A stretch of DNA of 64,000 bases from Methanohalophilus sp. RSK. GTDB taxonomy: Archaea > Halobacteriota > Methanosarcinia > Methanosarcinales > Methanosarcinaceae. Position numbers and translations under genes: made by a program. Positions 1-64,000 of this stretch are shown one piece after another. The DNA lies in assembly GCF_003722075.1 (NCBI RefSeq), contig NZ_RDSK01000001.1:1-64000 (forward strand), given 5' to 3'. Every line of letters starts with the position of its first letter. The first letter of the stretch is position 1. The notes under the pieces are model-generated. The model did no database searches, had not been told where the DNA came from, and saw only the letters and a list, made by a program, of their open reading frames with translations.

Positions 1-671
1 ACCGAACTGCCATTGCGTGAGTCAGACAGAATTGTTATCTCCTGTCTCCATTGATATGAAGGTGATTATGTTTCCACACACGTATTGTGCGGGAACTCAT
101 GAATATCGCTTTTGATATATATACCTTTTGAAAGCAGGATTATTTAGGCATATTAATACCGTTGGATCAATATATTTTTATTAATATGTACAAAATATCA
201 ATAGAATATTTTAAAGTACCAGAGCAAACCCTTATATTATGCGACTTAAGTTTGATAGAGTTGTACAAACCCTATTTTTGAGTACTAATATCAATATGTC
301 AAATTTAATTAGCCTATTTTTGTTTATTTGTTAAAACTATTAAATGTGTAGCAAGCCGGGCTGAAGTGAAAATATCTATTAAAATTTACGAGATTTCTGA
401 TTAACTCCTTCTTACCTAAACTAAACAATAAATTGGTGGAGAAAGAATTTCAGGAATCCAGAATTCTGGAAACAGAGAGAGACGTATAGCACAGGAAGAT
501 GTGATTGTAAACCCACATTGAAGTATATAGCACCACCAACGATAATTATTTGCAAAATAATAGGTTATAGTTAGCTTTAAGGTGTGTAACATACCAGATG
601 TGTTTGACATACAAAAAGCATTACACATATAATATTTATAGGGCTCATAACCTTATTAGTGGAGGTATAAC
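1..671. other. AT-rich non-coding stretch
   Basis: I see no convincing gene here. The open frames on either strand are short, lack a ribosome binding site and have odd composition. The first 54 bases are open in one + frame and could be the tail of a gene that begins outside the window, but this is too short to judge. The last 60 bases carry the TATA-rich promoter region and the GGAGGT ribosome binding site of the small gene at 672. Confidence 0.5.
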
Positions 672-809
672 ATGAAGCAGAGTGTATCTTATCCATATAT
701 GAAATGTAAAAATAAGAAGGTATCTGCTCTTACTCCAGAAGAACAAAAACGCTTTGAGCAGAGCATGGAAAGGAATAGAGAACTAATGAGAAGACTTGAA
801 AAATTATAA
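672..809 (+). CDS. Small charged protein of 45 residues, unknown function
   Basis: The ATG at 672 follows a strong GGAGGT ribosome binding site at 661-666 with five bases of spacing, and the frame ends at TAA (807-809). The N-terminal part contains one cysteine and a basic patch. From about residue 20 the chain is rich in Glu, Arg, Lys and Leu (TPEEQKRFEQSMERNREL) and should form one amphipathic helix. I do not recognise a family. The helix could be a dimerisation or nucleic-acid-binding element, but that is inference. It stands alone, 160 bases from a tRNA gene read on the other strand. The ribosome binding site and codon use make it likely to be translated. Confidence 0.6.
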   Translation: MKQSVSYPYMKCKNKKVSALTPEEQKRFEQSMERNRELMRRLEKL

Positions 810-971
810 ATCTCTCATATTCTTTTCGATTCATTTTTCTACCTTTTCAGAGATTTTACAGATAGAACTTCGTTTGGTCCGCTTACTAATTTTGATTTTT
901 ACAGAAACAGTAATCAAATAAAAATACATCCCGGGCAAACCTAAAAACAAGTCTTACTTTTTAAAAAAAAG

Positions 972-1081
972 TGCCCGGAGCGTGACTCGAACACGCGGCC
1001 TCCAGATGTCTCAGGAGACATGGGAGCACCCAATCGTTTACCCTATGAGTCTGGCGCCCCAACCAACTAGGCTATCCGGGC
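972..1081 (-). tRNA. tRNA-Met (CAU), elongator type, with 36-nt intron
   Basis: On the minus strand the gene begins GCCCGGA at 1081 and ends TCCGGGC plus discriminator A at 972; CCA is not encoded. The anticodon stem is CCAGA/TCTGG and the T arm GCGTG/CACGC with a TTCGAGT loop. The loop reads CTCATA before an intron at 1043-1008, so the anticodon is CAU and the intron lies between positions 37 and 38. A bulge-helix-bulge is visible: bulge TAG, four-base helix CTCA/TGAG, bulge ACA. This is the standard site and structure for archaeal introns, and elongator tRNA-Met is a common host. The mature tRNA would be 74 nt. A tRNA-Ile2 with a modified CAU anticodon is the less likely alternative. Confidence 0.93.
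1008..1043 (-). other. Archaeal tRNA intron, bulge-helix-bulge type
   Basis: The 36-nt intron inside the tRNA-Met gene runs from GGGTAAAC to CTGAGAC on the minus strand. Both splice sites sit two bases into three-base bulges separated by a 4-bp helix, the form cut by the archaeal tRNA splicing endonuclease. The exons would then be sealed by RtcB. Confidence 0.85.
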
Positions 1082-1131
1082 CTGGTAGCACATACAGAAG
1101 GTAAAAGTGGTATTAAAAAGTATCGATTATA

Positions 1132-1208
1132 GGCTCTGTGGAAACCCTCTCCTCTAACTTCCACTAATACATTATTATTTTTATAAGAAGAGGGCTCCCA
1201 ATGTGATT
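1132..1208 (+). mobile_element. Insertion-sequence end, orphan copy
   Basis: These 77 bases, beginning GGCTCTGTGGAAACCC, recur at 63791-63866 with about five substitutions and one indel. There they lie just upstream of an open frame that runs off the window. Downstream of the copy at 1132 there is an ATGTATTTT start-like segment at about 1230 that matches the start of the other copy, but the frame soon stops. The simplest reading is a decayed insertion sequence of which only the left end remains. No matching right end was found before the antitoxin gene. I could not name the IS family. Confidence 0.6.
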
Positions 1209-1387
1209 CTGGATAGACAAATCACAAATGGCATGTATTTTTCCAGATTGAAAATCTGGTACCATAAATTTATGTATTATTCCTGAGCAATACAGAGTAA
1301 GATGAAATTTTACCAAAGATTTTGTCTTACATAAATCCAAAGGGAAATGAGAAATATCATTATAAAAAATAAAAAGGAGAATTTGGA

Positions 1388-1672
1388 ATGGAAGCAATAA
1401 TTGGATTCAAAGAAATGACAGTGTCCTCAAAAGGGCAAATTGTCATACCCAAGAATCTGCGAAACAGCACATTCCCGGAAGGCTCACATGCCGCAATTGT
1501 GGCATACGCGGATCATATAGAGATTCGCCCCCTCTCATACGTATTGGAAAAATTAGAATGTGCTTTAACATCCCAGCCGTCGTTTGCCAAAGAGTGGGAT
1601 ACACCAGAGGAAGATCAAGCATGGGATAATCTGCTTGAACATGCCCTGGAAAATGAACAGACCGAATCATGA
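1388..1672 (+). CDS. AbrB/MazE-type antitoxin
   Basis: This 94-residue protein is the DNA-binding antitoxin of a type II toxin-antitoxin pair. Residues 8-45 form the SpoVT/AbrB swapped-hairpin fold, seen as VSSKGQIVIPKNLR followed by a run of short beta strands. The acidic C-terminal half (EEDQAWDNLL) is the kind of tail that wraps and blocks a MazF dimer. The start at 1388 has an AAGGAG ribosome binding site nine bases upstream. The stop lies 12 bases before the toxin gene, so the two are surely cotranscribed. By family analogy the complex represses its own promoter. An insertion-sequence end sits immediately upstream, in keeping with the mobility of such modules. Confidence 0.85.
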   Translation: MEAIIGFKEMTVSSKGQIVIPKNLRNSTFPEGSHAAIVAYADHIEIRPLSYVLEKLECALTSQPSFAKEWDTPEEDQAWDNLLEHALENEQTES

Positions 1673-1684
1673 GGTATTTTACCA

Positions 1685-2023
1685 ATGGCAGGAACGTTCA
1701 GGAAAGGGGATGTGGTGGTTATACCGTTTCCCTATACAGATATGTCGAAGTTAAAAACCCGACCAATATTGGTAGTTGCCTGTCATAGAGGGACCAATGT
1801 GATTGTGTGTCAAATTACAAGTCAAATGATACGCAATGACGAATATGCAATACAAGTGAGCTCAAAAGATTTCGCAAAAGGATCATTACCAGCATCCAGT
1901 CTTGTAAAAACTAACATGATAATGACCCTGGATGTGGATACAATTCTTGCAAAATCAGGTACACTGAGTTCAGAAAAGATGCGACAAGTCGAAGAGAAAT
2001 TAATTGAGGTATTCACTTCCTGA
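1685..2023 (+). CDS. MazF/PemK-type mRNA interferase toxin
   Basis: This is a 112-residue member of the PemK/MazF family of sequence-specific endoribonucleases, which cut mRNA and arrest growth when the antitoxin decays. Family features are the N-terminal GDVVVIPFPYTD, which forms the first strands of the SH3-like barrel, the KTRPILVV strand with the conserved arginine before proline, and the S/T segment QITSQ. The length matches the family. It follows the AbrB-like gene at 1388 after 12 bases and ends in TGA. The substrate sequence cannot be predicted from here. No catalytic residue appears lost, so the toxin is probably active. Confidence 0.87.
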   Translation: MAGTFRKGDVVVIPFPYTDMSKLKTRPILVVACHRGTNVIVCQITSQMIRNDEYAIQVSSKDFAKGSLPASSLVKTNMIMTLDVDTILAKSGTLSSEKMRQVEEKLIEVFTS

Positions 2024-2054
2024 CTACCTGTTATTCTCCATGGTAGCAATCATA

Positions 2055-2094
2055 GCAATAAAAAAAAGAAGATGGGAGAAAAACCCTCCCCATC
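2055..2094 (-). terminator. Terminator of the lipoprotein gene
   Basis: On the minus strand a GATGGGGAG/CTCCCATC stem (2071-2094, one bulged base) overlaps the stop codon of the lipoprotein gene and is followed by a T-rich tract (TTCTTTTTTTTATT). Confidence 0.6.
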
Positions 2095-2647
2095 AGTAAC
2101 CTGTGGCCTGTGCAAAGGTAAACAGCAGGTTGGGATCCGAGGTAGTTCCCCTGACCTGGATTACCATGCTCTCATTGTTCCAGACATAGGCATAACGTGG
2201 CACGTCCTCCCCGCCCTCGGTCACATGCCAGATGATGCGTGTGGCAAAGTGGTCATTGATGGAGTGCTCGGTGAACCTCTCTCCCTGTGCCATTGGATTG
2301 AATTCGTTTTTGTAGTCGTTGACTAGGGTCTGGGCAGCATCCGTGTCAGTGCATTCAATCGCATTGACATGGACTTCCACACTATCCCCGTTTTTGTAGA
2401 TTCCCTGCGTGGCCTGAACTACCGTCTCTTCACTGCCCACACCATCCAGCACACTTCCAGAGTCCAGCTGACGCTCACCTATCATCTCAAACCCTGCCGG
2501 CACTTCGTCAAGTGACACTGCATCTGCAACAGACCCGATCTCAGGATTATCGATTTCTTCACCTGTACCGCCTGTATCGGTACATCCCGACACTGCAAGC
2601 ATTATTATTGTAATGGCCAAAAGCAATGCTACTATTCTCATTTTCAT
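2093..2647 (-). CDS. Secreted lipoprotein, unknown function
   Basis: A 184-residue exported protein of unknown role. The N terminus is a hydrophobic signal ending in the lipobox LAVSGC, with Cys22 as the lipid attachment site. A Gly/Thr/Glu-rich linker then leads to a globular domain of about 150 residues containing several short beta strands and few charged clusters. I chose the ATG at 2647 because it directly precedes the signal peptide and has a GGGATC-like ribosome binding site; an upstream in-frame ATG would add 31 residues that spoil the signal. It lies downstream of the S-layer gene on the same strand, but the terminator at 2745-2784 suggests separate transcription. The protein is probably anchored at the outer face of the membrane. 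Confidence 0.75.
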   Translation of the reverse strand: MKMRIVALLLAITIIMLAVSGCTDTGGTGEEIDNPEIGSVADAVSLDEVPAGFEMIGERQLDSGSVLDGVGSEETVVQATQGIYKNGDSVEVHVNAIECTDTDAAQTLVNDYKNEFNPMAQGERFTEHSINDHFATRIIWHVTEGGEDVPRYAYVWNNESMVIQVRGTTSDPNLLFTFAQATGY

Positions 2648-2744
2648 AAAAGATCCCTTTTCCAAAGCGGATGGATTATAATTTAGATTCAGATATTTAA
2701 AAGTAATCCGCAACGAGCAGATCAAAAAAGAGTAAAACACAAAC

Positions 2745-2784
2745 CAAAAAAAGAAAAAAGAAGTAGAAGGGATTAGTCCCTTCT
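2745..2784 (-). terminator. Intrinsic-type terminator of the S-layer gene
   Basis: On the minus strand the perfect 8-bp stem AGAAGGGA/TCCCTTCT with a four-base loop (2765-2784) is followed by CTTCTTTTTTCTTTTTTTGG. It begins 15 bases after the S-layer stop codon and would end a very abundant transcript. Confidence 0.75.
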
Positions 2785-2799
2785 ATCATTCAAGTCTGC

Positions 2800-4884
2800 T
2801 TAGTTTCTCCTTACGAGGTAGGCAACTGCCAGAAGTCCAGCGATTGCGAAGACTGCTTCAAACCCTGGGGTTCCTGCAGGTTCTTCTTCAGGTTCCTCTT
2901 CAGCAGGTTCCTCTTCGGTTACGTTCTCAGCAGGTTCCTCTTCGGTTACGTTCTCAGCAGGTTCCTCTTCAACAGGTTCCTCTTCGGTCACGTTCTCCTC
3001 AGGTTCCTCGACTGGTTCTTCCTCAACAGGTTCTTCTTCCATTTCGCCTTCGATGGTCTTCTCGACGAATGGGTAGAATCTCAGTGTATCACTATCTGCA
3101 ACCTTGAACATGATTTCATCAGTTACATCATATGTGTCATCTGCATCGAGTGTAATGGACTCGTCGAGACTCATTACGATTGTACCAGTAGAACCATCTT
3201 CATCGACAATCAATTTACCGAATTCATCGTCTACTTCAATTTCCATGGCATCGTCAGAGATCTGCCAGATACCTTCGATTACAGCGAGACTGTCAACCTG
3301 ACCCTGGAATACTTCATCAACGTGGATTACAAGCGTATCGACATCTTCTCCGAGAACTTCCTGTTCAACATACCAGGTTTTCTCTTCTTTATCAGCATTA
3401 GATGTACTGATTACTGCATCATCAATGAATTCACCGTCTTTGGTGAGTTCAAGCCATACTTTGTTACCATCAACGTCAATTTGCTGTGGGGTCACTGCGT
3501 AACCTTCACCAAGTTCAAGAGCTTCACCGGTTCTGATGGTGTAGCTGGTGTCATCGTCCATGAGAAGTTTGGTGAGCATGGATGCATCGCCCTCGACGAT
3601 TGGGACATATTCCTCAGCCCTGAAGCCAATCTTCTCGAAGGTAAGAGGGGTGTTGACAGCATCTTCAACACTGAAGTTGTATTCTGGTGCAATACCACTT
3701 ACGATTGAAGTTGTGTAGTTCAACTCTACTGGATCATCATCCAGTTTTCTGTCAGTATTGTTGTTAAGTCCCCATACATTCAAGGTTTCTGAAGTATCAT
3801 CTTCATCAAGGTCATACCAGAATCCAGAAAATGAATAAGTTGAATCATTTGCAGTCCAGCTAATGGTACCATTAGGTCCTGGTGCTTCAGCAACAGTACC
3901 ACGGATTTCATATGTACCTGGTTCAGTGTATTCCTGCATGAGATAGAATCTCAAATCTGCAGAATCATCTGCTACCTTAAATTTCAAATTTTCCATGAGG
4001 TCATATGTGTCATCTGCATCGAGTGTAATGGACTCGTCGAGACTCATTACGATTGTACCAGTAGAACCACCATCTTCATCGACAATCATTTTACCGAATT
4101 CATCGTCTACTTCAACTTCCATGGCATCGTCAGAGATCTGCCAGATACCTTCGATTACAGCGAGACTGTCAACCTGACCCTGGAATACTTCATCGACATG
4201 GATTACAAGCGTATCAACATCTTCTCCGAGAACTTCCTGTTCAACATACCAGGTTTTCTCTTCTTTATCAGCATTAGATGTACTGATTACTGCATCATCA
4301 ATGAATTCACCGTCTTTGGTGAGCTCGAGCCAGACCTTGTTACCGTCGACATCGATCTGCTGTGGAGTTAATACATAACCTTCACCGAGTTCAAGGGCTT
4401 CACCGGTTCTGATGGTGTAACTTGTATCGTCGTCCATCAGAAGTTTGGAGAGCATGGATGCATCGCCCTCGACGATTGGGACATATTCCTCAGCCATGAA
4501 GCCAATCTTCTCGAAGGTAAGAGGGGTGTTGACAGCATCTTCAACACTGAAGTTGTATTCTGGTGCAATACCAGACTCAATTGCTGCCTCATATATGAGA
4601 GCATCTTCAGCTTCATCGAGTTTTCTGTCACTAGTTGTACCGTTTGCGTATATCGTGATGGTTTCACTGGAAAGACCATCATCGATGTCATACCAGAAGC
4701 CGGCAAAGTTCTGTGCATTAATTTCCCAAGTTCCATTTGAAGAGTTGGATCTCCAATCAGAAAAATTGGCAGCTTCGTCAAATATTGGTCCCCTGATCGC
4801 CACAGAATCTGCAGCGCTTGCTACGCCAGCAAATACTGTTAAGACCATAAGGGCAGCCATTAAAATTGCTGTTAGTCTTTTCAT
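2800..4884 (-). CDS. Major S-layer protein with two S-layer duplication domains
   Basis: This 694-residue protein is probably the cell-surface lattice protein, homologous in layout to Methanosarcina S-layer proteins with tandem DUF1608 domains. Residues 1-24 are a signal peptide with an Ala-X-Ala cleavage site. Two domains follow, about 25-325 and 330-625, nearly identical over their middle parts. The proteins are strongly acidic and carry N-glycosylation sequons such as NSS, NGT and NFS. Residues 627-671 form a Glu/Pro-rich stalk made of EEEP and NVTEEEP units. The C terminus is a PGF motif, one membrane helix and an Arg-Arg tail (672-694), the signal for archaeosortase processing. The ATG at 4884 has a GGAGG ribosome binding site. 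A long leader lies upstream and a strong terminator downstream, both fitting high expression. Confidence 0.92.
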   Translation of the reverse strand: MKRLTAILMAALMVLTVFAGVASAADSVAIRGPIFDEAANFSDWRSNSSNGTWEINAQNFAGFWYDIDDGLSSETITIYANGTTSDRKLDEAEDALIYEAAIESGIAPEYNFSVEDAVNTPLTFEKIGFMAEEYVPIVEGDASMLSKLLMDDDTSYTIRTGEALELGEGYVLTPQQIDVDGNKVWLELTKDGEFIDDAVISTSNADKEEKTWYVEQEVLGEDVDTLVIHVDEVFQGQVDSLAVIEGIWQISDDAMEVEVDDEFGKMIVDEDGGSTGTIVMSLDESITLDADDTYDLMENLKFKVADDSADLRFYLMQEYTEPGTYEIRGTVAEAPGPNGTISWTANDSTYSFSGFWYDLDEDDTSETLNVWGLNNNTDRKLDDDPVELNYTTSIVSGIAPEYNFSVEDAVNTPLTFEKIGFRAEEYVPIVEGDASMLTKLLMDDDTSYTIRTGEALELGEGYAVTPQQIDVDGNKVWLELTKDGEFIDDAVISTSNADKEEKTWYVEQEVLGEDVDTLVIHVDEVFQGQVDSLAVIEGIWQISDDAMEIEVDDEFGKLIVDEDGSTGTIVMSLDESITLDADDTYDVTDEIMFKVADSDTLRFYPFVEKTIEGEMEEEPVEEEPVEEPEENVTEEEPVEEEPAENVTEEEPAENVTEEEPAEEEPEEEPAGTPGFEAVFAIAGLLAVAYLVRRN
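3128..3697 (-). repeat. S-layer internal repeat, copy near the C terminus
   Basis: This 570-bp stretch encodes the core of the second S-layer domain. It matches 4001-4573 almost base for base over long runs, differing by scattered changes and one missing codon in a Gly-Gly-Ser/Gly-Ser loop. The level of identity, including third codon positions, points to recent duplication or ongoing gene conversion. Confidence 0.85.
4001..4573 (-). repeat. S-layer internal repeat, copy near the N terminus
   Basis: This is the partner of the repeat at 3128-3697, in the same orientation and encoding the core of the first S-layer domain. It is 573 bp, one codon longer than its partner. Confidence 0.85.
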
Positions 4885-5501
4885 TATTTTCCTCCGTTAG
4901 TTAATTTGTAGATATATGGTCAAGGTAAAGAGTGATTGATAAACAATAAAACGTACACATGTACGTCAAATCAACCTTTCATCGGTGAACATTACGCTCA
5001 TTGACGAAAGGGAACTCATCACCCTCTTGATCCCGTCATATTGGTTTGCAACCCTCTAATAAGAAAATTGCTTATTAAATCTTTTGTGGTCTCGAGGGTC
5101 AAAAAACGCCTTTTTTACTGGTAAATATCGATGTATTTCACGTCATATGCCGAACAATTTTTGTTCGATTTAATAAAGGGGCCGTTGAAAATACAACTGA
5201 TACTTGACATATTGTCGACTTCAGACTTTGTGGGTTGCATTTTGGGCGGATATTGCCCTGACAGGACCGCACAAAATGGTTGGTTTATTCGACAAAATGT
5301 ATAGGTGATTTCCAGTATATCGCAGTTTGTAACGATAGTTTCTAACTATACGGCACCTATATATAAATAAAACCACATTAATACTATTTGATATATGGAG
5401 CATTAATTTCACAATGCCCCAAAATCCAACAGGATGAATAAATAACTATACTTAAACTTATGAGGGGTACTACCCGGCTTACATGAGGAAGGCGATGCTA
5501 A
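4885..5501. promoter_or_regulatory. Long divergent intergenic region with S-layer leader
   Basis: This 617-bp AT-rich gap separates the divergent S-layer and KaiC-like genes and holds no credible gene. On the S-layer side I see an inverted repeat ACGTAC/GTACGT with a 4-base loop (4951-4966) and a nested structure with outer arms ACCCTC/GAGGGT (5051-5056, 5094-5099) and inner arms AATAAG/CTTATT (5058-5063, 5071-5076). TATA-like runs occur near 5355-5370 and 5390. An untranslated leader of several hundred bases would match what is known for Methanosarcina S-layer transcripts. The exact start sites are not visible. Confidence 0.5.
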
Positions 5502-6275
5502 ATGTTTACAGGCGCAGAGAAGATTTCCACTGAAGACGAAGGGAACAGGGTCAAGACCGGGATTCCCGGGTTTGATGAATTGTGCGGAGGAGGCCTTGTA
5601 CGTGACAGGAGTTATCTGGTATCCGGTACTTCCGGTGCCGGGAAAACCATTTTCTCAACCCAGTATATCTATAACGGGATCACCCGGTACGGGGAAAACG
5701 GGATTATCGTGGCCACTGAAGAGCGGCCCGAACAGATCCGTGAGAACATGATGCGTTTTGGCTGGGACCTGCAGGCCCTGGAAGAAGAGAATAAACTCGC
5801 AATAATCGATGCCTGTTCGACAAAGATCGGAATCCCTTCCCAGGAAAAATATGTGGACGTGCGTCCCTTCGACATTCGCTCAATGATGGACCAGATCATC
5901 GCCACCCAGGAAGAGATCGATGCCAAAAGGGCCCTGATAGATTCCACCACATCCATCAGCTTCTACCTGCATGAAGCCGCCCGGATACGCGTGGAATTGC
6001 TCAAACTCAGCACCACCCTGGAAATAATCGGTCTGACATCCCTGATGACCTGTGAGGTAATCGACGAGAACCAGCCCTCCCGGTTCGGTGTGGAAAACTT
6101 CGTCACCGATGGTACATTCTCCCTCTACTATGACATGCATGACAACGTCCGCAGCCGCAGTGTCGAGATCTACAAGATGCGGGGCTCGGATCACAGTAAA
6201 AAAGTCCACCCCTATGATGTGACAAAAGAAGGCTTCGTGATCCATCCCCACGAAGAAGTATACACACACTTCTAA
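5502..6275 (+). CDS. KaiC-like RecA-superfamily ATPase
   Basis: A 257-residue single-domain ATPase of the KaiC/GvpD/RadA-like group. The Walker A motif GTSGAGKT lies at residues 43-50, after the family lead-in TGIPGFDELCGGGL. A basic ATEERPEQIRENM segment follows the next strand, and RALIDSTTS occupies the Walker B region. The C-terminal strand EIYKMRGSDHSKK resembles the KMRG motif of KaiC proteins. Archaeal single-KaiC proteins are linked to signalling and surface or motility regulation, but no substrate can be assigned here. The ATG at 5502 has GAGGAAGG upstream. The gene is divergent from the S-layer gene and converges on a small zinc-ribbon gene that ends 12 bases away. Confidence 0.88.
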   Translation: MFTGAEKISTEDEGNRVKTGIPGFDELCGGGLVRDRSYLVSGTSGAGKTIFSTQYIYNGITRYGENGIIVATEERPEQIRENMMRFGWDLQALEEENKLAIIDACSTKIGIPSQEKYVDVRPFDIRSMMDQIIATQEEIDAKRALIDSTTSISFYLHEAARIRVELLKLSTTLEIIGLTSLMTCEVIDENQPSRFGVENFVTDGTFSLYYDMHDNVRSRSVEIYKMRGSDHSKKVHPYDVTKEGFVIHPHEEVYTHF

Positions 6276-6276
6276 G

Positions 6277-6300
6277 ATCCTGACCCTTAAAGGTCGGGAT
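6277..6300. terminator. Hairpin between convergent genes
   Basis: A 9-bp stem ATCCTGACC/GGTCGGGAT (one G-T pair) with a six-base loop sits between the stop of the KaiC-like gene and the end of the zinc-ribbon gene. It may end transcription in both directions. There is no long T run, so it could equally be an mRNA 3' end stabiliser. Confidence 0.45.
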
Positions 6301-6430
6301 ACATTTCCTCATTTCCACATTCAATACACTTGTATACTACCAGGTTGCGTCCAAACTGATCGTGGCGCTTAAGGGTTGGATATCTCCACCTGTTCATTTT
6401 ACCTTCACATAAGGGACATCTGTAATTCAT
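6287..6430 (-). CDS. 47-residue zinc-ribbon protein
   Basis: A very short gene on the minus strand, starting at ATG 6430 with GGAGACGGTGA upstream and ending at TAA 6287-6289. The protein has two CxxC knuckles, CPLC at residues 5-8 and CIEC at 35-38, separated by a basic segment (KMNRWRYPTLKRHDQFG). This is a rubredoxin/zinc-ribbon arrangement able to hold one zinc ion. Such mini zinc ribbons are common in methanogens and often bind nucleic acid or partner proteins, but the function of this one is unknown. It lies upstream of the P2-type ATPase end on the same strand direction without being its operon partner, and it converges with the KaiC-like gene. Confidence 0.75.
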   Translation of the reverse strand: MNYRCPLCEGKMNRWRYPTLKRHDQFGRNLVVYKCIECGNEEMYPDL

Positions 6431-6491
6431 GATTGTTCACCGTCTCCATAAATATATTTATTTTATATTGTATAAACATATCTAAACCTTT

Positions 6492-9152
6492 TCACCCGTA
6501 ATTCTTCCTGAACAGCAACCCCTTCAAAACTTCCACAAATCCCAGTGTAACTGCCGCAAAGCCAGGGGGCAACAACCAGTCCTGCAGACCCAGGGGTTGC
6601 AGGTCAAATACAACAGCCAGGAAAGGCACATACATAACCACCAGTGTCAGGAGCAGTGTGCTCAAAACCCCTGCAATGATCAATTTATTCCTGAAACCGG
6701 TTTTCAGCACAGATATCTCAAGGGAGCGGAAAGCAAACGGCACAAACAGGATCATACTCACCACCGTAGCAAACGCGATTGTGCGTGCCCGCTCCAGGTC
6801 TGCGGTCGGGTCTGCAAGCAAGAAGGAAGCAAAACAGGCAAGGCCCATCACCCCGGCCACAGAACCCACAAGTACAAGTTTCCTGCCGGCCAGGATTCCT
6901 TCCCCCACAGGCCGGGGGCTGCGGTGCATCACCTCTTCTCTTGCCGGATCAAGGCCCAGCGCAATTGAAGGCATGATCTCGCCGAACATATTGATAAAAA
7001 GGATCTGCAGGGCAAGCAGGGGGACCAGTTCATAGCCCAGCAGGGATATGCCCAGCATGATCAGTATAATCTCATTGAAATTACCTGAGACCAGGTAACT
7101 TGTAAACTTCTCAATATTATCATAAATGGTCCGGCCTCTTTTGATAGCCTCCACAATAGTAGCAAAATTATCATCCTGCAGCACCATATCACTGGATTGG
7201 CGGGCCACATCCGTGCCCTTCAGCCCCATCGACACACCGATATCGGCCCTTTTAAGCGCAGGAGCATCATTCACCCCGTCCCCGGTCATGGCAACAACAT
7301 GTCCCTCTGCCTGCAGGGCTTTAACGATTCTCAATTTCTGCTCTGGCATAACCCTGGCATACACATGAATATGCTCCGCGATCTTTGCAAAGGCTTCATC
7401 ACTCAAACCCGCCAGTTCGTCTCCTGTAATCGCCCCGTCAGCCAGTATACCCTCGGGATCTGAAATATTATCAGGCTGCTCTGCAGGAATTCCCAGTTTG
7501 TCAGAGATAGCCAGGGCGGTTTTTACATTGTCCCCCGTAATCATCACCACTTTGATACCTGCCTGATGACACAAACTGATAGCCTCAGTAACACCTTCCC
7601 TTACCGGATCGGTCATTGCCAGCAGGCCCAGGAAGGTCATCCCTTCTTCCAGCTCAGTTTCATCCCACTTATCCCCCACATCCTTGCGGGCAATTGCAAT
7701 CACCCTGTAGGCTCCGCAGGCAAGCCTGCTGTTTTCTTCCAGAATGGTCTCCCTGGTGGTCCGGTCAAGTTGCACCCGCTCATTATCTTTAAGAATGTGA
7801 TCACAGCGCTCAAGCACAACCTCTACAGCCCCCTTGGTAAAGGAAATTGATCCCTCTTTTTCCCGATGGACTGTCGTCATCATTTTTCTATCAGAAGTGA
7901 AAAGGATCTCATGCAACCTTTCATGCTCCCCCGCAGACTCCTCCCTGCGGATACCCGCTTTTGAAGCAGCCGCCAGCAGGGCCAGTTCTGTGGGATCTCC
8001 CACCACATCCTCTGAATTGCCGTTTTGATTCAGGGATGCATTGTTGCAAAGGGCTGCCCCTTTCAACATCAATTCCAGTGTGGAATCTTCGGGATTGAAA
8101 TTATTCCCGTCAAGCACAAATTCCCCTTCAGCTCCATAACCCGAACCCGTAACCTCGAACAACCCTTCCATGGTCCAAATCTTTTCAACCGTCATCTCAT
8201 TACGCGTCAGGGTCCCGGTCTTATCCGTACATATCACCGAGGTCGAACCCAGGGTCTCTACCGCAAGCATCTTGCGGATGATGGCGTTTTTGCCAGCCAT
8301 GCGGCGCATCCCGTAAGCCAGCGTGATCGTCAGGGTCAGAGGAAGGCCTTCAGGCACCGCAGCCACTGCCAGGGCCAGGGCAATGATCAGCATCTCCTCG
8401 ACAGGAGCACCGGCAAAAATACCCAGCCCTAAAGCCATCCCCGATGCCAGCAAGGCCACGAATGCCAGTTTTTTGGAAAATGCCGAGACCTCCCTTTGCA
8501 GGGGAGTAACTTCCTTTGCAGGTTGGATCAGGGAAGCGATCGACCCCAGTTCCGTAGCCATACCCGTGGCCATCACCACAGCCCTGCATTTACCCCTGAC
8601 AACCTGGGTTGCGGCATAAAGAGGCTCGTTCAGGTTCTTCTCCACAGGCAAACTTTCCCCGGTCAATGCGGATTCATCCACCTTAAGTTCCTGCAATTCA
8701 AAGACACAGGCATCTGCAGGTATACTGTCACCGGCTTCCAGTACCAGAATATCCCCTGTAACAATTTCCCGTGTCGCAACCTGGCGCAGGGTACCTTCAC
8801 GTAAGACAGTGGTCTTTGGCCGCACAATCCCCTTGAGGGATTCCATGGCCTTTTCAGCCCTGTATTCCTGCACAAAACCCAGTAAGATCACAAAAATAAT
8901 AAGCCCTAGAATCACCCAGAAATTTACCACTTCATCTATATACAGGGAGAGCAGGGCCGCTGCAGCCAGCACCCATACAATAACATTACCCAGCTGGCCA
9001 ACAAAAATCTTAAGCGGAGTGGTTTTTTCCGTCTCTTCCAGCTCATTATACCCTTGCCTTTGGAGTTTGGCAGAAACTTCAGCTCTTCCAAGCCCTTCAG
9101 AATCTGCGATATTTTCGGGCAATTGCATACAACCCTGCTCTGATAATTTCAT
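6492..9152 (-). CDS. P2-type cation-transporting ATPase
   Basis: An 886-residue P-type ATPase of the P2 (Ca2+-like) class, expelling a cation across the membrane at the cost of ATP. The N-terminal cation ATPase domain covers about 1-70. The actuator loop has TGES, the phosphorylation site is DKTGTLT at about residue 311, and GDGVNDAP forms the hinge. M4 carries VPEGLPL, as in calcium pumps. M6 reads NMFGEIMP where SERCA has NLVTDGLP, so a key Asp is replaced by Glu and a Thr by Gly, and ion specificity should be left open between Ca2+, Mn2+ and Na+. Ten membrane segments are expected. The ATG at 9152 has AGGTT and GGGAG upstream. It appears to be a single-gene unit. Confidence 0.88.
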   Translation of the reverse strand: MKLSEQGCMQLPENIADSEGLGRAEVSAKLQRQGYNELEETEKTTPLKIFVGQLGNVIVWVLAAAALLSLYIDEVVNFWVILGLIIFVILLGFVQEYRAEKAMESLKGIVRPKTTVLREGTLRQVATREIVTGDILVLEAGDSIPADACVFELQELKVDESALTGESLPVEKNLNEPLYAATQVVRGKCRAVVMATGMATELGSIASLIQPAKEVTPLQREVSAFSKKLAFVALLASGMALGLGIFAGAPVEEMLIIALALAVAAVPEGLPLTLTITLAYGMRRMAGKNAIIRKMLAVETLGSTSVICTDKTGTLTRNEMTVEKIWTMEGLFEVTGSGYGAEGEFVLDGNNFNPEDSTLELMLKGAALCNNASLNQNGNSEDVVGDPTELALLAAASKAGIRREESAGEHERLHEILFTSDRKMMTTVHREKEGSISFTKGAVEVVLERCDHILKDNERVQLDRTTRETILEENSRLACGAYRVIAIARKDVGDKWDETELEEGMTFLGLLAMTDPVREGVTEAISLCHQAGIKVVMITGDNVKTALAISDKLGIPAEQPDNISDPEGILADGAITGDELAGLSDEAFAKIAEHIHVYARVMPEQKLRIVKALQAEGHVVAMTGDGVNDAPALKRADIGVSMGLKGTDVARQSSDMVLQDDNFATIVEAIKRGRTIYDNIEKFTSYLVSGNFNEIILIMLGISLLGYELVPLLALQILFINMFGEIMPSIALGLDPAREEVMHRSPRPVGEGILAGRKLVLVGSVAGVMGLACFASFLLADPTADLERARTIAFATVVSMILFVPFAFRSLEISVLKTGFRNKLIIAGVLSTLLLTLVVMYVPFLAVVFDLQPLGLQDWLLPPGFAAVTLGFVEVLKGLLFRKNYG

Positions 9153-9226
9153 AACCTGCCAGCTCCCAGATTAACTTTGGTACATACTATATTAAATCTT
9201 TATTGCAGTAAAATACGATTCAGGCT

Positions 9227-9358
9227 TCAACCCACAGGGTTATAAGTGTCTTTCTGCTTGTCCTTTTGTATTGCAAACTTGAGTACAACAGGTGAGATAA
9301 TGATAGAAACTGCCACCATCAGGACCACGGCTGAAAAGATTTCGTCTCTGTTATAGGA
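9227..9358 (-). pseudogene. C-terminal remnant of a second CPA2 antiporter
   Basis: On the minus strand 43 codons from 9358 to TGA at 9227-9229 are clearly homologous to the end of the antiporter at 9425-10597: DEIFSAVVLMVAVSIIIS here matches EEIFSAVVLLSAVSIFVA there, and both continue LKFAIQKDK. There is no start codon and no upstream part. The fragment stops at the edge of an IS200/IS605-like hairpin at 9367-9400, so the rest of a tandem antiporter copy was probably lost through insertion or recombination there. Confidence 0.85.
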
Positions 9359-9366
9359 CGCAGCGT

Positions 9367-9400
9367 AAAACCCCTGGTCTTTAGCTCAGGGGTAGTTCAC
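9367..9400 (+). mobile_element. IS200/IS605-like end hairpin, remnant
   Basis: The + strand reads CCCCTG (9371-9376), a ten-base loop, CAGGGG (9387-9392) and then TAGTTCAC. A G-rich hairpin followed by GGGGTAGTTCAC or a close variant resembles the right ends of archaeal IS200/IS605 and tnpB-only (IS1341-type) elements, where it also forms the 3' part of the TnpB guide RNA scaffold. A second example is at 58266-58293. No transposase or tnpB gene is left nearby. Confidence 0.5.
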
Positions 9401-9424
9401 TGCAGTCATAAATGCAGGCAAAGA

Positions 9425-10597
9425 TCAGCCTGAAGCAGAACTCTTGTTCTCCTTGTCCTTTTGTATAGCAAATTTAAGCAACATGGGGGCAACAAAGATA
9501 GAAACAGCAGACAGCAATACAACTGCCGAAAATATTTCCTCTCCTATTATGCCCATCTCCCTGCCAATAGAAATCGTCACAAGAGTAACCTCTGCCCTGG
9601 GCATAATCCCTGCGCCGAATATAAGACTTTCATAAAAATTAAAACCAACCGTTTTAGCACCTGCAAAACCACCCACAAGTTTACCCAGTAAACCTAAAAT
9701 CACAATCAATACAGTAAAAATACCTGCAGCTCCCAGAGACATCGGATCAACAGACATTCCTATATATACGAAAAAAACCGGTGTAAGCATACCATAAGCC
9801 AATCCCGAAACCTTACTTTGTACATCCTCGATCTTGGCAACAGGTATATTTGAAAGCATTACACCCCCCACAAAAGCACCGATAACGGCATGTAATCCCA
9901 TCGCTTCTGCAAAATAGGCAGAAAACAGTGCGACCAATATTACAGTAGCAAATATGGACTCTCTTGCATGCATTTTTCTTACATGTCCAAAAAGACGGGA
10001 TAAGACATAACGGGCCAGGAAATACATTACACCAACGAATACCATAAGCTTGCCTATCATTGTAAGAAATTGCATGGGTGAAAAGATTGAATTATACTGT
10101 GCCATGGTACTAACAATAGATACCAGGAAAATGCTGATAATATCATCAAAAATCGCCGAACTTAACATCATTGAGCCGGGTTTACTGGATAAATAATCCA
10201 TATCTAATAATGTTTTTACAGTAACTCCTATACTTGTTGGACTGAAAGCCACTGCCAGAACAAGACTTTCCAGATTGCCCAGCCCAAAATAATATCCCAG
10301 TCCAAAACCGGCTATAAAAGCTATCAATATCTGGAAAATGGTTGCAATGATCGCTTTTTTAGAAGATGCTTTCAAATCCTCAATATGAACTTCCTTGTAG
10401 CCTGCAATAAATAAGAGAAAAATGACACCCAGCTGTGCAACAGAAGAAATTGTATCAGTATTTTCCAGAACCGCTATCCCCAGCAATATACCTGCCAGAA
10501 TTTCCCCCAGTATACCTGGCATACCAACTCTTTCAGAAATCTCGGACAACAATCTGGCAGATAGTAAAATAATGAGGATCTGGAATAAAAACTCCAT
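9425..10597 (-). CDS. Cation:proton antiporter, CPA2/KefB family
   Basis: A 390-residue membrane protein with about 12 hydrophobic segments and the CPA2 fold. It exchanges Na+ or K+ for protons. Family marks are GEILAGILLG near the N terminus, FSPTSIGVTVK in the discontinuous helix, FDDIISIFLV with the two ion-coordinating aspartates, and GIMPRAEVTLV near the C terminus. There is no C-terminal TrkA-N domain, so regulation may come from the CBS-domain gene just upstream, whose stop codon lies three bases before this ATG. The ribosome binding site is AAGGGG. A broken copy of the same gene lies directly downstream. Confidence 0.9.
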   Translation of the reverse strand: MEFLFQILIILLSARLLSEISERVGMPGILGEILAGILLGIAVLENTDTISSVAQLGVIFLLFIAGYKEVHIEDLKASSKKAIIATIFQILIAFIAGFGLGYYFGLGNLESLVLAVAFSPTSIGVTVKTLLDMDYLSSKPGSMMLSSAIFDDIISIFLVSIVSTMAQYNSIFSPMQFLTMIGKLMVFVGVMYFLARYVLSRLFGHVRKMHARESIFATVILVALFSAYFAEAMGLHAVIGAFVGGVMLSNIPVAKIEDVQSKVSGLAYGMLTPVFFVYIGMSVDPMSLGAAGIFTVLIVILGLLGKLVGGFAGAKTVGFNFYESLIFGAGIMPRAEVTLVTISIGREMGIIGEEIFSAVVLLSAVSIFVAPMLLKFAIQKDKENKSSASG

Positions 10598-10600
10598 CTA

Positions 10601-11104
10601 TTAACCCCTTAAACTGTAGATTGCCTTAATAACATCCGGTTTGCATATTATGCCCACAAGTTTATCTTTATCAACCACACAGAAACGGTCCACTTTATGT
10701 TTTATCATTATTTCTGCTACTTCACATAGATCCATCTCAGGTGGAATGGTGACAGGATGAGGAATCATAATTCCCCGGGCAAATTCACTGAGGGATTTCA
10801 CTGCCATAAGATGAGTATGATCAAGCCGGGACACACGGTGGGTTAATAACTGCAGGATAATATTCTGGTCAATTATACCCAGAAAATCACCATTTTTCTC
10901 CACCACTGGATAGGTATGGAACTCCTTTTCATTAAATACTTCAAGTACCTTCTCCACAGGGTCATCTGCGTTTATAACAACGGGCCGGACCTCCATTATA
11001 TCTTTCACAAAAATCCGGCTGCACTTCTCATCAAGGTCTGAATATTCTGCCTCAGCCGAATACTGATCGTTAAACTCTCCTTCAGAAAACACAATCAATC
11101 CCAA
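10601..11104 (-). CDS. CBS-domain protein, partner of the antiporter
   Basis: A 167-residue protein with one Bateman module, two CBS motifs at about 32-90 and 108-165 (VKDIMEVRPVVINADD and FARGIMIPHPVTI). CBS pairs bind adenine nucleotides or SAM and act as sensors. The three-base gap to the antiporter gene implies cotranscription and translational coupling, so it may gate the exchanger according to energy state; that is inference. The start is uncertain. TTG at 11104 has only GAAGA upstream, and a GAAGGAG sequence inside the frame has no suitable start codon behind it. Confidence 0.82.
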   Translation of the reverse strand: MGLIVFSEGEFNDQYSAEAEYSDLDEKCSRIFVKDIMEVRPVVINADDPVEKVLEVFNEKEFHTYPVVEKNGDFLGIIDQNIILQLLTHRVSRLDHTHLMAVKSLSEFARGIMIPHPVTIPPEMDLCEVAEIMIKHKVDRFCVVDKDKLVGIICKPDVIKAIYSLRG

Positions 11105-11145
11105 TCTAGAATATCTTCTTTTTATACAAAGAGATTATCCCAATA

Positions 11146-12453
11146 TCAATGGCCATTTACCACAGTGACATTCAGGGCTATGCCACTTCTATCAATATAT
11201 TCATTAATTCTTTGCATTGAATGGGGGATCATACCCCCGCTTGTCAATATCATACACCTTTTGCCGCACAGAGCCATCAGGATAGTACGATCAATAACCC
11301 CGGTTGATATATCGACACATAACGAATTCTTCTCAGCCATAAGTTTGCTTTTTTTACCCATGGCACCCACAATATCAATATTCTCTTTTTCCAGGAATCC
11401 ATCAAAATCAGCCGGATCGAACCTATCCATATCATAGATCAGGATACCCCCGGCTTTTATTCCATGCCTGGTAAGTTCCACAATCGCCCAGCCACCCTCA
11501 TGGATATGCAGAACACGGGCATTGACTGCTTCATAAGGACATTGCAGGGCATATTCACCATGCAGTACACCCAGATTCAATATGTCGCCTTCCCGGGTTT
11601 CCGGAGGCACTTCCACCCACATCAATTCCGGTGGTTTGAGAGTGTCCACGATTTCCGGCACGGTCCTGGGCTGCCTGTTGCCATGGGCAAGCCCGCGCCT
11701 TTCAATCTCCTTATATATATCAAAGGTCACCGGCCGTTTCAGGTGGGCCTGCCGCAACAGTTCATCATCCTGGAATACTTCATCCGGAGTACCTTCCCCG
11801 ATAACCTCCCCGTCCACCATGAAGAAAACATAATCCGCCCAGCTGTAGGCCAGATCAACATCATGGGTGGAAATTATCAGACTGGTACCCATATGATTGA
11901 GTTCGTGCAGTACATCCAGAAGTTCGTCGGCCCCTACGGGATCCAGGTTTGCCAGTGGTTCATCCAGTATAATAGCCTGGGGATTCATAGCCACGATACC
12001 CGCAATAGCAACCCTCTTTTTCTGGCCTCCACTCAGATGATGCGGAGGTTTATCCTTAAGTCCGCTCAGGCCGAAATATTCCAGGGTCCCGTCTACCTTC
12101 TTTTCAATATCTGCCTTGCTGTAGCCAAGATTGACCGGCCCAAAAGCCACATCCTGGTAGACAGTAGGTGCAAATACCTGATCATCGGAATTCTGGAAAA
12201 CAATACCAACGTTTTTTCTTATTTCTCTTAAGGATGCCTGATCGTAGGCCAGTTCCTTGCCATCATAAAATATCCTGCCCTCAGCAGGCTTGAGAGTACC
12301 GTTAAGCAACAAAAATAAGGTGGATTTACCCGATCCGTTTTTTCCTACAAAAGCAATTCTTTTGCCTTTTCTCAATTTGATGTCCACACCCTTAACAGCA
12401 TGGGTCCCGTCGGGATAGGAATATTTCAGTCCGCGTGTTTCAAGTATTACCAA
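11146..12453 (-). CDS. cbiO: Cobalt ABC transporter ATP-binding protein with C-terminal extension
   Basis: The ATPase of an ECF-type cobalt importer. Residues 1-275 are a standard CbiO domain: Walker [11 protein letters not shown]-loop [10 protein letters not shown], signature LSGGQKKR, Walker B AIILDEP and the H-loop ISTHD. About 160 further residues follow ([16 protein letters not shown] to the end), which typical CbiO proteins lack. This part has beta-rich and Gly-rich segments and no motif I can name. The start is TTG at 12453, well placed behind GGAGG. Its frame overlaps the end of cbiQ by a few bases. With CbiQ, CbiN and CbiM it forms the transporter feeding cobamide synthesis, which methylotrophic methanogens need in large amounts. 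Confidence 0.92.
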
Positions 12454-13238
12454 AAACTAACCTCCAGCATACCATTAGAAACGTACCATACCCCCACGAT
12501 TGCAACCATGTAAGTAAGACTCAATGCAACTTCTGAAAAATTCACCGGCCTTTTTTCCTCAAAAATCATCATTTTCCCGTCATAACAGCGGGCATTCATT
12601 GCCACAAACGTTTTTTCTCCCTGCTCCCAGGACCTCAAAAAAAGTGTCGAACAGAGCATGGCCATGGAATGCAGGGATGTCTTCAGATCATGATAACCCA
12701 GCCTTACTGTCTGGGCATGCTTGATACACCACGCAACATCCAGAAACACAAAGATGTACCTGTACATCATCATTGACAGCTCGATGAAAGAATCAGGTAA
12801 TCCCGTTTTTTTTAGTACCGAAAAAAGCTCCACCATGGGGGTTGTCAGTGCCAGGAAGAACAGACAGCACATTCCACCCAGGGTTCTGGAAAATACCAGG
12901 AAAGCCATTGACAGCCCACCGGTATTTACACCCAGATGATAGTCCAGCACATTGAAACCAAAAAGTTCAGGACCACCACCAAAAAAGAAGGCGATAATGA
13001 TTATACTAAACACAACGAAAACTGCAGGTCCCATCAGGAGCTTCAGGTAGAATTTCGGAGGTACTCTACCAAAAATAAGCGTTGCCAGCGACATACAGAT
13101 GGCTATAGAAAAAGGCACAAGCGGAGCTTGGGAAGATATACCCATAAGAATCCCAAAGCCAACCACCCCAATTTTCAGCCAGTTATTGGTATAACGCAGG
13201 GGGCTGAGCAGTGCATAATCATCAAGCATCTTGGTCAT
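12447..13238 (-). CDS. cbiQ: Cobalt transporter transmembrane protein CbiQ
   Basis: The EcfT-type permease that couples the substrate component CbiM to the ATPase CbiO. The protein has 263 residues with five or so hydrophobic segments, the EcfT coupling helices, and the motifs [20 protein letters not shown], close to the family's A-R-G type contacts with the ATPase. I set the start at ATG 13238, which has GGAAC eight bases upstream; a TTG 33 bases earlier lacks a ribosome binding site. The gene lies between cbiN and cbiO on the same strand and overlaps cbiO slightly. Confidence 0.9.
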
Positions 13239-13330
13239 AATAAATCGTTCCGTGTGAATTGTAGTGCGCAAAATTGATTTTTAGATATTAATATATGTCG
13301 TCAAAAAAAGGAAAGGAAGTTAAAGGCAAA

Positions 13331-13624
13331 TCAGTCAGAGCGGCCTTTACCCTTATAGTAACCAAAGAAATATCCTAGCACAGCTGCCCCGATGGCTGCC
13401 TGCAGTGCGAACAGGAGACTTTCGGTTTCCCCCCCCGGAGGCTCAAACCCCAGATTGCCTATCCAGGGCTCATAACCACCCGTTACATCAGTGATCACTC
13501 CCTCGGCAGCACCGTCTGCACCCCCGAACTCGGAACCCGGGTTTGCAGCCATCCCGTAGAAAAAGGATGCCACAAAGAATACCGCGATCACAGCGAATAT
13601 GATCTCACCTTTGCCGATCTTCAT
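13331..13624 (-). CDS. cbiN: Cobalt transport accessory protein CbiN
   Basis: A 97-residue protein with an N-terminal helix, an extracellular loop rich in Gly and Asp, and a C-terminal helix (QAAIGAAVLGYFFGYYKG). The two-helix layout with the GSEFGGADG segment is typical of CbiN, the small subunit required for cobalt uptake with CbiM. It overlaps cbiM by four bases (ATGA), so the pair is translationally coupled. Confidence 0.9.
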   Translation of the reverse strand: MKIGKGEIIFAVIAVFFVASFFYGMAANPGSEFGGADGAAEGVITDVTGGYEPWIGNLGFEPPGGETESLLFALQAAIGAAVLGYFFGYYKGKGRSD

Positions 13625-14316
13625 GCAGTAATCCCCCTGAGCTTGTTAACAGTTTCCTGAGAGATTACTTTCAATTCCACAAGGGCATCGCTCTTGACCT
13701 GTATAATGTACTTGAATATCAATGCAGTCAGAGCACCTTCCATGATCGCCAGCGGTACCTGGGTTGTGGCAAATATCGCCAAAAAGGCCTGGAGAGATCC
13801 CATAAATCCACCAGTCTGTGACGGGAACGCCAGGGCAAGCTGGGTGGATGTTACTACATAGGTAATCCAATCCGCAAAGGTGGCCGCAAGGAAAACCACC
13901 ACATAGAAATTAATATTGGCCTTCATACCCGCCTTATAGATCAAATATGCAGCTAGCGGACCTATAATACCCATTGAAGCCACATTTGCACCCAGGGTTG
14001 TCAATCCTCCATGGGCCAGGAAAAGAGCCTGATACAGCAGGACAATTACACCCAGTACCGCTGTGACTGCCGGGCCAAACAGTATAGCGGCCATTCCCGT
14101 TCCCGTAGGGTGGGAGGAACTGCCCGTAACAGAGGGTAACTTCAGGGAGGACAGGACGAATATGAACGCTCCTGCTACTGCAAGTAAAGGCAGGAGATCA
14201 CGTCTTTCAGAGACCAGTTTGTTGAGGCGATACATACCGAACATTATAACCGGAATAGAGAATACAAACCACAATTGCCACCATGGGGAGGGCAAAAATC
14301 CTTCCATAATATGCAT
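13621..14316 (-). CDS. cbiM: Cobalt transport substrate-specific protein CbiM
   Basis: The S component that binds Co2+ through the N-terminal MHIMEGF segment, where His2 and the free N terminus coordinate the metal. The protein has 231 residues and about seven membrane helices, with the conserved SSHPTGTGM motif (His ligand) in the middle. The strong AGGAG ribosome binding site confirms the ATG at 14316; any other start would destroy metal binding. It heads the cbiMNQO operon. NikM is the nearest alternative, but the partner CbiN and the neighbouring cobamide genes favour cobalt. Confidence 0.93.
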   Translation of the reverse strand: MHIMEGFLPSPWWQLWFVFSIPVIMFGMYRLNKLVSERRDLLPLLAVAGAFIFVLSSLKLPSVTGSSSHPTGTGMAAILFGPAVTAVLGVIVLLYQALFLAHGGLTTLGANVASMGIIGPLAAYLIYKAGMKANINFYVVVFLAATFADWITYVVTSTQLALAFPSQTGGFMGSLQAFLAIFATTQVPLAIMEGALTALIFKYIIQVKSDALVELKVISQETVNKLRGITA

Positions 14317-14356
14317 ACTATATCACTCCTAATTGCAACATTTTACAAGTAAACTT

Positions 14357-14376
14357 AACTAAACAACATGTTAGTT
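14357..14376. promoter_or_regulatory. Inverted repeat upstream of cbiM
   Basis: AACTAA and TTAGTT flank eight bases (14363-14370), 40-60 bases upstream of the cbiM start, where a promoter would lie. It could be the operator of a metal- or cobamide-responsive repressor. I saw no cobalamin riboswitch in the gap 14317-14511. Confidence 0.4.
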
Positions 14377-14511
14377 GATAGATTCCATAGAGAATTTATT
14401 GTATAAATATCTTGTTGTTTAATAAACCAAACTTGATTACAATATAAAACAAAGACCTGCCGGTTAGTCAAATTTTTTAAATAATAAAAATAAAACAAAA
14501 TTGCTGGATTG

Positions 14512-15093
14512 TTATCTGACAACCAGCAAACAGTGAAGAGCCGATTGAGCCATCGGAGGATTGTCAACTGTGCCCTCAATTATACTTTCTTCAGGATAAC
14601 CCAGTTTTTCACATACGTATATTCTGGCCTGCACCCCCATTTCCTCTAGAATTTCGGCAACTTCCACGGACCCGAAAGTCCCGGCAGGAAGCAGGAGGAC
14701 ATTCTTCCCCAGTTTAATTTCAGTAACAAAAGCCTCTATTGCAGGACCGGGGTCCCTGCCATGAGCGGTAATCACCGCTAACCCATTCATACTCGTTTTC
14801 GTCCTGGCACAGGCAACATGCATCGAGGATATACCCGGAATTATACTGTCCCCTTCTCCGGCAAACTTGCCCAGACCCGAAAACATGGGATCCCCGGTGG
14901 AAAGCACTACAGTATCTTCGCCCAGCAGGTGCAGGTTCTTGTAATCCTTAATCTTCTTTGGTTTGCCCTTTATATATGGACCGGCGAGTTCAAGGGATCG
15001 CGGAGAACCATACACCTCACCTGCATTTTCGATTGTCTCGATGGCCTGTTCTGTGAGCATTCCGGGCCCCACTCCCACACCCACAACTATCAT
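14512..15093 (-). CDS. cbiE: Cobalt-precorrin-7 C5-methyltransferase
   Basis: A 193-residue SAM-dependent tetrapyrrole methylase of the anaerobic cobamide pathway, methylating ring carbon 5. It begins [14 protein letters not shown], the N-terminal glycine loop of the family, and contains [13 protein letters not shown] and VTAHGRDPG-like segments (here VITAHGRDP). This matches CbiE/CobL N-terminal enzymes in length. The start overlaps the end of cbiD by four bases. The partner decarboxylating methylase CbiT is not in the window. Confidence 0.9.
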
Positions 15094-16109
15094 TTCTTTT
15101 CCCCGCTATCCATAAGCACAGTACCGTCACGCTCAACGATCACAACCCGGGCACCCTTTGCCTTTTCCACGGTTTTTTCAAAGGCCCTGCTCAGGTGCTG
15201 CCCTTCAGGTTCCATCTCCACCATTTCGGCAACCGTAGCAAACCCCGTACCCTCAAGTACATCCGGGTCACCCCATTTGATAATAAGCCCGGGCAGGCCA
15301 CAGATTATGACATCGCCTGTGGCAGCCTCGAGTGCTTCGGAAATGCGGCTGCCTGCAAGTACAACCGTGTAATCGGGAAACAGCATTGTGGAATAACGAA
15401 TACCTATGCGGCCGGTGGTGAGGACAACTTTATCGGAACACCGAATCAGGTCTCCTTTCATTTCTCCGAGATGGTCATTCCAGGGTTCTACAAACCCCGT
15501 GGTACCCAGAATAGAAATGCCTTCCTCCACACCGATAGTGGAATTCAGGGTCTGTCGTGCTATTTCTTCCCCTCGGGGCAGGGATATTTCCACTTCCGCG
15601 CCCCTAAGACCCAGTTGTTCAACAGCTTCAAATACGGCCATCTTTATTTGTTGCAGGGGTTTGGGATTGATAGCAGGGTGGCCTTTTTTAGCCTGCAGGC
15701 CCCCACGTGTCACTGTGCCTATACCCTCACCGGCATTAATTATAATTGAATCTGCTTCACGGGCATTCCCTACAAACTCAAGCCCCCGGGTAATATCGGA
15801 CTCATGATCATTATTGACCTTGGTCACCATCGCATAACCCTTGCTAATTTCCTTCACATCAATAGATGCACGCAGGCCCACAGGAGTTGGTATGGAAACG
15901 GTCTTAACTTGCTCTTGCAGGGAAAGCACAGCCGCTTTGGCAGCCGCAGCCGCGGTTGTCCCGGTGGTATAACCTCTCTTGAGAACTGAACCGTCACTTA
16001 AAACTACGAGCCTTCCGTTCTTTATACCCTCCATGAGTTCCTCTCGTGGCATGGCTGCCTTGTCAAGCCACTCGTCGGGAATTTTGGATTTATTCACAGA
16101 ATCGATCAT
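15090..16109 (-). CDS. cbiD: Cobalt-precorrin-5B C1-methyltransferase
   Basis: A 339-residue enzyme that methylates C-1 of cobalt-precorrin-5B after loss of the two-carbon fragment in anaerobic corrin ring synthesis. Family signatures are [16 protein letters not shown] near the N terminus, [14 protein letters not shown] in the middle and [11 protein letters not shown] placed the start at ATG 16109, nine bases after GGAG; an ATG six bases earlier is only three bases from GGAG. It is the first gene of a cbiD-cbiE unit, adjacent to the cobalt transporter, so uptake and ring synthesis genes are clustered. Confidence 0.92.
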
Positions 16110-16147
16110 TGTCATTTACTCCGTTTATTACAGTTATAAAATTAGCG

Positions 16148-17941
16148 TCATACACCCGTGCGCTTGAACAGCTTATCCAGTTCTGCTTTGCCCAGGGTTA
16201 TCATTGTGGGTCGCCCGTGGGGACATGTATAGGGATTCTCGGTCTTTTCAAGCTGGTCCAGCAAATTTTGCATCTGTTCCATATTACAGGGCGCCCCTGC
16301 CTTAATGGCACTCCTGCAGGCCATTGTCTTGCATAACATGTCTTCCATACCCTTCTTCTCCTTTACCCTGCCCCGGGCAAAGAGATCGGCCAGTAGATCG
16401 TACACAACCGAAGGATCCTCTATCTTTCCCATCACAGTGGGAACGGTTGTTATCACATAGGTCTGCGTACCAAATTCTGACAGGGAAAATCCCAGGTCTT
16501 CCAGATAGGGGATGTATTCTTCGAGCAACACTTTTTCCCTGGTGGACAGATCAACTGTCACAGGAGATATCAGTTCCTGCCAGTCGTGTTTTACTCTCCT
16601 GGATATCTGTTCATACATTATTCGCTCATGCGCAGCATGCTGATCTATCAGCAAAAGTCCCTCATCGGTCTCAGCCACTATATATAGATCATTGACCTGC
16701 CCCAGGATATGTGCCTCTGACACACCCGATCCCACCCTTTCCGGCTGAGCTTTTTCTTCTGCCATAGCCCTTTCTGAGCTTTTGAGCCGGCGCTGGGTAT
16801 CTCTGGGAGGGGCAGTGTAATTCGAGGTCTTTTCCCGGATAACAGGAGATTCAGCAGATACGGATTCCTTTGAAGTTGGTTTCTCAGGAGATGCCAGGGA
16901 TGACTGCATGGTCATGGTACGGGACGGCTTTACCTCGGGCACCAGTTTCTCCTGTTTGAGGGCCTGCTCAACAGCCGCCGTGATACCATCCATTATTTCA
17001 TATTCCCTGCTCAGCCTGACATAACGTTTTGCCGGATGGACATTGACATCCACCTCCTCCAGATTGATCTTCACATTAAGTACCGCGGCAGGATAGCGGC
17101 CTTTGGGCAGCATGGTATAGTATCCCAGCCTCACGGCATTACTGATAGCAGGGGACGATATATTCCTTCCATTAATGAAAAAATAATTCATCTCACGATT
17201 GCTGCGGTAATATCCCGGTTTTGAGATATAACCCCAAAGGGATAACAGGTCATCCTTGTATTCCAGGGGTATCAACTGTCTTGCAACATCTGCTCCCAGT
17301 ACCTGTACCATCCTGTCGAATAGTTCACCTTTGCCGCAACGCAGCACCACCTTACCCTCATTTAGCAAAGTAAAAGCAACCCCGGGGTTACCAAGGGCCT
17401 GCCGGGTTACGGTATCAGTTATATGGGAAAGTTCGGTCCTTTTGCTCTTGAGATACTTGCGCCTGGCCGGTGTATTATAGAACAGGTCCCTTACCTCTAC
17501 ACGTGTACCCACCGAAGATCCGGTCTCTGTTGCCTCCCCAACTAAACCTCCTTCCACCCCGATTTTTACAGCCGAAAGGCAATCCGCGGTTCTGCTGATA
17601 AGTTCTACTCTGGAAACAGCCGCAATAGAGGAGAGCGCCTCGCCCCTGAAACCCAGGGTAATTATCCTGTGGAGGTCATCCTTGCTTTCGATCTTGCTTG
17701 TGGAATGTTTGGTAAAGGCCAGCAGAGCTTCGTCCCGGCCTATTCCGCTGCCGTCATCTATCACGGTGATACTCTTTGATCCTGCCCCCTCTATTTCCAC
17801 TCGAATATCCGATGCTCCTGCATCCAGAGAGTTATCTATCAACTCCTTGACCACAGAGGCAGGTCTTTCTATGACCTCTCCTGCAGCGATCTGGTTGATC
17901 GTGGCCTCATCAAGTAAATGGATATGCTCCGGCTTTTCCAT
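16148..17941 (-). CDS. mutL: DNA mismatch repair protein MutL
   Basis: A 597-residue MutL with an N-terminal GHKL ATPase domain: NQIAAGEV, SLDAGAS with DDGSGI, and TLGFRGEAL. The C-terminal domain keeps the endonuclease motif DQHAAHERIMYEQ and the partner motifs ACRSAIKAG and CPHGRPT, so it should nick DNA as MutL of bacteria without MutH does. The ATG at 17941 lies two bases after the mutS stop and eight bases after GGAG. MutS-MutL pairs of this type in Methanosarcinales are generally held to be acquisitions from bacteria; I cannot test that here. Confidence 0.95.
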   Translation of the reverse strand: MEKPEHIHLLDEATINQIAAGEVIERPASVVKELIDNSLDAGASDIRVEIEGAGSKSITVIDDGSGIGRDEALLAFTKHSTSKIESKDDLHRIITLGFRGEALSSIAAVSRVELISRTADCLSAVKIGVEGGLVGEATETGSSVGTRVEVRDLFYNTPARRKYLKSKRTELSHITDTVTRQALGNPGVAFTLLNEGKVVLRCGKGELFDRMVQVLGADVARQLIPLEYKDDLLSLWGYISKPGYYRSNREMNYFFINGRNISSPAISNAVRLGYYTMLPKGRYPAAVLNVKINLEEVDVNVHPAKRYVRLSREYEIMDGITAAVEQALKQEKLVPEVKPSRTMTMQSSLASPEKPTSKESVSAESPVIREKTSNYTAPPRDTQRRLKSSERAMAEEKAQPERVGSGVSEAHILGQVNDLYIVAETDEGLLLIDQHAAHERIMYEQISRRVKHDWQELISPVTVDLSTREKVLLEEYIPYLEDLGFSLSEFGTQTYVITTVPTVMGKIEDPSVVYDLLADLFARGRVKEKKGMEDMLCKTMACRSAIKAGAPCNMEQMQNLLDQLEKTENPYTCPHGRPTMITLGKAELDKLFKRTGV

Positions 17942-17943
17942 AA

Positions 17944-20589
17944 TCAACTCTCCTTCAGTTTTTTCTGTATAGCATGCAGCCTGTTCAACGCTTCCATTGG
18001 AGTGAGGTTATTGATATCCAGGTCCCTTATTTCCTCTGCAACCGGATCAAAATCCTTCTCCCCACTATTTTCCGGATCTACCAGCAAAAGCTGGGTATAT
18101 TTGGCACCACTCTTACGTTTCCTGGAACCTTCACTTTCCCTGCTGATCACACTCTCACTTTCAATATCTTCCAGGATCGACTGCGCCCTTTTGGTCACCT
18201 TGTGGGGAACCCCTGCAAGTCTGGCTACATGGATACCATAACTTTTGTCAGTGGCACCGGGCATTATCTTGCGTAAAAACACCAGATCATCTCCGTCCTC
18301 CTTGACCGCTATATGATAATTCTTAACCCTCTTGAGCGATTCAGCTATCTCGGTCAGCTGGTGATAATGGGTAGCAAAAAGGGAGCGTACACCCTGGCGG
18401 CCCTTGTTATGGATATACTCCACAACGGCCTTTGCTATGCTGTAACCGTCATAGGTACTGGTCCCCCTGCCGATCTCGTCCAGCAGCACCAGGCTTTTCG
18501 CAGTGGAATTGTTCAGGATATTGGCAAGTTCCACCATTTCCACCATGAAAGTACTCTGCCCGCTTGCCAGGTCATCAAAAGCCCCCACACGGGTAAATAT
18601 TCTGTCCACGATACCTACTGAGGCATGGGAAGCGGGTACAAAGGATCCCGCCTGGGCCATTATGACAATCAGGGCGACCTGTCTCATGTAGGTGGATTTA
18701 CCCGCCATATTGGGACCGGTTATAAGGAGGAACTGGTCATCAGAACAATCCATTTCCACGTCATTGGGAACAAATCCTCCCTCAACTGAATTTTCCACAA
18801 CAGGATGCCTGCCTTCCCGTATCAGTATCCTGCAATCATCGGTAATGGAAGGACGCACATAATTATTGTTCACCGCAACCTCTGCCAGGGAGGCCAAAAC
18901 GTCCAGCTCTCCCAGCAAGACTGCCATCTCCTGCAACTGTTTCGAATGATTTGCTACCACCGAGATGACTTCATTGAACAGTTCATATTCCAGTGCCACC
19001 CTTTTCTCATCGGCAGACAGGATTTTACCTTCCCAGTCCTTGAGTTGGGGGGTGTAAAAACGCTCGGCATTGGTCATGGTCTGTTTGCGGATGTAATCAT
19101 CAGGCACCTGGGAAATATTGGGTTTGGTAACCTCCAGATAATAACCTATCACCTTGTTGTAGCCTACCTTGAGGGATTTGATCCCGGTCCTGTCCCTCTC
19201 CTTCTGCTGGAATGAGGCAATCCAGGATTTGGCATTACTGGAAATTTCCTTCAGTTCATCCAGTTCCTCACTGTAGCCGGATTTGATCAAACCGCCCTCA
19301 CGCACGGACAGAGGTGGCTCTTCCACTATAGCCCGGTCAATCAGTTCGGTAAGAGTATCGATTTCCCTGAAATCTTCCATTCCCTGTACTATCCGGGCAA
19401 GCATTGCCTTATGCTCCCCCTTCAGGGTTTCCAAGAGAGAGGGCACAGATTGCAGGGATTTTTTGAGAGCAACAAGGTCCCTGGCATTGGAATTACCATA
19501 AACCACCCTGCCCACAAGTCTCTCCACATCCTTTACATAGGAGAGATGGGAGCGCACATCAAATCTCAACAGGGTGTTATCAGACAATTCCTCCACAGCA
19601 TCCAGCCGTTTATTTATATGGGAGACGTCAAGCAGGGGTTTAAGGATCCACTTTTGAAGCAGGCGGCTGCCCATGGGCGTTTTGGTCTCATCCAGTACCT
19701 GGAGAATAGTGGTATCCTTTCCATCTCCCCTGACATTTTTCACAACCTCCAGATTACGCAGTGTAATGGAATCCAGTATCATGAATTCGGAGGAGGAATA
19801 GGTATGAAGGGATTGGACATGATTTAATTCACGCATCTGGGTTTCCAGGGCATATTCCAGGGCACAGCTGGCCGCCATTTTTGCAAAGGGGAGGTCGGAA
19901 CAACCCATGCCTTCCAGGGTGGAGACGCCCAGATGTTCACATAAATGCCTGTTTGCAGAGTCCGGATCCGTGGAAGCAGCATCAAATTCATTGGTAGAGA
20001 GCCTCAACTCTGCCAACCTGCTTTGTAATTCCTCATTTTCCCTTAATTGGGGAAGGACAATACATTCGGCAGGTCGCATCCGTGCCACCTCTCCCGCAAT
20101 CCCGTCAAAGGGAGGTTGATCGTTGATCTGGGTAGTCAGGAATTCTCCTGTGGATACATCCAAAAAGGCCACACCAAAATCCTGACCCCTGCCGGCAATA
20201 GCCATCAGGTAATTGTTCGAGGGATCAGAAAGCATGGAAGGATCGATAACAGTTCCGGGGGTGACCACACGCACCACTCCCCGTTTGACAACTCCTTTAG
20301 CCTTTTTGGGATCTTCCAGCTGTTCACATACAGCGACCTTGTAGCCTTTCCGGACCAGTCTGGGCAGGTAATTATCCACCGCATGATAGGGAATTCCTGC
20401 CAATGGCATTTTTTCCCCGTCCTTTCCCTTACCACGGGTGGTGAGAGTTATGTCAAGTTCCTGTGCGATGGTCTTTGCATCCTCCCCGAAAGATTCATAG
20501 AAATCCCCCATACGGAAAAATATCAGGGAATCGGGATGTTGCTCCTTGGCAGCATAATATTGTTGCATCGCAGGTGTAATCTTGCTCAT
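17944..20589 (-). CDS. mutS: DNA mismatch repair protein MutS
   Basis: An 881-residue MutS1. The N-terminal mismatch-recognition motif is intact ([13 protein letters not shown], with the Phe-Tyr-Glu wedge). The connector, lever and clamp domains follow, then the ATPase with Walker [14 protein letters not shown] and [14 protein letters not shown]. The protein binds mismatches and loops as a dimer and recruits MutL, encoded directly downstream. I prefer ATG 20589 to the TTG 18 bases upstream. The gene is full length and shows no damage. Confidence 0.96.
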
Positions 20590-20626
20590 TGGTAATCTAT
20601 CCGGCAAACGTGTAATTCTTGGTCTA

Positions 20627-21412
20627 TTACACTATAAGCCTCTTTTTCATAAGGTTTATTGACAGCAGGAAAACCAGCAGGGTTGCTCCAAGCATCCAGG
20701 CAATGTTCAGTAGCAGGGAAGCCTCTATTATACCACTCATCAAGGACCTGACAACGATCACTATATGTGCCAGGGGCAGGATTGCCAGGGCGATGTACTG
20801 TACCGTTTCCGGTAGCAGGGATAGCGGGAAAAAAGTCCCGCTGAACAGGAACATGGGTGTAATTAGCAGGATGGAGGGATATGTCAGGGAATTAATATTG
20901 GGAGTGATTGCCGTAAAACACATGGCAATACAGGAAAACATCAATCCTGCCAGAAAGGCAAAGGGGATTACCAGCAGGGAATGCGGATAGACAGCCAGGC
21001 CAAAAATTGACAGGATCGGCAGGATAATACTGGCATTGATCACACCCCGCGTCGCTCCCCAAAGAAGTTCCCCGGCTATTACCTCATCTATATTCAGAGG
21101 GGTCACAATAATGGCATCAAAGGTTTTCTGGTAATACATCCTCACATAGGAGCCGAAGGTACATTCATAAAAACCGGCAAACATCATGGAAACCGATATC
21201 AGAGCAGGGGCAATGAACTTTGTATAGGGTACACCTTCGATTTCATTGATGTAGTTCCCCAATCCAAATCCCAGGGCAAACAGGTACAGGATAGGTTCCA
21301 CCAGGGGTGGCAGGAAATTCACCTTCAGGGTGGTCATGAACACATCCCGGTTACGCATCCAGACTTTCAGGACACGCGGGGTAATATCCGGCAGGGCAAA
21401 ATACGACATCAT
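20627..21412 (-). CDS. ABC-2 type exporter permease
   Basis: A 261-residue membrane protein of the ABC-2 family, with six hydrophobic helices and the typical C-terminal pattern [23 protein letters not shown] before the last helices. It pairs with the ATPase gene just upstream, whose stop codon overlaps this ATG by four bases. Such two-gene exporters carry drugs, lipids or polysaccharides; nothing here narrows the substrate. The start is ATGATG at 21412, so the first residue could be either Met. Confidence 0.85.
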
Positions 21413-22317
21413 TCCCGCAACTTCCTCCCTGTAAGTTTAAGGAATACGTCTTCCAGTGTTGCAGCCCTTGCGGTAATCTTATCCAAACTGCATTCACTGA
21501 AAAGATGTTCAGTAATACCGTGAGGATCATTGGTATATATCTGGACCATATTCCCTGCCTGTTCATACCTTGCATTGCTGCCTTCAAGACAGGCTATCAC
21601 TTCAGGAGTGTTTTCCGCTTCTACTATATCTGTACCAATATGCTCTTTTATTATCGATGACGGGCTGCCTTCCACAAGAATATTGCCATAATCCATTATA
21701 ACCAGCCTGTCACATAGCTGAGCGGCCTCTTCCAGGTAATGGGTAGTCATTACAATGGTAACTCCCTGTTTTTTGAGACTGCGCAGTTTATCCCACATCA
21801 CGTGCCTGGACTGGGGGTCCAGGCCCACTGTGGGTTCATCCAGGATCAGTAATTGAGGTTTATTCACAAGCGCCCGTGCCAGAATAAGTCTCCTTTTCAT
21901 GCCACCGGAGAGAAGATCGGTCATAGTATCCTTTTTTTCATTGAGCTGCACAAAATCCAGCAATTCCTCAATTTTTTGTTCGGCTTTCTTTTTGGGAATA
22001 TCAAAGTAGCGTGAATATACGTAGAGATTCTTGTAAACGGAAAAATCGATATCGAGATTGTTTTCCTGGGGTACAACTCCCATTAAGTTTTTAATTTTGC
22101 GCTGGTCACGTGTTACATCCATATTAAAGACTTTGAGACTGCCTCCGCCGGGAGGAGATACACATTGTATAATCCGCATTGCAGTAGTCTTGCCGGCTCC
22201 GTTGGGTCCCAGAAAACCGAACAGCTCACCTTTATTTACCTCAAAACTGACATCATCAACAGCCACAAAGCTTCCAAATTTCTTGTGTAGATTTTTCGCA
22301 ACGATTACAGGTTCAAT
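21409..22317 (-). CDS. ABC-2 exporter ATP-binding protein, probable ATT start
   Basis: A 302-residue ATPase of the DrrA/NodI type. It has Walker A GPNGAGKTT, Q-loop VPQENN, signature LSGGMKRR, Walker B LLILDEP and H-loop TTHYLEE. A start at GTG 22266 would remove the first strand of the nucleotide-binding domain (VIVAKNLHKKFGSF). Reading on upstream restores that strand, and the only start-like codon before the in-frame stop is ATT at 22317, six bases after GGTGA. I therefore propose ATT as initiator. The substrate is unknown; the permease gene follows with a four-base overlap. Confidence 0.85.
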   Translation of the reverse strand: MEPVIVAKNLHKKFGSFVAVDDVSFEVNKGELFGFLGPNGAGKTTAMRIIQCVSPPGGGSLKVFNMDVTRDQRKIKNLMGVVPQENNLDIDFSVYKNLYVYSRYFDIPKKKAEQKIEELLDFVQLNEKKDTMTDLLSGGMKRRLILARALVNKPQLLILDEPTVGLDPQSRHVMWDKLRSLKKQGVTIVMTTHYLEEAAQLCDRLVIMDYGNILVEGSPSSIIKEHIGTDIVEAENTPEVIACLEGSNARYEQAGNMVQIYTNDPHGITEHLFSECSLDKITARAATLEDVFLKLTGRKLRE

Positions 22318-22367
22318 ATGCCATCACCACATCATTCATAATAAAATGAAATAGGGTTTATTATATT

Positions 22368-23804
22368 TCATTTTTTCCAGAAAGCCGAAGTTAGCATTAC
22401 CATCACTGTAAATACTTCCAACCTGCCAATCCACATATTCAACACAAGCAATAATTTACCCATAAACGGCAACAGGTCATAATTTGCCATCGGTCCGAAA
22501 AGATTGAAAGCCGGTCCAATGTTACCCAGGGTTGCTATGGATGCACTCAATGAACTGAACACATCCATTCCCATTATCGTAAGCAAACCAGAGCTTATGA
22601 AAAAAATGATGAAATAAATTATAACAAAAGATACAATGGAATGCATTACATCATCAGATACTGCTTTTCCATTGAAACGAATGATACGCACAGCTTTAGG
22701 GTGAACAGCTTTGAAAAGTTCCCTGTTTGCATACCTTAAAAGAAGCAGGATACGCACAATCTTAACCCCACCCCCGGTTGAGCCGGCAGATCCGCCAAAA
22801 AACATCACTATAAATAAAAGCATCCTGCCTGAATCTGCCCATTGATTAAAATCAACCGTTGCGTACCCGGTAGTTGTTAAAATAGATAATATCTGAAATA
22901 CAGAATACCTGAAAGAAGTACCCAGATCATAGATATGATCTTTGAAAAGAAGAAGAGTAAGACTTAAAGTTGCAATTGCAACAATTAACGTATAGAATTT
23001 GAATTCGTCATCTTTTAAAAGACTACCCTTATCCACATAGAACATTCTGTAATGCAATGCAAAATTTGCACCTGCAAGGAACATAAAGAAACATATTATG
23101 CCTTCTACAACCGGACTATTAAAAGCAGCTATGCTATCTGCATAGGGCGAAAAACCCCCACATGCCATGGTAGTAAAAGTGTGAGTGACAGCATCATACA
23201 GGTTTAGTCCGGCAAGGTAGAGTGCTATACATTCTACAACGGAAATAGCCACATATACCATCCATAGGATCTTTGCGGTCTCTCTAATGCGAGGACGCAA
23301 TTTGTCCTCCTGGGGACCAGGTACTTCAGCCCTGAACATCTGCCGACCGGCAATACCCAATTTGGGCAGGATGGCTATAAACAGCATAATTATACCCATT
23401 CCTCCAAGCCACTGGATCATGGATCTCCAGAATAAAAGACCTCTACTATGACTCTCAATATCCACCATCACCGTAGCTCCGGTAGTAGTAAAACCGGACA
23501 TGGATTCAAAAAAAGCATTGATAGGAGTCATTCCTTCAAGAACAAAGGGGATTGCACCGAAAATTGCTGCTGCCAGCCACCCAAAAGCAACAATCATGAA
23601 ACCTTCCTTAAGCTCCCAGTCTTCTTTTGCAGGCTCTATCCTGAAAGCAAAAACCGTACCTGCTATCATTGTTATCGTAAAAGCTATAGCGAATGTCTGG
23701 GGGGATTCACCATAATACATGCCTACAAAAAGAGGTATGAGCATCAATAATCCAAGAAGCCATAGTAAAGTACCCAGAACACCCATTACAACTTTGAATT
23801 TCAT
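22368..23804 (-). CDS. trkH: Trk-type potassium uptake permease
   Basis: The 478-residue pore subunit of a Trk system, importing K+ for turgor and salt adaptation. It has the four pseudo-repeats of M1-P-M2 type with selectivity-filter segments such as GFTTTGATV, TMACGGFSP, TTTGYATVD and ATLGNIGP. It follows trkA with a nine-base gap and has GAGGT before the ATG. A halophile or marine methanogen would use it to accumulate potassium. Confidence 0.94.
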   Translation of the reverse strand: MKFKVVMGVLGTLLWLLGLLMLIPLFVGMYYGESPQTFAIAFTITMIAGTVFAFRIEPAKEDWELKEGFMIVAFGWLAAAIFGAIPFVLEGMTPINAFFESMSGFTTTGATVMVDIESHSRGLLFWRSMIQWLGGMGIIMLFIAILPKLGIAGRQMFRAEVPGPQEDKLRPRIRETAKILWMVYVAISVVECIALYLAGLNLYDAVTHTFTTMACGGFSPYADSIAAFNSPVVEGIICFFMFLAGANFALHYRMFYVDKGSLLKDDEFKFYTLIVAIATLSLTLLLFKDHIYDLGTSFRYSVFQILSILTTTGYATVDFNQWADSGRMLLFIVMFFGGSAGSTGGGVKIVRILLLLRYANRELFKAVHPKAVRIIRFNGKAVSDDVMHSIVSFVIIYFIIFFISSGLLTIMGMDVFSSLSASIATLGNIGPAFNLFGPMANYDLLPFMGKLLLVLNMWIGRLEVFTVMVMLTSAFWKK

Positions 23805-23813
23805 GCAAATACC

Positions 23814-25142
23814 TCATTTGAACAGTTTTTCTACATCTGGAAGTACAGAAGGTATAGAAAATACAAGAATATGGTCCTCTTCTTTTACTTTATAATTTCC
23901 ACGGGGAACAATAGTTGAGTCGTCATTGATAACCATACTTGCAATTGAACCTTCCGGAAAGCTCACATTCTTGATTAATTTACCGTTTATTTTTGATTTT
24001 TTAGAAATCGTGTACTCCACAATTTCAGCCTTATCTCCTTCAATAGTTGTCAGAGCCTCTATTCCTGTACCCATCGTGAGTTTGAGCACTTCATTAATCG
24101 TTGCTTCCATGGGACTCACAGCACTATCTACCCCAACCATTTCAAATAAAGGTACATAATCAAAATGGTCCGCTCTTACTATCACTTTCTTTGTACCCAT
24201 TTGTTTGGCCAAAAGAGAGCAGAGCAAATTTCTTTCATCACTGTCTGTAACAGATATTACCACATCCATTTCCCCCACACCCTCCTCCCTGAGGAGACTA
24301 AGATCAGTACCATCCCCCAAAAGTACAAGAGTTTTTTTGAGGTGATCAGCTACCATTTCAGACCGGTATCTGTCCTTTTCTATAATCTTTATTTTCATAT
24401 CAGTCGTTTCAAGCAACTGTGCCAGATAAAGTCCAACGATTCCGCCACCAATAATCATAGCAGTATTTTTTTTGATCTTTCCAAAAAAGGAAGATATATC
24501 TTTCATTGCAGATTTTTCACCGATAATGACAATGTGATCTTCTGCACGGATAAGATCGTCACCATGGGGAATAATAATTTGTGAACCCCTGAAAAGGGCG
24601 CTTACAATACAGCAGTCAAATAAGCCTATATCACGGATATGTTTATCTACAAGATGGCTGTCTGCTTTGACAACAAATTCCATCATTTTTATTTTTCCAT
24701 CGGCAAATGACTCCGAATCAATCGCAGAAGGTATAGAAAGAATATCAGCAATCTCCGATGCAAGCGCGAGTTCAGGGCATATCATTACATCGATACCAAC
24801 CTGAGTACGTTTGGCTACCGGCCTGTCTATATAATCAGGATTACTGACCCGTGCCATGGTCTTAAAGGTCTTACTGGATTGCTTTATCAATTTAGTTGTC
24901 ATACAGGCGACAATATTTATCTCATCATCACCTGTTAAAGCCAGAAGAAGATCGGCACCAATCAATACTTTTTCAAGAATTGCGGCGTTTGCACCATTCC
25001 CCGTGATTACCTGAACGTCAAGTTCATCCGCTCTCTGACAGGCATTTTCATCCTCGTCGATGACAACAATATCATTTTCCAGATACAACGATTTTGCTAT
25101 ATGATAGCCAACTTCCCCTGCACCTATGATGATTATTTTCAT
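23814..25142 (-). CDS. trkA: Trk potassium uptake regulator TrkA
   Basis: A 442-residue cytosolic gating subunit with two RCK repeats. Each has a Rossmann TrkA-N domain (MKIIIIGAGEVGYHIA at the start; MIIGGGIVGLYLAQLLE in the second) and a TrkA-C domain. The domains bind NAD(H) or ATP and control TrkH, encoded next. I set the start at ATG 25142, directly before the first Rossmann strand and behind GGGGA; an in-frame start 48 bases upstream would add an unlikely hydrophobic tail. Confidence 0.94.
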   Translation of the reverse strand: MKIIIIGAGEVGYHIAKSLYLENDIVVIDEDENACQRADELDVQVITGNGANAAILEKVLIGADLLLALTGDDEINIVACMTTKLIKQSSKTFKTMARVSNPDYIDRPVAKRTQVGIDVMICPELALASEIADILSIPSAIDSESFADGKIKMMEFVVKADSHLVDKHIRDIGLFDCCIVSALFRGSQIIIPHGDDLIRAEDHIVIIGEKSAMKDISSFFGKIKKNTAMIIGGGIVGLYLAQLLETTDMKIKIIEKDRYRSEMVADHLKKTLVLLGDGTDLSLLREEGVGEMDVVISVTDSDERNLLCSLLAKQMGTKKVIVRADHFDYVPLFEMVGVDSAVSPMEATINEVLKLTMGTGIEALTTIEGDKAEIVEYTISKKSKINGKLIKNVSFPEGSIASMVINDDSTIVPRGNYKVKEEDHILVFSIPSVLPDVEKLFK

Positions 25143-25328
25143 CCATATTCCCCATAAAATTATACTATACAAAACAAATTCATAACCCAACTATTAAGAT
25201 CACTCATATTAATCTTTGTTAGTTTACCACCCTTCCTGAGTGGATTTGGAATTCTGTAAGGATTAATATAGGGAAAATGGACAAAGCCACAGAAATATCA
25301 TTTAATATTTAAAAAAGGAGTTGATGTA

Positions 25329-25406
25329 TGGTGGGACCGCGGAGATTTGAACTCCAGTCGCAAGACCCCCAGCCTTGCAGGATGGACCAGGCTACCCTAC
25401 GGTCCC
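25329..25406 (-). tRNA. tRNA-Pro (GGG), CCA encoded
   Basis: On the minus strand the acceptor stem is GGGACCG/CGGTCCC, followed by discriminator A and an encoded CCA at 25331-25329. The anticodon stem CAAGG/TCTTG encloses the loop CTGGGGG, giving anticodon GGG. The T arm is TGGAG/CTCCG around TTCAAAT. No intron is present. It lies in the gap between trkA and ribB. Confidence 0.93.
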
Positions 25407-25439
25407 ACGGGATTGGTTCTAATAGGAACTTTCCCTATA

Positions 25440-26168
25440 TCACTTTTTCTGCCGGGCTACCCATTCCTTATAGACTTTTGTGATCTGGGCACCTTCCAGG
25501 AAAACACACCCATGCAACTGGGCATAGGTCCTGGCATCCTCTTTTGAAAGGGCTTTGCCGTTGGTATCGTCCAGCATTTCACAGACTACCATGACAGGGG
25601 TTATACCGGCCATCTGTGCAAGAGCAACCGACAGCTCGGTCTGGCCCCGGCGGTTTTCCACAAGTCCTTCAGCTGCCCGTAGCAATGCAACATGGCCCGG
25701 CGCACGGAACTCATCTCCAAAAACAACGGCTTCACCGTTTCTACCCTTTTCAGAAATCTCAGCCAGCTTGTTGATTGTCAGGGCCCTATCATTATCCGGG
25801 ATACCCGTACGTGTGTCCCTGTGATTGACCCAGATGGAAAAAGATGAACGACTATCATATGCCAGGTCACCGGCCTGCTCCACGGTATTACCAATTGCAG
25901 GCCATCTGCCTGCCCCTTCTGCCAGCAGATCCGCCATGAAAGGTAGACCCAGCGTCGTACAGACCTCATCGGCCAGGGCAGTACAGATCAGGCCCCCGCC
26001 ATCGCGACGCATCCAGCGTACATCATCAGGAGTAATAGCAAAAGCCGCAATAACAAAATCCGTCTCCCCTTCCCGGCTGTCCGAATCAAATATAAATACC
26101 ATTTCTCCCCGCTCAACCGCCTCAACACCCTTTTTCACTTCGGGGTCTGAAAATTTTAAATTGTCCAT
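25440..26168 (-). CDS. ribB: 3,4-dihydroxy-2-butanone 4-phosphate synthase
   Basis: A 242-residue enzyme that converts ribulose 5-phosphate to the four-carbon unit of riboflavin, the precursor of FAD, FMN and, in methanogens, F420. Conserved segments are FDSDSREGETDFVIAA, with the acidic metal-binding loop, and FGDEFRAPGHVALL, with the catalytic His. I chose ATG 26168, eight bases behind GGAGG; a TTG 15 bases earlier overlaps that ribosome binding site. It follows ribK by 15 bases and is surely cotranscribed with it, so the two steps and their regulator share one promoter. Confidence 0.93.
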   Translation of the reverse strand: MDNLKFSDPEVKKGVEAVERGEMVFIFDSDSREGETDFVIAAFAITPDDVRWMRRDGGGLICTALADEVCTTLGLPFMADLLAEGAGRWPAIGNTVEQAGDLAYDSRSSFSIWVNHRDTRTGIPDNDRALTINKLAEISEKGRNGEAVVFGDEFRAPGHVALLRAAEGLVENRRGQTELSVALAQMAGITPVMVVCEMLDDTNGKALSKEDARTYAQLHGCVFLEGAQITKVYKEWVARQKK

Positions 26169-26183
26169 ACTAAATACCTCCAA

Positions 26184-26846
26184 TCAATAATCAACGGTAA
26201 CCTCAACCTCATCTCCGTCCTTCAGATCAAGCTCATCACGCAATTTCACGGGAGAGATTATCTCCAGCAGATCAGCCGGATAATGGGTCCGGTCGGGAAC
26301 CACAACTGCTGCCTCAAAACCCTCAACTTTCACACAAAAACAATGACATGCACCGAAAGTACGCTCCCCACTTGTAAAACCGGAGATCGGAATCACAGCA
26401 CTTTCTGCAAGTTTATCCCTGAACTTCAGGCTAAGGTCATCCAGACGCAAATTGAGAGTTCCGGGGTAAGGGGAAAACCCAAGTTTGTCCCCAAACTGGC
26501 GCTGGTAGCCTTCCTGGCCAATATAGTAGTGACCTTCACCAAGCCCGCTTACAATATATCCCCGCATCTGAATCGGTTGTTTTTCAACGGTTTCGGTGAA
26601 TATATGTCTGTAATCTTCGTACTCCTTTTTCAGCAATTGCCGTCCAGTTTTCGAAAGGAGCACTTCCTGTCCACCAGGCACAATACGCCTCTCAATATAG
26701 CCTTCATCTTCCAGGGATTTGAGAATCCTGGCTGAAGTTTTGGAACTGGTTGCCATGTATTCTGCAAACTCAGCTGAGGATAGTTTAACCGGATGATTCA
26801 ATCCGCCTAAAAGGCCCAGTTCTTTCAGTGCTGGAATTAAATGCAT
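26184..26846 (-). CDS. ribK: CTP-dependent riboflavin kinase / transcriptional regulator RbkR
   Basis: A 220-residue two-domain protein. Residues 1-85 form a winged helix (SAEFAEYMATSSKTSARILKS), and residues 95-220 the archaeal riboflavin kinase domain (GLGEGHYYIGQEGYQRQFG; GYPGTLNLRL-like FSPYPGTLNLRLD), which makes FMN using CTP. This fusion is known as RbkR, an autoregulator of riboflavin genes in archaea. A symmetric sequence overlaps its start at 26849-26881, where such a regulator would bind. The ATG at 26846 has GGAG upstream. Next in the operon is ribB. Confidence 0.92.
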   Translation of the reverse strand: MHLIPALKELGLLGGLNHPVKLSSAEFAEYMATSSKTSARILKSLEDEGYIERRIVPGGQEVLLSKTGRQLLKKEYEDYRHIFTETVEKQPIQMRGYIVSGLGEGHYYIGQEGYQRQFGDKLGFSPYPGTLNLRLDDLSLKFRDKLAESAVIPISGFTSGERTFGACHCFCVKVEGFEAAVVVPDRTHYPADLLEIISPVKLRDELDLKDGDEVEVTVDY

Positions 26847-26848
26847 GT

Positions 26849-26881
26849 GAGATACTCCATCTCAAAATTGAGACATATCTC
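26849..26881. promoter_or_regulatory. Nested inverted repeat, candidate RbkR operator
   Basis: Inner arms TCTCAA/TTGAGA (26860-26865, 26868-26873) sit inside outer arms GAGATA/TATCTC (26849-26854, 26876-26881). The element lies directly upstream of the ribK start, covering the ribosome binding site and probably part of the promoter. Its symmetry and place suit autoregulation by the winged-helix domain of RibK. Confidence 0.5.
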
Positions 26882-26984
26882 ATATCTGGCTGATTATTAA
26901 TAAATGTTCGGCCACCAGCGGAGTAAATTATAACCATCGTGAAGACCATGAGAAATTAGGGAGAGGAATTTCCAGAGGTTAGCC

Positions 26985-27866
26985 ATGAAAAAATACAACC
27001 CACATGAAAACAGGCCCTCTCATGCAGGCTGGAGAAGAGACCTGTATGATATAATCTTCGAGGCAGATACACCTCTTGGAAAGGCCTTCGATATAGCACT
27101 GATAATTGCCATCCTGGGAAGTGTTGTCATTGTAATGCTGGACACCGTGGAATCCATAACCGCTGTTCACCATCATACTCTCTACATGCTGGAATGGGAT
27201 TTCACCATTCTTTTTACCATCGAATATATGCTGCGACTGATATGTGTCAGAGACAAAAAAAGGTATGCAACCAGTTTTTTTGGTGTGATAGATCTACTGG
27301 CAGTACTGCCTACCTACCTGACAGTAATCCTGCCCGGCGGTCAATACCTCCTTGTAATACGTATCCTGAGACTGTTGCGGATATTCAGGATACTTAAATT
27401 GGTGCAGTACCTCTCAGAAGCCGACCTGCTGATACGGGCACTGCAGGAGAGCCAGCGTAAGATTACATTATTCCTGTTCACTGTTTTGAATCTGGTAGTA
27501 ATTCTGGGTTCTGTTATGTATGTGGTTGAAAGTTCCAATCCCCAGTTCACCAGTATTCCCCAGAGTATTTTCTGGGCAATCGTTACCATAACAACGGTAG
27601 GTTACGGGGATATTATACCCACCACATTCCTGGGAAAGACCATCGCTTCACTGGTAATGATCATCGGTTATTCTATCATCGCTGTACCTACAGGGATAAT
27701 CACACAATCGATAATACGAGTTTCCAAAGAGGAAGACAATAAAAAAGTAAATGAACAGACAAAAGGAAATATATTTTCAAAAAAATGCCCGGGTTGTGCT
27801 TTTCAGGGACATGATCTGGATGCTGCCTACTGTAAACGTTGCGGGGAGAGACTTGAGGAGAAATGA
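26985..27866 (+). CDS. Voltage-gated potassium channel with C-terminal zinc ribbon
   Basis: A 293-residue Kv-type channel subunit. Segments S1-S4 come first, with S4 seen as ILRLLRIFRILKLVQYL carrying regularly spaced Arg and Lys. S5, the pore helix and the filter TTVGYGD follow at about 204-210, then S6. The cytoplasmic tail ends in a zinc ribbon (CPGC and CKRC), unusual for a channel and perhaps a redox or metal sensor; this is inference. GAGGT precedes the ATG. The stop overlaps the copper ATPase start by four bases, so the two are one operon. Confidence 0.92.
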   Translation: MKKYNPHENRPSHAGWRRDLYDIIFEADTPLGKAFDIALIIAILGSVVIVMLDTVESITAVHHHTLYMLEWDFTILFTIEYMLRLICVRDKKRYATSFFGVIDLLAVLPTYLTVILPGGQYLLVIRILRLLRIFRILKLVQYLSEADLLIRALQESQRKITLFLFTVLNLVVILGSVMYVVESSNPQFTSIPQSIFWAIVTITTVGYGDIIPTTFLGKTIASLVMIIGYSIIAVPTGIITQSIIRVSKEEDNKKVNEQTKGNIFSKKCPGCAFQGHDLDAAYCKRCGERLEEK

Positions 27867-29845
27867 AAATGGAGCATGGGGATAATAATGGACATTCGCA
27901 TCATGCAATGATGCTGGAAGATTTCAGGAAACGCTTTTTCGTATCTGTAGTTCTTACATTACCGGTTTTATTCCTGTCACCGATCATCAGACAGGCATTG
28001 GAAAGTGCAGGAGTGAGCCTGCCGACAATTGAAGGTACCTCTTATCTGCTTTTTGCCTTTTCCACACTGATCTTCTTCTACGGTGGCAAGCCCTTCCTTA
28101 CCGGTCTGCTGGATGAACTCAGATCCCGCCAGCCCGGCATGATGACATTGATTGCCGTTGCCATCAGTGTGGCCTATATTTACAGCAGCCTTGTGGTTTT
28201 CGGTCTGGCAGGCAAATTCTTTTTCTGGGAACTGGCAACCCTTATCGACATCATGCTCCTGGGCCACTGGATCGAGATGAGATCTGTAATGGGAGCCTCC
28301 ATGGCTCTTGAGGAACTGGCAAAACTCATGCCCTCAAAAGCCCATCGTCTGGGAAAAAATGGTGAGGTAGAGGATGTAGCACTGAACGATTTACAGAATG
28401 GGGACAGGTTGCTGGTCAAACCGGGAGAAAAGCTTCCTGCTGATGGCAGGGTGGCAAAAGGGCAATCCTCGGTCAATGAAGCAATGTTATCCGGGGAAAC
28501 CACTCCGGTATCCAAAGAAAAAGACGATGAAGTAATTGGAGGTTCCATCAACGGGGAAGGGTCCCTGGAGATTATTATCGAAAAAACCGGTTCCGATTCA
28601 TTCCTCTCCCAGGTAATTGAACTTGTAAAACAGGCCCAGGAAAGTCGCTCCCGTGCACAGGACCTGGCCAACAGAGCCGCCCTGTGGCTGACTATCATAG
28701 CCTTAAGTGCAGGTGCTGTAACGCTTTTTGCCTGGGCTAATCTGGCAGGTTATGATTTTGCCTTTTCCCTGGAAAGAGCGGTTACAGTGATGGTAATCAC
28801 ATGTCCCCATGCCCTTGGCCTGGCAATTCCCCTTGTGATTGCAGTATCCTCTGCACTGGCCGCCAACAACGGACTGCTGATCAAGGACAGGGCTGCCTTT
28901 GAAAAAGCCCATGAGGTCGATGCGGTGGTTTTTGACAAGACCGGGACCCTGACTGAAGGAAAATTCGGGGTCACCGACATAATTCCCTTTGAGAATGTAT
29001 CAGAAGAGGAAATCCTGAAACTGGCTGCTTCAGTAGAAGCTGAATCGGAACATTCCATAGCCCGGGGTATTGTGGAATCAGCAGAGGAAAAATATCCTAT
29101 TGAGGATTTCAACAGTATCCCCGGCAAGGGAGCGTACGCAACAGTTGAGGACAGGCAGATCACAGTTGCAAGTGGCTCCTATATAGCTGACCAGGGGTTC
29201 GAACCTGACGCAGCTGAAACAGAGGGGTTAACATCTCAGGGTAAGACTGTTGTTTTCGTGGTTGAGGAGGATAAATTGATAGGTGCTATAGCCCTTGCAG
29301 ATATTATACGTCCTGAATCAAAACAGGCAATAGCTGCCCTGAAAGAGAGAGGTATACGCTGCATGATGCTTACCGGGGATAATGAAAATGTAGCTGGCTG
29401 GGTATCGGAAAGTATAGGCCTTGACGAGTATTTTGCTGAAGTGCTTCCACAGGAAAAAGAGGGGAAGATTAGGGATATCCAGGACCGTGGACTGCGTGTG
29501 GCAATGACAGGTGATGGTGTGAATGATGCACCTGCCCTGGCCCGTGCAGACCTGGGCGTGGCCATAGGGGCTGGAACGGATGTGGCTGTGGAGACGGCGG
29601 ATATTGTGCTGGTACGCAGCAATCCTCTGGATATAATAACTGTTCTGGATCTCTCAGCAAAAACCTACGGGAAAATGAAGCAGAACCTGTTCTGGGCCAC
29701 AGGTTACAATGCCATTGCCATCCCACTTGCAGCAGGGGTGCTGGCGGGATAGGGAATCCTGCTGTCTCCGGCTGTGGGAGCGGTGCTTATGTCGCTGAGT
29801 ACGGTTATTGTTGCTGTAAATGCAAAGTTGTTATCCCTTGATTGA
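27863..29845 (+). CDS. copB: Copper-exporting P1B ATPase (CopB type) with in-frame UAG
   Basis: A P1B ATPase with a short His-rich N terminus (HGDNNGHSHH), SGET in the actuator domain, the CPH metal motif in M6 (CPHALGLAIP), DKTGTLT and GDGVNDAP. CPH with a His-rich tail marks CopB-type Cu/Ag pumps. The frame meets TAG at 29750-29752 (codon 630). After it the same frame continues for 30 codons, GILLSPAVGAVLMS and so on, to TGA at 29843. Those residues are the conserved last helix of the family, so the true protein needs UAG to be read, most likely as pyrrolysine, giving 660 residues. If UAG were a stop the pump would lose its final membrane helix. A recent nonsense mutation is the alternative. 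Confidence 0.85.
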
Positions 29846-29885
29846 ACTCCAATAGATAGCGGAAATTGACTAAAATATTATGACC

Positions 29886-29909
29886 AAATGAAACTACAAG
29901 ATTTCATTT
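29886..29909. terminator. Bidirectional terminator between convergent genes
   Basis: The perfect 8-bp stem AAATGAAA/TTTCATTT with loop CTACAAGA lies between the copper ATPase gene and the interrupted beta-helix gene. On the + strand it is followed by TTCTATATTTTTTCTT. It overlaps the stop codon of the gene on the other strand. Confidence 0.6.
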
Positions 29910-30947
29910 TCTATATTTTTTCTTAACTATGAATACTACCAAAATCACAAGAAATACTATCGTAAACCCAGGAAAAGGTATAGTTGAAACTTCTTTGTCG
30001 TTGACCTGATTCCGGTAAATATGATTTTCAGCATATTCTGCCTCATTTATGCCTTTACTATTATTCAATAATAAATTTTCTTTTACTGTATTATTGATAG
30101 AATCTTCAAATAATAATCCATTTTGGGTATTAGAAGATATATTATTATTCCCGATTATATTATTAGTAGAAGATATAAAATATATCCCATTTCGATTGTT
30201 AAAGCTTATGTGATTAAAGAATATTTCATTACTAGCAGATGATTCAAAAAGCATACCGTTCCATTCACTAAATTGAATAGTATTATTTTCAAGGATGTTA
30301 TTATTCGAACGCTCTACGAAAATTCCATCAAAACCACTTGCAATAATACTATTTTCTTCAATCATATTCCCGACAGACAAAACAACGCCTATACCATTAT
30401 GATTGTTTAACAAAATATTGTTGCTTATTGTACAATTATTTACTTCATCTAGATAAATTCCAGCCTTTTCAGGACCTTCAACTCCACTTATTGTAAAACC
30501 TTTCACGGTAACATTATCTGAAGTAATGAGACTGTCGGAAAAGTGGTGAAATCGAAACATTTCAAGCAATGACTGAAAGTAAAACGCTATGCTGTGTTGC
30601 ACTGTATTTAATGGATATGTTATAATTTTCTTGAATATGGGCTTTTCCGACAATCTCAAGTAATATTAAAAACATTATTTATTGGATCTTCAGCTCTAAC
30701 AATACAATCATCAGCATTTTCAGAAAACGACGTTACGGTCAATTCTTTATTGATATTGATATTTTCCACATAAGTTCCATTGTAAACTAATATCGTGTCA
30801 CCAACATTTGCCTTTTTTACAGCATTCTCTATTTTCAGGTAATCACTGTCCCCACCATCATTTACACTTATTACTTTTGCAGATGTTAATCCTGAAAATA
30901 TTATGACGAAAATCAACGCAAAAGTTAATACCCCCAATACTTTTCAT
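29904..30947 (-). pseudogene. NosD-like beta-helix surface protein, broken by a MITE and a frameshift
   Basis: The gene encodes a secreted parallel beta-helix protein: an N-terminal signal (ending SGLTSA), a NosD-like start (GGDSDYLKIENAVKKANVGDTI), then many right-handed helix turns with NNI/NNN ladders, and a C-terminal PGF motif, helix and Lys/Arg tail. It is split at 30657/30528 by a 130-bp insertion. Removing the insertion and one 7-bp target copy joins VFNIT to SDNVTVKGF in frame. In addition the well-placed ATG at 30947 (GGAGG six bases upstream) is out of frame by one base with the signal peptide, which is open only from TTG 30937. So the gene carries two lesions and is probably dead. 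Confidence 0.88.
30528..30657. mobile_element. 130-bp MITE with 16-bp inverted repeats and 7-bp target duplication
   Basis: The element begins GAGACTGTCGGAAAAG and ends CTTTTCCGACAATCTC, inverted repeats with one mismatch. It is flanked on both sides by AAGTAAT (30521-30527 and 30658-30664). It has no coding capacity, so it needed a transposase from elsewhere. Excision in silico restores the host reading frame exactly, which confirms both boundaries. Confidence 0.92.
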
Positions 30948-31012
30948 CACTTTCCTCCCTCTTTTATAAGCGATTTTAAATCTAAATTTATGATATACAC
31001 CAGCTTACTGTC

Positions 31013-33484
31013 TTAAACTCTCTTCCACAGATTCAATCCACTCTCGTCCAATAATTTATAAAACTGAATTTTCAAAAAATCAGTAATTACAAAAGCCATT
31101 ATGGAATAAACCCATACAAAAGAGGCCAGTCCCCAACCTATGGGAGTAATGTATATTCCATATACCACAATTAAAGTCGCTATTAATTTTGTGATTATCG
31201 TTGACCAGAATAAGATGCCACTAGGTCTTATGGACCAGAAAGGTCCTTTTGTACGAGCCAAAAAAATTGTCAAGTGTCCTGCAACTGCAAGTTTAAGGAA
31301 TATGAAAGATTGAATTGCACCTTGGCCCAAATTTAATACATGTTCGCCAATATAAAAAATAAGAAAAGAAGATATAACTCCTATTATACCCAGAAAAGTA
31401 GCCATACTCAAAATTTCCCTCATATTCCATTTATCAGGCAGGTTGGAATATCTGACATTATCATAAGCAATCGCCATTATCGGAGCATCATTAAATAAAG
31501 CGAGCAGAACTATCATAAGAGCAGTTACCGGATAGAAATTAAAAATTAAGATAGATAGCGTAATGAAAAACAGGACTCGTACTGTTTCAGCAATCCGATA
31601 AATGGAATAACTTTTCATACGTTGAAATATCATACGGCTTTCTTTGATAGCATCAACAATCACTGAAAGACCGGCTTTGGTAAATACGATATCTGCTGCG
31701 GATTTTGCTGCATCTGTAGCGCCTGCAACTGCAATACCTACATCAGCTTTTTTCAAAGCAGGCGCATCATTTACACCATCACCTGTCATTCCCATGATGT
31801 GTCCTCTTTTTTGCAAAACTTCAACAATATGATATTTGTGTTCTGGAAATACCTGGGCAAATCCATCAGCTTTTTCAATACATTTCCCAGCTTTCTCATC
31901 GGATTTGTCAAAAATAGAAGATTCAGTAACAATATTTGTGTTTAGCTTAACTTGTTTTGCAATTTGTTTGGCGATAGCAAGATGGTCCCCAGTAACCATT
32001 TTGATGTCAACACCCATGGATTGTGCATTCATTATCGTTTCAGCTGAATCATCATATGGTGGATCGTACAAAGCAATTATACCCAATACGTCCCATTTTC
32101 CCTCCATATCACCTTTTGCCACCCCAAGTGCACGATAGCCTTTTGAAGCAAAAGTGTCCACAGTTTCTTGAACTTGCTCTATCATCTGTTTATCAGTATC
32201 TGCCATTTTCAATATAACCTGAGGTGCCCCTTTTGCAAACCTGAATTTTTCACCTTGATCACTTTCAACTGTAACTTCGCTGCGCTTTATAACAGGATCA
32301 AAAGGCTTGAAATCCATTACCTGATATTTTTCAGATTTATCTGTAATGTCTCTTATAGTATTGATCTTGGAGATTATTGCATTATCAATAGGGTCACGGT
32401 CTTCCTCTCTTGATGCAAGTAATCCTGCCAGGTATACATCTGTACTATCAAATCCATCAAAAGATACCACATCTGCCAAAGCGAGCTTATTCTGGGTAAT
32501 AGTACCGGTCTTATCGGAGCAGAGTACATCCATTCCAGCCATTTCTTCTATGGAGGTAAGCTTACTGACAATAGCTTCCTTTTTAGCAAGATTCATGGCT
32601 CCTACTGCCATTGAAACAGATAGAACTGCCGGCAATGCTGCAGGAATAGCCGCAACCGTAAGCACAAGAGCAAATTGTAAAGTATCTAATAGGCTTTCGT
32701 GGCGAAACAGTGCCGCAAGAAAAATAATTACCACCAGAAGCGATGCAAGGACAATGAGATAATCCCCGATCTTAATTATAGCTTTTTGGAAATGACTTTG
32801 AGTTTTGGCTTCTGCTATCAGCTTGGTAGTTTTTCCAAAATATGTATTCATGCCTGTAGAAATCACAAGTGCATCCATTTCACCCTGTTGAACAACAGAA
32901 CCGGAATAAGCAATATCTGAAACATGTTTTTCCACAGGAAGGGATTCACCTGTTAATGCAGATTCATCGATTTCTAAATATTCTCCATCTATTAGTTTAG
33001 CATCCGCTGGGACAATATCTCCTAAACGCACCCTTACAATATCTCCAGGAACGAGCTCACGTGAAGGGATTTCAGACCATTTACCATCGCGTTTCACTTT
33101 GGCATTCAAAGCCATTTTTTTCTTTAATAGCTCAATAGCATTGTCGGCTTTATTCTCTTGCCAGAACCCTACAACTGCATTTAATAACAAAAGAATAGAA
33201 ATTATTATGAAATCTTCCCATTTTTGTATTATCAATGATAGAATAATAGCTACTTCAATCATCCACGGAATGGGACCCCAAAAATATCCAAAAATTTTTT
33301 TTAATGGACTTGCTTTTTTCTCTATAATCTCGTTATATCCGTATTTTTGAATTCTTTTTTGGGATTCCGAGACAGATAGTCCATTATTAGAAGAAGAAAG
33401 TCGCTTAAACATCTCGTCTACTGAAGTGACAGCTATGTCTTCCTGTTTAACACCTTCAGAAGTCTTCATACTATCATTATCCAA
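31013..33484 (-). CDS. Plasma-membrane-type proton-pumping P-type ATPase
   Basis: An 823-residue P3A ATPase related to fungal and plant H+-ATPases and their archaeal homologues. It shows the cation ATPase N domain, TGES, DKTGTIT at about residue 325, GDGVNDAP, and PAALP in M4, with a fully hydrophobic C-terminal half and no regulatory tail. It expels protons and sets membrane potential or pH. The start is unclear: TTG at 33484 and ATG at 33469 both fit, and neither has a good ribosome binding site. The base composition is more AT-rich than most neighbours, and the flanks hold a MITE-disrupted gene and a permease pseudogene, so this segment may be acquired. Confidence 0.9.
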   Translation of the reverse strand: MDNDSMKTSEGVKQEDIAVTSVDEMFKRLSSSNNGLSVSESQKRIQKYGYNEIIEKKASPLKKIFGYFWGPIPWMIEVAIILSLIIQKWEDFIIISILLLLNAVVGFWQENKADNAIELLKKKMALNAKVKRDGKWSEIPSRELVPGDIVRVRLGDIVPADAKLIDGEYLEIDESALTGESLPVEKHVSDIAYSGSVVQQGEMDALVISTGMNTYFGKTTKLIAEAKTQSHFQKAIIKIGDYLIVLASLLVVIIFLAALFRHESLLDTLQFALVLTVAAIPAALPAVLSVSMAVGAMNLAKKEAIVSKLTSIEEMAGMDVLCSDKTGTITQNKLALADVVSFDGFDSTDVYLAGLLASREEDRDPIDNAIISKINTIRDITDKSEKYQVMDFKPFDPVIKRSEVTVESDQGEKFRFAKGAPQVILKMADTDKQMIEQVQETVDTFASKGYRALGVAKGDMEGKWDVLGIIALYDPPYDDSAETIMNAQSMGVDIKMVTGDHLAIAKQIAKQVKLNTNIVTESSIFDKSDEKAGKCIEKADGFAQVFPEHKYHIVEVLQKRGHIMGMTGDGVNDAPALKKADVGIAVAGATDAAKSAADIVFTKAGLSVIVDAIKESRMIFQRMKSYSIYRIAETVRVLFFITLSILIFNFYPVTALMIVLLALFNDAPIMAIAYDNVRYSNLPDKWNMREILSMATFLGIIGVISSFLIFYIGEHVLNLGQGAIQSFIFLKLAVAGHLTIFLARTKGPFWSIRPSGILFWSTIITKLIATLIVVYGIYITPIGWGLASFVWVYSIMAFVITDFLKIQFYKLLDESGLNLWKRV

Positions 33485-33754
33485 AATTATCCAAACCCCT
33501 TAACTAGAAAGATTGTCTAGTAAGTCAATTTCCCCACAATAAGAGTAGAACAAGTTTTGTATATATCCTTTTGGATTCTATGATTCTAGCAATTTATATA
33601 TTTATAAATATATCATATTTTATTGTAATGAAGTATTGTTTGTGAACACAGAAACTGCAGATAAATATTCAATACACTTCTTCGAACCACCTGCTGACAT
33701 AAGATTACACTTCCAATCTAAAACAGTAGTAAATTATTAAGGATGATTTTTTAG

Positions 33755-34597
33755 TCAATTTCGTATCTTTATCGATCTATTGCAATATTTCCTATATATA
33801 GCTTCTGTAATAAAACAAGATACCAGAATAAGAGTTGCTGCAGATTTATTCAACTGGTAATATACAAGGATACAAAAAAATACTATACTACTTACAAGGG
33901 AAGCCCAAATCAAATAAGGTTTGGCTCCAGTTTCTTTATATAAATGTAAGTGACCATAATTTACAGCTATATATATTATTAATAAAGAAGCACTTGCTAT
34001 CATCCCGATACCCGCAAGATTCAAGAAATTAGTGCATAATCTTTAGCTTGGGATATTTCCGGAAGGGAAAGATTGCCTACAACTGCCAGACTTACAAGTA
34101 CATAAATGAATATGACTATCAATACACTCAAATAAAGGGCTCTTGGAAGGGTTTTTTGAGGATTGTCCATATCTTCAGCTGCATTAGTAATCAGACCAAA
34201 ACCTTGGTAAGCAAGGAATAACATGCCTGCGCCAAAAAGGATATGTGACGTACCAGAAAAAGTTGATAATGACAAATTTGAAGGTTCAATAAAAAAACAT
34301 TCCTGATAGGGCAAAAAGCAAGAGAATACCTACTTTTATTGATACAATAAAAACTTCAGATTTACCTACAGCTTTTGCACCTATGAAATTTATTAAAGTA
34401 AAAACAAGTATTATTGATGTAGAAAAGACATTGGACCAAATCTGAGCTGACCCGGAAGGAAGAAAAGTCATAGCATAGTAGGATAATCCTTTAGCATATA
34501 AAGCAAGCCCAAATATATAACCTACCCACAGAAGGACATTAAGCCCTCCGCCTAGAACCCCGTCACCAAGTCCTCTTACCAGAATTACTTTGCTAAA
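33755..34597 (-). pseudogene. Degenerate APC-family amino acid permease
   Basis: Three overlapping frames on the minus strand together read as the middle of an amino acid permease: GLGDGVLGGGLNVLLWVGYI, then TLINFIGAKAVG, then FLAYQGFGLITNAAEDMDNP with the conserved helix 6 motif, then NLAGIGMIASASL. The first frame change falls in a T7 run at about 34297, the second at about 34022 with some loss of sequence. The N-terminal helices are missing. It cannot make a working transporter. The 270 bases between this and the H+-ATPase gene show nothing else. Confidence 0.88.
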
Positions 34598-34720
34598 TCA
34601 TCCTCAGTGATTTAAATAATTATTTACATGTAGATTCTTCTTAGGCATCTATTTTGTATTTAAACAGAGTTAATCATTATATAGTTTAATATGAAATAAA
34701 AATAGCAAATAGTTATTAAC

Positions 34721-34730
34721 TTATATAAAA
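34721..34730 (+). promoter_or_regulatory. TATA box of ftr
   Basis: TTATATAAAA lies about 100 bases upstream of the ftr start, leaving room for a leader of some 70 bases. It is the best archaeal TATA box in this gap; the start site itself is inferred. Confidence 0.45.
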
Positions 34731-34823
34731 TACTTTAAACCTCACGATATCTACAACGTCGAAGATTATTTGTACTGCAAACAGTATCTCCTTTGTACCC
34801 TTAATTAAAGAGCAGGTGTCATT

Positions 34824-35717
34824 ATGGAAATTAACGGAGTAGAAATCGAAGATACTTTTGCAGAAGCATTCCCGATAAAGATCGGAAGAGTACTGATCAC
34901 AGCCGTGAACGAAAAATGGGCAAGGGTAGCTGCACAGGAAGCTACAGGTTTTGGTACTTCTGTCATCATGTGTCCCGCAGAAGGCGGTATCGAAAGGGTT
35001 GCCAGTCCTGATGAAACCCCTGATGGAAGACCTGGTGTTTACATCCAGCTCTGCACCTTCGGCTACAAATCCCTGGAAGAACAGCTCCTGGAAAGACTGG
35101 GCCAGTGTGTACTGACCGCTCCCACAACAGCAATGTACAACGGTCTCCCGGATGCTGAAAAACAGTTTGACACTGGTTTCAAGCTCAAATTCTTCGCAGA
35201 CGGTACAGAATCCGAAACCGAAGTCGGTGGCAGGAAAGCCTACAAGATCCCAATGATGGAAGGCGATTTTATTACCGAGCACTCCATGGGTGGAGTAAAA
35301 GGTGTAGCAGGCGGAAACTTCTTCATCTTCGGCGACTGCCAGATGAGTGGCCTCAATGCCGCAGAGGCAGCAGTTGAAGCCATAGAAAAGGTCGAAGGCT
35401 CCATCACCCCATTCCCCGGTGGTATCGTGGCCAGTGGTTCCAAACCAGGTGCCAACAAGTACACTTTCCTCAAGGCAACCGCAAACGAAAAGTTCTGCCC
35501 CTCCATCAGGGACCAGATCGAGGATACCCAGATCCCCGAAGGTGTGGGAGCAGTTTACGAGATCGTTATCAACGGTGTCAGCGAGGAAGCAATTTCCAGC
35601 GCAATATCCGCCGGTATAAAGGCATCCGTAAAGGTTCCGGGTATCAAAAAGATCTCCGCAGGCAACTACGGCGGAAACCTTGGCCCCTACAAATTCAATC
35701 TCCATGACCTCGTATGA
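34824..35717 (+). CDS. ftr: Formylmethanofuran:tetrahydromethanopterin formyltransferase
   Basis: A 297-residue enzyme, the usual family length, catalysing transfer of the formyl group between methanofuran and H4MPT, a core step of methanogenesis that runs in the oxidative direction on methylated substrates. It starts MEINGVEIEDTFAEAFPIK and contains TAPTTAMYNGLP and FFIFGDCQMSGLNAAEAA, both characteristic. The protein is rich in acidic residues, as in salt-tolerant Ftr. AGGTG precedes the ATG. It is transcribed from its own TATA promoter; the PH-domain genes follow 36 bases after a T-rich tract and may or may not share its transcript. Confidence 0.97.
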   Translation: MEINGVEIEDTFAEAFPIKIGRVLITAVNEKWARVAAQEATGFGTSVIMCPAEGGIERVASPDETPDGRPGVYIQLCTFGYKSLEEQLLERLGQCVLTAPTTAMYNGLPDAEKQFDTGFKLKFFADGTESETEVGGRKAYKIPMMEGDFITEHSMGGVKGVAGGNFFIFGDCQMSGLNAAEAAVEAIEKVEGSITPFPGGIVASGSKPGANKYTFLKATANEKFCPSIRDQIEDTQIPEGVGAVYEIVINGVSEEAISSAISAGIKASVKVPGIKKISAGNYGGNLGPYKFNLHDLV

Positions 35718-35753
35718 GACGGGGTCCTCTTTTTTCCTTTTTCGGATTCGGTA

Positions 35754-36242
35754 ATGATGCTTGAAAGTGAACCCACTGAGCGTATCGATTCACGTGCATT
35801 GAAATCCTGGTTTGTAAGCGGGCTCTTGCTAGGTATTGTCGCCTTTTCAATTCCATTAACTTACATTTTTCTGATAGGTCCTGCATGGGATTTGCCACGG
35901 GATTGGGGCTGGATAGCTATAGCACTGGTGACAGTATTCACATTATGGTCGGCAATAATTGCACCACAGCTCAGGATACGTTTCTGGCGCTATGAAATAA
36001 GAGAAAATGAAGTAGATATCCAGAACGGTATTTTCATTATCAGAAGAACTCTTATACCTATGGTCAGGATTCAACATGTTGATACTGAACACGGCCCTGT
36101 GATGAGATTCTTCGGGCTGGCAACATTAAGGATCTCCACAGCCGCTACAGACCATTACATTCCCGCTTTATCAAGGGAAAAAGCTGCAGAGCTCATGGGA
36201 GAAATAGCAGCTCTTGCAAGAGTAAGTGATGAAGATGTCTGA
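35754..36242 (+). CDS. Bacterial PH-domain membrane protein, YdbS-like
   Basis: A 162-residue protein with two membrane helices near the N terminus (about 23-45 and 53-75) and a bPH2 domain, seen as RYEIRENEVDIQNGIFIIRRTLIPMVRIQHVDTEHGPVM in part. The same layout defines YdbS of Bacillus, which works with YdbT in resistance to certain antimicrobials, but the role in archaea is unknown. Its 3' end overlaps the next gene, which encodes the YdbT-like partner, so the two form a module. Confidence 0.85.
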   Translation: MMLESEPTERIDSRALKSWFVSGLLLGIVAFSIPLTYIFLIGPAWDLPRDWGWIAIALVTVFTLWSAIIAPQLRIRFWRYEIRENEVDIQNGIFIIRRTLIPMVRIQHVDTEHGPVMRFFGLATLRISTAATDHYIPALSREKAAELMGEIAALARVSDEDV

Positions 36243-37671
36243 ATATAAGCGCCAGCATCCCTTCATGATAATCCTGGAGACATTCAAAAGCATAATATAT
36301 GCAATACCACCGGTGTTCTTCTTTGCATTATCCCTAAGGGATGAATTGAGCAGTGTGGACATTCCTTTTCTGGCTGCTATCGCTTTGATCGTCACCCTTA
36401 CATATTCTACAGCAAAATGGTATCTTTTCACCTATCAGTATGAAAACGGCTACCTGCACATAAGAAAGGGATTGCTGTTTAAAAAGGAAAGGTCAATCAA
36501 GAGAGAGAGAGTCCAGACGGTCAATGTGATCACGAATTTTATACAAAAACTCCTGGGTGTGACGAGTTTACATGTCAAAACAGCCGGCAGTACAGAAGCA
36601 GAACTATCCCTCACTGCTGTAACCCTGCAGGAAAGCCAGAACATAAAGACCTATTTAGAAAACCATACAACAAGCGAGTCCGGCAAAAATCATACAGGGG
36701 AATCAGAAACCGGGAATTCAAAAGTAGATACTGTAAATACTTACAATATCCCCTTACGGAACCTGCTCCTGGCAGGAGCCACTTCAGGACGGTTCATGTT
36801 ACTTTTTTCCCTTATAGCGGCTGCATTATCCCAGCTTTATCCATATATTCCTCAAAGCTACCTGGGACTCGTGCTTGAGCAGGTAATTCCCCGGAACAAT
36901 ATCAATATCAGTCTACTCCTGATACTAATATTTGGATTATTGCTGCTTTCATGGATCATATCAACCCTGGTTTTTGCAGTCCAATACGCCAATTTTACCC
37001 TGCAACGCCAGGAAGATGATATCCGGATATCCTACGGCCTTATTGAACAAAAGGAATACAACCTGAATATGAAACGAATCCAGGCCCTGTCTGTAAAGGA
37101 TAGTTTGCTGCGACAGCCCCTTCGCCTGTGTTCTATCTATGCAGAGGTTGCCGGAGGCAGCTCTGAAAAGCAGGATTACGTGACTACATTATATCCCCTG
37201 CTGCATGTAAAAGAACTGTCAAAATTCATGGACAACATGTTCCCCGAATACACTATTCCTGAAAATATGCAACCCCTGCCATTAAGGTCAAAGAAACGCT
37301 ATATTATACGTTTACTGGTTCCAGCTATTGTGATTGTTTTATTGCTCCAGCTGGTTCCCTACGGATGGATCTCCCTTTTGATTCTGCCTCCTGTCTTCTT
37401 ATTGGGGCTTTCCCGCTACAATACAGGAGGAACTGCGATCCTGGAAAAACAATTAACACTCAGATTCCGCAATATTCACCGCTATCATGTATTCGTATTG
37501 AGAGACCATATCCAGACTATGCAGATAAGTTCCAATCCTTTCCAGCGCATGAGTGATCTGGACACAATCGGGGTTTCCGTACTATCATCAAGAGGTGGAA
37601 ACCGGTTTGCAATCGCTGATGTTGACAGGGAGGAAAGTGGGAAAATCTGGAACTGGTTTTCCCGCAACTAA
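36229..37671 (+). CDS. Bacterial PH-domain membrane protein, YdbT-like
   Basis: A protein of about 480 residues with several membrane helices and three bPH2 domains, each marked by a strand pattern such as IRKGLLFKKERSIKRERVQTV, ISYGLIEQKEYNLNMKRIQ and VLRDHIQTMQISSNPFQ. It is the large partner of the YdbS-like protein upstream, whose last codons it overlaps. Three starts are possible (GTG 36226, ATG 36229, ATG 36235); none has a strong ribosome binding site, as is common in translational coupling. The function is probably in the envelope, but I cannot say more. Confidence 0.85.
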   Translation: MKMSEYKRQHPFMIILETFKSIIYAIPPVFFFALSLRDELSSVDIPFLAAIALIVTLTYSTAKWYLFTYQYENGYLHIRKGLLFKKERSIKRERVQTVNVITNFIQKLLGVTSLHVKTAGSTEAELSLTAVTLQESQNIKTYLENHTTSESGKNHTGESETGNSKVDTVNTYNIPLRNLLLAGATSGRFMLLFSLIAAALSQLYPYIPQSYLGLVLEQVIPRNNINISLLLILIFGLLLLSWIISTLVFAVQYANFTLQRQEDDIRISYGLIEQKEYNLNMKRIQALSVKDSLLRQPLRLCSIYAEVAGGSSEKQDYVTTLYPLLHVKELSKFMDNMFPEYTIPENMQPLPLRSKKRYIIRLLVPAIVIVLLLQLVPYGWISLLILPPVFLLGLSRYNTGGTAILEKQLTLRFRNIHRYHVFVLRDHIQTMQISSNPFQRMSDLDTIGVSVLSSRGGNRFAIADVDREESGKIWNWFSRN

Positions 37672-37689
37672 AGTTACCTATAATTTATT

Positions 37690-39030
37690 TTAAAGACCCA
37701 GCATGGCCAACCCAGAAGAAAGGGAACTGCGTATCAATTCCAGCGGGTCCACTCCCGTAACCTGTATCATAACCCAGGCTCCCAGGAAAGTCCCTACCAC
37801 ACTTCCGATATTTGCCAGGGCTGCCACCAGAACTACTTTGAAAAACCTGTTTTGACGTGCCTCTGCAAAAGATTCTGTATCCATCATGGCTTTGAAATCA
37901 GCAGTCGTGGGATGGCGCTGTTTTGCTTCCACAAGACCTGCAAACCAGCCTGCAGCCATCATGGGATTCAAGGAAGTCAGCCAGGCTACACCAAAAGATG
38001 TCGCTATAGAATAGGGATGTCCCCCTGCAATGGTTGCTCCTATAGCACTCAGGGTACCGTTTATGATGAACCACCAGCCAAAAGCAATCAACAGGAGTTC
38101 AATGGAAGTCCCTGAAAGGATTATCAACATGAATGTTGCAAGTGCCAGTGCCACAATAGCGATACCGAAAACTTTCATCAGGTTGAAACGCTTCTTGGGC
38201 AGGGTTACCAGCGAGGATAATGGGGGTATGGTCCTGGGATTGGAGAGATATTTCTCGATACCACTCCTGTGGCCTGCTCCCACCACAGCCACTATATTTT
38301 TACCGCCACCTGCAGCCGTTCTTGCCAGGCTGCCTGCAATATAGGCATCCCTCTCATCGATAAGTACTTCTGCAGCATTGGGGGATGTATGACGTAATTC
38401 TTCGATCAGGACTGTAACTGTATCCTGTTCGGTGATATTATCTATATCAATCTCATCGCCACCTCCAATTCCCAGGGCTGCGGCTATCAGGGTTCCTACC
38501 ATTTTTGTTTTTTCGATCAAACCCATTTTTCCCCAGAAACGCTGGAGAGTTACCTGGATATCCCGGTCCACAAGGGCAACGTCAGCCCCTATTTCCTCTG
38601 CTGCTTCAATCGCAGCTAACATTTCAGCACCGGGCTGTACTCCCATATCCTTCCCTATCCTTTTCTGGACATGGGCCAGCAGCATATGGACCAGGAAAAA
38701 ATAGATCTTACCCTCTGCAAGCAGTTCCTTAACAGATATATCCGAAGTTTGGGTCTTACCCTTAAGGGCATCATAGCGGCCCTTGCAAAGTTCAACCGCC
38801 ACCACATCAGGTTGCTGGTTGTGAATTGTCTCCTTTACTTCACGGATACTTTTTTCCGAAACATGGGCCGTTCCCACCAGGCTTATCCTGGAAGGAGCAG
38901 GAGCTACATTTTCAGAAGTGGAATCTGTTGAAAAATCGTGTTCCCGAGCTTCTGAAGAGGTAGTGGCGCTGTTATAGTTGTAGCTCATGGTTTCCTGTCG
39001 GGAATCAGTAATATACGGGTCATTAGCCAT
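37690..39030 (-). CDS. TraB/PrgY-family membrane protein
   Basis: A 446-residue protein. The N-terminal half is a TraB domain, with GTAHVSEKSIREV near its start, an EAAEEIGADVALVDRDIQVT segment and AVVGAGHRSGIEKYL, which together form the conserved GxxH and related sites. The C-terminal third has four or five membrane helices. TraB in Enterococcus blocks pheromone signalling, and the fold is thought to be a metalloprotease relative; the archaeal role is not known. I set the start at ATG 39030 behind GGGAT; a GTG 21 bases earlier would overlap the upstream gene. It follows the site-2 protease gene and is probably cotranscribed with it. Confidence 0.87.
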   Translation of the reverse strand: MANDPYITDSRQETMSYNYNSATTSSEAREHDFSTDSTSENVAPAPSRISLVGTAHVSEKSIREVKETIHNQQPDVVAVELCKGRYDALKGKTQTSDISVKELLAEGKIYFFLVHMLLAHVQKRIGKDMGVQPGAEMLAAIEAAEEIGADVALVDRDIQVTLQRFWGKMGLIEKTKMVGTLIAAALGIGGGDEIDIDNITEQDTVTVLIEELRHTSPNAAEVLIDERDAYIAGSLARTAAGGGKNIVAVVGAGHRSGIEKYLSNPRTIPPLSSLVTLPKKRFNLMKVFGIAIVALALATFMLIILSGTSIELLLIAFGWWFIINGTLSAIGATIAGGHPYSIATSFGVAWLTSLNPMMAAGWFAGLVEAKQRHPTTADFKAMMDTESFAEARQNRFFKVVLVAALANIGSVVGTFLGAWVMIQVTGVDPLELIRSSLSSGLAMLGL

Positions 39031-39043
39031 TAAAATCCCTGTT

Positions 39044-40144
39044 TTACTCACTTAGAAGTGTCATTGTATGCATAAGGTCTGTTCTTGAAAGGATACCTAT
39101 AACCTCTCCATCTTCCATTACTAAGAGGCGACCCACGTTATTATTGGTCAGGACCTTAAAGGCTTCCGATGCATCAGCAGCAGGTGAAATAGTAACCACA
39201 TCCCTTGTCATTACATCGGAAATGAGGGTACTTATCCTGTCAAGTTGCGTTACCTTATGTACATCCGTAAACGTAACAATGCCTTTTAAAACATTGTGTT
39301 GAATCACGGGATAACCCATGTGTTTATGGTCAAACATGAATTGTACAAGCTCTTCCAGGTTCATCTCGGGAGATACTGAGATAATATCACTGCTCATCAC
39401 ATCTTTTACCTGGACATTTTCAAGGGTACGAGTAACAGCAGTGGAACGTTCCTCACCTGAGGCTCCCATATAAACAAATACTGCAATCAATAAAAGCCAG
39501 GGATTCCAGGGATCGGAAAGAAGACCCAAAAGTGCCAGCATAAAAGCAAAAAATTTTCCGACATTCGCTGCGTTACGGGTTGCCTGTATATAATTCATAT
39601 GGCGGGCAAAAAATGCACGCAAAATCCTACCCCCATCCATTGGGAAAGCAGGAATTAAGTTGAATGCCCCCAACACAATATTGATGGAAGCAAGGATATA
39701 AGCAATACGATAAGGTATGGTGGTAGCATAACCTGTAACTACCGTATCTATCACAAAATTTAGTCCAAACAGGATACCACCAATCAAAAAACTTACAAGT
39801 GGTCCTGCAAAAGCCATTTTTGCTTCCTGGCCGGGTTCACGGGGCATCTCTTCCATGGAAGATACACCACCTATCAAAAAAAGAGTGATGTTATCTATCT
39901 TAACCCCATATTTTTTTGCAAAATAAGAATGGCCCAGCTCATGCAAGAGGACACACGTAAAAAGGAGGATTGTTATCAAGAGGGACAAGCCGTAACCTAA
40001 TAGGGCAGGCTGGACATCTGCAAATCCAACGGGTTCGGGTACACTTGAAAAAACAAATGCAAAGAGAAACAGTACAATAAGAAAAGTGATATGGATCAAT
40101 ATAGGGATACCCATTACACTCCCGATTTTGAAAGAAGTTTTCAT
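39044..40144 (-). CDS. Site-2 protease (M50) with two CBS domains
   Basis: A 366-residue intramembrane zinc protease of the SpoIVFB group. HELGH at about residues 68-72 binds the metal and PAFPMDGGRILRAFFA carries the third ligand (Asp). Six membrane segments are followed by two CBS motifs (VKDVMSSDIISVSPE and ISDVMTRDVVTISPA) at about 245-360. In SpoIVFB-type enzymes the CBS pair binds ATP and controls cleavage of substrates inside the membrane. The substrate here is unknown. It lies upstream of the TraB-family gene with 13 bases between stop and start. Confidence 0.92.
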   Translation of the reverse strand: MKTSFKIGSVMGIPILIHITFLIVLFLFAFVFSSVPEPVGFADVQPALLGYGLSLLITILLFTCVLLHELGHSYFAKKYGVKIDNITLFLIGGVSSMEEMPREPGQEAKMAFAGPLVSFLIGGILFGLNFVIDTVVTGYATTIPYRIAYILASINIVLGAFNLIPAFPMDGGRILRAFFARHMNYIQATRNAANVGKFFAFMLALLGLLSDPWNPWLLLIAVFVYMGASGEERSTAVTRTLENVQVKDVMSSDIISVSPEMNLEELVQFMFDHKHMGYPVIQHNVLKGIVTFTDVHKVTQLDRISTLISDVMTRDVVTISPAADASEAFKVLTNNNVGRLLVMEDGEVIGILSRTDLMHTMTLLSE

Positions 40145-40194
40145 AACTGAACCTTTTTAAGTTCCTATTATTTAGTTATTTAGTTTTAGTGATG

Positions 40195-40375
40195 TGAATG
40201 AGTACCTGACGAATAATACTTTCACACCGCTTGGTTTCAAAATATATATCCCTGGAGACCTATTAGGAAATAGTCACGGATTCGATGGGCACACGCCTTT
40301 ACAAGTTTCAAGGCTAGGTGCCATCGATCATCCCCTCAACCGTGATACAGGCACCCTTTTATTTTTTATTTTCAA
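40195..40375 (+). ncRNA. Candidate structured RNA with terminator-like end
   Basis: This gap between the site-2 protease and mfnA holds no gene but several hairpins on the + strand: CTATT/AATAG with loop AGGA, GCCTT/AAGGC (40295-40314), and GGTGCC/GGCACC (40317-40322, 40350-40355) with an inner ATCA/TGAT stem. The last stem is followed by CTTTTATTTTTTATTTT, like a terminator. An AT-rich promoter-like stretch lies at 40165-40190. No + strand gene ends here, so the terminator needs another explanation, such as a small RNA. No known RNA family was recognised. Confidence 0.3.
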
Positions 40376-41508
40376 GATTGGTTTACAACAGTATCCAGAT
40401 CCGCAAGAAACATATCTATAATCTCATTATCCAGATGGGGCATGATAACCAATCTTAGTGCCTGTGGATTTCTCGTAAGAGAAACACGCCATCCAAAATC
40501 CTCGTAAAGTCTGTTTTGAATATCAACTGGTGACTCTACATCCAGAGCCACGATATTCATAACAGGTTCTATCACCGGCCGGATTCCTATATTCCTGGCC
40601 CCTGCAACAAGCCTGTCAGTCATATCCATACACCGTTGTACAATGGTACCATAACCTTTCCTTCCAAGATGGCGCATGACTGCATAGGTAGATACTACAG
40701 CTGCTCCACTACGGGTACCTGTCAGGGAATACTGACTACTTATAGTAAGATAAGGTGTCTTTACTGCCAGATTGTCAAGATCAAGACTGTTGCGGAAAAG
40801 TAATCCTCCTGAAGGAATGGTGCTTAAACCCATTTTGTGAGGATCTATTGTAACAGAAGATACACCCGCAATTTCAAAATCAAATTTATATTTAGCTTTG
40901 AGGAAAGGCAGTACAAAACCCCCAAAAGCCGCATCTACGTGGAAAGGTAAACCCTTTTCGATAGCTATATCAGAAAGAGTTTCAAGAGGATCTACCTGCC
41001 CAAACTCGGTAGTGCCGGCTATACCCACCAATCCTACAGTATTGTTATCTATCAGGCAATTAACTGCATCCGTATCCACCTGCAAATTGTCAGAAAGAGT
41101 TGCTCTGCGTATATCTATACCTGAAAGATCACCAACTTTATCAAAGGAAAAATGAGCTGAATCAGGAACAACAATGTTGGGATTTACAATTGATCTATTA
41201 CGATTACGCATAGCTCTTACGGCCTGGATATTTGATTCAGTGCCTCCTGTACTGATATAACCACAGGCATCCGGAAGATGCAACATGGCACCCAGCATCT
41301 GCATGACCTGTTCTTCCAGTTCAAATGTCCCCTGAAAAAGACCTGGATCTCCCATATTAGCTTCGATGAAAGTACAATGGGCATACTATGCTATTTCATG
41401 AGGATAGGTACACATGGAACTCAAAACTTTCCTGTAATCACTATCCCTGTTTTTTTTTTGAGATAATTCCTTTAGAACTAAATCTCTTGTGATACCATTG
41501 CTATACAT
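40372..41508 (-). CDS. mfnA: Tyrosine/aspartate decarboxylase MfnA with in-frame UAG
   Basis: A PLP enzyme that decarboxylates tyrosine to tyramine for methanofuran (some homologues also make beta-alanine from aspartate). The PLP lysine lies in [10 protein letters not shown]. Without readthrough the frame opens only at GDPGLFQGT and lacks about 50 residues. Upstream in the same frame, from ATG 41508, the sequence reads [13 protein letters not shown], then TAG at 41388-41386 (codon 41), then [15 protein letters not shown]. This is exactly the conserved N-terminal segment of MfnA (SSMCT...P..IA...FIEAN.GDPGLF). With UAG read, probably as pyrrolysine, the protein has 378 residues, close to family length. 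Since methanofuran is required for methanogenesis a true nonsense mutation is unlikely unless a second copy exists. Confidence 0.88.
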
Positions 41509-41602
41509 GGGAATCCTTTTCCTAGAAGAGCTTTTGAATTATAATCGTTTTGAGTTATATTTGATTTTCATATTTTTAAATTTCAGGAATTGCTAGAGGG
41601 GG

Positions 41603-41625
41603 ACCCCATAGTTTCTATTGGAAAC
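41603..41625 (-). repeat. Origin recognition box 1 (reverse)
   Basis: On the minus strand it reads GTTTCCAATAGAAAC followed by TATGGGGT: a dyad plus the G-rich half that fixes Orc1 orientation. It faces the other three boxes across the AT-rich region. Confidence 0.8.
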
Positions 41626-41748
41626 ATAGTTCAATTTGAAAAAAAGGGATTTTTGTAAAACAAAGTTTTATATATTAAAACCTCTCTACTTACACTGCTA
41701 TATTTTTTCAACATATTAAAAATATGTATTTCATATTTTTTCCTTATC

Positions 41749-41770
41749 TCCAGTTGAAATCATAGGGTCT
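41749..41770 (+). repeat. Origin recognition box 2
   Basis: TCCAGTTGAAATCATAGGGTCT, split here as dyad TCCAGTTGAAAT and G-rich part CATAGGGTCT. It is weaker than boxes 1, 3 and 4, with three Gs instead of four. Confidence 0.7.
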
Positions 41771-41785
41771 CTCCCCTTTATAAAT

Positions 41786-41809
41786 GTTCCAAACGAAACA
41801 AAGGGGTCT
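41786..41809 (+). repeat. Origin recognition box 3
   Basis: Dyad GTTCCAAACGAAAC followed by AAAGGGGTCT, a close match to the archaeal ORB core and the best of the rightward boxes. Confidence 0.8.
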
Positions 41810-41872
41810 ACCTTTTTTGTTCCTTTTAACATTTTAAAGATGTTTCTACAACTTTTTAACTATTTTTATACG

Positions 41873-41894
41873 TGCAGTTGAAACAAAGGGGTGT
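41873..41894 (+). repeat. Origin recognition box 4
   Basis: TGCAGTTGAAAC followed by AAAGGGGTGT, a good ORB match, the box closest to the orc1/cdc6 gene. Confidence 0.78.
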
Positions 41895-42066
41895 TTACCA
41901 TAACTGTTAAGAATAGATACCTATATTTCCATTAGAGTACTAACAGAGGAAAATTACGTCCTTTTGCATATACCAAATATTGCTAAGAGGAGGTACCCGC
42001 TTTGGTTTCAATCTACTAAAAAAACGATTATACGGTATTGTCATATTACAAATAGAAGGTGTTTGG

Positions 42067-43302
42067 ATGGATAATGGTTCACTTGATGGGTTATTTGAAG
42101 AGTTATTGGAGACAGAATCCCTTTTTAAGAATAAGGAAGTGTTGAGGCCCGCGTATACACCGGAAAATCTTCCTCATCGTAGTAACCAGATAAATAATAT
42201 TGCTACGGTACTGGTATCAGCTTTGAGGGGTCATACACCTTCTAATGTTCTCATTTATGGAAAAACAGGTACAGGTAAAACTGCTGTTGCTAGATATGTG
42301 GGTATTGAACTTGAAAGGAAAAGTGATCATCTCAATGTACAATGTAATGTGCTTTACATAAACTGTGAAGTAATAGATACACAGTACAGGTTACTGGCCA
42401 ATCTTGCAAAACAGTTTGGTGAAGATGTCCCTATGACAGGTTGGCCTACAGATCAGGTCTTCTTCCGATTTAAAGAGGCAGTGGATTCCCGCAAACAGGT
42501 GATCATAATAATTCTTGATGAAATTGATAAATTGATCAAGAAAGGGGATGATGTCCTCTATAATCTTTCCCGGATGAATACAGATCTTAAAAATGCCCGG
42601 GTAAGCATGATAGGCATTTCCAATGACCTGAAGTTCACTGAATTTCTGGATCCACGTGTAAAAAGTTCTCTGGGGGAGGAGGAAATTATCTTTCCACCCT
42701 ATGATGCCGAACAGATAAGTGATATTCTCAGGCAGCGTGCTGCTATTGCTTATAAGGAAAACAGTATGGATGATATGGTAATTCCTCTTTGTTCTGCTTT
42801 TGCGGCACAGGAACACGGGGATGCACGGCGTGCTCTTGACCTTATGAGGGTTGCCGGGGAAATAGCCGAACGGGAGAAGAAGAACATTATCGAGGAAGAA
42901 CACGTCAGGCAGGCCCAGGAAAAGATCGAAGTGGATCGTATAGTAGAGGTTATCCGTACTCTTCCTACCCAGTCCAAGCTTGCTCTCTATAGTGTGATGC
43001 TGCTGCGCAATAATGGCCACCGTAATGTGACAACGGGTGAGGTGTATAACGTTTATCGGCAGTTATGCCGCAATGTGGATATGGATATCCTGACCCAGAG
43101 AAGGGTTACTGATCTCATATCAGAACTTGATATGCTGGGTATCCTCAATGCTATAGTTGTAAGCAAAGGCAGATACGGGCGTACCAAGGAAATAATCCTG
43201 AGTGTGCCTGTGGAAAGTACCAAAAAGGTATTGCTTGAGGATTATCGCCTCAATATGCTGGCCGATTTCAAACCGGTGCTGACAGCACAGATGCATCTGT
43301 AA
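42067..43302 (+). CDS. cdc6: Origin initiator Orc1/Cdc6
   Basis: A 411-residue AAA+ ATPase that binds ORBs at the adjacent origin and loads the MCM helicase. Walker A is IYGKTGTGKTAVARYV, Walker B IIIILDEIDKL, and sensor 1 lies in MIGISNDLKF. The C-terminal winged helix (YNVYRQLC, ISELDMLGIL) contacts DNA. I chose ATG 42067 because AAGGTG precedes it and homologues begin near this point; a longer frame from 41980 would run into the origin. The origin-gene pairing suggests autoregulation through ORB4 near the promoter. Confidence 0.95.
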   Translation: MDNGSLDGLFEELLETESLFKNKEVLRPAYTPENLPHRSNQINNIATVLVSALRGHTPSNVLIYGKTGTGKTAVARYVGIELERKSDHLNVQCNVLYINCEVIDTQYRLLANLAKQFGEDVPMTGWPTDQVFFRFKEAVDSRKQVIIIILDEIDKLIKKGDDVLYNLSRMNTDLKNARVSMIGISNDLKFTEFLDPRVKSSLGEEEIIFPPYDAEQISDILRQRAAIAYKENSMDDMVIPLCSAFAAQEHGDARRALDLMRVAGEIAEREKKNIIEEEHVRQAQEKIEVDRIVEVIRTLPTQSKLALYSVMLLRNNGHRNVTTGEVYNVYRQLCRNVDMDILTQRRVTDLISELDMLGILNAIVVSKGRYGRTKEIILSVPVESTKKVLLEDYRLNMLADFKPVLTAQMHL

Positions 43303-43512
43303 TTATTTTCACTTTTTGTTCCATAGACAGCAGCAGTCGGCTATGTCCCTTATAGGCGACTGTATCGGATTAACAGTAGGTCCCTTTTTCTCTACAGGAG
43401 AAGGTCCTGGTTTAATACCTCTCATTCGAAACCAATATATTGGATTAGCTCATTGGGCCCATCACTGCTTAACAATGTTAACAGTATGAAAAATAAACGA
43501 AGGATAGGTAAA
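43303..43512 (+). promoter_or_regulatory. Structured leader of thi4
   Basis: The 210-base gap upstream of thi4 contains a 10-bp stem with one mismatch (AGTCGGCTAT/ATAGGCGACT, 43335-43361) and a second hairpin with TTCTC/GAGAA around TACAG (43388-43402) extended by flanking C and G runs. I found no CTGAGA-type core of a TPP riboswitch. The structures may act in the thi4 mRNA or be an independent RNA. Confidence 0.4.
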
Positions 43513-44298
43513 ATGAGCATATTTTATCCAATAGATGAAAAACAGGTTACAAAGGCAATAGTTGAAGAGTTCACAGAGGAGTTTACAAGTTGTATTGATA
43601 CCGATGTGATAATAATAGGTGGCGGCCCCAGTGGTCTTATGGCAGCAAAGGAGCTCGCAGCTGCAGGTGTCGACGTGGTAATCATAGAAGCCAACAACTA
43701 TCTTGGCGGAGGGTTCTGGATAGGAGGCTATCTTATGAACAAACTCACGGTGCGTGCCCCTGCCCAACAGGTCTTCGATGAGATCGGGGTTCCGTATAAG
43801 GAATTTGAGGAAGGACTTTACGTGGCAAACGGCCCTCATGCATGTTCAAAACTCATTGCTGCTGCATGTGATGCCGGGGTCAAGATCATCAATATGACCA
43901 AATTCGATGATGTAGTCGTACGTAACGGAAAAGTTGCAGGCGCGGTGATAAACTGGACACCTGTGGGGGCGCTTCCAAGGGCAATTACATGCGTGGATCC
44001 GGTAGCCATCGAATCGAAGATTGTTATAGATGGAACAGGACATGATGCTGTGGTTGTGGAGTCCCTTGTAAACCGTGGTATTGTGGAATCCAAGGGATTT
44101 GACGGAATGTGGGTTTCAAAATCAGAGAACGTACTGGTTGAGAATACCGGGGAGGTTTATCCCGGCCTTATAGCCTGCGGAATGGCTGTCGCGACAGTAC
44201 ATGGACTGCCACGTATGGGCCCAACATTCGGAGGAATGCTTCTTTCAGGAAAGAAAGCTGCAGAGGTAGCAATTGACAAGCTCAAGGAGATGAAATAA
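43513..44298 (+). CDS. thi4: Sulfide-dependent ADP-thiazole synthase
   Basis: A 261-residue Thi4 family protein, building the thiazole of thiamin from NAD, glycine and sulfide. The Rossmann motif [19 protein letters not shown] binds [18 protein letters not shown] follows, and the C terminus has [21 protein letters not shown] occupies the place where eukaryotic suicide enzymes carry the sulfur-donating Cys, so like other methanogen Thi4 it should use free sulfide catalytically. The start is ATG 43513, behind AGGT and matching homologues; an upstream ATG-less extension of 20 residues is unlikely. Confidence 0.93.
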
Positions 44299-44315
44299 AG
44301 GACTAAATATGTTCA

Positions 44316-44870
44316 TCAGGATAGGAGGAGTCGGATATATCCAATATATGGAATCTTGTAACGGGCAACTCCGATTATCCATTCTTCTTTTACAGGAGAA
44401 AGATAACTGATCTGGCCCTGCTGGTCATAGTACCTGTTCGTTTTCATATTATCCCCTTTGGTTATGTAACCATCATACGGAGCTACAGGTCCCCCTTCCC
44501 ACATTGGTTCGCCTTCTTCAACAAAATACATGGCCCTGTGGATTACCGGGGTCACTCCCTTCTGGCCGTAGGGTCGGTATAAGATGACATCTCCTTTTTT
44601 TTCAAATGAGATATAGTTCGCAGGCGCATCCCGGAATGTTTCTATCTGTGTCCTGTCAAGATCTTCAATAAAGATTATGTCTCCCCTGTACATGTGGGGT
44701 TCCATACTTCCTGATTCCACCGCGACCATTGGAGTCCACATTCCAAAGAATAGCTGGGACAGGATGCCGATAACTGCAAGAATAGCCAGTACCGATAACC
44801 CGTCACGTGCGATTCCTACCCAAAAATTATCGCTGTTTTTAAAAGTATGAATTATTTCCCCGATTTGCAT
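44316..44870 (-). CDS. Signal peptidase I, archaeal type
   Basis: A 184-residue membrane peptidase that removes signal peptides from exported proteins such as the S-layer protein. The nucleophile Ser is in VESGSMEPHMYRGD after the N-terminal membrane helix, and the catalytic base is the His of PVIHRAMYFV, as in the S26B (ER and archaeal) group that uses His instead of Lys. A second helix closes the C terminus. ATG 44870 has GGAG nine bases upstream. The gene converges with thi4, only 17 bases apart, and is divergent from DP1. Confidence 0.92.
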   Translation of the reverse strand: MQIGEIIHTFKNSDNFWVGIARDGLSVLAILAVIGILSQLFFGMWTPMVAVESGSMEPHMYRGDIIFIEDLDRTQIETFRDAPANYISFEKKGDVILYRPYGQKGVTPVIHRAMYFVEEGEPMWEGGPVAPYDGYITKGDNMKTNRYYDQQGQISYLSPVKEEWIIGVARYKIPYIGYIRLLLS

Positions 44871-45010
44871 GAATATTTCTCCGGATTGGCAAACTGAATT
44901 TGTCTGTATCAAGTTAAACTTATTGGTTTATTTCTGGTAAAATAATGTTTACCAAAGTATTGTTATACAGGAAAATTCTTGTAACTACATTATCAATATA
45001 GAGGTCTGTA

Positions 45011-46471
45011 ATGCAAGAAATGTCTCTTCTTTCCGATTTGCTTGAAGCAGGCTACCAGGTAAGCCCTCAGGCAGCCGAGCTTATAACTTCTCACAACAAT
45101 CCCCGTGCCCTTGTAAATCACATACTGGGAAATGTGGATGATTCGGTATTTGTTATAGATGTTGATGATATTGATTTCACGGGATTTGAAGAAGTAAAAG
45201 AGGCAGAGCTTCCATGCAAACAGGAACCTGTCACAAATACAAGTTCTGCAAATCCCATTTCTGTGCTTTCCGATATAACCGATTGCTCCACCTGTGTGGG
45301 GGAATACATGGAATTTGTGCAGTATTTCCGCAACCGTTACAGTCGGCTGAGTGAAATGATAAGGGGCAGGGTCAATGCCAGACCCATGGAAAGCCTGAAA
45401 GGCAAAAGACGTGTGCCCGGGGATGAGATTTCCATAATCGGTATGGTATCTGAGATTAAAAATACATCCAATGGTCATCGGCTGGTACGTTTTGAAGACC
45501 CTACGGGTTCCTTCCAGGTCCTTTTCAGTATGAATGATAAGGATATTTATGAGGGATCTAATAAACTTGTCCTGGATGATGTGGTGGGAGTAAGTGGCAA
45601 TCTCACCAATGACGGCAAACTCCTGATAGCCAAAAAACTTGTTTTTCCGGATCTGCCCAATATGGGTTTATCTAAAAACGGTAGCCAGGGAAAAGCCCTT
45701 TTCATTTCAGATGTGCATATAGGCAGTAATACCTTCCTGCAGGAGCAATGGGACGATTTCATGACTTTTGTCACAAGGCAATCGGACAATCCTGAGCTTA
45801 ACAAAATAGCACAGCAATTACGTTATATTGTGGTTTCTGGTGATATTGTAGACGGGGTGGGTATTTATCCGGGACAGGAAAATGAGCTTACCATACCGGA
45901 TATTTATGATCAGTATGAGGAAGTTGCCCATTATTTCAACCAGATACCTTCTGATATCACAGTAGTTATTGGTCCCGGTAACCACGATGCTGTGCGCCAG
46001 GCCGAGCCCCAGCCCACATTCCCGGAGCGTATCAGGAAGATGTTTGATCCCAGGATAAAATTCGTGGGTAACCCGGCACTGGTGGATCTGGATGGGGTGC
46101 TTGTGTTGATGTACCACGGCCGTTCAATAGATGATTTTGTGGCAAATATACAGGGAATTTCCTACAGTGAACCTGAAAAGGCAATGCTTGAAATGGTAAA
46201 ACGTCGCCATCTATCCCCGACCTATGGCAGCAGGGTTTCTATAGCTCCGGAGAAGACTGACCATTTTGTTATCGATCACATACCCGATATACTGCATTGT
46301 GGCCATGTCCATACCGTAGGGGTGAAGCAGTACAGGGGCACCCTGCTCATTAATTCAGGAACCTGGCAGGATCAGACCGAATTCCAGAAGCGGGTGAATG
46401 TGGTACCCGAACCTGCAAGGGTTCCGGTGGTCGACCTTGCCACTTTCCAGCCGACCATGCTGCAGTTTTGA
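45011..46471 (+). CDS. polB: DNA polymerase D small subunit DP1
   Basis: The 486-residue exonuclease subunit of polymerase D, the main euryarchaeal replicative polymerase. The N-terminal region is variable, then an OB fold (GMVSEIKNTSNGHRLVRFED) and a calcineurin-like phosphoesterase domain carrying the metal ligands: ISDVHIGS, VSGDIVDG, VIGPGNHDA and HCGHVHTVG. These give 3'-5' proofreading. The large subunit DP2 is not in the window. GAGGTCTG precedes the ATG. Confidence 0.95.
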   Translation: MQEMSLLSDLLEAGYQVSPQAAELITSHNNPRALVNHILGNVDDSVFVIDVDDIDFTGFEEVKEAELPCKQEPVTNTSSANPISVLSDITDCSTCVGEYMEFVQYFRNRYSRLSEMIRGRVNARPMESLKGKRRVPGDEISIIGMVSEIKNTSNGHRLVRFEDPTGSFQVLFSMNDKDIYEGSNKLVLDDVVGVSGNLTNDGKLLIAKKLVFPDLPNMGLSKNGSQGKALFISDVHIGSNTFLQEQWDDFMTFVTRQSDNPELNKIAQQLRYIVVSGDIVDGVGIYPGQENELTIPDIYDQYEEVAHYFNQIPSDITVVIGPGNHDAVRQAEPQPTFPERIRKMFDPRIKFVGNPALVDLDGVLVLMYHGRSIDDFVANIQGISYSEPEKAMLEMVKRRHLSPTYGSRVSIAPEKTDHFVIDHIPDILHCGHVHTVGVKQYRGTLLINSGTWQDQTEFQKRVNVVPEPARVPVVDLATFQPTMLQF

Positions 46472-46510
46472 ACGTGCATTTTATATAATGCCAGTTAAGA
46501 GTTAGTCCGG

Positions 46511-47443
46511 ATGGCTTCAGATTTATTACCTGATATTGATACATTAATAAAAAAACAGGGATACAGACTTGCAGGATCCCATTCAGCTGTCAAGACATGT
46601 CTGTGGATGAGACGGGCTGTGCGTGAGGAAGGAGAATGTTATAAAGCCCGTTTTTATGGGATAGCTTCCCACAGATGTTTGCAGATGACTCCTACCCTGT
46701 GCTGCAACCAGCGCTGCCTGCACTGCTGGAGGCCGGTTGAGCTTGATGTCCCAACTCCTCAAAAATGGGATTCTCCAGTGGAAATAATGGGGTCTTCAAT
46801 AGAGTGTCAGCGCAACCTGATTTCCGGTTTTGGAGGTTCGGTCCCAAGAGAATTGTGGCAACAGGCCAATGAACCTACACATGTGGCTATCTCCCTGTCA
46901 GGTGAACCCACCCTTTATCCTTATCTGGATGGACTGATCGAAGAATTTCGCAGCAGAGGTGTCAGTACCTTTGTGGTAACCAACGGCACTGTTGTCGAAA
47001 TGGTCAAACGCATAAACCCTTCCCAGCTCTACATGAGCCTGGATGCTCCTGACAGGCAGACCTACATGGAGGTTTGTTCTCCAAAAGATCCCGGTTTATG
47101 GGATAATATAAATGAATCCCTCAGTGTCCTTAAGGATAAAGAATGCAGGACTGCTATCCGTATTACTCTCATAAAAGGAGTTAATATGTTTGATGTGAAA
47201 GGTTATGCGGACCTTATCAGAAAGGCACAGCCTGATATTATTGAGGTCAAAGCCTATATGCACCTGGGTTTTTCCAGAAACCGGCTTGAAAGGGATGCCA
47301 TGCCAGGCCATGAAGAAGTCCTTGATTTTGCAAATCAGCTTGGTTGTGAATTGGGTTATGAAGTTGGCGATCAGGTTGAAATAAGTCGTGTTGTCATGCT
47401 TTGTCGTGATGAAAGTGTTGTTGCTTCTAAATTGCCCGTTTGA
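46511..47443 (+). CDS. taw1: 4-demethylwyosine synthase, radical SAM
   Basis: A 310-residue radical SAM enzyme that builds the tricyclic ring of wyosine from N1-methylguanosine 37 and pyruvate in tRNA-Phe. The cluster motif CCNQRCLHCWRP supplies the three Cys for the 4Fe-4S cluster, and three further Cys near the N terminus (CLWMRR, CYKARF, HRCLQM) fit the second cluster of TYW1. SLSGEPTLYP is the glycine-rich SAM strand. The gene lies in a run of translation-related genes (aRF1, argS). Confidence 0.93.
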   Translation: MASDLLPDIDTLIKKQGYRLAGSHSAVKTCLWMRRAVREEGECYKARFYGIASHRCLQMTPTLCCNQRCLHCWRPVELDVPTPQKWDSPVEIMGSSIECQRNLISGFGGSVPRELWQQANEPTHVAISLSGEPTLYPYLDGLIEEFRSRGVSTFVVTNGTVVEMVKRINPSQLYMSLDAPDRQTYMEVCSPKDPGLWDNINESLSVLKDKECRTAIRITLIKGVNMFDVKGYADLIRKAQPDIIEVKAYMHLGFSRNRLERDAMPGHEEVLDFANQLGCELGYEVGDQVEISRVVMLCRDESVVASKLPV

Positions 47444-47549
47444 CGCACTGTCATAACTTATATTTATAATAATGGCTTATATGGTAAGCCTAGAGCATAG
47501 CGAATATCCCGACATTTTGATTAATTTTTGATTATGGAGTATCCTTACA

Positions 47550-48797
47550 ATGGCCGAACAATCTGCTCATGAAAAATATGAATTCAAGAAAAAACTTGAA
47601 TCCCTCCGAAATAAAAAGGGAAGGGGTACTGAACTCATATCCCTTTACATACCGCCTGACAAACAGCTGTCCGATGTAACTTCACAGCTTAAGACCGAAC
47701 ACAGTCAGGCTTCTAACATCAAATCCAAGGTCACCAAGACTAATGTACAGTCTGCGATTGATTCCCTGCTTTCCCGTCTTAAGTATCTCGAGATCCCGGA
47801 AAACGGTATAGTATATTTTACCGGAGCTGTGGATGTAGGTGCGGATAAAACCAATATGGAAACCACTATCATAAAGCCCCCACAACCTCTTACTATCTAC
47901 AAGTATCACTGCGACTCTGACTTTTTCCTCGAACCACTGGAAGGAATGCTCAAGGAGGCCAAGACCTACGGTTTGCTTGTGCTTGACAGAAGGGAAGCCA
48001 CAATTGGTTTACTTACAGGTAAACATATAGAATCCTACCGAAATCTTACCTCAACAGTGCCGGGTAAACAGAGAAAAGGTGGTCAGAGTGCTCAGCGTTT
48101 CCAGCAGCTGAGGCTTATAGCGATACATGATTTCTACAAGCGTATAGGAGACGCGGCCAGTGAAATTTTCATGACGGTTGATATGAAGGATTTCGAGGGA
48201 ATATTGCTGGGTGGGCCTTCCCCGACCAAGGAAGAGTTCCAATCAGGAGAATTCCTGCATCATGAGCTGCAAAAGAAAATACTGGGCCTCTTTGATGTGG
48301 CCTACACCGATGAGTCGGGTCTGCAGGAACTTGTCAATGCCGCAAGTGAGCGGTTGCAGGACCTGGACCTGATGGTGGAAAAGAATTTGATGCAAAAGTT
48401 TTTCAAGGAACTGGTATCCGATTCCGGAAAAGCTGCCTATGGTGAGGAAGTAGTGCGTCAGAACCTGATGATAGGGGCCGTGGAGACACTGCTGATATCC
48501 GAGGATCTGAGGTCTGAAAGAATAAAGATCAGGTGTACTACCGGGGATTATGAAGATAATATAACCCGGGAAAATCAACCGGACCAGGAAAGTGTAGATG
48601 ACTTTGGCAACTGTCCCAAATGCGGATCTTCCCTGGAAGTTGTTGAAAGAGTAGATATTGTGGATGAACTCTCGGAACTGAGCGATCAGATGGGAAGTGA
48701 GGTGGCTTTTATATCAACTGATTTTGAGGAAGGCGGCCAGCTTCTCAATGCTTTTGGTGGCATTGTTGCGATTTTGCGGTATAATACAGGTATGTAA
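47550..48797 (+). CDS. prf1: Peptide chain release factor aRF1
   Basis: The 415-residue class 1 release factor, reading all stop codons. Domain 1 has the codon-recognition motifs NIKSK (QASNIKSKVTK) and YxCxxxF (YHCDSDF). Domain 2 has GGQ in QRKGGQSAQRF for peptide release, and domain 3 ends with a zinc-ribbon-like CPKC segment. In a UAG-decoding archaeon this factor competes with tRNA-Pyl at UAG. All motifs look canonical, so UAG recognition is not obviously lost. GGAG precedes the ATG. The argS gene follows by nine bases. Confidence 0.95.
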   Translation: MAEQSAHEKYEFKKKLESLRNKKGRGTELISLYIPPDKQLSDVTSQLKTEHSQASNIKSKVTKTNVQSAIDSLLSRLKYLEIPENGIVYFTGAVDVGADKTNMETTIIKPPQPLTIYKYHCDSDFFLEPLEGMLKEAKTYGLLVLDRREATIGLLTGKHIESYRNLTSTVPGKQRKGGQSAQRFQQLRLIAIHDFYKRIGDAASEIFMTVDMKDFEGILLGGPSPTKEEFQSGEFLHHELQKKILGLFDVAYTDESGLQELVNAASERLQDLDLMVEKNLMQKFFKELVSDSGKAAYGEEVVRQNLMIGAVETLLISEDLRSERIKIRCTTGDYEDNITRENQPDQESVDDFGNCPKCGSSLEVVERVDIVDELSELSDQMGSEVAFISTDFEEGGQLLNAFGGIVAILRYNTGM

Positions 48798-48806
48798 GGT
48801 GATCAT

Positions 48807-50510
48807 TTGTATCTTGAATTTGTTAACCAGGTAGTATCGGTACTGGAAAATGCCGTACAAAGAGCGGGTTTTGAACCGGTGGAGATAGCCCCCGAACCTT
48901 CCCAGCACGCAGACCTCTCTTCCAGGGCTGCTTTCAAGCTGGCCGCAGTTGCCAGGAAAAGTCCGGTGGAAGTAGCAAACCGGATCGTGGAAAATAGCCA
49001 GCTTCGGGAAAATAGTCTGATCGAAAGTATTGGGACTACCGGCCCCTACATCAATATCAAGGCCAGTAGAACCTATATTGACCGTACCTTTGAGACAGTC
49101 AGGAGCAAAAAGGAAGCTTTTGGCGGCAATTTTTATTCAGGAAAGATATTGCTGGAACACACCTCGGCCAATCCCAATGGTCCCCTGCATGTGGGCCACA
49201 TACGCAATTCTATAATAGGTGACACCCTGACCAGGATTCTGAGAAAAGCCGGGTATGATGTGGATGCCCAGTATTACGTGAATGACATGGGCAGGCAGAT
49301 TGCCATAGTTTCCTGGGCCCTGGAACATTTCGAAATGGATCCCGATCTCAAATCGGATCACGCTATTGCCAATGTATATATCAAAGCCAATGCAAGGCTT
49401 GAAGACGATCCCCAGAAGGTTGAACATATAGATAATTTGATGCAGCTTGTGGAATCCGGGGATGAGGAGGTCATAAAACGCTTTGATGATGCCGTGGACC
49501 TTGCTGTAAAAGGTATCCGCAGTACCTTACTTCGTATGAATGTCCATCATGATTCTTTTGTTAATGAATCCGGTTTTGTCCGCTCGGGGAAAGTGTCGGA
49601 TATCGTGGATAAAATCCGAAAAACCGGTCGCACCGATGTGGATGATGGAGCCCTTGTGGTGGATCTTTCCGATTACGGATTTGAAAAAACCCTTGTTGTG
49701 CAACGCAGTGATGGTACTTCCCTTTATACTACACGAGACCTTGCCTATCATGAATGGAAAGCCAGGCAGGCAAATCGGATAATTGATATTCTGGGAGCGG
49801 ATCACAAACTTATCTCCGGCCAGCTCAAAGCCACTCTCAATGCTGTCGGATTAAAGGAACCCGACATTGTAATCTTTGAATTTGTATCCCTGCCAGAGGG
49901 TTCCATGAGTACCCGAAGGGGTCAGTTCATCACCGCTGATGAATTGCTGGACAAGGTACAAGCAAGAGCCTTCGAGGAAGTTGAAAAACGCCGCCCAGAA
50001 ATGTCACCTGAATTTATGAAAGAGGTGGCCGGTATGGTCGGTATCGGTGCTGTCAGGTATGATATAATCAAAGTTTCTCCGGAAAAATCCACGGTATTTG
50101 ACTGGAAAGCGGCCCTGGATTTTGAAAAACAGGGGGGACCCTTTATACAATATTCCCATGCCCGTGCAAGCAGTATTCTCAAAAAGGCCGGTGAGGAGGG
50201 AATATGGGATCCCGAGTCAAAACCCAATGCTTCAGTACTGACCGATGAGTCCGAGATTACCCTGATAAAACAAATTGCTTTGTTTGATAAAGTATTGAAA
50301 CAGGCTGCAGACGATCTCAAACCTCATATAATCGCTATCTATGGCAGGGAACTGGCAGATGCCTTCAACCAGTTCTACCGTTTCTCCCCGGTGCTGGGTG
50401 CCGAGACTGAAGAACTCAGGAACGCCAGGTTGGGTCTTGTGGACTGTGCCCGGATAGCGCTGGCCAATGTACTGGAAACCCTGGGTATGGGTGCTCCGGA
50501 ATCAATGTGA
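48807..50510 (+). CDS. argS: Arginyl-tRNA synthetase
   Basis: A 567-residue class I synthetase. The N-terminal Add-1 domain is followed by the HIGH-type motif GPLHVGHIRNSIIGD at about residue 120. Other marks are YVNDMGRQ, LYTTRDLAYHEWK and the DALR anticodon-binding domain with YSHARASSIL. The KMSKS region is replaced by MSTRRG, usual for ArgRS. Initiation is at TTG 48807, five bases after the GGTGATC ribosome binding site. It forms an operon with aRF1 and the DUF1294 gene. Confidence 0.95.
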   Translation: MYLEFVNQVVSVLENAVQRAGFEPVEIAPEPSQHADLSSRAAFKLAAVARKSPVEVANRIVENSQLRENSLIESIGTTGPYINIKASRTYIDRTFETVRSKKEAFGGNFYSGKILLEHTSANPNGPLHVGHIRNSIIGDTLTRILRKAGYDVDAQYYVNDMGRQIAIVSWALEHFEMDPDLKSDHAIANVYIKANARLEDDPQKVEHIDNLMQLVESGDEEVIKRFDDAVDLAVKGIRSTLLRMNVHHDSFVNESGFVRSGKVSDIVDKIRKTGRTDVDDGALVVDLSDYGFEKTLVVQRSDGTSLYTTRDLAYHEWKARQANRIIDILGADHKLISGQLKATLNAVGLKEPDIVIFEFVSLPEGSMSTRRGQFITADELLDKVQARAFEEVEKRRPEMSPEFMKEVAGMVGIGAVRYDIIKVSPEKSTVFDWKAALDFEKQGGPFIQYSHARASSILKKAGEEGIWDPESKPNASVLTDESEITLIKQIALFDKVLKQAADDLKPHIIAIYGRELADAFNQFYRFSPVLGAETEELRNARLGLVDCARIALANVLETLGMGAPESM

Positions 50511-50785
50511 CACCCATGTTTGTCCTCGAACAGCTGGTAGTGGCCTATATTGGCCTTGCCAGTCTTTTTTCTTTTGTTATAATGGGAATTGATAAGAGAA
50601 AAGCTGTAAAGGGAGCCTACCGCATATCGGAGAAATTCCTTTTCACCTGCGCCTTTGCAGGGGGCAGCGTGGGTATCCTGACAGGCATGTATGTCTTTAA
50701 GCATAAGGTTCGCCGCTGGAAGTTCAAAGTGGGTATTCCTGCTATCCTTATTCTGGAGATATATCTTTATTTTATGTTTGCTTAA
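50507..50785 (+). CDS. DUF1294 membrane protein
   Basis: A small protein of about 90 residues with three or four membrane segments and the DUF1294 pattern MGIDKRKAVKGAYRISE, then GGSVGILTGMYVFKHKVRRWKF. The family is widespread and uncharacterised. The start overlaps the argS stop: GTG 50507 shares bases with ATGTGA, and ATG 50516 is the alternative. It is probably the last gene of the aRF1-argS transcript. Confidence 0.85.
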   Translation: MTPMFVLEQLVVAYIGLASLFSFVIMGIDKRKAVKGAYRISEKFLFTCAFAGGSVGILTGMYVFKHKVRRWKFKVGIPAILILEIYLYFMFA

Positions 50786-50994
50786 TATTTTAAAAACTGA
50801 AATTTCTATCCGATTCAAAGTTACTGTCAATTTGTTTTCTAAGCATTCAAATTTTGATATCTGAAATTTTATGTTATTCAAACGGATAACATATTTTCAC
50901 TTAGCAATAAAGCATATGTAGTAAAAGCGTTATTTTATAATGTTGAATTCAGTGAAGTTTGGCGCATGCAGCTTATCCAATTGGACTGGTTGAT

Positions 50995-51081
50995 ATGGAA
51001 AAAAAATACAAAATTGTTATGGGCTTTATATTATTGCTTCTTGTAGTTTATACTTTCTTTTTGGTATTGAATTATAGATAA
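50995..51081 (+). CDS. Possible 28-residue single-helix membrane peptide
   Basis: An ATG at 50995 opens a 28-codon frame: a lysine-rich start (EKKYKI) and then about 18 hydrophobic residues with a short NYR tail, ending TAA. The composition is that of a tiny membrane protein. The ribosome binding site is weak (GGTTGAT), so I hold this as tentative. The rest of the gap 50786-51214 is AT-rich and shows nothing else. Confidence 0.3.
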   Translation: MEKKYKIVMGFILLLLVVYTFFLVLNYR

Positions 51082-51214
51082 TGCGTATGGTGACAATAAT
51101 TTATTATATCTTTGAAATGTGCATTCTATAATTAGCACTTGCTAAAAACAAAACCGTTTTTTATATATGTTAAAAATTTTTTATAACACAGATCATAAAT
51201 CTAGAAATTATAAT

Positions 51215-52234
51215 TTATTCAAAATCATTCAGATATTTATCCCTTGCCTGTTCCATTGCCCTGATGTTCACAACCGGGGTTTCAGGTGCAAGACCACAGC
51301 CCGGAGCCAGTATATCCACTCCCTCCTCCAGGCATTTGAATGCTTCCTCCTCAACCTCATCCGGTGTACTGTAAAGCAGGGTATTTGTCGTTGATATGTT
51401 CCCTATGAGAATGGTCCTTGAGCCGATCTGGGATTTTGCTTCAGCTACACTGACATTTTCCTCAATACCGATTCCTTTAAACCCGCAGTTTGCTAGTGAG
51501 GAGAGGATGGCTGTCGTATTACCACACATATGCATAACAACCGGCCCTTCAATTGAATGGGTAAAATGCTGATATGACGGTTTGATAAGGGTCTCGAATA
51601 ACAGACAATCGAGCGTTTCCGGTCCGGCAACCGTATCATCCAGGCAGATCACATCGGCTCCGGCTTCAAAAAGTAATTCTGCATACCCTTCACAAATGCA
51701 GGTTGCTTCCCTGATATACATCTTGAAGGTTTCAGGCTTGAAAAGAGCCCACTTCAGGTAATTCTGTGCTCCTATAATATGGTAAACCAATGTAGCAGGG
51801 CCTTCCATTCCTGCAATCAGCGGTACATCCGGTGCAAGGTTTTTCAACCTGCGTGTGGTTTCCAGTACCACAGGTACCCTTGCCCTGTTATAAAGATCGG
51901 GGGGAATATCGGGTTTTTCCTCTTTTTCGGCAAAAGGATGGGATATCACTTCAGGAGGCTTATTTATGGTTCCCAGGTCAATTTCACATCCCAGCGCTTC
52001 GGCAAGGACTGTCAGGCAAAAGGGGTAGCGTATTGCTTCCAGTCCCCCGATAGTATGTGCTGCCAGAGAGAGTTCTGCCATCTGAAATGCGCTGGAGTGA
52101 GCCTGTGGCCAGAACGCTCCGGTAGTTTCCATCAGACCGTTTGTGGCTGTCTGGGTCACCGATAGTACAGGTATCAGCCCTTCCTCTTTTCCGGCTAGAA
52201 CATTGAGTAAATTTTCTCTGAGTACAGATTGCAT
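51215..52234 (-). CDS. Methylcobamide:CoM methyltransferase homologue
   Basis: A 339-residue member of the MtaA/MtbA group of the uroporphyrinogen decarboxylase family, which moves methyl groups from a corrinoid protein to coenzyme M. TQTATNGLMETTGAFWPQAH matches the family N terminus. The zinc ligands are His and Cys of VVMHMCGNTT plus a Cys in APGCGLAP, the HxCxnC pattern. The start is ATG 52234 behind AGGAAG. It is distinct enough that I do not assign it to MtaA or MtbA. It is divergent, 68 bases apart, from a methionine-synthase-like gene, so the methyl acceptor might be homocysteine or CoM; that is inference. Confidence 0.85.
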   Translation of the reverse strand: MQSVLRENLLNVLAGKEEGLIPVLSVTQTATNGLMETTGAFWPQAHSSAFQMAELSLAAHTIGGLEAIRYPFCLTVLAEALGCEIDLGTINKPPEVISHPFAEKEEKPDIPPDLYNRARVPVVLETTRRLKNLAPDVPLIAGMEGPATLVYHIIGAQNYLKWALFKPETFKMYIREATCICEGYAELLFEAGADVICLDDTVAGPETLDCLLFETLIKPSYQHFTHSIEGPVVMHMCGNTTAILSSLANCGFKGIGIEENVSVAEAKSQIGSRTILIGNISTTNTLLYSTPDEVEEEAFKCLEEGVDILAPGCGLAPETPVVNIRAMEQARDKYLNDFE

Positions 52235-52302
52235 TTTGCTTCCTATTCTCCTACATTGAATATTGCGCAATTGTTATTAATGAAGCTTGCTCATTGGAAA
52301 GC

Positions 52303-53325
52303 ATGACTGAACTGATTTTCGATGATATCGGCAGTTTCCCTCTTCAAGGAGGAATAAGTGCAGAGTGGTTAAGAGAAGCAATACCCGCACATGAACCTGC
52401 GGCTTTTGATGTCATCAAATCCACATTCCGGCAAAAACTGGATGCCGGTGTGGACGTTGCAACCTATCCTCAGTTTCAGGATATGAATAAACAATTCCTT
52501 TCAATCCTTGATAATCCTGAATGCATAGAGGGTCCCTTTGACGTAAAGGCAAGTTGTGCGAAGATTATTGAACTTGAAGCGATAGAAAAAGCTGCAGAAG
52601 AGTATCGAACAGAAACCGGTATAAAACCCAATGTCCGTGTTTGTGTGACCGGGCCACTGGAATTATACTTGCAGGAATTCGGTGGAACTTCCTATGATGA
52701 CATACTGGAACTTTTTGGACAAAGCATTGACAAATTTGTAACCAATGCAATTGATGACGCATCCAATTTCAATGTACATACCGTATCCATTGATGAGCCC
52801 AGTATCGGTATCAACCCGCAGGTCATGTTTGATGATGATGAAATTATAAATGCACTGGAAAAAGCCTCTGCAACCGCTTCCCGCAAGGGAGTGGACGTAG
52901 AGATCCACCTGCATTCCCCGCTGTACTACGAGCTTGCCTGTCGTACATCAGGTATCAATGTAATTGGTGTGGAATCAGCAGCCAGTCCCACCTATCTGGA
53001 ACTGATTGATAAAAAGGTGCTCGAGGAAACAGATTCTTTCCTCAGGGCTGGTGTGGCGCGAACGGATATTTTCAATCTTGTAGCCACTCTCAATGAAAAA
53101 TATTCAACCAATGCCTGGCAGAAGCCTGCAATGCTCCAGGAACTGGTAACTGACATGGAAACTCCCGCTACAATCCTCAAGCGTCTGGAACATGCTTATG
53201 GAATATTCGGGGACCGGGTCAAATATGTCGGGCCGGATTGTGGTCTGGGCTCCTGGCCGACTCCGGAAATAGCTTCTACCCTGCTTGGTAATGTAGCAGA
53301 AGCCCTTGATACTTTCAGGAATTGA
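52303..53325 (+). CDS. Core methionine synthase, MetE C-terminal type (Mes group)
   Basis: A 340-residue protein equal to the catalytic C-terminal half of cobalamin-independent methionine synthase. Zinc ligands are visible as EIHLHSP (His), the Glu of VIGVESAAS and the Cys of VGPDCGLG. Stand-alone core enzymes in archaea take methyl from methylcobamides rather than folates. The ATG at 52303 is used; a TTG nine bases upstream also fits. The divergent neighbour encodes a methylcobamide methyltransferase homologue, suggesting a shared methyl carrier. Its end overlaps the convergent SpoIIM-like gene by 11 bases. Confidence 0.85.
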   Translation: MTELIFDDIGSFPLQGGISAEWLREAIPAHEPAAFDVIKSTFRQKLDAGVDVATYPQFQDMNKQFLSILDNPECIEGPFDVKASCAKIIELEAIEKAAEEYRTETGIKPNVRVCVTGPLELYLQEFGGTSYDDILELFGQSIDKFVTNAIDDASNFNVHTVSIDEPSIGINPQVMFDDDEIINALEKASATASRKGVDVEIHLHSPLYYELACRTSGINVIGVESAASPTYLELIDKKVLEETDSFLRAGVARTDIFNLVATLNEKYSTNAWQKPAMLQELVTDMETPATILKRLEHAYGIFGDRVKYVGPDCGLGSWPTPEIASTLLGNVAEALDTFRN

Positions 53326-54316
53326 GTAGTGAGGTTACAAACGGTTCTACTATTGAAAGGGCCCGGGTAATTATATCGGGTGTAACCTCTGTCTCTATGA
53401 AAGCAGTTATTAGAAGCAATAGTACAAACAATAAGTAAATCTTCCAGAATAAGGGGGAAAACAGGATTGTACCTGTATTCCTTTCCTCTGTTGCTATATC
53501 TGCCTCCAGGTCTGCTATATTATCGGAAACGAAAAGATTTTTGTCCCTTACAAGCCGGCAGTTGGAATCTGCAATTACATACCCGATGGAAGTACTGACA
53601 AGGATGACCGGAATTTCGATTATCCCATGGGGAAGGATTGCGGATATGAAAAAAGTAACATTATAGACAATTCCACCCACAAGTCCATTGATTCCGGCCA
53701 GGTGGTAACCTGAAAAAGCTCCATTGAATAGGTGGAAAGCAAAAAGCATTCCCAGAATGGCCCCGTTGGCGGCTGCTACGAGGAGGGGAACTGAAAATGG
53801 GACTATTGCTGTAAGCAGCTGGAAATGATACCTGCTGTAGCCTGTATAATTCCATACTGAATTTTCTGCTGATTGGGTATTGAAGGATCGGAATCCAAAA
53901 AAGCGCTCAGCAGGCCACTCCAGTAACCTGTAGATCGGATAGAGGTCTTTTTCCATTGCAATGGAGATTTTTGCATAATTGTGATGCTGCCTGCGGGATG
54001 TTATATCTTTCAACAGGAAGCGATTTAAATAGACAAAAATTGCTGTCCCTGCCGAAGCGGTAAGAGCAGCGAGGCTATTAAAAAGGAATATCGACCAGTT
54101 AATTCCCACGTATCCTGCGCCCCGATGGACTTTTGAAGTTGCTGCGGATGTGGCTTTCTCAATAGTCTCATTTATAGTTACAGGTTCTGCCAGCATCGTC
54201 ATAATTGCATAAGTTGCCAGTGCCAGTAAAGCTGTCAATGTGGCTGAATAAGTAAATATTTTCAGACACCACAGAAAAGCAGGCCATTTTATCAGGGAAT
54301 TTGGTTTGGATGACAT
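53315..54316 (-). CDS. SpoIIM-family membrane protein
   Basis: A 333-residue protein with an N-terminal membrane segment, a loop, and four or five further helices in the SpoIIM (DUF95) domain, including HLAGINGLVGGI-like and AILPHGIIEIPVILVSTSIGY, the family motif with His-Gly. In Bacillus SpoIIM guides engulfment; in archaea the family has no defined role and may act in membrane shaping or transport. The stop codons of this and the preceding + strand gene overlap. The start region lies 130 bases from the divergent KaiC-like gene. Confidence 0.82.
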   Translation of the reverse strand: MSSKPNSLIKWPAFLWCLKIFTYSATLTALLALATYAIMTMLAEPVTINETIEKATSAATSKVHRGAGYVGINWSIFLFNSLAALTASAGTAIFVYLNRFLLKDITSRRQHHNYAKISIAMEKDLYPIYRLLEWPAERFFGFRSFNTQSAENSVWNYTGYSRYHFQLLTAIVPFSVPLLVAAANGAILGMLFAFHLFNGAFSGYHLAGINGLVGGIVYNVTFFISAILPHGIIEIPVILVSTSIGYVIADSNCRLVRDKNLFVSDNIADLEADIATEERNTGTILFSPLFWKIYLLFVLLLLITAFIETEVTPDIITRALSIVEPFVTSLLNS

Positions 54317-54450
54317 ATTCCGACCATTTTTTGGTAATATTAACTATAACTTTAATATACTTCTAAAGTATAATATTCATTTAGTTTAATATAACCTGAT
54401 GTATGCATTGGATACCTAGAAGGTTTTGCATATATTATTTGAGGGTAGTG

Positions 54451-55188
54451 ATGAAGGCAGAGACTGGAATTGAAGGGTTTGATGAACTGATAGGAGGAGG
54501 CTTGCCACAGGGGAGGGTCTATCTATTGAATGGCTCCCCGGGAAGTGGTAAAAGTACCTTTGGTATGCAGTATCTGACACACGGGGCGTCTTTCGGAGCT
54601 GCAGGTCTCTATGTCACATTAATGCAAAATTCCGAGCATCTTGTAGCCGATATTTCCACTTACTCCCTCAACCTGCCGGCCTTGCTGAAAATGAAAAAAA
54701 TATTCTTTGCAGACCTGGGCCCGGAAATGGAATATGGGTATATGGATGAACTAAAGGAAGTCATAGTTCCAAAATCCGACATGAATCCCTATCCTGTGGA
54801 AGGAGAACCTCCCTCTGCCTCAACTGTTTTCAAGGAAATAGCTGCACATGTTGCGGCCAATGATATCAAAAGGGTTGTAGTGGACCCCCTCTCATCCATA
54901 CGTTTTTCCAATCAGGACGAATGCCTGGAAAAAATGGAAATGGCGCGATTTGTGCGTAATCTACAGGCGCTGGGTTGCACAACTCTTCTTATAGATGATC
55001 ATCCAACTCCCGTACGCGTATCTTCCGAGCATTTCGCTGCCGATGGTGTGATATTATTCCATAACCCGGCTTCAGATGATGAAGATCGCTCTCTCCAGAT
55101 CATAAAAATGAGAGGTGTGCCTCATCCCATATCCAGACAGGCTTTCCGGTTTGGGGAAAAAGGCATCGAGGTACTTGGCAGAAGATAA
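54451..55188 (+). CDS. KaiC-like RecA-superfamily ATPase
   Basis: A 245-residue single-domain KaiC-like protein. The lead TGIEGFDELIGGGLPQG is followed by Walker A NGSPGSGKST at about residues 27-36. RVVVDPLSSIRF is the Walker B strand and IIKMRGVPHP the C-terminal KMRG motif. It differs clearly from the KaiC-like protein at 5502. The ATG at 54451 has GAGGGT upstream; an in-frame extension of 16 residues is less likely. The gene ends exactly where the convergent GTPase gene ends, without a spacer. Confidence 0.87.
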   Translation: MKAETGIEGFDELIGGGLPQGRVYLLNGSPGSGKSTFGMQYLTHGASFGAAGLYVTLMQNSEHLVADISTYSLNLPALLKMKKIFFADLGPEMEYGYMDELKEVIVPKSDMNPYPVEGEPPSASTVFKEIAAHVAANDIKRVVVDPLSSIRFSNQDECLEKMEMARFVRNLQALGCTTLLIDDHPTPVRVSSEHFAADGVILFHNPASDDEDRSLQIIKMRGVPHPISRQAFRFGEKGIEVLGRR

Positions 55189-56229
55189 TTATTCTTTAAC
55201 GAAGCCGTAACCTGTAAACCGCTGTTTTGCATCCAGGTTCGTGATTATGAATCTGTCCTGCTGCCTGTAGGCTATTTCATGGGAGCCGTTTAAATGAAGT
55301 GTGCATTGCTGGCTGGCATTTACCTGCTCGGCTTCCGTTCCATCAATCTCGATTTTCTCAATACGCATGGGCGATGACTGCAGGCCTGTGAAAATATGGG
55401 GTACATCGGATATCTTGAGAGGAGAAGCAAAGGAGGAAAGGGTACATTCCAGTACGAGGGATTCAGCAACCTCTTCTTTTCCAGAAATAATGAAACCCCT
55501 CTCAATATCCTTTGACTGGACACCTTTTAGGGCAAGGCCGACCCTGGCGCCTGCAGGAGCACTTTTTACATCTTCATCATGCATCTGGATAGACCTTACT
55601 TCCAGAGGCTTGTCAGCAGGGTAGGCTGTCAGTTTATCCTTTGCATTCACCGTACCCTGTTCCACAATTCCCAGTACCACACAGCCAATTCCCGTGACAT
55701 TGAAAGACTGGTCAACAGTTATACGGACAGGTTTATCGTTGAGTTTTTCATATTCAGAATTGACCTGCTCGTCAAGTTCAAAGATCTTTTCCTTGATCTC
55801 ATCCAGGCCTTCGAAGGACTGGGTGGACAGGTTTACAAATTCCCAGTTTGCCAGAGTGGTCGGGGATAGGATTTTCTGTAAATTTTTCTGGAGTTCTTCC
55901 TGGGCGTAGGGGTATGAGGTATCCGCTTTGGTGAGCACCACAATCCCGTGCCTGTACTGCATGAGATCCAGGGCCATGATACATTCCCCGGCAAAGGCAT
56001 CAGGGCCTTGCGGTGGAATACAGAGCAGGGCTATGTCGGAAAGTTCCAGGGCAGTGACAAGGGGTTTGACGGATTTGGGGTAACCATTGGCATCGATTGT
56101 TGTCATCACTACATCGTTCTTGGCATAATCATACATGGTGATATCTGCAGATGTGCCTTTTTTACCCAGTTTTGCCGCCAGGGAAGTCCTGCCGCTTCCC
56201 TCACTTCCGATAATTGCGATTTTAGTCAT
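55189..56229 (-). CDS. EF-Tu/SelB-like GTPase, degenerate G domain
   Basis: A 346-residue protein with the layout of EF-Tu/SelB. The G domain comes first (P-loop-like GSEGSGRTSLAAK, a G4-like VLTKAD), then beta-barrel domain 2 (ITVDQSFNVTGIGCVVLGIVEQGTV) and a domain 3-like tail. The G domain is short, the usual GHVDHGK P-loop is replaced, and the DxxG switch 2 motif is not evident, so GTP hydrolysis may be altered. Such proteins are found in methanogens and annotated as EF-Tu-like; their role is not established. A function in translation, even at recoded codons, is only speculation. Confidence 0.78.
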   Translation of the reverse strand: MTKIAIIGSEGSGRTSLAAKLGKKGTSADITMYDYAKNDVVMTTIDANGYPKSVKPLVTALELSDIALLCIPPQGPDAFAGECIMALDLMQYRHGIVVLTKADTSYPYAQEELQKNLQKILSPTTLANWEFVNLSTQSFEGLDEIKEKIFELDEQVNSEYEKLNDKPVRITVDQSFNVTGIGCVVLGIVEQGTVNAKDKLTAYPADKPLEVRSIQMHDEDVKSAPAGARVGLALKGVQSKDIERGFIISGKEEVAESLVLECTLSSFASPLKISDVPHIFTGLQSSPMRIEKIEIDGTEAEQVNASQQCTLHLNGSHEIAYRQQDRFIITNLDAKQRFTGYGFVKE

Positions 56230-56571
56230 TGTTACACCTATGCACTAACAGGTGCTTGGTGCATAAATGTGTTACTTCACCAGGTTTGACAGCACCCACT
56301 CCTTGCTGAGCTTCACGTGAATTAGAAAGGTGTGAGAATACTGCACTTATTATCGTACTTGTTGGCCGATATTATTCAAGACTCTTGCTATTTAGGTGGG
56401 AGTTGGCTCGTTTTTAAAAATTTCATATTCCATGGTGGCATACATTGAACATCCACGGCATTTCAAATATATTTGAAACCGCTACTTTTAAGTATAGGTA
56501 AACCAATTGTAAATTGTCGGTTTTGCGGGTCAATCCCACAAACGTACAAATAAACCATGGAGATATTAAAT
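56230..56571. promoter_or_regulatory. Gap with an 18-bp perfect palindrome
   Basis: No gene is visible in this 342-base gap. TTTCAAATATATTTGAAA at 56461-56478 is a perfect 18-base palindrome, about 95 bases upstream of the truncated FmdE-like frame. Its size suits a dimeric winged-helix regulator. A TTG-GGG/CCC-CAA hairpin lies at about 56527-56543. Confidence 0.45.
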
Positions 56572-56712
56572 ATGGAAATGAGTAAAGATGAAACGCTTGA
56601 ACTTGGATTCAAATTCCACGGACACCGTTGTCCAGGAATGCCACTTGGGTTGAGACTTGCCTGGGCAGCCATGGAAAAACTTGGTGTATCAAGAGCAAAA
56701 AGAGGATGCTAA
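56572..56712 (+). pseudogene. Truncated FmdE-like N-terminal fragment
   Basis: Forty-six codons from ATG 56572 (GGAG nine bases upstream) read [18 protein letters not shown] and so on, the FmdE N-terminal metal-binding segment, but then end at TAA after [11 protein letters not shown]. The next gene repeats the same segment (FIFHGHRCPAMPLGMRIG) and continues full length. The fragment is either the relic of a tandem duplicate, cut by recombination at LGVSR/LGVDR, or a short leader peptide that now carries the ribosome binding site of the second copy. Confidence 0.75.
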
Positions 56713-56713
56713 A

Positions 56714-57313
56714 ATGATTGATGTAAATGACTATCTTGAAACAGGATTTATTTTTCATGGCCATAGGTGCCCTGCTATGCCGCTTGGAATGAGAATAGGA
56801 GCTGCCGCTATGAATGCACTAGGGGTTGACAGATCGAAAGATAAGGAGCTCTATCTGATTGCAGAGACCGGAAATGATCATGCAGCTGGGTGTTTTGTTG
56901 ATGGCCTTATGGCTATTACTGGGTGTACTTATGGAAAAAGCAATATTGAGAAGACCTACTATGGCAAAATGGCCTTTACACTCATCGATACCATTAATCA
57001 AAAGGCAGTCAGAGCATACATAAAACCTGAATTCTTTGGAAACATGCTAAAATCTCCGTTTGTTGAACAGAGGAAAATAGGTGTACTGCCACAGGACATT
57101 AATTCTGATATTGCTGAGCCATTGGTTAACAAAATACTAAGCATACCTGAAGAAAACTTCCTAGCTATTGGTCCGGTTTTCGATTATCCTTTTGAAAAGA
57201 AAAAAGGAGTTTTTGATACAGGATTGTGTGAGGAATGCGGTGAACGTACATTTGTTCATAAACTGCAGAATGTTAATGGTAAAATGCTTTGTAAACCCTG
57301 TGCTGACAAATAA
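56714..57313 (+). CDS. FmdE-family protein with C-terminal zinc ribbon
   Basis: A 199-residue FmdE-domain protein, named from an accessory subunit of molybdenum formylmethanofuran dehydrogenase. The FHGHRCPAMPLG segment near the N terminus and TGNDHAAGCFVDG carry the Cys and His that bind metal in this fold; CEEC and CKPC at the C terminus form a zinc ribbon. Its substrate is unknown and the molybdenum or tungsten dehydrogenase genes are not nearby. The ATG at 56714 follows GAGG and the stop of the truncated copy by one base. A longer in-frame start would overlap that copy. Confidence 0.85.
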   Translation: MIDVNDYLETGFIFHGHRCPAMPLGMRIGAAAMNALGVDRSKDKELYLIAETGNDHAAGCFVDGLMAITGCTYGKSNIEKTYYGKMAFTLIDTINQKAVRAYIKPEFFGNMLKSPFVEQRKIGVLPQDINSDIAEPLVNKILSIPEENFLAIGPVFDYPFEKKKGVFDTGLCEECGERTFVHKLQNVNGKMLCKPCADK

Positions 57314-57381
57314 AAGATGCACATATGCTTGACGACAAGATAGTCTGTCAGCTATGTTTGAAAAAAGTGTATAAGCTTTAG

Positions 57382-57393
57382 GTGCAATTGCAC
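57382..57393. promoter_or_regulatory. 12-bp palindrome upstream of the TauE-like gene
   Basis: GTGCAATTGCAC is perfect, and extends to 16 bases with one mismatch. It sits 48 bases before the start of the TauE-like gene, in promoter position, and could be an operator. Confidence 0.4.
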
Positions 57394-57440
57394 TTACCAT
57401 TTTTACATAATATATTGCTACAAAATCTGGAATTGGTCAT

Positions 57441-58196
57441 ATGGATGTCATCATAATTGCTGCAATTATCTTTTTTTTGGCTGTTATTTTTTCAATGCTC
57501 GGTCTAGGCGGATCCCTGGTATATGTACCTTTATTCTACTGGCTTGGCATCGATATGCTCATAGCAATACCTACCGCCTTGCTTCTCAATGGTATAACTG
57601 CCAGTTCAGCAGCAATTACGTATTACAGGAAAAAAATGATAGACTTCCACGTAGCAGCTCCTTTTGTAATAGCTTCCACTATAGGAGCACCTCTTGGTGC
57701 CTACTTTACTAAGTTTGTCTCCATTGAAATATTGTTGTGGATACTCAGCACTGTGCTGGTTTTTGCCGGAGTAAGAATGTTATTCTCTGGGAAAAAAGAT
57801 GCAGATGCTCAAATTTCATCCAGCTCTACAGATAAAAGAAAAAGTCTAACCGGTATTTCTCTCGGTTTTTCAATTGGTGTTATTGCAGGACTTCTTGGAA
57901 TTGGTGGTGGCGTATTCATATTCCCTATTTTGATAGCACTTGGTTATGGGGCAAAACGTGCTTCTGCTACATCAGCTTTCATTGTATTGTTCTCTTCTTT
58001 CTCAGGGTTCTTTGGTCACCTGACTACGGGACATCTGGACATGAATCTCATGATTTATACAGCTCTAGCTGCATTCATAGGAGGGCAGGTAGGTTCACAT
58101 CTAATGCATAGCAAAATGAGATCAGAAACAATCAAACAGATTTTTGGTGTGGTTTTGTGGATAATGGCTATCAAACTCGTTTATGGATTGATGTGA
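57441..58196 (+). CDS. TauE/SafE-family membrane transporter
   Basis: A 251-residue membrane protein with about eight helices in two halves, each beginning with a glycine-rich motif (FSMLGLGGSLVYVPL and AGLLGIGGGVFIFPI). The family exports sulfite, sulfoacetate or related organosulfur anions, or imports sulfur compounds. In a methanogen it may deal with CoM-related sulfonates, but the substrate is open. It follows the FmdE-like gene by 127 bases that contain a palindrome. Confidence 0.87.
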   Translation: MDVIIIAAIIFFLAVIFSMLGLGGSLVYVPLFYWLGIDMLIAIPTALLLNGITASSAAITYYRKKMIDFHVAAPFVIASTIGAPLGAYFTKFVSIEILLWILSTVLVFAGVRMLFSGKKDADAQISSSSTDKRKSLTGISLGFSIGVIAGLLGIGGGVFIFPILIALGYGAKRASATSAFIVLFSSFSGFFGHLTTGHLDMNLMIYTALAAFIGGQVGSHLMHSKMRSETIKQIFGVVLWIMAIKLVYGLM

Positions 58197-58265
58197 CTTC
58201 AATCTAATGGATATGGCATATGATTTTCTTGAAACTTTGTATTTCATCTCTTTTGAAACAGGAGA

Positions 58266-58293
58266 CTCCTTCCGTTAGGGAGGGGTAGTTGAC
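58266..58293 (+). mobile_element. IS200/IS605-like end hairpin, remnant
   Basis: CTCCTTCC (58266-58273) pairs with GGGAGGGG (58278-58285, two G-T pairs) around GTTA, followed by TAGTTGAC. The same hairpin plus GGGGTAGTT(C/G)AC pattern occurs at 9371-9400. It resembles the right end of a TnpB-type element, but no tnpB or tnpA frame is present between here and the flanking genes. Confidence 0.5.
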
Positions 58294-58317
58294 CAATGGT
58301 TATACCTCCTGGGTAAT

Positions 58318-59484
58318 TCACCAGAGGTTGCCTTGCCACATTGCTTCGGTCTTGTCGGTGGTACTCTGGTTGAGTTTTTGCAGGTTAACCATAAGTTCTC
58401 CCCCTGAATACCCCACCTGGTCAAAAATAGCATCTATGCCAAGCCGGCGGAAATATTCCTCAAATTCCTGCAGGGTTTGCGGATTCTGAAACCGCAGGGT
58501 AACCTCATCATAGAGTTTTTCACCGTTGCCAACCCTTCGGACAGAATCGGCCATAGGAGAGATAATGCTTCTGCCAAGCCTTAAAGATCGTTGATCCATT
58601 GCCTCTTCGTCCTCATTCCATTCCACGGTCTGGAAACCTTCCCTGACTACCCTGGAATACAGGTAATCCCGTCCCACCTCGTTGTAGAACTTGAAAGCAT
58701 GTTCAAGATCGGCGCAATTACTCTCAGAACATGTATATTTGATAGGTGACACATCCATATCCAGATCCTTGATGACAACCCCTTCATGTCCCACATCTCC
58801 CAGTTTTTTTATAATTTGCATGATCTTTTCAGCAGCCTCTTTTCTTGCAAACTCTCCCAGGAAAGGAACCTGCTTAAAACCAAATGAGGCGGCCAATTCT
58901 CTTCTTTGTCTGACCTGCAGGGGCTGTCCAGTCTTTTTATGGCGTATATCGAAAACAAAAAAATCCAGTGTCTGTGTATCATAGACATTTTTGGAGACAT
59001 AAGGATTCTCGGGTCCTGCCATCTCCCCGTGCACTACCAGGTCAGGATACTGTCTGAAAAAGGAGGTGTCTAAAAGACAATTGACCTTTTCTGTGGAATA
59101 GGGACAGATATGCCCGCTGCGGGTGAAAGCGATAAGTTTCCCTGCGTTTTCAATTACACGGACATTATAGCCGTTCATCTTTTCTTCGACTATGAGTTTA
59201 TCAATTTCTGAAAAGTGGTTATTTATGGAAGGTCCAAGCAGCATCGCACGTTGTATTTTCGGGAAACCCAAGATTAAATCCAGTTTCCCATCGCGCTTTT
59301 GCAGGAGCACACTTCCCCTTTCTATACCTGAGACGGAAGTTTCAAACCTGAACAAATTCGTATACTTTCCCCAGTTTCTTGATAGGAGCCTTTTTTCAAG
59401 CAGCCTTTCCAGCCTGGAGACTGACAGCCCTAAAAAACGGGCTGTCTTTTCCATATCAAGTTCTGGTTTCTGCGAACCTTTCAT
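58318..59484 (-). CDS. RNA ligase, Pab1020 (Rnl3) family
   Basis: A 388-residue ATP-dependent RNA ligase. The N-terminal segment (residues 1-90) is family-specific. The nucleotidyltransferase core has motif I EEKMNGYN with the adenylated Lys, motif III VVHGEMAG, motif IV GHEGVVIKD and motif V SPIKYT. A helical C-terminal dimerisation domain follows. The Pyrococcus enzyme circularises RNA in vitro; the cellular role is unsettled. It is the last gene of a run of five CBS-domain genes, with nine bases between it and the preceding stop. Confidence 0.9.
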   Translation of the reverse strand: MKGSQKPELDMEKTARFLGLSVSRLERLLEKRLLSRNWGKYTNLFRFETSVSGIERGSVLLQKRDGKLDLILGFPKIQRAMLLGPSINNHFSEIDKLIVEEKMNGYNVRVIENAGKLIAFTRSGHICPYSTEKVNCLLDTSFFRQYPDLVVHGEMAGPENPYVSKNVYDTQTLDFFVFDIRHKKTGQPLQVRQRRELAASFGFKQVPFLGEFARKEAAEKIMQIIKKLGDVGHEGVVIKDLDMDVSPIKYTCSESNCADLEHAFKFYNEVGRDYLYSRVVREGFQTVEWNEDEEAMDQRSLRLGRSIISPMADSVRRVGNGEKLYDEVTLRFQNPQTLQEFEEYFRRLGIDAIFDQVGYSGGELMVNLQKLNQSTTDKTEAMWQGNLW

Positions 59485-59493
59485 CCTTTGCCT

Positions 59494-60270
59494 TCATTTT
59501 ACCAGCGTATCAACAAGGGTACGCCGGGTGATAAAGCCCGCGAAATCCTCCTCCAGATTGAGTACCGGTACTCCGCCTATATTGTTCTTGAGCATCATAT
59601 CAACCACCTCGACAACCGGTGTGTTGGTGTAGGCGGTCTTGGCACCCATTTGCATTATATCCTCGACAATCAGATTCTTGATCCTGGAATCCTGCTGGTT
59701 TCCGGATACAAGTTCCCGGAAGGCTTTCATCGCTTTGGCAATATCCTGTTCGGTAATTATACCCAGCAGTTCACCGCTATCCATTACAGGGAACCTGCCC
59801 ATATTGTTCTCGAGTATTATGTGCCTTACATGACTTACCCTGTCGGCCGGATTGACGACTACAGGTTCCTTTATCATCATTTCACCGGCAAAACCATCGA
59901 AATACAGGTTTTGAAGGATTTCCTGGGGAGTAACCCAGCCCATTATATCCTCGTTATCGGTGACTATCAGAACCCCGCCTTTCTTTTTCATCAGAGTAAT
60001 GGCATCATCAAGATCGGTATCTGGCAGAACTTTCACGAAATTGTCCGATACAGCAGTGGCCACATGAAGGGAAGAGGCAGGTTTGGCCCCCTTCTTGCGG
60101 GTTCCCAGTTCTTTGGTAAGGTTTCTCATGGTCAGGACACCTACAAGCTGATCACTGTGAGTAACCAGCAGTCTTCTTGTATCGTTCTTTTCCATTATGT
60201 CCAGTGCATGAGAAATAGTGTCTGCTTTATCTACGCTTATTGGTTGTACCATTATGTCCTTTACCTGCAT
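59494..60270 (-). CDS. CBS-domain protein (four CBS motifs)
   Basis: A 258-residue protein made only of two Bateman modules. CBS motifs begin at [45 protein letters not shown] and [15 protein letters not shown]. The third and fourth end in GIITEQDI and GFITRRTL. Met at 60270 is nine bases from AGGAG; the first ATG of the frame touches it. It lies between another CBS gene and the RNA ligase gene. The ligand is likely an adenine nucleotide or SAM. Confidence 0.9.
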
Positions 60271-60298
60271 AATAAACATCTCCTGGGAATTTACCTGC

Positions 60299-61138
60299 TT
60301 AAGCAGCCCTTATTATATCGATTCTGCTCAGGATTCCTACTATCTTTCCTTCCTTTTCTACAGGAAGGCCTGTACGATTGTTTTCTACCATTACTTTGGC
60401 CGCATCTGAGAGTTTATCTTCGATATTTACAACCCCGTCAAGTTGGACCATTATATCCTCTGCTACCAGAGGTACATCTTTTACATACCTGTATGTTTTT
60501 TCACCTCCAGGAGTGGGTTTACGTGCCATTTTGATATTCTTTGACTGCATTTTACCTTCATTATCCTCCATGACACTAAGAGCAATATCCCTGGTGGATA
60601 TCATACCGACGGTGTCCCCGACATCGTTTATCACTATTACTTTACTGACCCTGTGCTTTTCCATTTCATCTATTACATGGTTGATTGTGTGATGGCGGTG
60701 CACCTCCACAGCGTCATCGGTAAGCACTTCGGAAATTTTAGTTGTTGTAGTATTACCCGCTACATAACGGACTATGTCCCCTATTGTTACGATTCCCTGA
60801 AGTTTGTTCTTGAACACCGGCAGGTTGTTGATCTGATTTTCCAGCATCAGGTTGATGGCCTGGGATACGGATGCATCGGGATAAATAGTGATAATTGGTT
60901 CAGCAGTCATCACCATTTTTGCCGGGATCTTGTCAATGGGACGCCTTCTCCACATTGGTTCTGCCTGTGCAAGGCGGCTGCTAATATCGCTTTTTGTGAC
61001 AATTCCCTTTATTTCCTCTTCTTCAACAACTATCAAAGTACTGATCTTGTGACGAAACATCAGGTTCCTTGCGTGTGATACAGGTTCCTCTGTTCCGATC
61101 ACATAGACCGGAGAACTCATTATATCCGATACATTCAT
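60299..61138 (-). CDS. CBS-domain protein (four CBS motifs)
   Basis: A 279-residue protein of two Bateman modules: [47 protein letters not shown] and [15 protein letters not shown] open the four motifs. A basic linker of about 25 residues ([19 protein letters not shown]) separates the third and fourth. GGAGGATAGG precedes the ATG. It is second from last among the CBS genes. Confidence 0.9.
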
Positions 61139-61161
61139 TTTCCTATCCTCCGTAAGAAATT

Positions 61162-62130
61162 TTATTGTTTGTCTGCCAGTGCAAGCAGGATATCCCTTTC
61201 TGTCAGGATTCCCTCTAGATTACCATCTTTTATTACAGGAAGGCATCCGATTCCTTTTTCAAGCATAATTTCCGCTGCTTCCCCGAGGTCTGCATCCGGT
61301 ATTGTCCAGATAAGGTCATTATGCAAGAGAGAGTTAATCGGGCTGTCAAAAGCCTCATGGATGTTACCTGTGGTGAGTTTTTCAAAAGCTTCCCCGGTTC
61401 CCAGATAACTGAGGATGTCGGATGATGTGACAACTCCGACAAGTATATTGTCCCTGACAATGGGTACTCTTTTGAACTCATTTTCTACCATTGTCCTGGC
61501 AACATCCCATATGGAAATTGCTGCATCTGCGGTTTTGACATTTCTGGTCTGCCATTTTTCGACCTTTTTCCCGGTCAGCACTCCTTTTATAAAAGTAAGG
61601 AAATCCCTTTCTGTGCATATTGCTTCCAGATGACCATCATTATCCACTACGGGGATGCATCCAATATGTTTGTCTATCATCAACTCAAAGGCCTTTTCAA
61701 TGTGTGCATCGTTCCTCAAACTGTGGACATTATGCTCCATTATGTAGCGCACCTGTGCATTTATAGCTGAAAGCAGGTTCCCCTTGAATTTTTTCTCCAC
61801 AAAAAGGCTTCTTTCTCCTCCACCCAATAGGTCCATTATATCCACTGAAGTGATTATACCTTCAAGTTTTGATGTCCCTGCATTGACAATAGGCATATGC
61901 TTGAAATGCATCTTGCTCATTTTTTTAATGATATCTATTATGGGAGTAGTGGGATTTGAGGAAATTACATCTTTTGTTGCAACGGCCAGCATACTTCCCT
62001 CATGCTGGGCTATATGAGCCTTGAAGTTGATATTTCCCCTGTCCATTGTACTCTCCATGCTGTAGGCCTTTGGATCCTTGCTGATATCTGTTCCTCCTGG
62101 ATTACCGGTATTTTTTTGTCTGGAACTCAT
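61162..62130 (-). CDS. CBS-domain protein (four CBS motifs) with hydrophilic N-terminal tail
   Basis: A 322-residue protein. Roughly 45 polar residues come before the first CBS motif ([19 protein letters not shown]). The other motifs start at [26 protein letters not shown] and [11 protein letters not shown]-like [13 protein letters not shown]. The start is ATG 62130 behind AGAGGAT; a frame opening 42 bases earlier has no ribosome binding site. It is the third of five adjacent CBS genes. Confidence 0.9.
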
Positions 62131-62218
62131 TTTATCCTCTTTTTGAATACGTGTTTTATCCTTTGAATTCACCTATACCACCCGGTATATTGTGTTATAT
62201 CATCTCTACAAAGCCTAC

Positions 62219-62971
62219 TTATTCGGTATAGGCCCTGAGTAGGTCGCTTCTGTCTACGATGCCTACGGGTTTGTCTTCAACAACCACTGTTAATCTGCCG
62301 ATATCATAATGCAGGACTTTTTCTGTACATTCTTTTACCGATGTATCCTGCTTGATGCTGTAGGCAGGTGTTGACATTACTTTCTCAACTGGCTGGTTGT
62401 GTATACCGCCGTCTTTTTCCCTGACACCGATACGTGCAAATCCCGATTTTATCAGGTCTCTCCTGGTAACCATACCCATCAGTTTATCTTTCTTTGAGAC
62501 CACCGGCAGGCCTGTATAATTATTTTCAAGCATAGCAGACCATATTTCCCCGATGTTATCTGTCGGTGTGCATGTGGTGACCGGACAGGTCATTATCTCC
62601 CTGACAGATTTTGATAAATCCTGATTCACCATTTTGCCAAGAAGATCGGTATTGCTTACAATTCCTGCCAGGTTTTGTTCAATCGAACTTTTAACCACAG
62701 GACATCTTTCAAGTTTTGCTTCCAGTAGCAAGGAAGCGGCCCTTTGAATATCAGTCTCAGGTGTTATCTGTGGGACCGGGTTCACAAAACCGGCAACAGT
62801 GACATTTGATTTTGTGGATGTCACTTTCAATATATCCTGATCAGTGATCATTCCCGAAACCTTCCCGTTGTCGTTCACAACAGGAATTCCTCTTAGAAAA
62901 TGATCTCTCATCAACTGGCGAGCATGGGTCACAGTGTCACTTTCGTGCAGATATACTGCATCCCCTGACAT
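62219..62971 (-). CDS. CBS-domain protein (four CBS motifs), start uncertain
   Basis: A 250-residue protein of two Bateman modules (MSGDAVYLHESD, VAGFVNPVPQITPET, VREIMTCPVTTCTPT, VEKVMSTPAYSIKQD). At ATG 62971 the first module would lack its leading helix (usual form V.DIM). The frame stays open upstream to the stop of the previous gene, and GGGGGA lies 26-31 bases before the ATG, so a rare start codon such as ATA upstream is possible. It is the second CBS gene of the run. Confidence 0.85.
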   Translation of the reverse strand: MSGDAVYLHESDTVTHARQLMRDHFLRGIPVVNDNGKVSGMITDQDILKVTSTKSNVTVAGFVNPVPQITPETDIQRAASLLLEAKLERCPVVKSSIEQNLAGIVSNTDLLGKMVNQDLSKSVREIMTCPVTTCTPTDNIGEIWSAMLENNYTGLPVVSKKDKLMGMVTRRDLIKSGFARIGVREKDGGIHNQPVEKVMSTPAYSIKQDTSVKECTEKVLHYDIGRLTVVVEDKPVGIVDRSDLLRAYTE

Positions 62972-63031
62972 AGTTTCATTTATCTGCGTGCAAAAATCCC
63001 CCTTGATTTGCGGCGTTGGTTTGATGGTTTT

Positions 63032-63634
63032 TTAGTCGTAGTATCCTTCTTCTTCCTTGCAGTCTTCACAAAGGGCCAGCCCGTTTATGTTTGTGAGTTC
63101 ATCTACATATGAACCACAACGCTGGCATATTCCTCTTTCCAGATAGCTCTCTTCAGGAATCCCTGTTTCCCGGTTCATTTCAATGAGGTTCTCTAAAATA
63201 GTATTAAGACCCGGAGAAATTGTAAGGATGTCCCTATCTGTAATAATACCAACAATATCGTCCCCCTTATTGACTGCAAGTCTACGTATATTCGATTTTA
63301 CCATCAGCCTGGATGCGTCTATAACGGTAGTAGAACCCTCTACCATTATAATCGGAGATGACATGATCTCTGTTGCCGGGACAGAGCTGGGTGTTTGGTC
63401 CTGTTGTACCACCTTGCCAACAATATCACGCTCTGTGATTATGCCAATAGGTTTATTTTCCCTGCTTATTATGACGCTGCCGGTACCTTTAGCCATCATA
63501 TCCCTGGCAACCTCAAAAATGTTGCAGGTAGCATCTAAGCTCACAACATTGTGGGACATAAGATCCCCCACAGGTATTTGACTCTCGATTCCCCCATAAG
63601 ACGAGTCTTCGCTGTTATGCTCCTGCACGACCAT
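63032..63634 (-). CDS. CBS-domain protein with C-terminal zinc ribbon
   Basis: A 200-residue protein with one Bateman module (VGDLMSHNVVSLDAT and ATEIMSSPIIMVEGS) and a C-terminal zinc ribbon with CQRC at about 168 and CEDC at about 189. Zinc-ribbon CBS proteins occur in many methanogens; binding of RNA or of a partner enzyme is plausible but unproven. GGAG precedes ATG 63634. It is the first gene of the CBS-RNA ligase run, and a promoter should lie in 63635-63720. Confidence 0.9.
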   Translation of the reverse strand: MVVQEHNSEDSSYGGIESQIPVGDLMSHNVVSLDATCNIFEVARDMMAKGTGSVIISRENKPIGIITERDIVGKVVQQDQTPSSVPATEIMSSPIIMVEGSTTVIDASRLMVKSNIRRLAVNKGDDIVGIITDRDILTISPGLNTILENLIEMNRETGIPEESYLERGICQRCGSYVDELTNINGLALCEDCKEEEGYYD

Positions 63635-63790
63635 TGCATCACACTCCTATATAGAATATTTCTGTTTATGCCTTATATAGATGTTCATTTTGCATTCAAA
63701 AGAACTTCATATAGAATATGGTGAAGTGTTGAACATGAAAATAAGCATGCCTGAAGGTTATTGATACCAAATATTATTTATAGGGAAATG
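63635..63790. promoter_or_regulatory. Promoter region of the CBS-RNA ligase run
   Basis: AT-rich gap of 156 bases between the first CBS gene and the insertion-sequence end. TATATAG at about 63647-63654 and TTATATAG at 63673-63680 on the + strand give TATA-like sequences for minus-strand transcription. No gene is seen. Confidence 0.35.
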
Positions 63791-64000
63791 GGCTCTGTAG
63801 AAACCCTTTCCTCTAACTTCCACTAATACATTATCATTTTTATAACAAGAGGCCCCCAATGTGATTTTGACCATAAAAACACAAAGGGGGTAAATGTATT
63901 TTGTCAAGCGATTACTTAAACTTTATCGATACAGCTATGTCTGTAGCAAAATTGAAGACAAAACTCACTTTTTCAGTCAACCATTACTTTACTTCGTCCT
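63791..64000 (+). mobile_element. Left end of an insertion sequence, cut by the window edge
   Basis: Begins GGCTCTGTAGAAACCC and matches 1132-1208 over 76 bases. Sharp start, high similarity to a distant copy, and an open frame right behind it are the marks of an insertion sequence. The right end lies outside the window. Confidence 0.65.
63894..64000 (+). CDS. Start of a probable transposase (partial)
   Basis: ATG at 63894 with GGGGG three bases upstream opens a frame that stays open for 35 codons to the window edge. It begins MYFVKRLLKLYRYSYV, basic and aromatic. No domain can be recognised in so short a piece. The position just inside an insertion-sequence end makes a transposase the likely product. 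A decayed counterpart (MYFSRLKIWY) can be read after the other copy of the end near 1230. Confidence 0.45.
   Translation, partial: MYFVKRLLKLYRYSYVCSKIEDKTHFFSQPLLYFV

Follow-up and report, generated by a model that had tools for sequence, protein, structure and literature searches.

Pyrrolysine predicted at an in-frame UAG codon of the methanofuran biosynthesis gene mfnA in Methanohalophilus

Main finding

The mfnA gene of Methanohalophilus sp. RSK carries an in-frame TAG at codon 41, within what is otherwise a complete reading frame for the L-tyrosine decarboxylase of methanofuran synthesis. With considerable confidence, pyrrolysine can be taken as the general meaning of UAG in this organism, with codon 41 read by tRNA-Pyl to give full-length MfnA and the TAG gained once, probably without selection. 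We infer the inserted residue, the full length and the activity of the product, and the neutral origin of the codon from sequence data. The window, meaning the whole stretch of DNA analysed, comprises the first 64,000 nucleotides of contig NZ_RDSK01000001.1. The genome (1.97 Mb, 18 contigs, 99.6% complete) has Methanohalophilus euhalobius and M. profundi as its nearest named relatives.

In the proposed mechanism, PylS would charge tRNA-Pyl(CUA), which would decode mfnA codon 41, and the ribosome would continue past it to produce a single full-length PLP-dependent tyrosine decarboxylase of 378 residues, the product of which would supply tyramine to methanofuran. Pyrrolysine would be the regular meaning of UAG across the genes of this Methanohalophilus. 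The near-loss of TAG as a stop would have made the gain in mfnA possible, with TAG codons arising by drift wherever pyrrolysine is tolerated and mfnA gaining one early. The mfnA TAG would then go back to a single event in the common ancestor of Methanohalophilus sensu stricto, and selection for pyrrolysine probably played no part in it. Most likely, MfnA gained pyrrolysine incidentally, ahead of the divergence of the six species, and has since come to depend on it.

The mfnA reading frame

40372..41508, minus strand: mfnA, predicted L-tyrosine decarboxylase, 378 codons with the TAG read through (TIGR03812 and 3F9T matches)
41386..41388, minus strand: in-frame TAG, mfnA codon 41, predicted pyrrolysine (from translation; TAG in 6/6 Methanohalophilus sensu stricto)
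41389..41508, minus strand: mfnA codons 1-40, conserved, before the TAG, with a near-invariant 11-residue motif (dN/dS 0.115)

Translation of the 378-codon frame running from 41508 to 40372 meets only one in-frame stop, the TAG at 41388-41386, which is flanked by the 11-residue motif on its N-terminal side and by a 15-residue segment on its C-terminal side. In a profile search, the read-through product scores 520 bits against TIGR03812 (curated cut-off, 299.4 bits), the match covering residues 9-374 of 378. The PLP-binding lysine motif DPHKM is present as DPHKMG at residues 222-227 and is invariant or nearly so in the alignment. The original prediction of a complete MfnA with an in-frame TAG at codon 41 is thus borne out, and translation equally bears out its claim that the ten-A run keeps frame, no lesion other than the codon-41 TAG being found in this frame. 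A chance open frame was considered and rejected on the strength of the TIGR03812 score with the TAG read through. The genome holds no second mfnA that could take over the function and so refute read-through; the sole other match is a cysteine desulfurase of the NifS/IscS type.

The tyramine part of methanofuran is made by MfnA (PMC3087415, PMC11365854), and a further methanofuran gene lies in the window:

34824..35717, plus strand: ftr, formylmethanofuran:H4MPT formyltransferase (Pfam FTR and FTR_C)

The presence of ftr shows that the organism uses methanofuran. Across the family, 111 of 112 genomes gave a match to mfnA that reached the search threshold (weak or partial in a few poor assemblies); G069, a family member with a 99% complete genome, has neither an mfnA match nor a pylS match. 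Given the role in methanofuran synthesis, the ftr gene and this distribution, a need for MfnA is likely, so that the earlier expectation that MfnA is required for growth stands as likely rather than proven.

Codon 41 among relatives

Eight Methanohalophilus genomes were sampled, and six of them, the source included, form a sensu stricto group in which MfnA is 94-97% identical; the MfnA proteins of the other two, G033 and G037, are 60-62% identical. Codon 41 is TAG in all six sensu stricto genomes (the source, G031, G032, G034, G035 and G036) and a sense codon in the other relatives aligned. Recurrence in six independent assemblies disposes of a sequencing error at 41386-41388 as a possible refutation. 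The gene is complete in G031, G032, G034 and G035, and in G036 a T run located 3' of the TAG contains one additional base.

In G033 and G037, codon 41 specifies Ala (GCC and GCA, respectively). Among 65 non-TAG rows from the close relatives sampled, in which some genomes are counted twice, the residue is Val in 44, Ala in 18, Ile in two and Leu in one, and never basic or polar. The relatives' codons (GCA, GCC, GTT, GTA, CTA) are each more than one change from TAG, so none of them could have given the mfnA TAG by a one-step error. No genome outside Methanohalophilus sensu stricto was seen to carry the mfnA TAG, even though PylS occurs in 100 of the 112 family genomes. Because G033 and G037, with Ala, adjoin the TAG group in the tree (support 0.90), the simplest history suggested by these sequences would be a single gain of the TAG on the branch to Methanohalophilus sensu stricto.

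Selection and structure around codon 41

When pairwise comparisons among five species are pooled, dN/dS comes to 0.115 over codons 1-40, 0.128 over codons 42-80 and 0.110 over codons 42-378, at about 0.2 synonymous differences per site. The gene is as constrained before the TAG as after it, which argues for one protein rather than a leader, a restart or a pseudogene. Termination at UAG could in principle be followed by restart at Met52 (ATG 41355-41353), with codons 1-40 then serving as a leader, and an open reading frame of 327 amino acids does begin at 41355. This is nevertheless very unlikely, since the shortened MfnA would lose a near-invariant 10-residue segment, codons 1-40 are equally constrained, all relatives lacking the TAG have one long protein, and other genes with internal TAG codons (see below) would be left unexplained.

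It is even harder to credit that mfnA is a young pseudogene or that the TAG is an error. The citrate synthase gene does decay in Methanohalophilus, and the extra base in the T run of the G036 mfnA could be taken as a sign of decay here as well. However, the identical TAG occurs in six genomes with low dN/dS on either side of it, five of the six mfnA genes are without a further lesion, and there is no replacement copy.

The AlphaFold model of MfnA is closest to the solved structure of M. jannaschii MfnA, 3F9T (Foldseek/VIA match, Z 46.6, rmsd 2.1, 40% identity), and places residue 41 in the opening part of a helix spanning model residues 38-50. M. jannaschii MfnA has Arg at the equivalent position. 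This Arg, the location at the helix start and the small hydrophobic residues of close relatives together suggest that a Lys-like residue is probably tolerated at position 41. Pyrrolysine would not be an obviously mild change, however, because no basic or polar residue occupies the position in any of the sampled close relatives.

Pyrrolysine at position 41 might instead be kept for some specific property of MfnA, or to couple methanofuran synthesis to pyrrolysine supply. The TAG persists in 6/6 species although many single substitutions would yield a standard residue, and at an otherwise small hydrophobic position pyrrolysine is a marked change. Against this, TAG codons in other genes are gained and lost with no functional theme, the six species are close enough (synonymous differences of about 0.2 per site) for descent alone to explain retention, and M. 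jannaschii MfnA accepts Arg at this site. Retention for such a reason is accordingly regarded as quite improbable. The broader proposition, that pyrrolysine was selected at position 41 because it aids the enzyme or links methanofuran to pyrrolysine, and that pyrrolysine would be needed for growth without methylamines too, is also considered unlikely.

With respect to a signal in the message, no PYLIS-like RNA element was recognized 3' of the TAG, as the minimum-energy folds of the 100-base stretch that starts at the TAG are not alike across five species. Decoding of UAG as pyrrolysine is considered to need no cis element (PMC8211752). The tryptic peptide holding MfnA residue 41 is 71 residues long and would escape standard mass spectrometry runs.

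Pyrrolysine machinery and use of TAG as a stop

The genome contains pylT (tRNA-Pyl, anticodon CTA), pylS, pylB, pylC and pylD in one cluster, with pylC and pylD named by position and sequence rather than by profile search. An absence of pyl genes, which could have overturned the original prediction, is thereby excluded. Beside tRNA-Pyl, no further CTA tRNA was found in the 461 kb of the genome that were sampled. The release factor gene lies in the window:

47550..48797, plus strand: aRF1, sole class-1 release factor of the genome (TIGR03676, 600 bits; eRF1 domains 1-3)

TIGR03676 gives one match over its cut-off per genome.

UAG might conceivably be read by a near-cognate tRNA for Gln, Tyr or Trp in place of tRNA-Pyl, and the replacement of CAG by species-specific TAG in two other genes would fit such a tRNA. 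It is highly improbable all the same: a dedicated CUA tRNA and its synthetase are present, the 461-kb sample holds no other CTA tRNA, and pyrrolysine at UAG has been proven for MttB in Methanohalophilus (PMC4928046). Decoding by tRNA-Pyl remains the preferred reading. The original claim that UAG in mfnA is read through, presumably as pyrrolysine, is well supported by the complete pyl set, the lack of a second mfnA and the TAG in six assemblies.

Stop codon usage was measured on the ends of long ORFs in the 461-kb sample, which makes up 23% of the genome. TGA ends 185 of these ORFs and TAA 156, leaving nine of 350 (2.6%) with TAG; other Methanohalophilus samples gave 0/103 (G035) and 4/165. In G107, a family member of equal GC content that lacks PylS, TAG ends 13 of 62 long ORFs (21%), against 13/618 in the pooled Methanohalophilus samples (Fisher p=3.6e-8). 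TAG ends two of 33 long ORFs in the PylS-less G069, a small sample.

Several of the nine TAG ends are in fact internal codons, falling in CopB, a TIGR01177 tRNA methyltransferase, a glycosyltransferase and MttB. The genes that appear to be TAG-ended are pylB, uppS, an archaetidylinositol phosphate synthase gene, a TnpB gene and one other; in pylB, uppS and a few others, the next stop follows the TAG after 2-39 in-frame codons. Because a few genes appear to end in TAG and the one aRF1 is an ordinary one, UAG probably still terminates translation in some cases, and read-through might be incomplete. As a side observation, in pylB (L084:7786-8964, minus strand) the terminal TAG is followed by 39 more in-frame codons that overlap the start of pylC; a pyrrolysine-dependent extension or feedback is possible.

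Other genes with internal TAG codons

27863..29845, plus strand: CopB, copper-type P-type ATPase, TAG at codon 630 (29750-29752, the second internal TAG of the window; TIGR01511, 620 bits)
L079:7885-8940, minus strand: TIGR01177-type tRNA methyltransferase, TAG at codon 254 (CAG/CAA, Gln, in all relatives)
L092:12302-12871, plus strand: comE, sulfopyruvate decarboxylase beta, coenzyme M synthesis, TAG at codon 125
L096:4419-5090, minus strand, and G000:C9:124422-125090: TPR protein, TAG at codons 106 and 109 (YS-O-LK-O-PEKA)

In these conserved genes and two others, internal TAG codons lie within family matches: in CopB, the tRNA methyltransferase, the glycosyltransferase (codon 332), MttB (codon 334), ComE and the TPR protein. 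Three internal-TAG genes (mfnA, comE and the TPR protein gene) are outside the nine TAG ends counted above. In CopB, the TIGR01511 match (75-657) spans the TAG, and codon 630 is CAG (Gln) in five relatives; the comE TAG occurs in the source genome only, where relatives have TTG or TTA (Leu). The TAG codons of CopB, the tRNA methyltransferase and ComE are thus each confined to one species, recent, and one or two steps from a Gln or Leu codon, which is the pattern expected of an ordinary sense codon acquired by drift. The TPR protein, a candidate double-pyrrolysine protein, keeps its TAG pair in 6/6 sensu stricto genomes, and the G037 ortholog has TAG codons at two other sites.

It had been proposed that pyrrolysine in MfnA would tie cofactor supply to pyrrolysine status. 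A special tie of this kind is not borne out, because MfnA is only one of several unrelated genes with an internal TAG, some of them species-specific. A dependence of MfnA on pyrrolysine would be real but common to other proteins.

Two further genes of the genus may be mentioned. A TPP-enzyme-like gene of G036 (L117:18016-18690, minus strand) has a species-specific TAG at a codon that is Gln in G031. An intact citrate synthase gene is present in G033 and G035; that of G034 carries a single TAG, only fragments are left in G000, G031, G032 and G036, and in G037 the gene was not found.

Relation to known pyrrolysine proteins

The methylamine methyltransferases MttB, MtbB and MtmB resemble MfnA in having an in-frame UAG read as pyrrolysine with the same pyl genes. 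Their pyrrolysine is catalytic and family-wide, whereas MfnA is a PLP enzyme with other members lacking the residue. Pyrrolysine was demonstrated by mass spectrometry at position 334 of M. portucalensis MttB (PMC4928046), the same position as the MttB TAG of the source genome.

Pyrrolysine in a non-methyltransferase has precedent in Thg1 (PMC2933860) and in the proposed case of M. mahii citrate synthase (PMC3017947). In Thg1 of Methanosarcina acetivorans, pyrrolysine arose by neutral evolution and is dispensable for activity (PMC2933860). Like MfnA, Thg1 is an enzyme outside methylamine methyltransfer, with a position that is not conserved as pyrrolysine in other lineages; its TAG is found in one species, however, and that of mfnA is common to six. 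For the amber codon of M. mahii citrate synthase, pyrrolysine was proposed by the authors (PMC3017947). This is likewise a central-metabolism enzyme of the same genus, but its gene decays in several sister species and mfnA does not. M. jannaschii MfnA (PDB 3F9T, 6JY1) shares family and fold with the protein described here and differs in having Arg, and no UAG, at the codon-41 position.

MfnA is unmentioned in the examined literature on Methanohalophilus and on pyrrolysine gene prediction, and the library of papers searched gave no published list of pyrrolysine proteins naming it. Kivenson et al. 2025 reportedly describe an archaeal "Pyl code", with TAG used genome-wide as a sense codon. The source genome resembles that code in its rare TAG stops, its full pyl set and the presence of TAG inside many unrelated genes.

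The pylT gene of M. acetivorans can be deleted with the loss of methylamine use alone (PMC2933860). If pyrrolysine is present in MfnA, ComE and other housekeeping proteins of Methanohalophilus, tRNA-Pyl should be required on any substrate, including methanol, and the genus would mark a shift of pyrrolysine from an optional to an obligatory amino acid. On that reading, automatic annotation has likely broken or dropped several real Methanohalophilus genes.

A segment of the window not aligned in sampled stretches of close relatives

A segment of about 4.9 kb (29846-34753), encoding a P-type cation ATPase and a NosD/beta-helix protein, could be aligned to none of the syntenic stretches sampled from five close relatives, in which its two flanks are almost adjacent.
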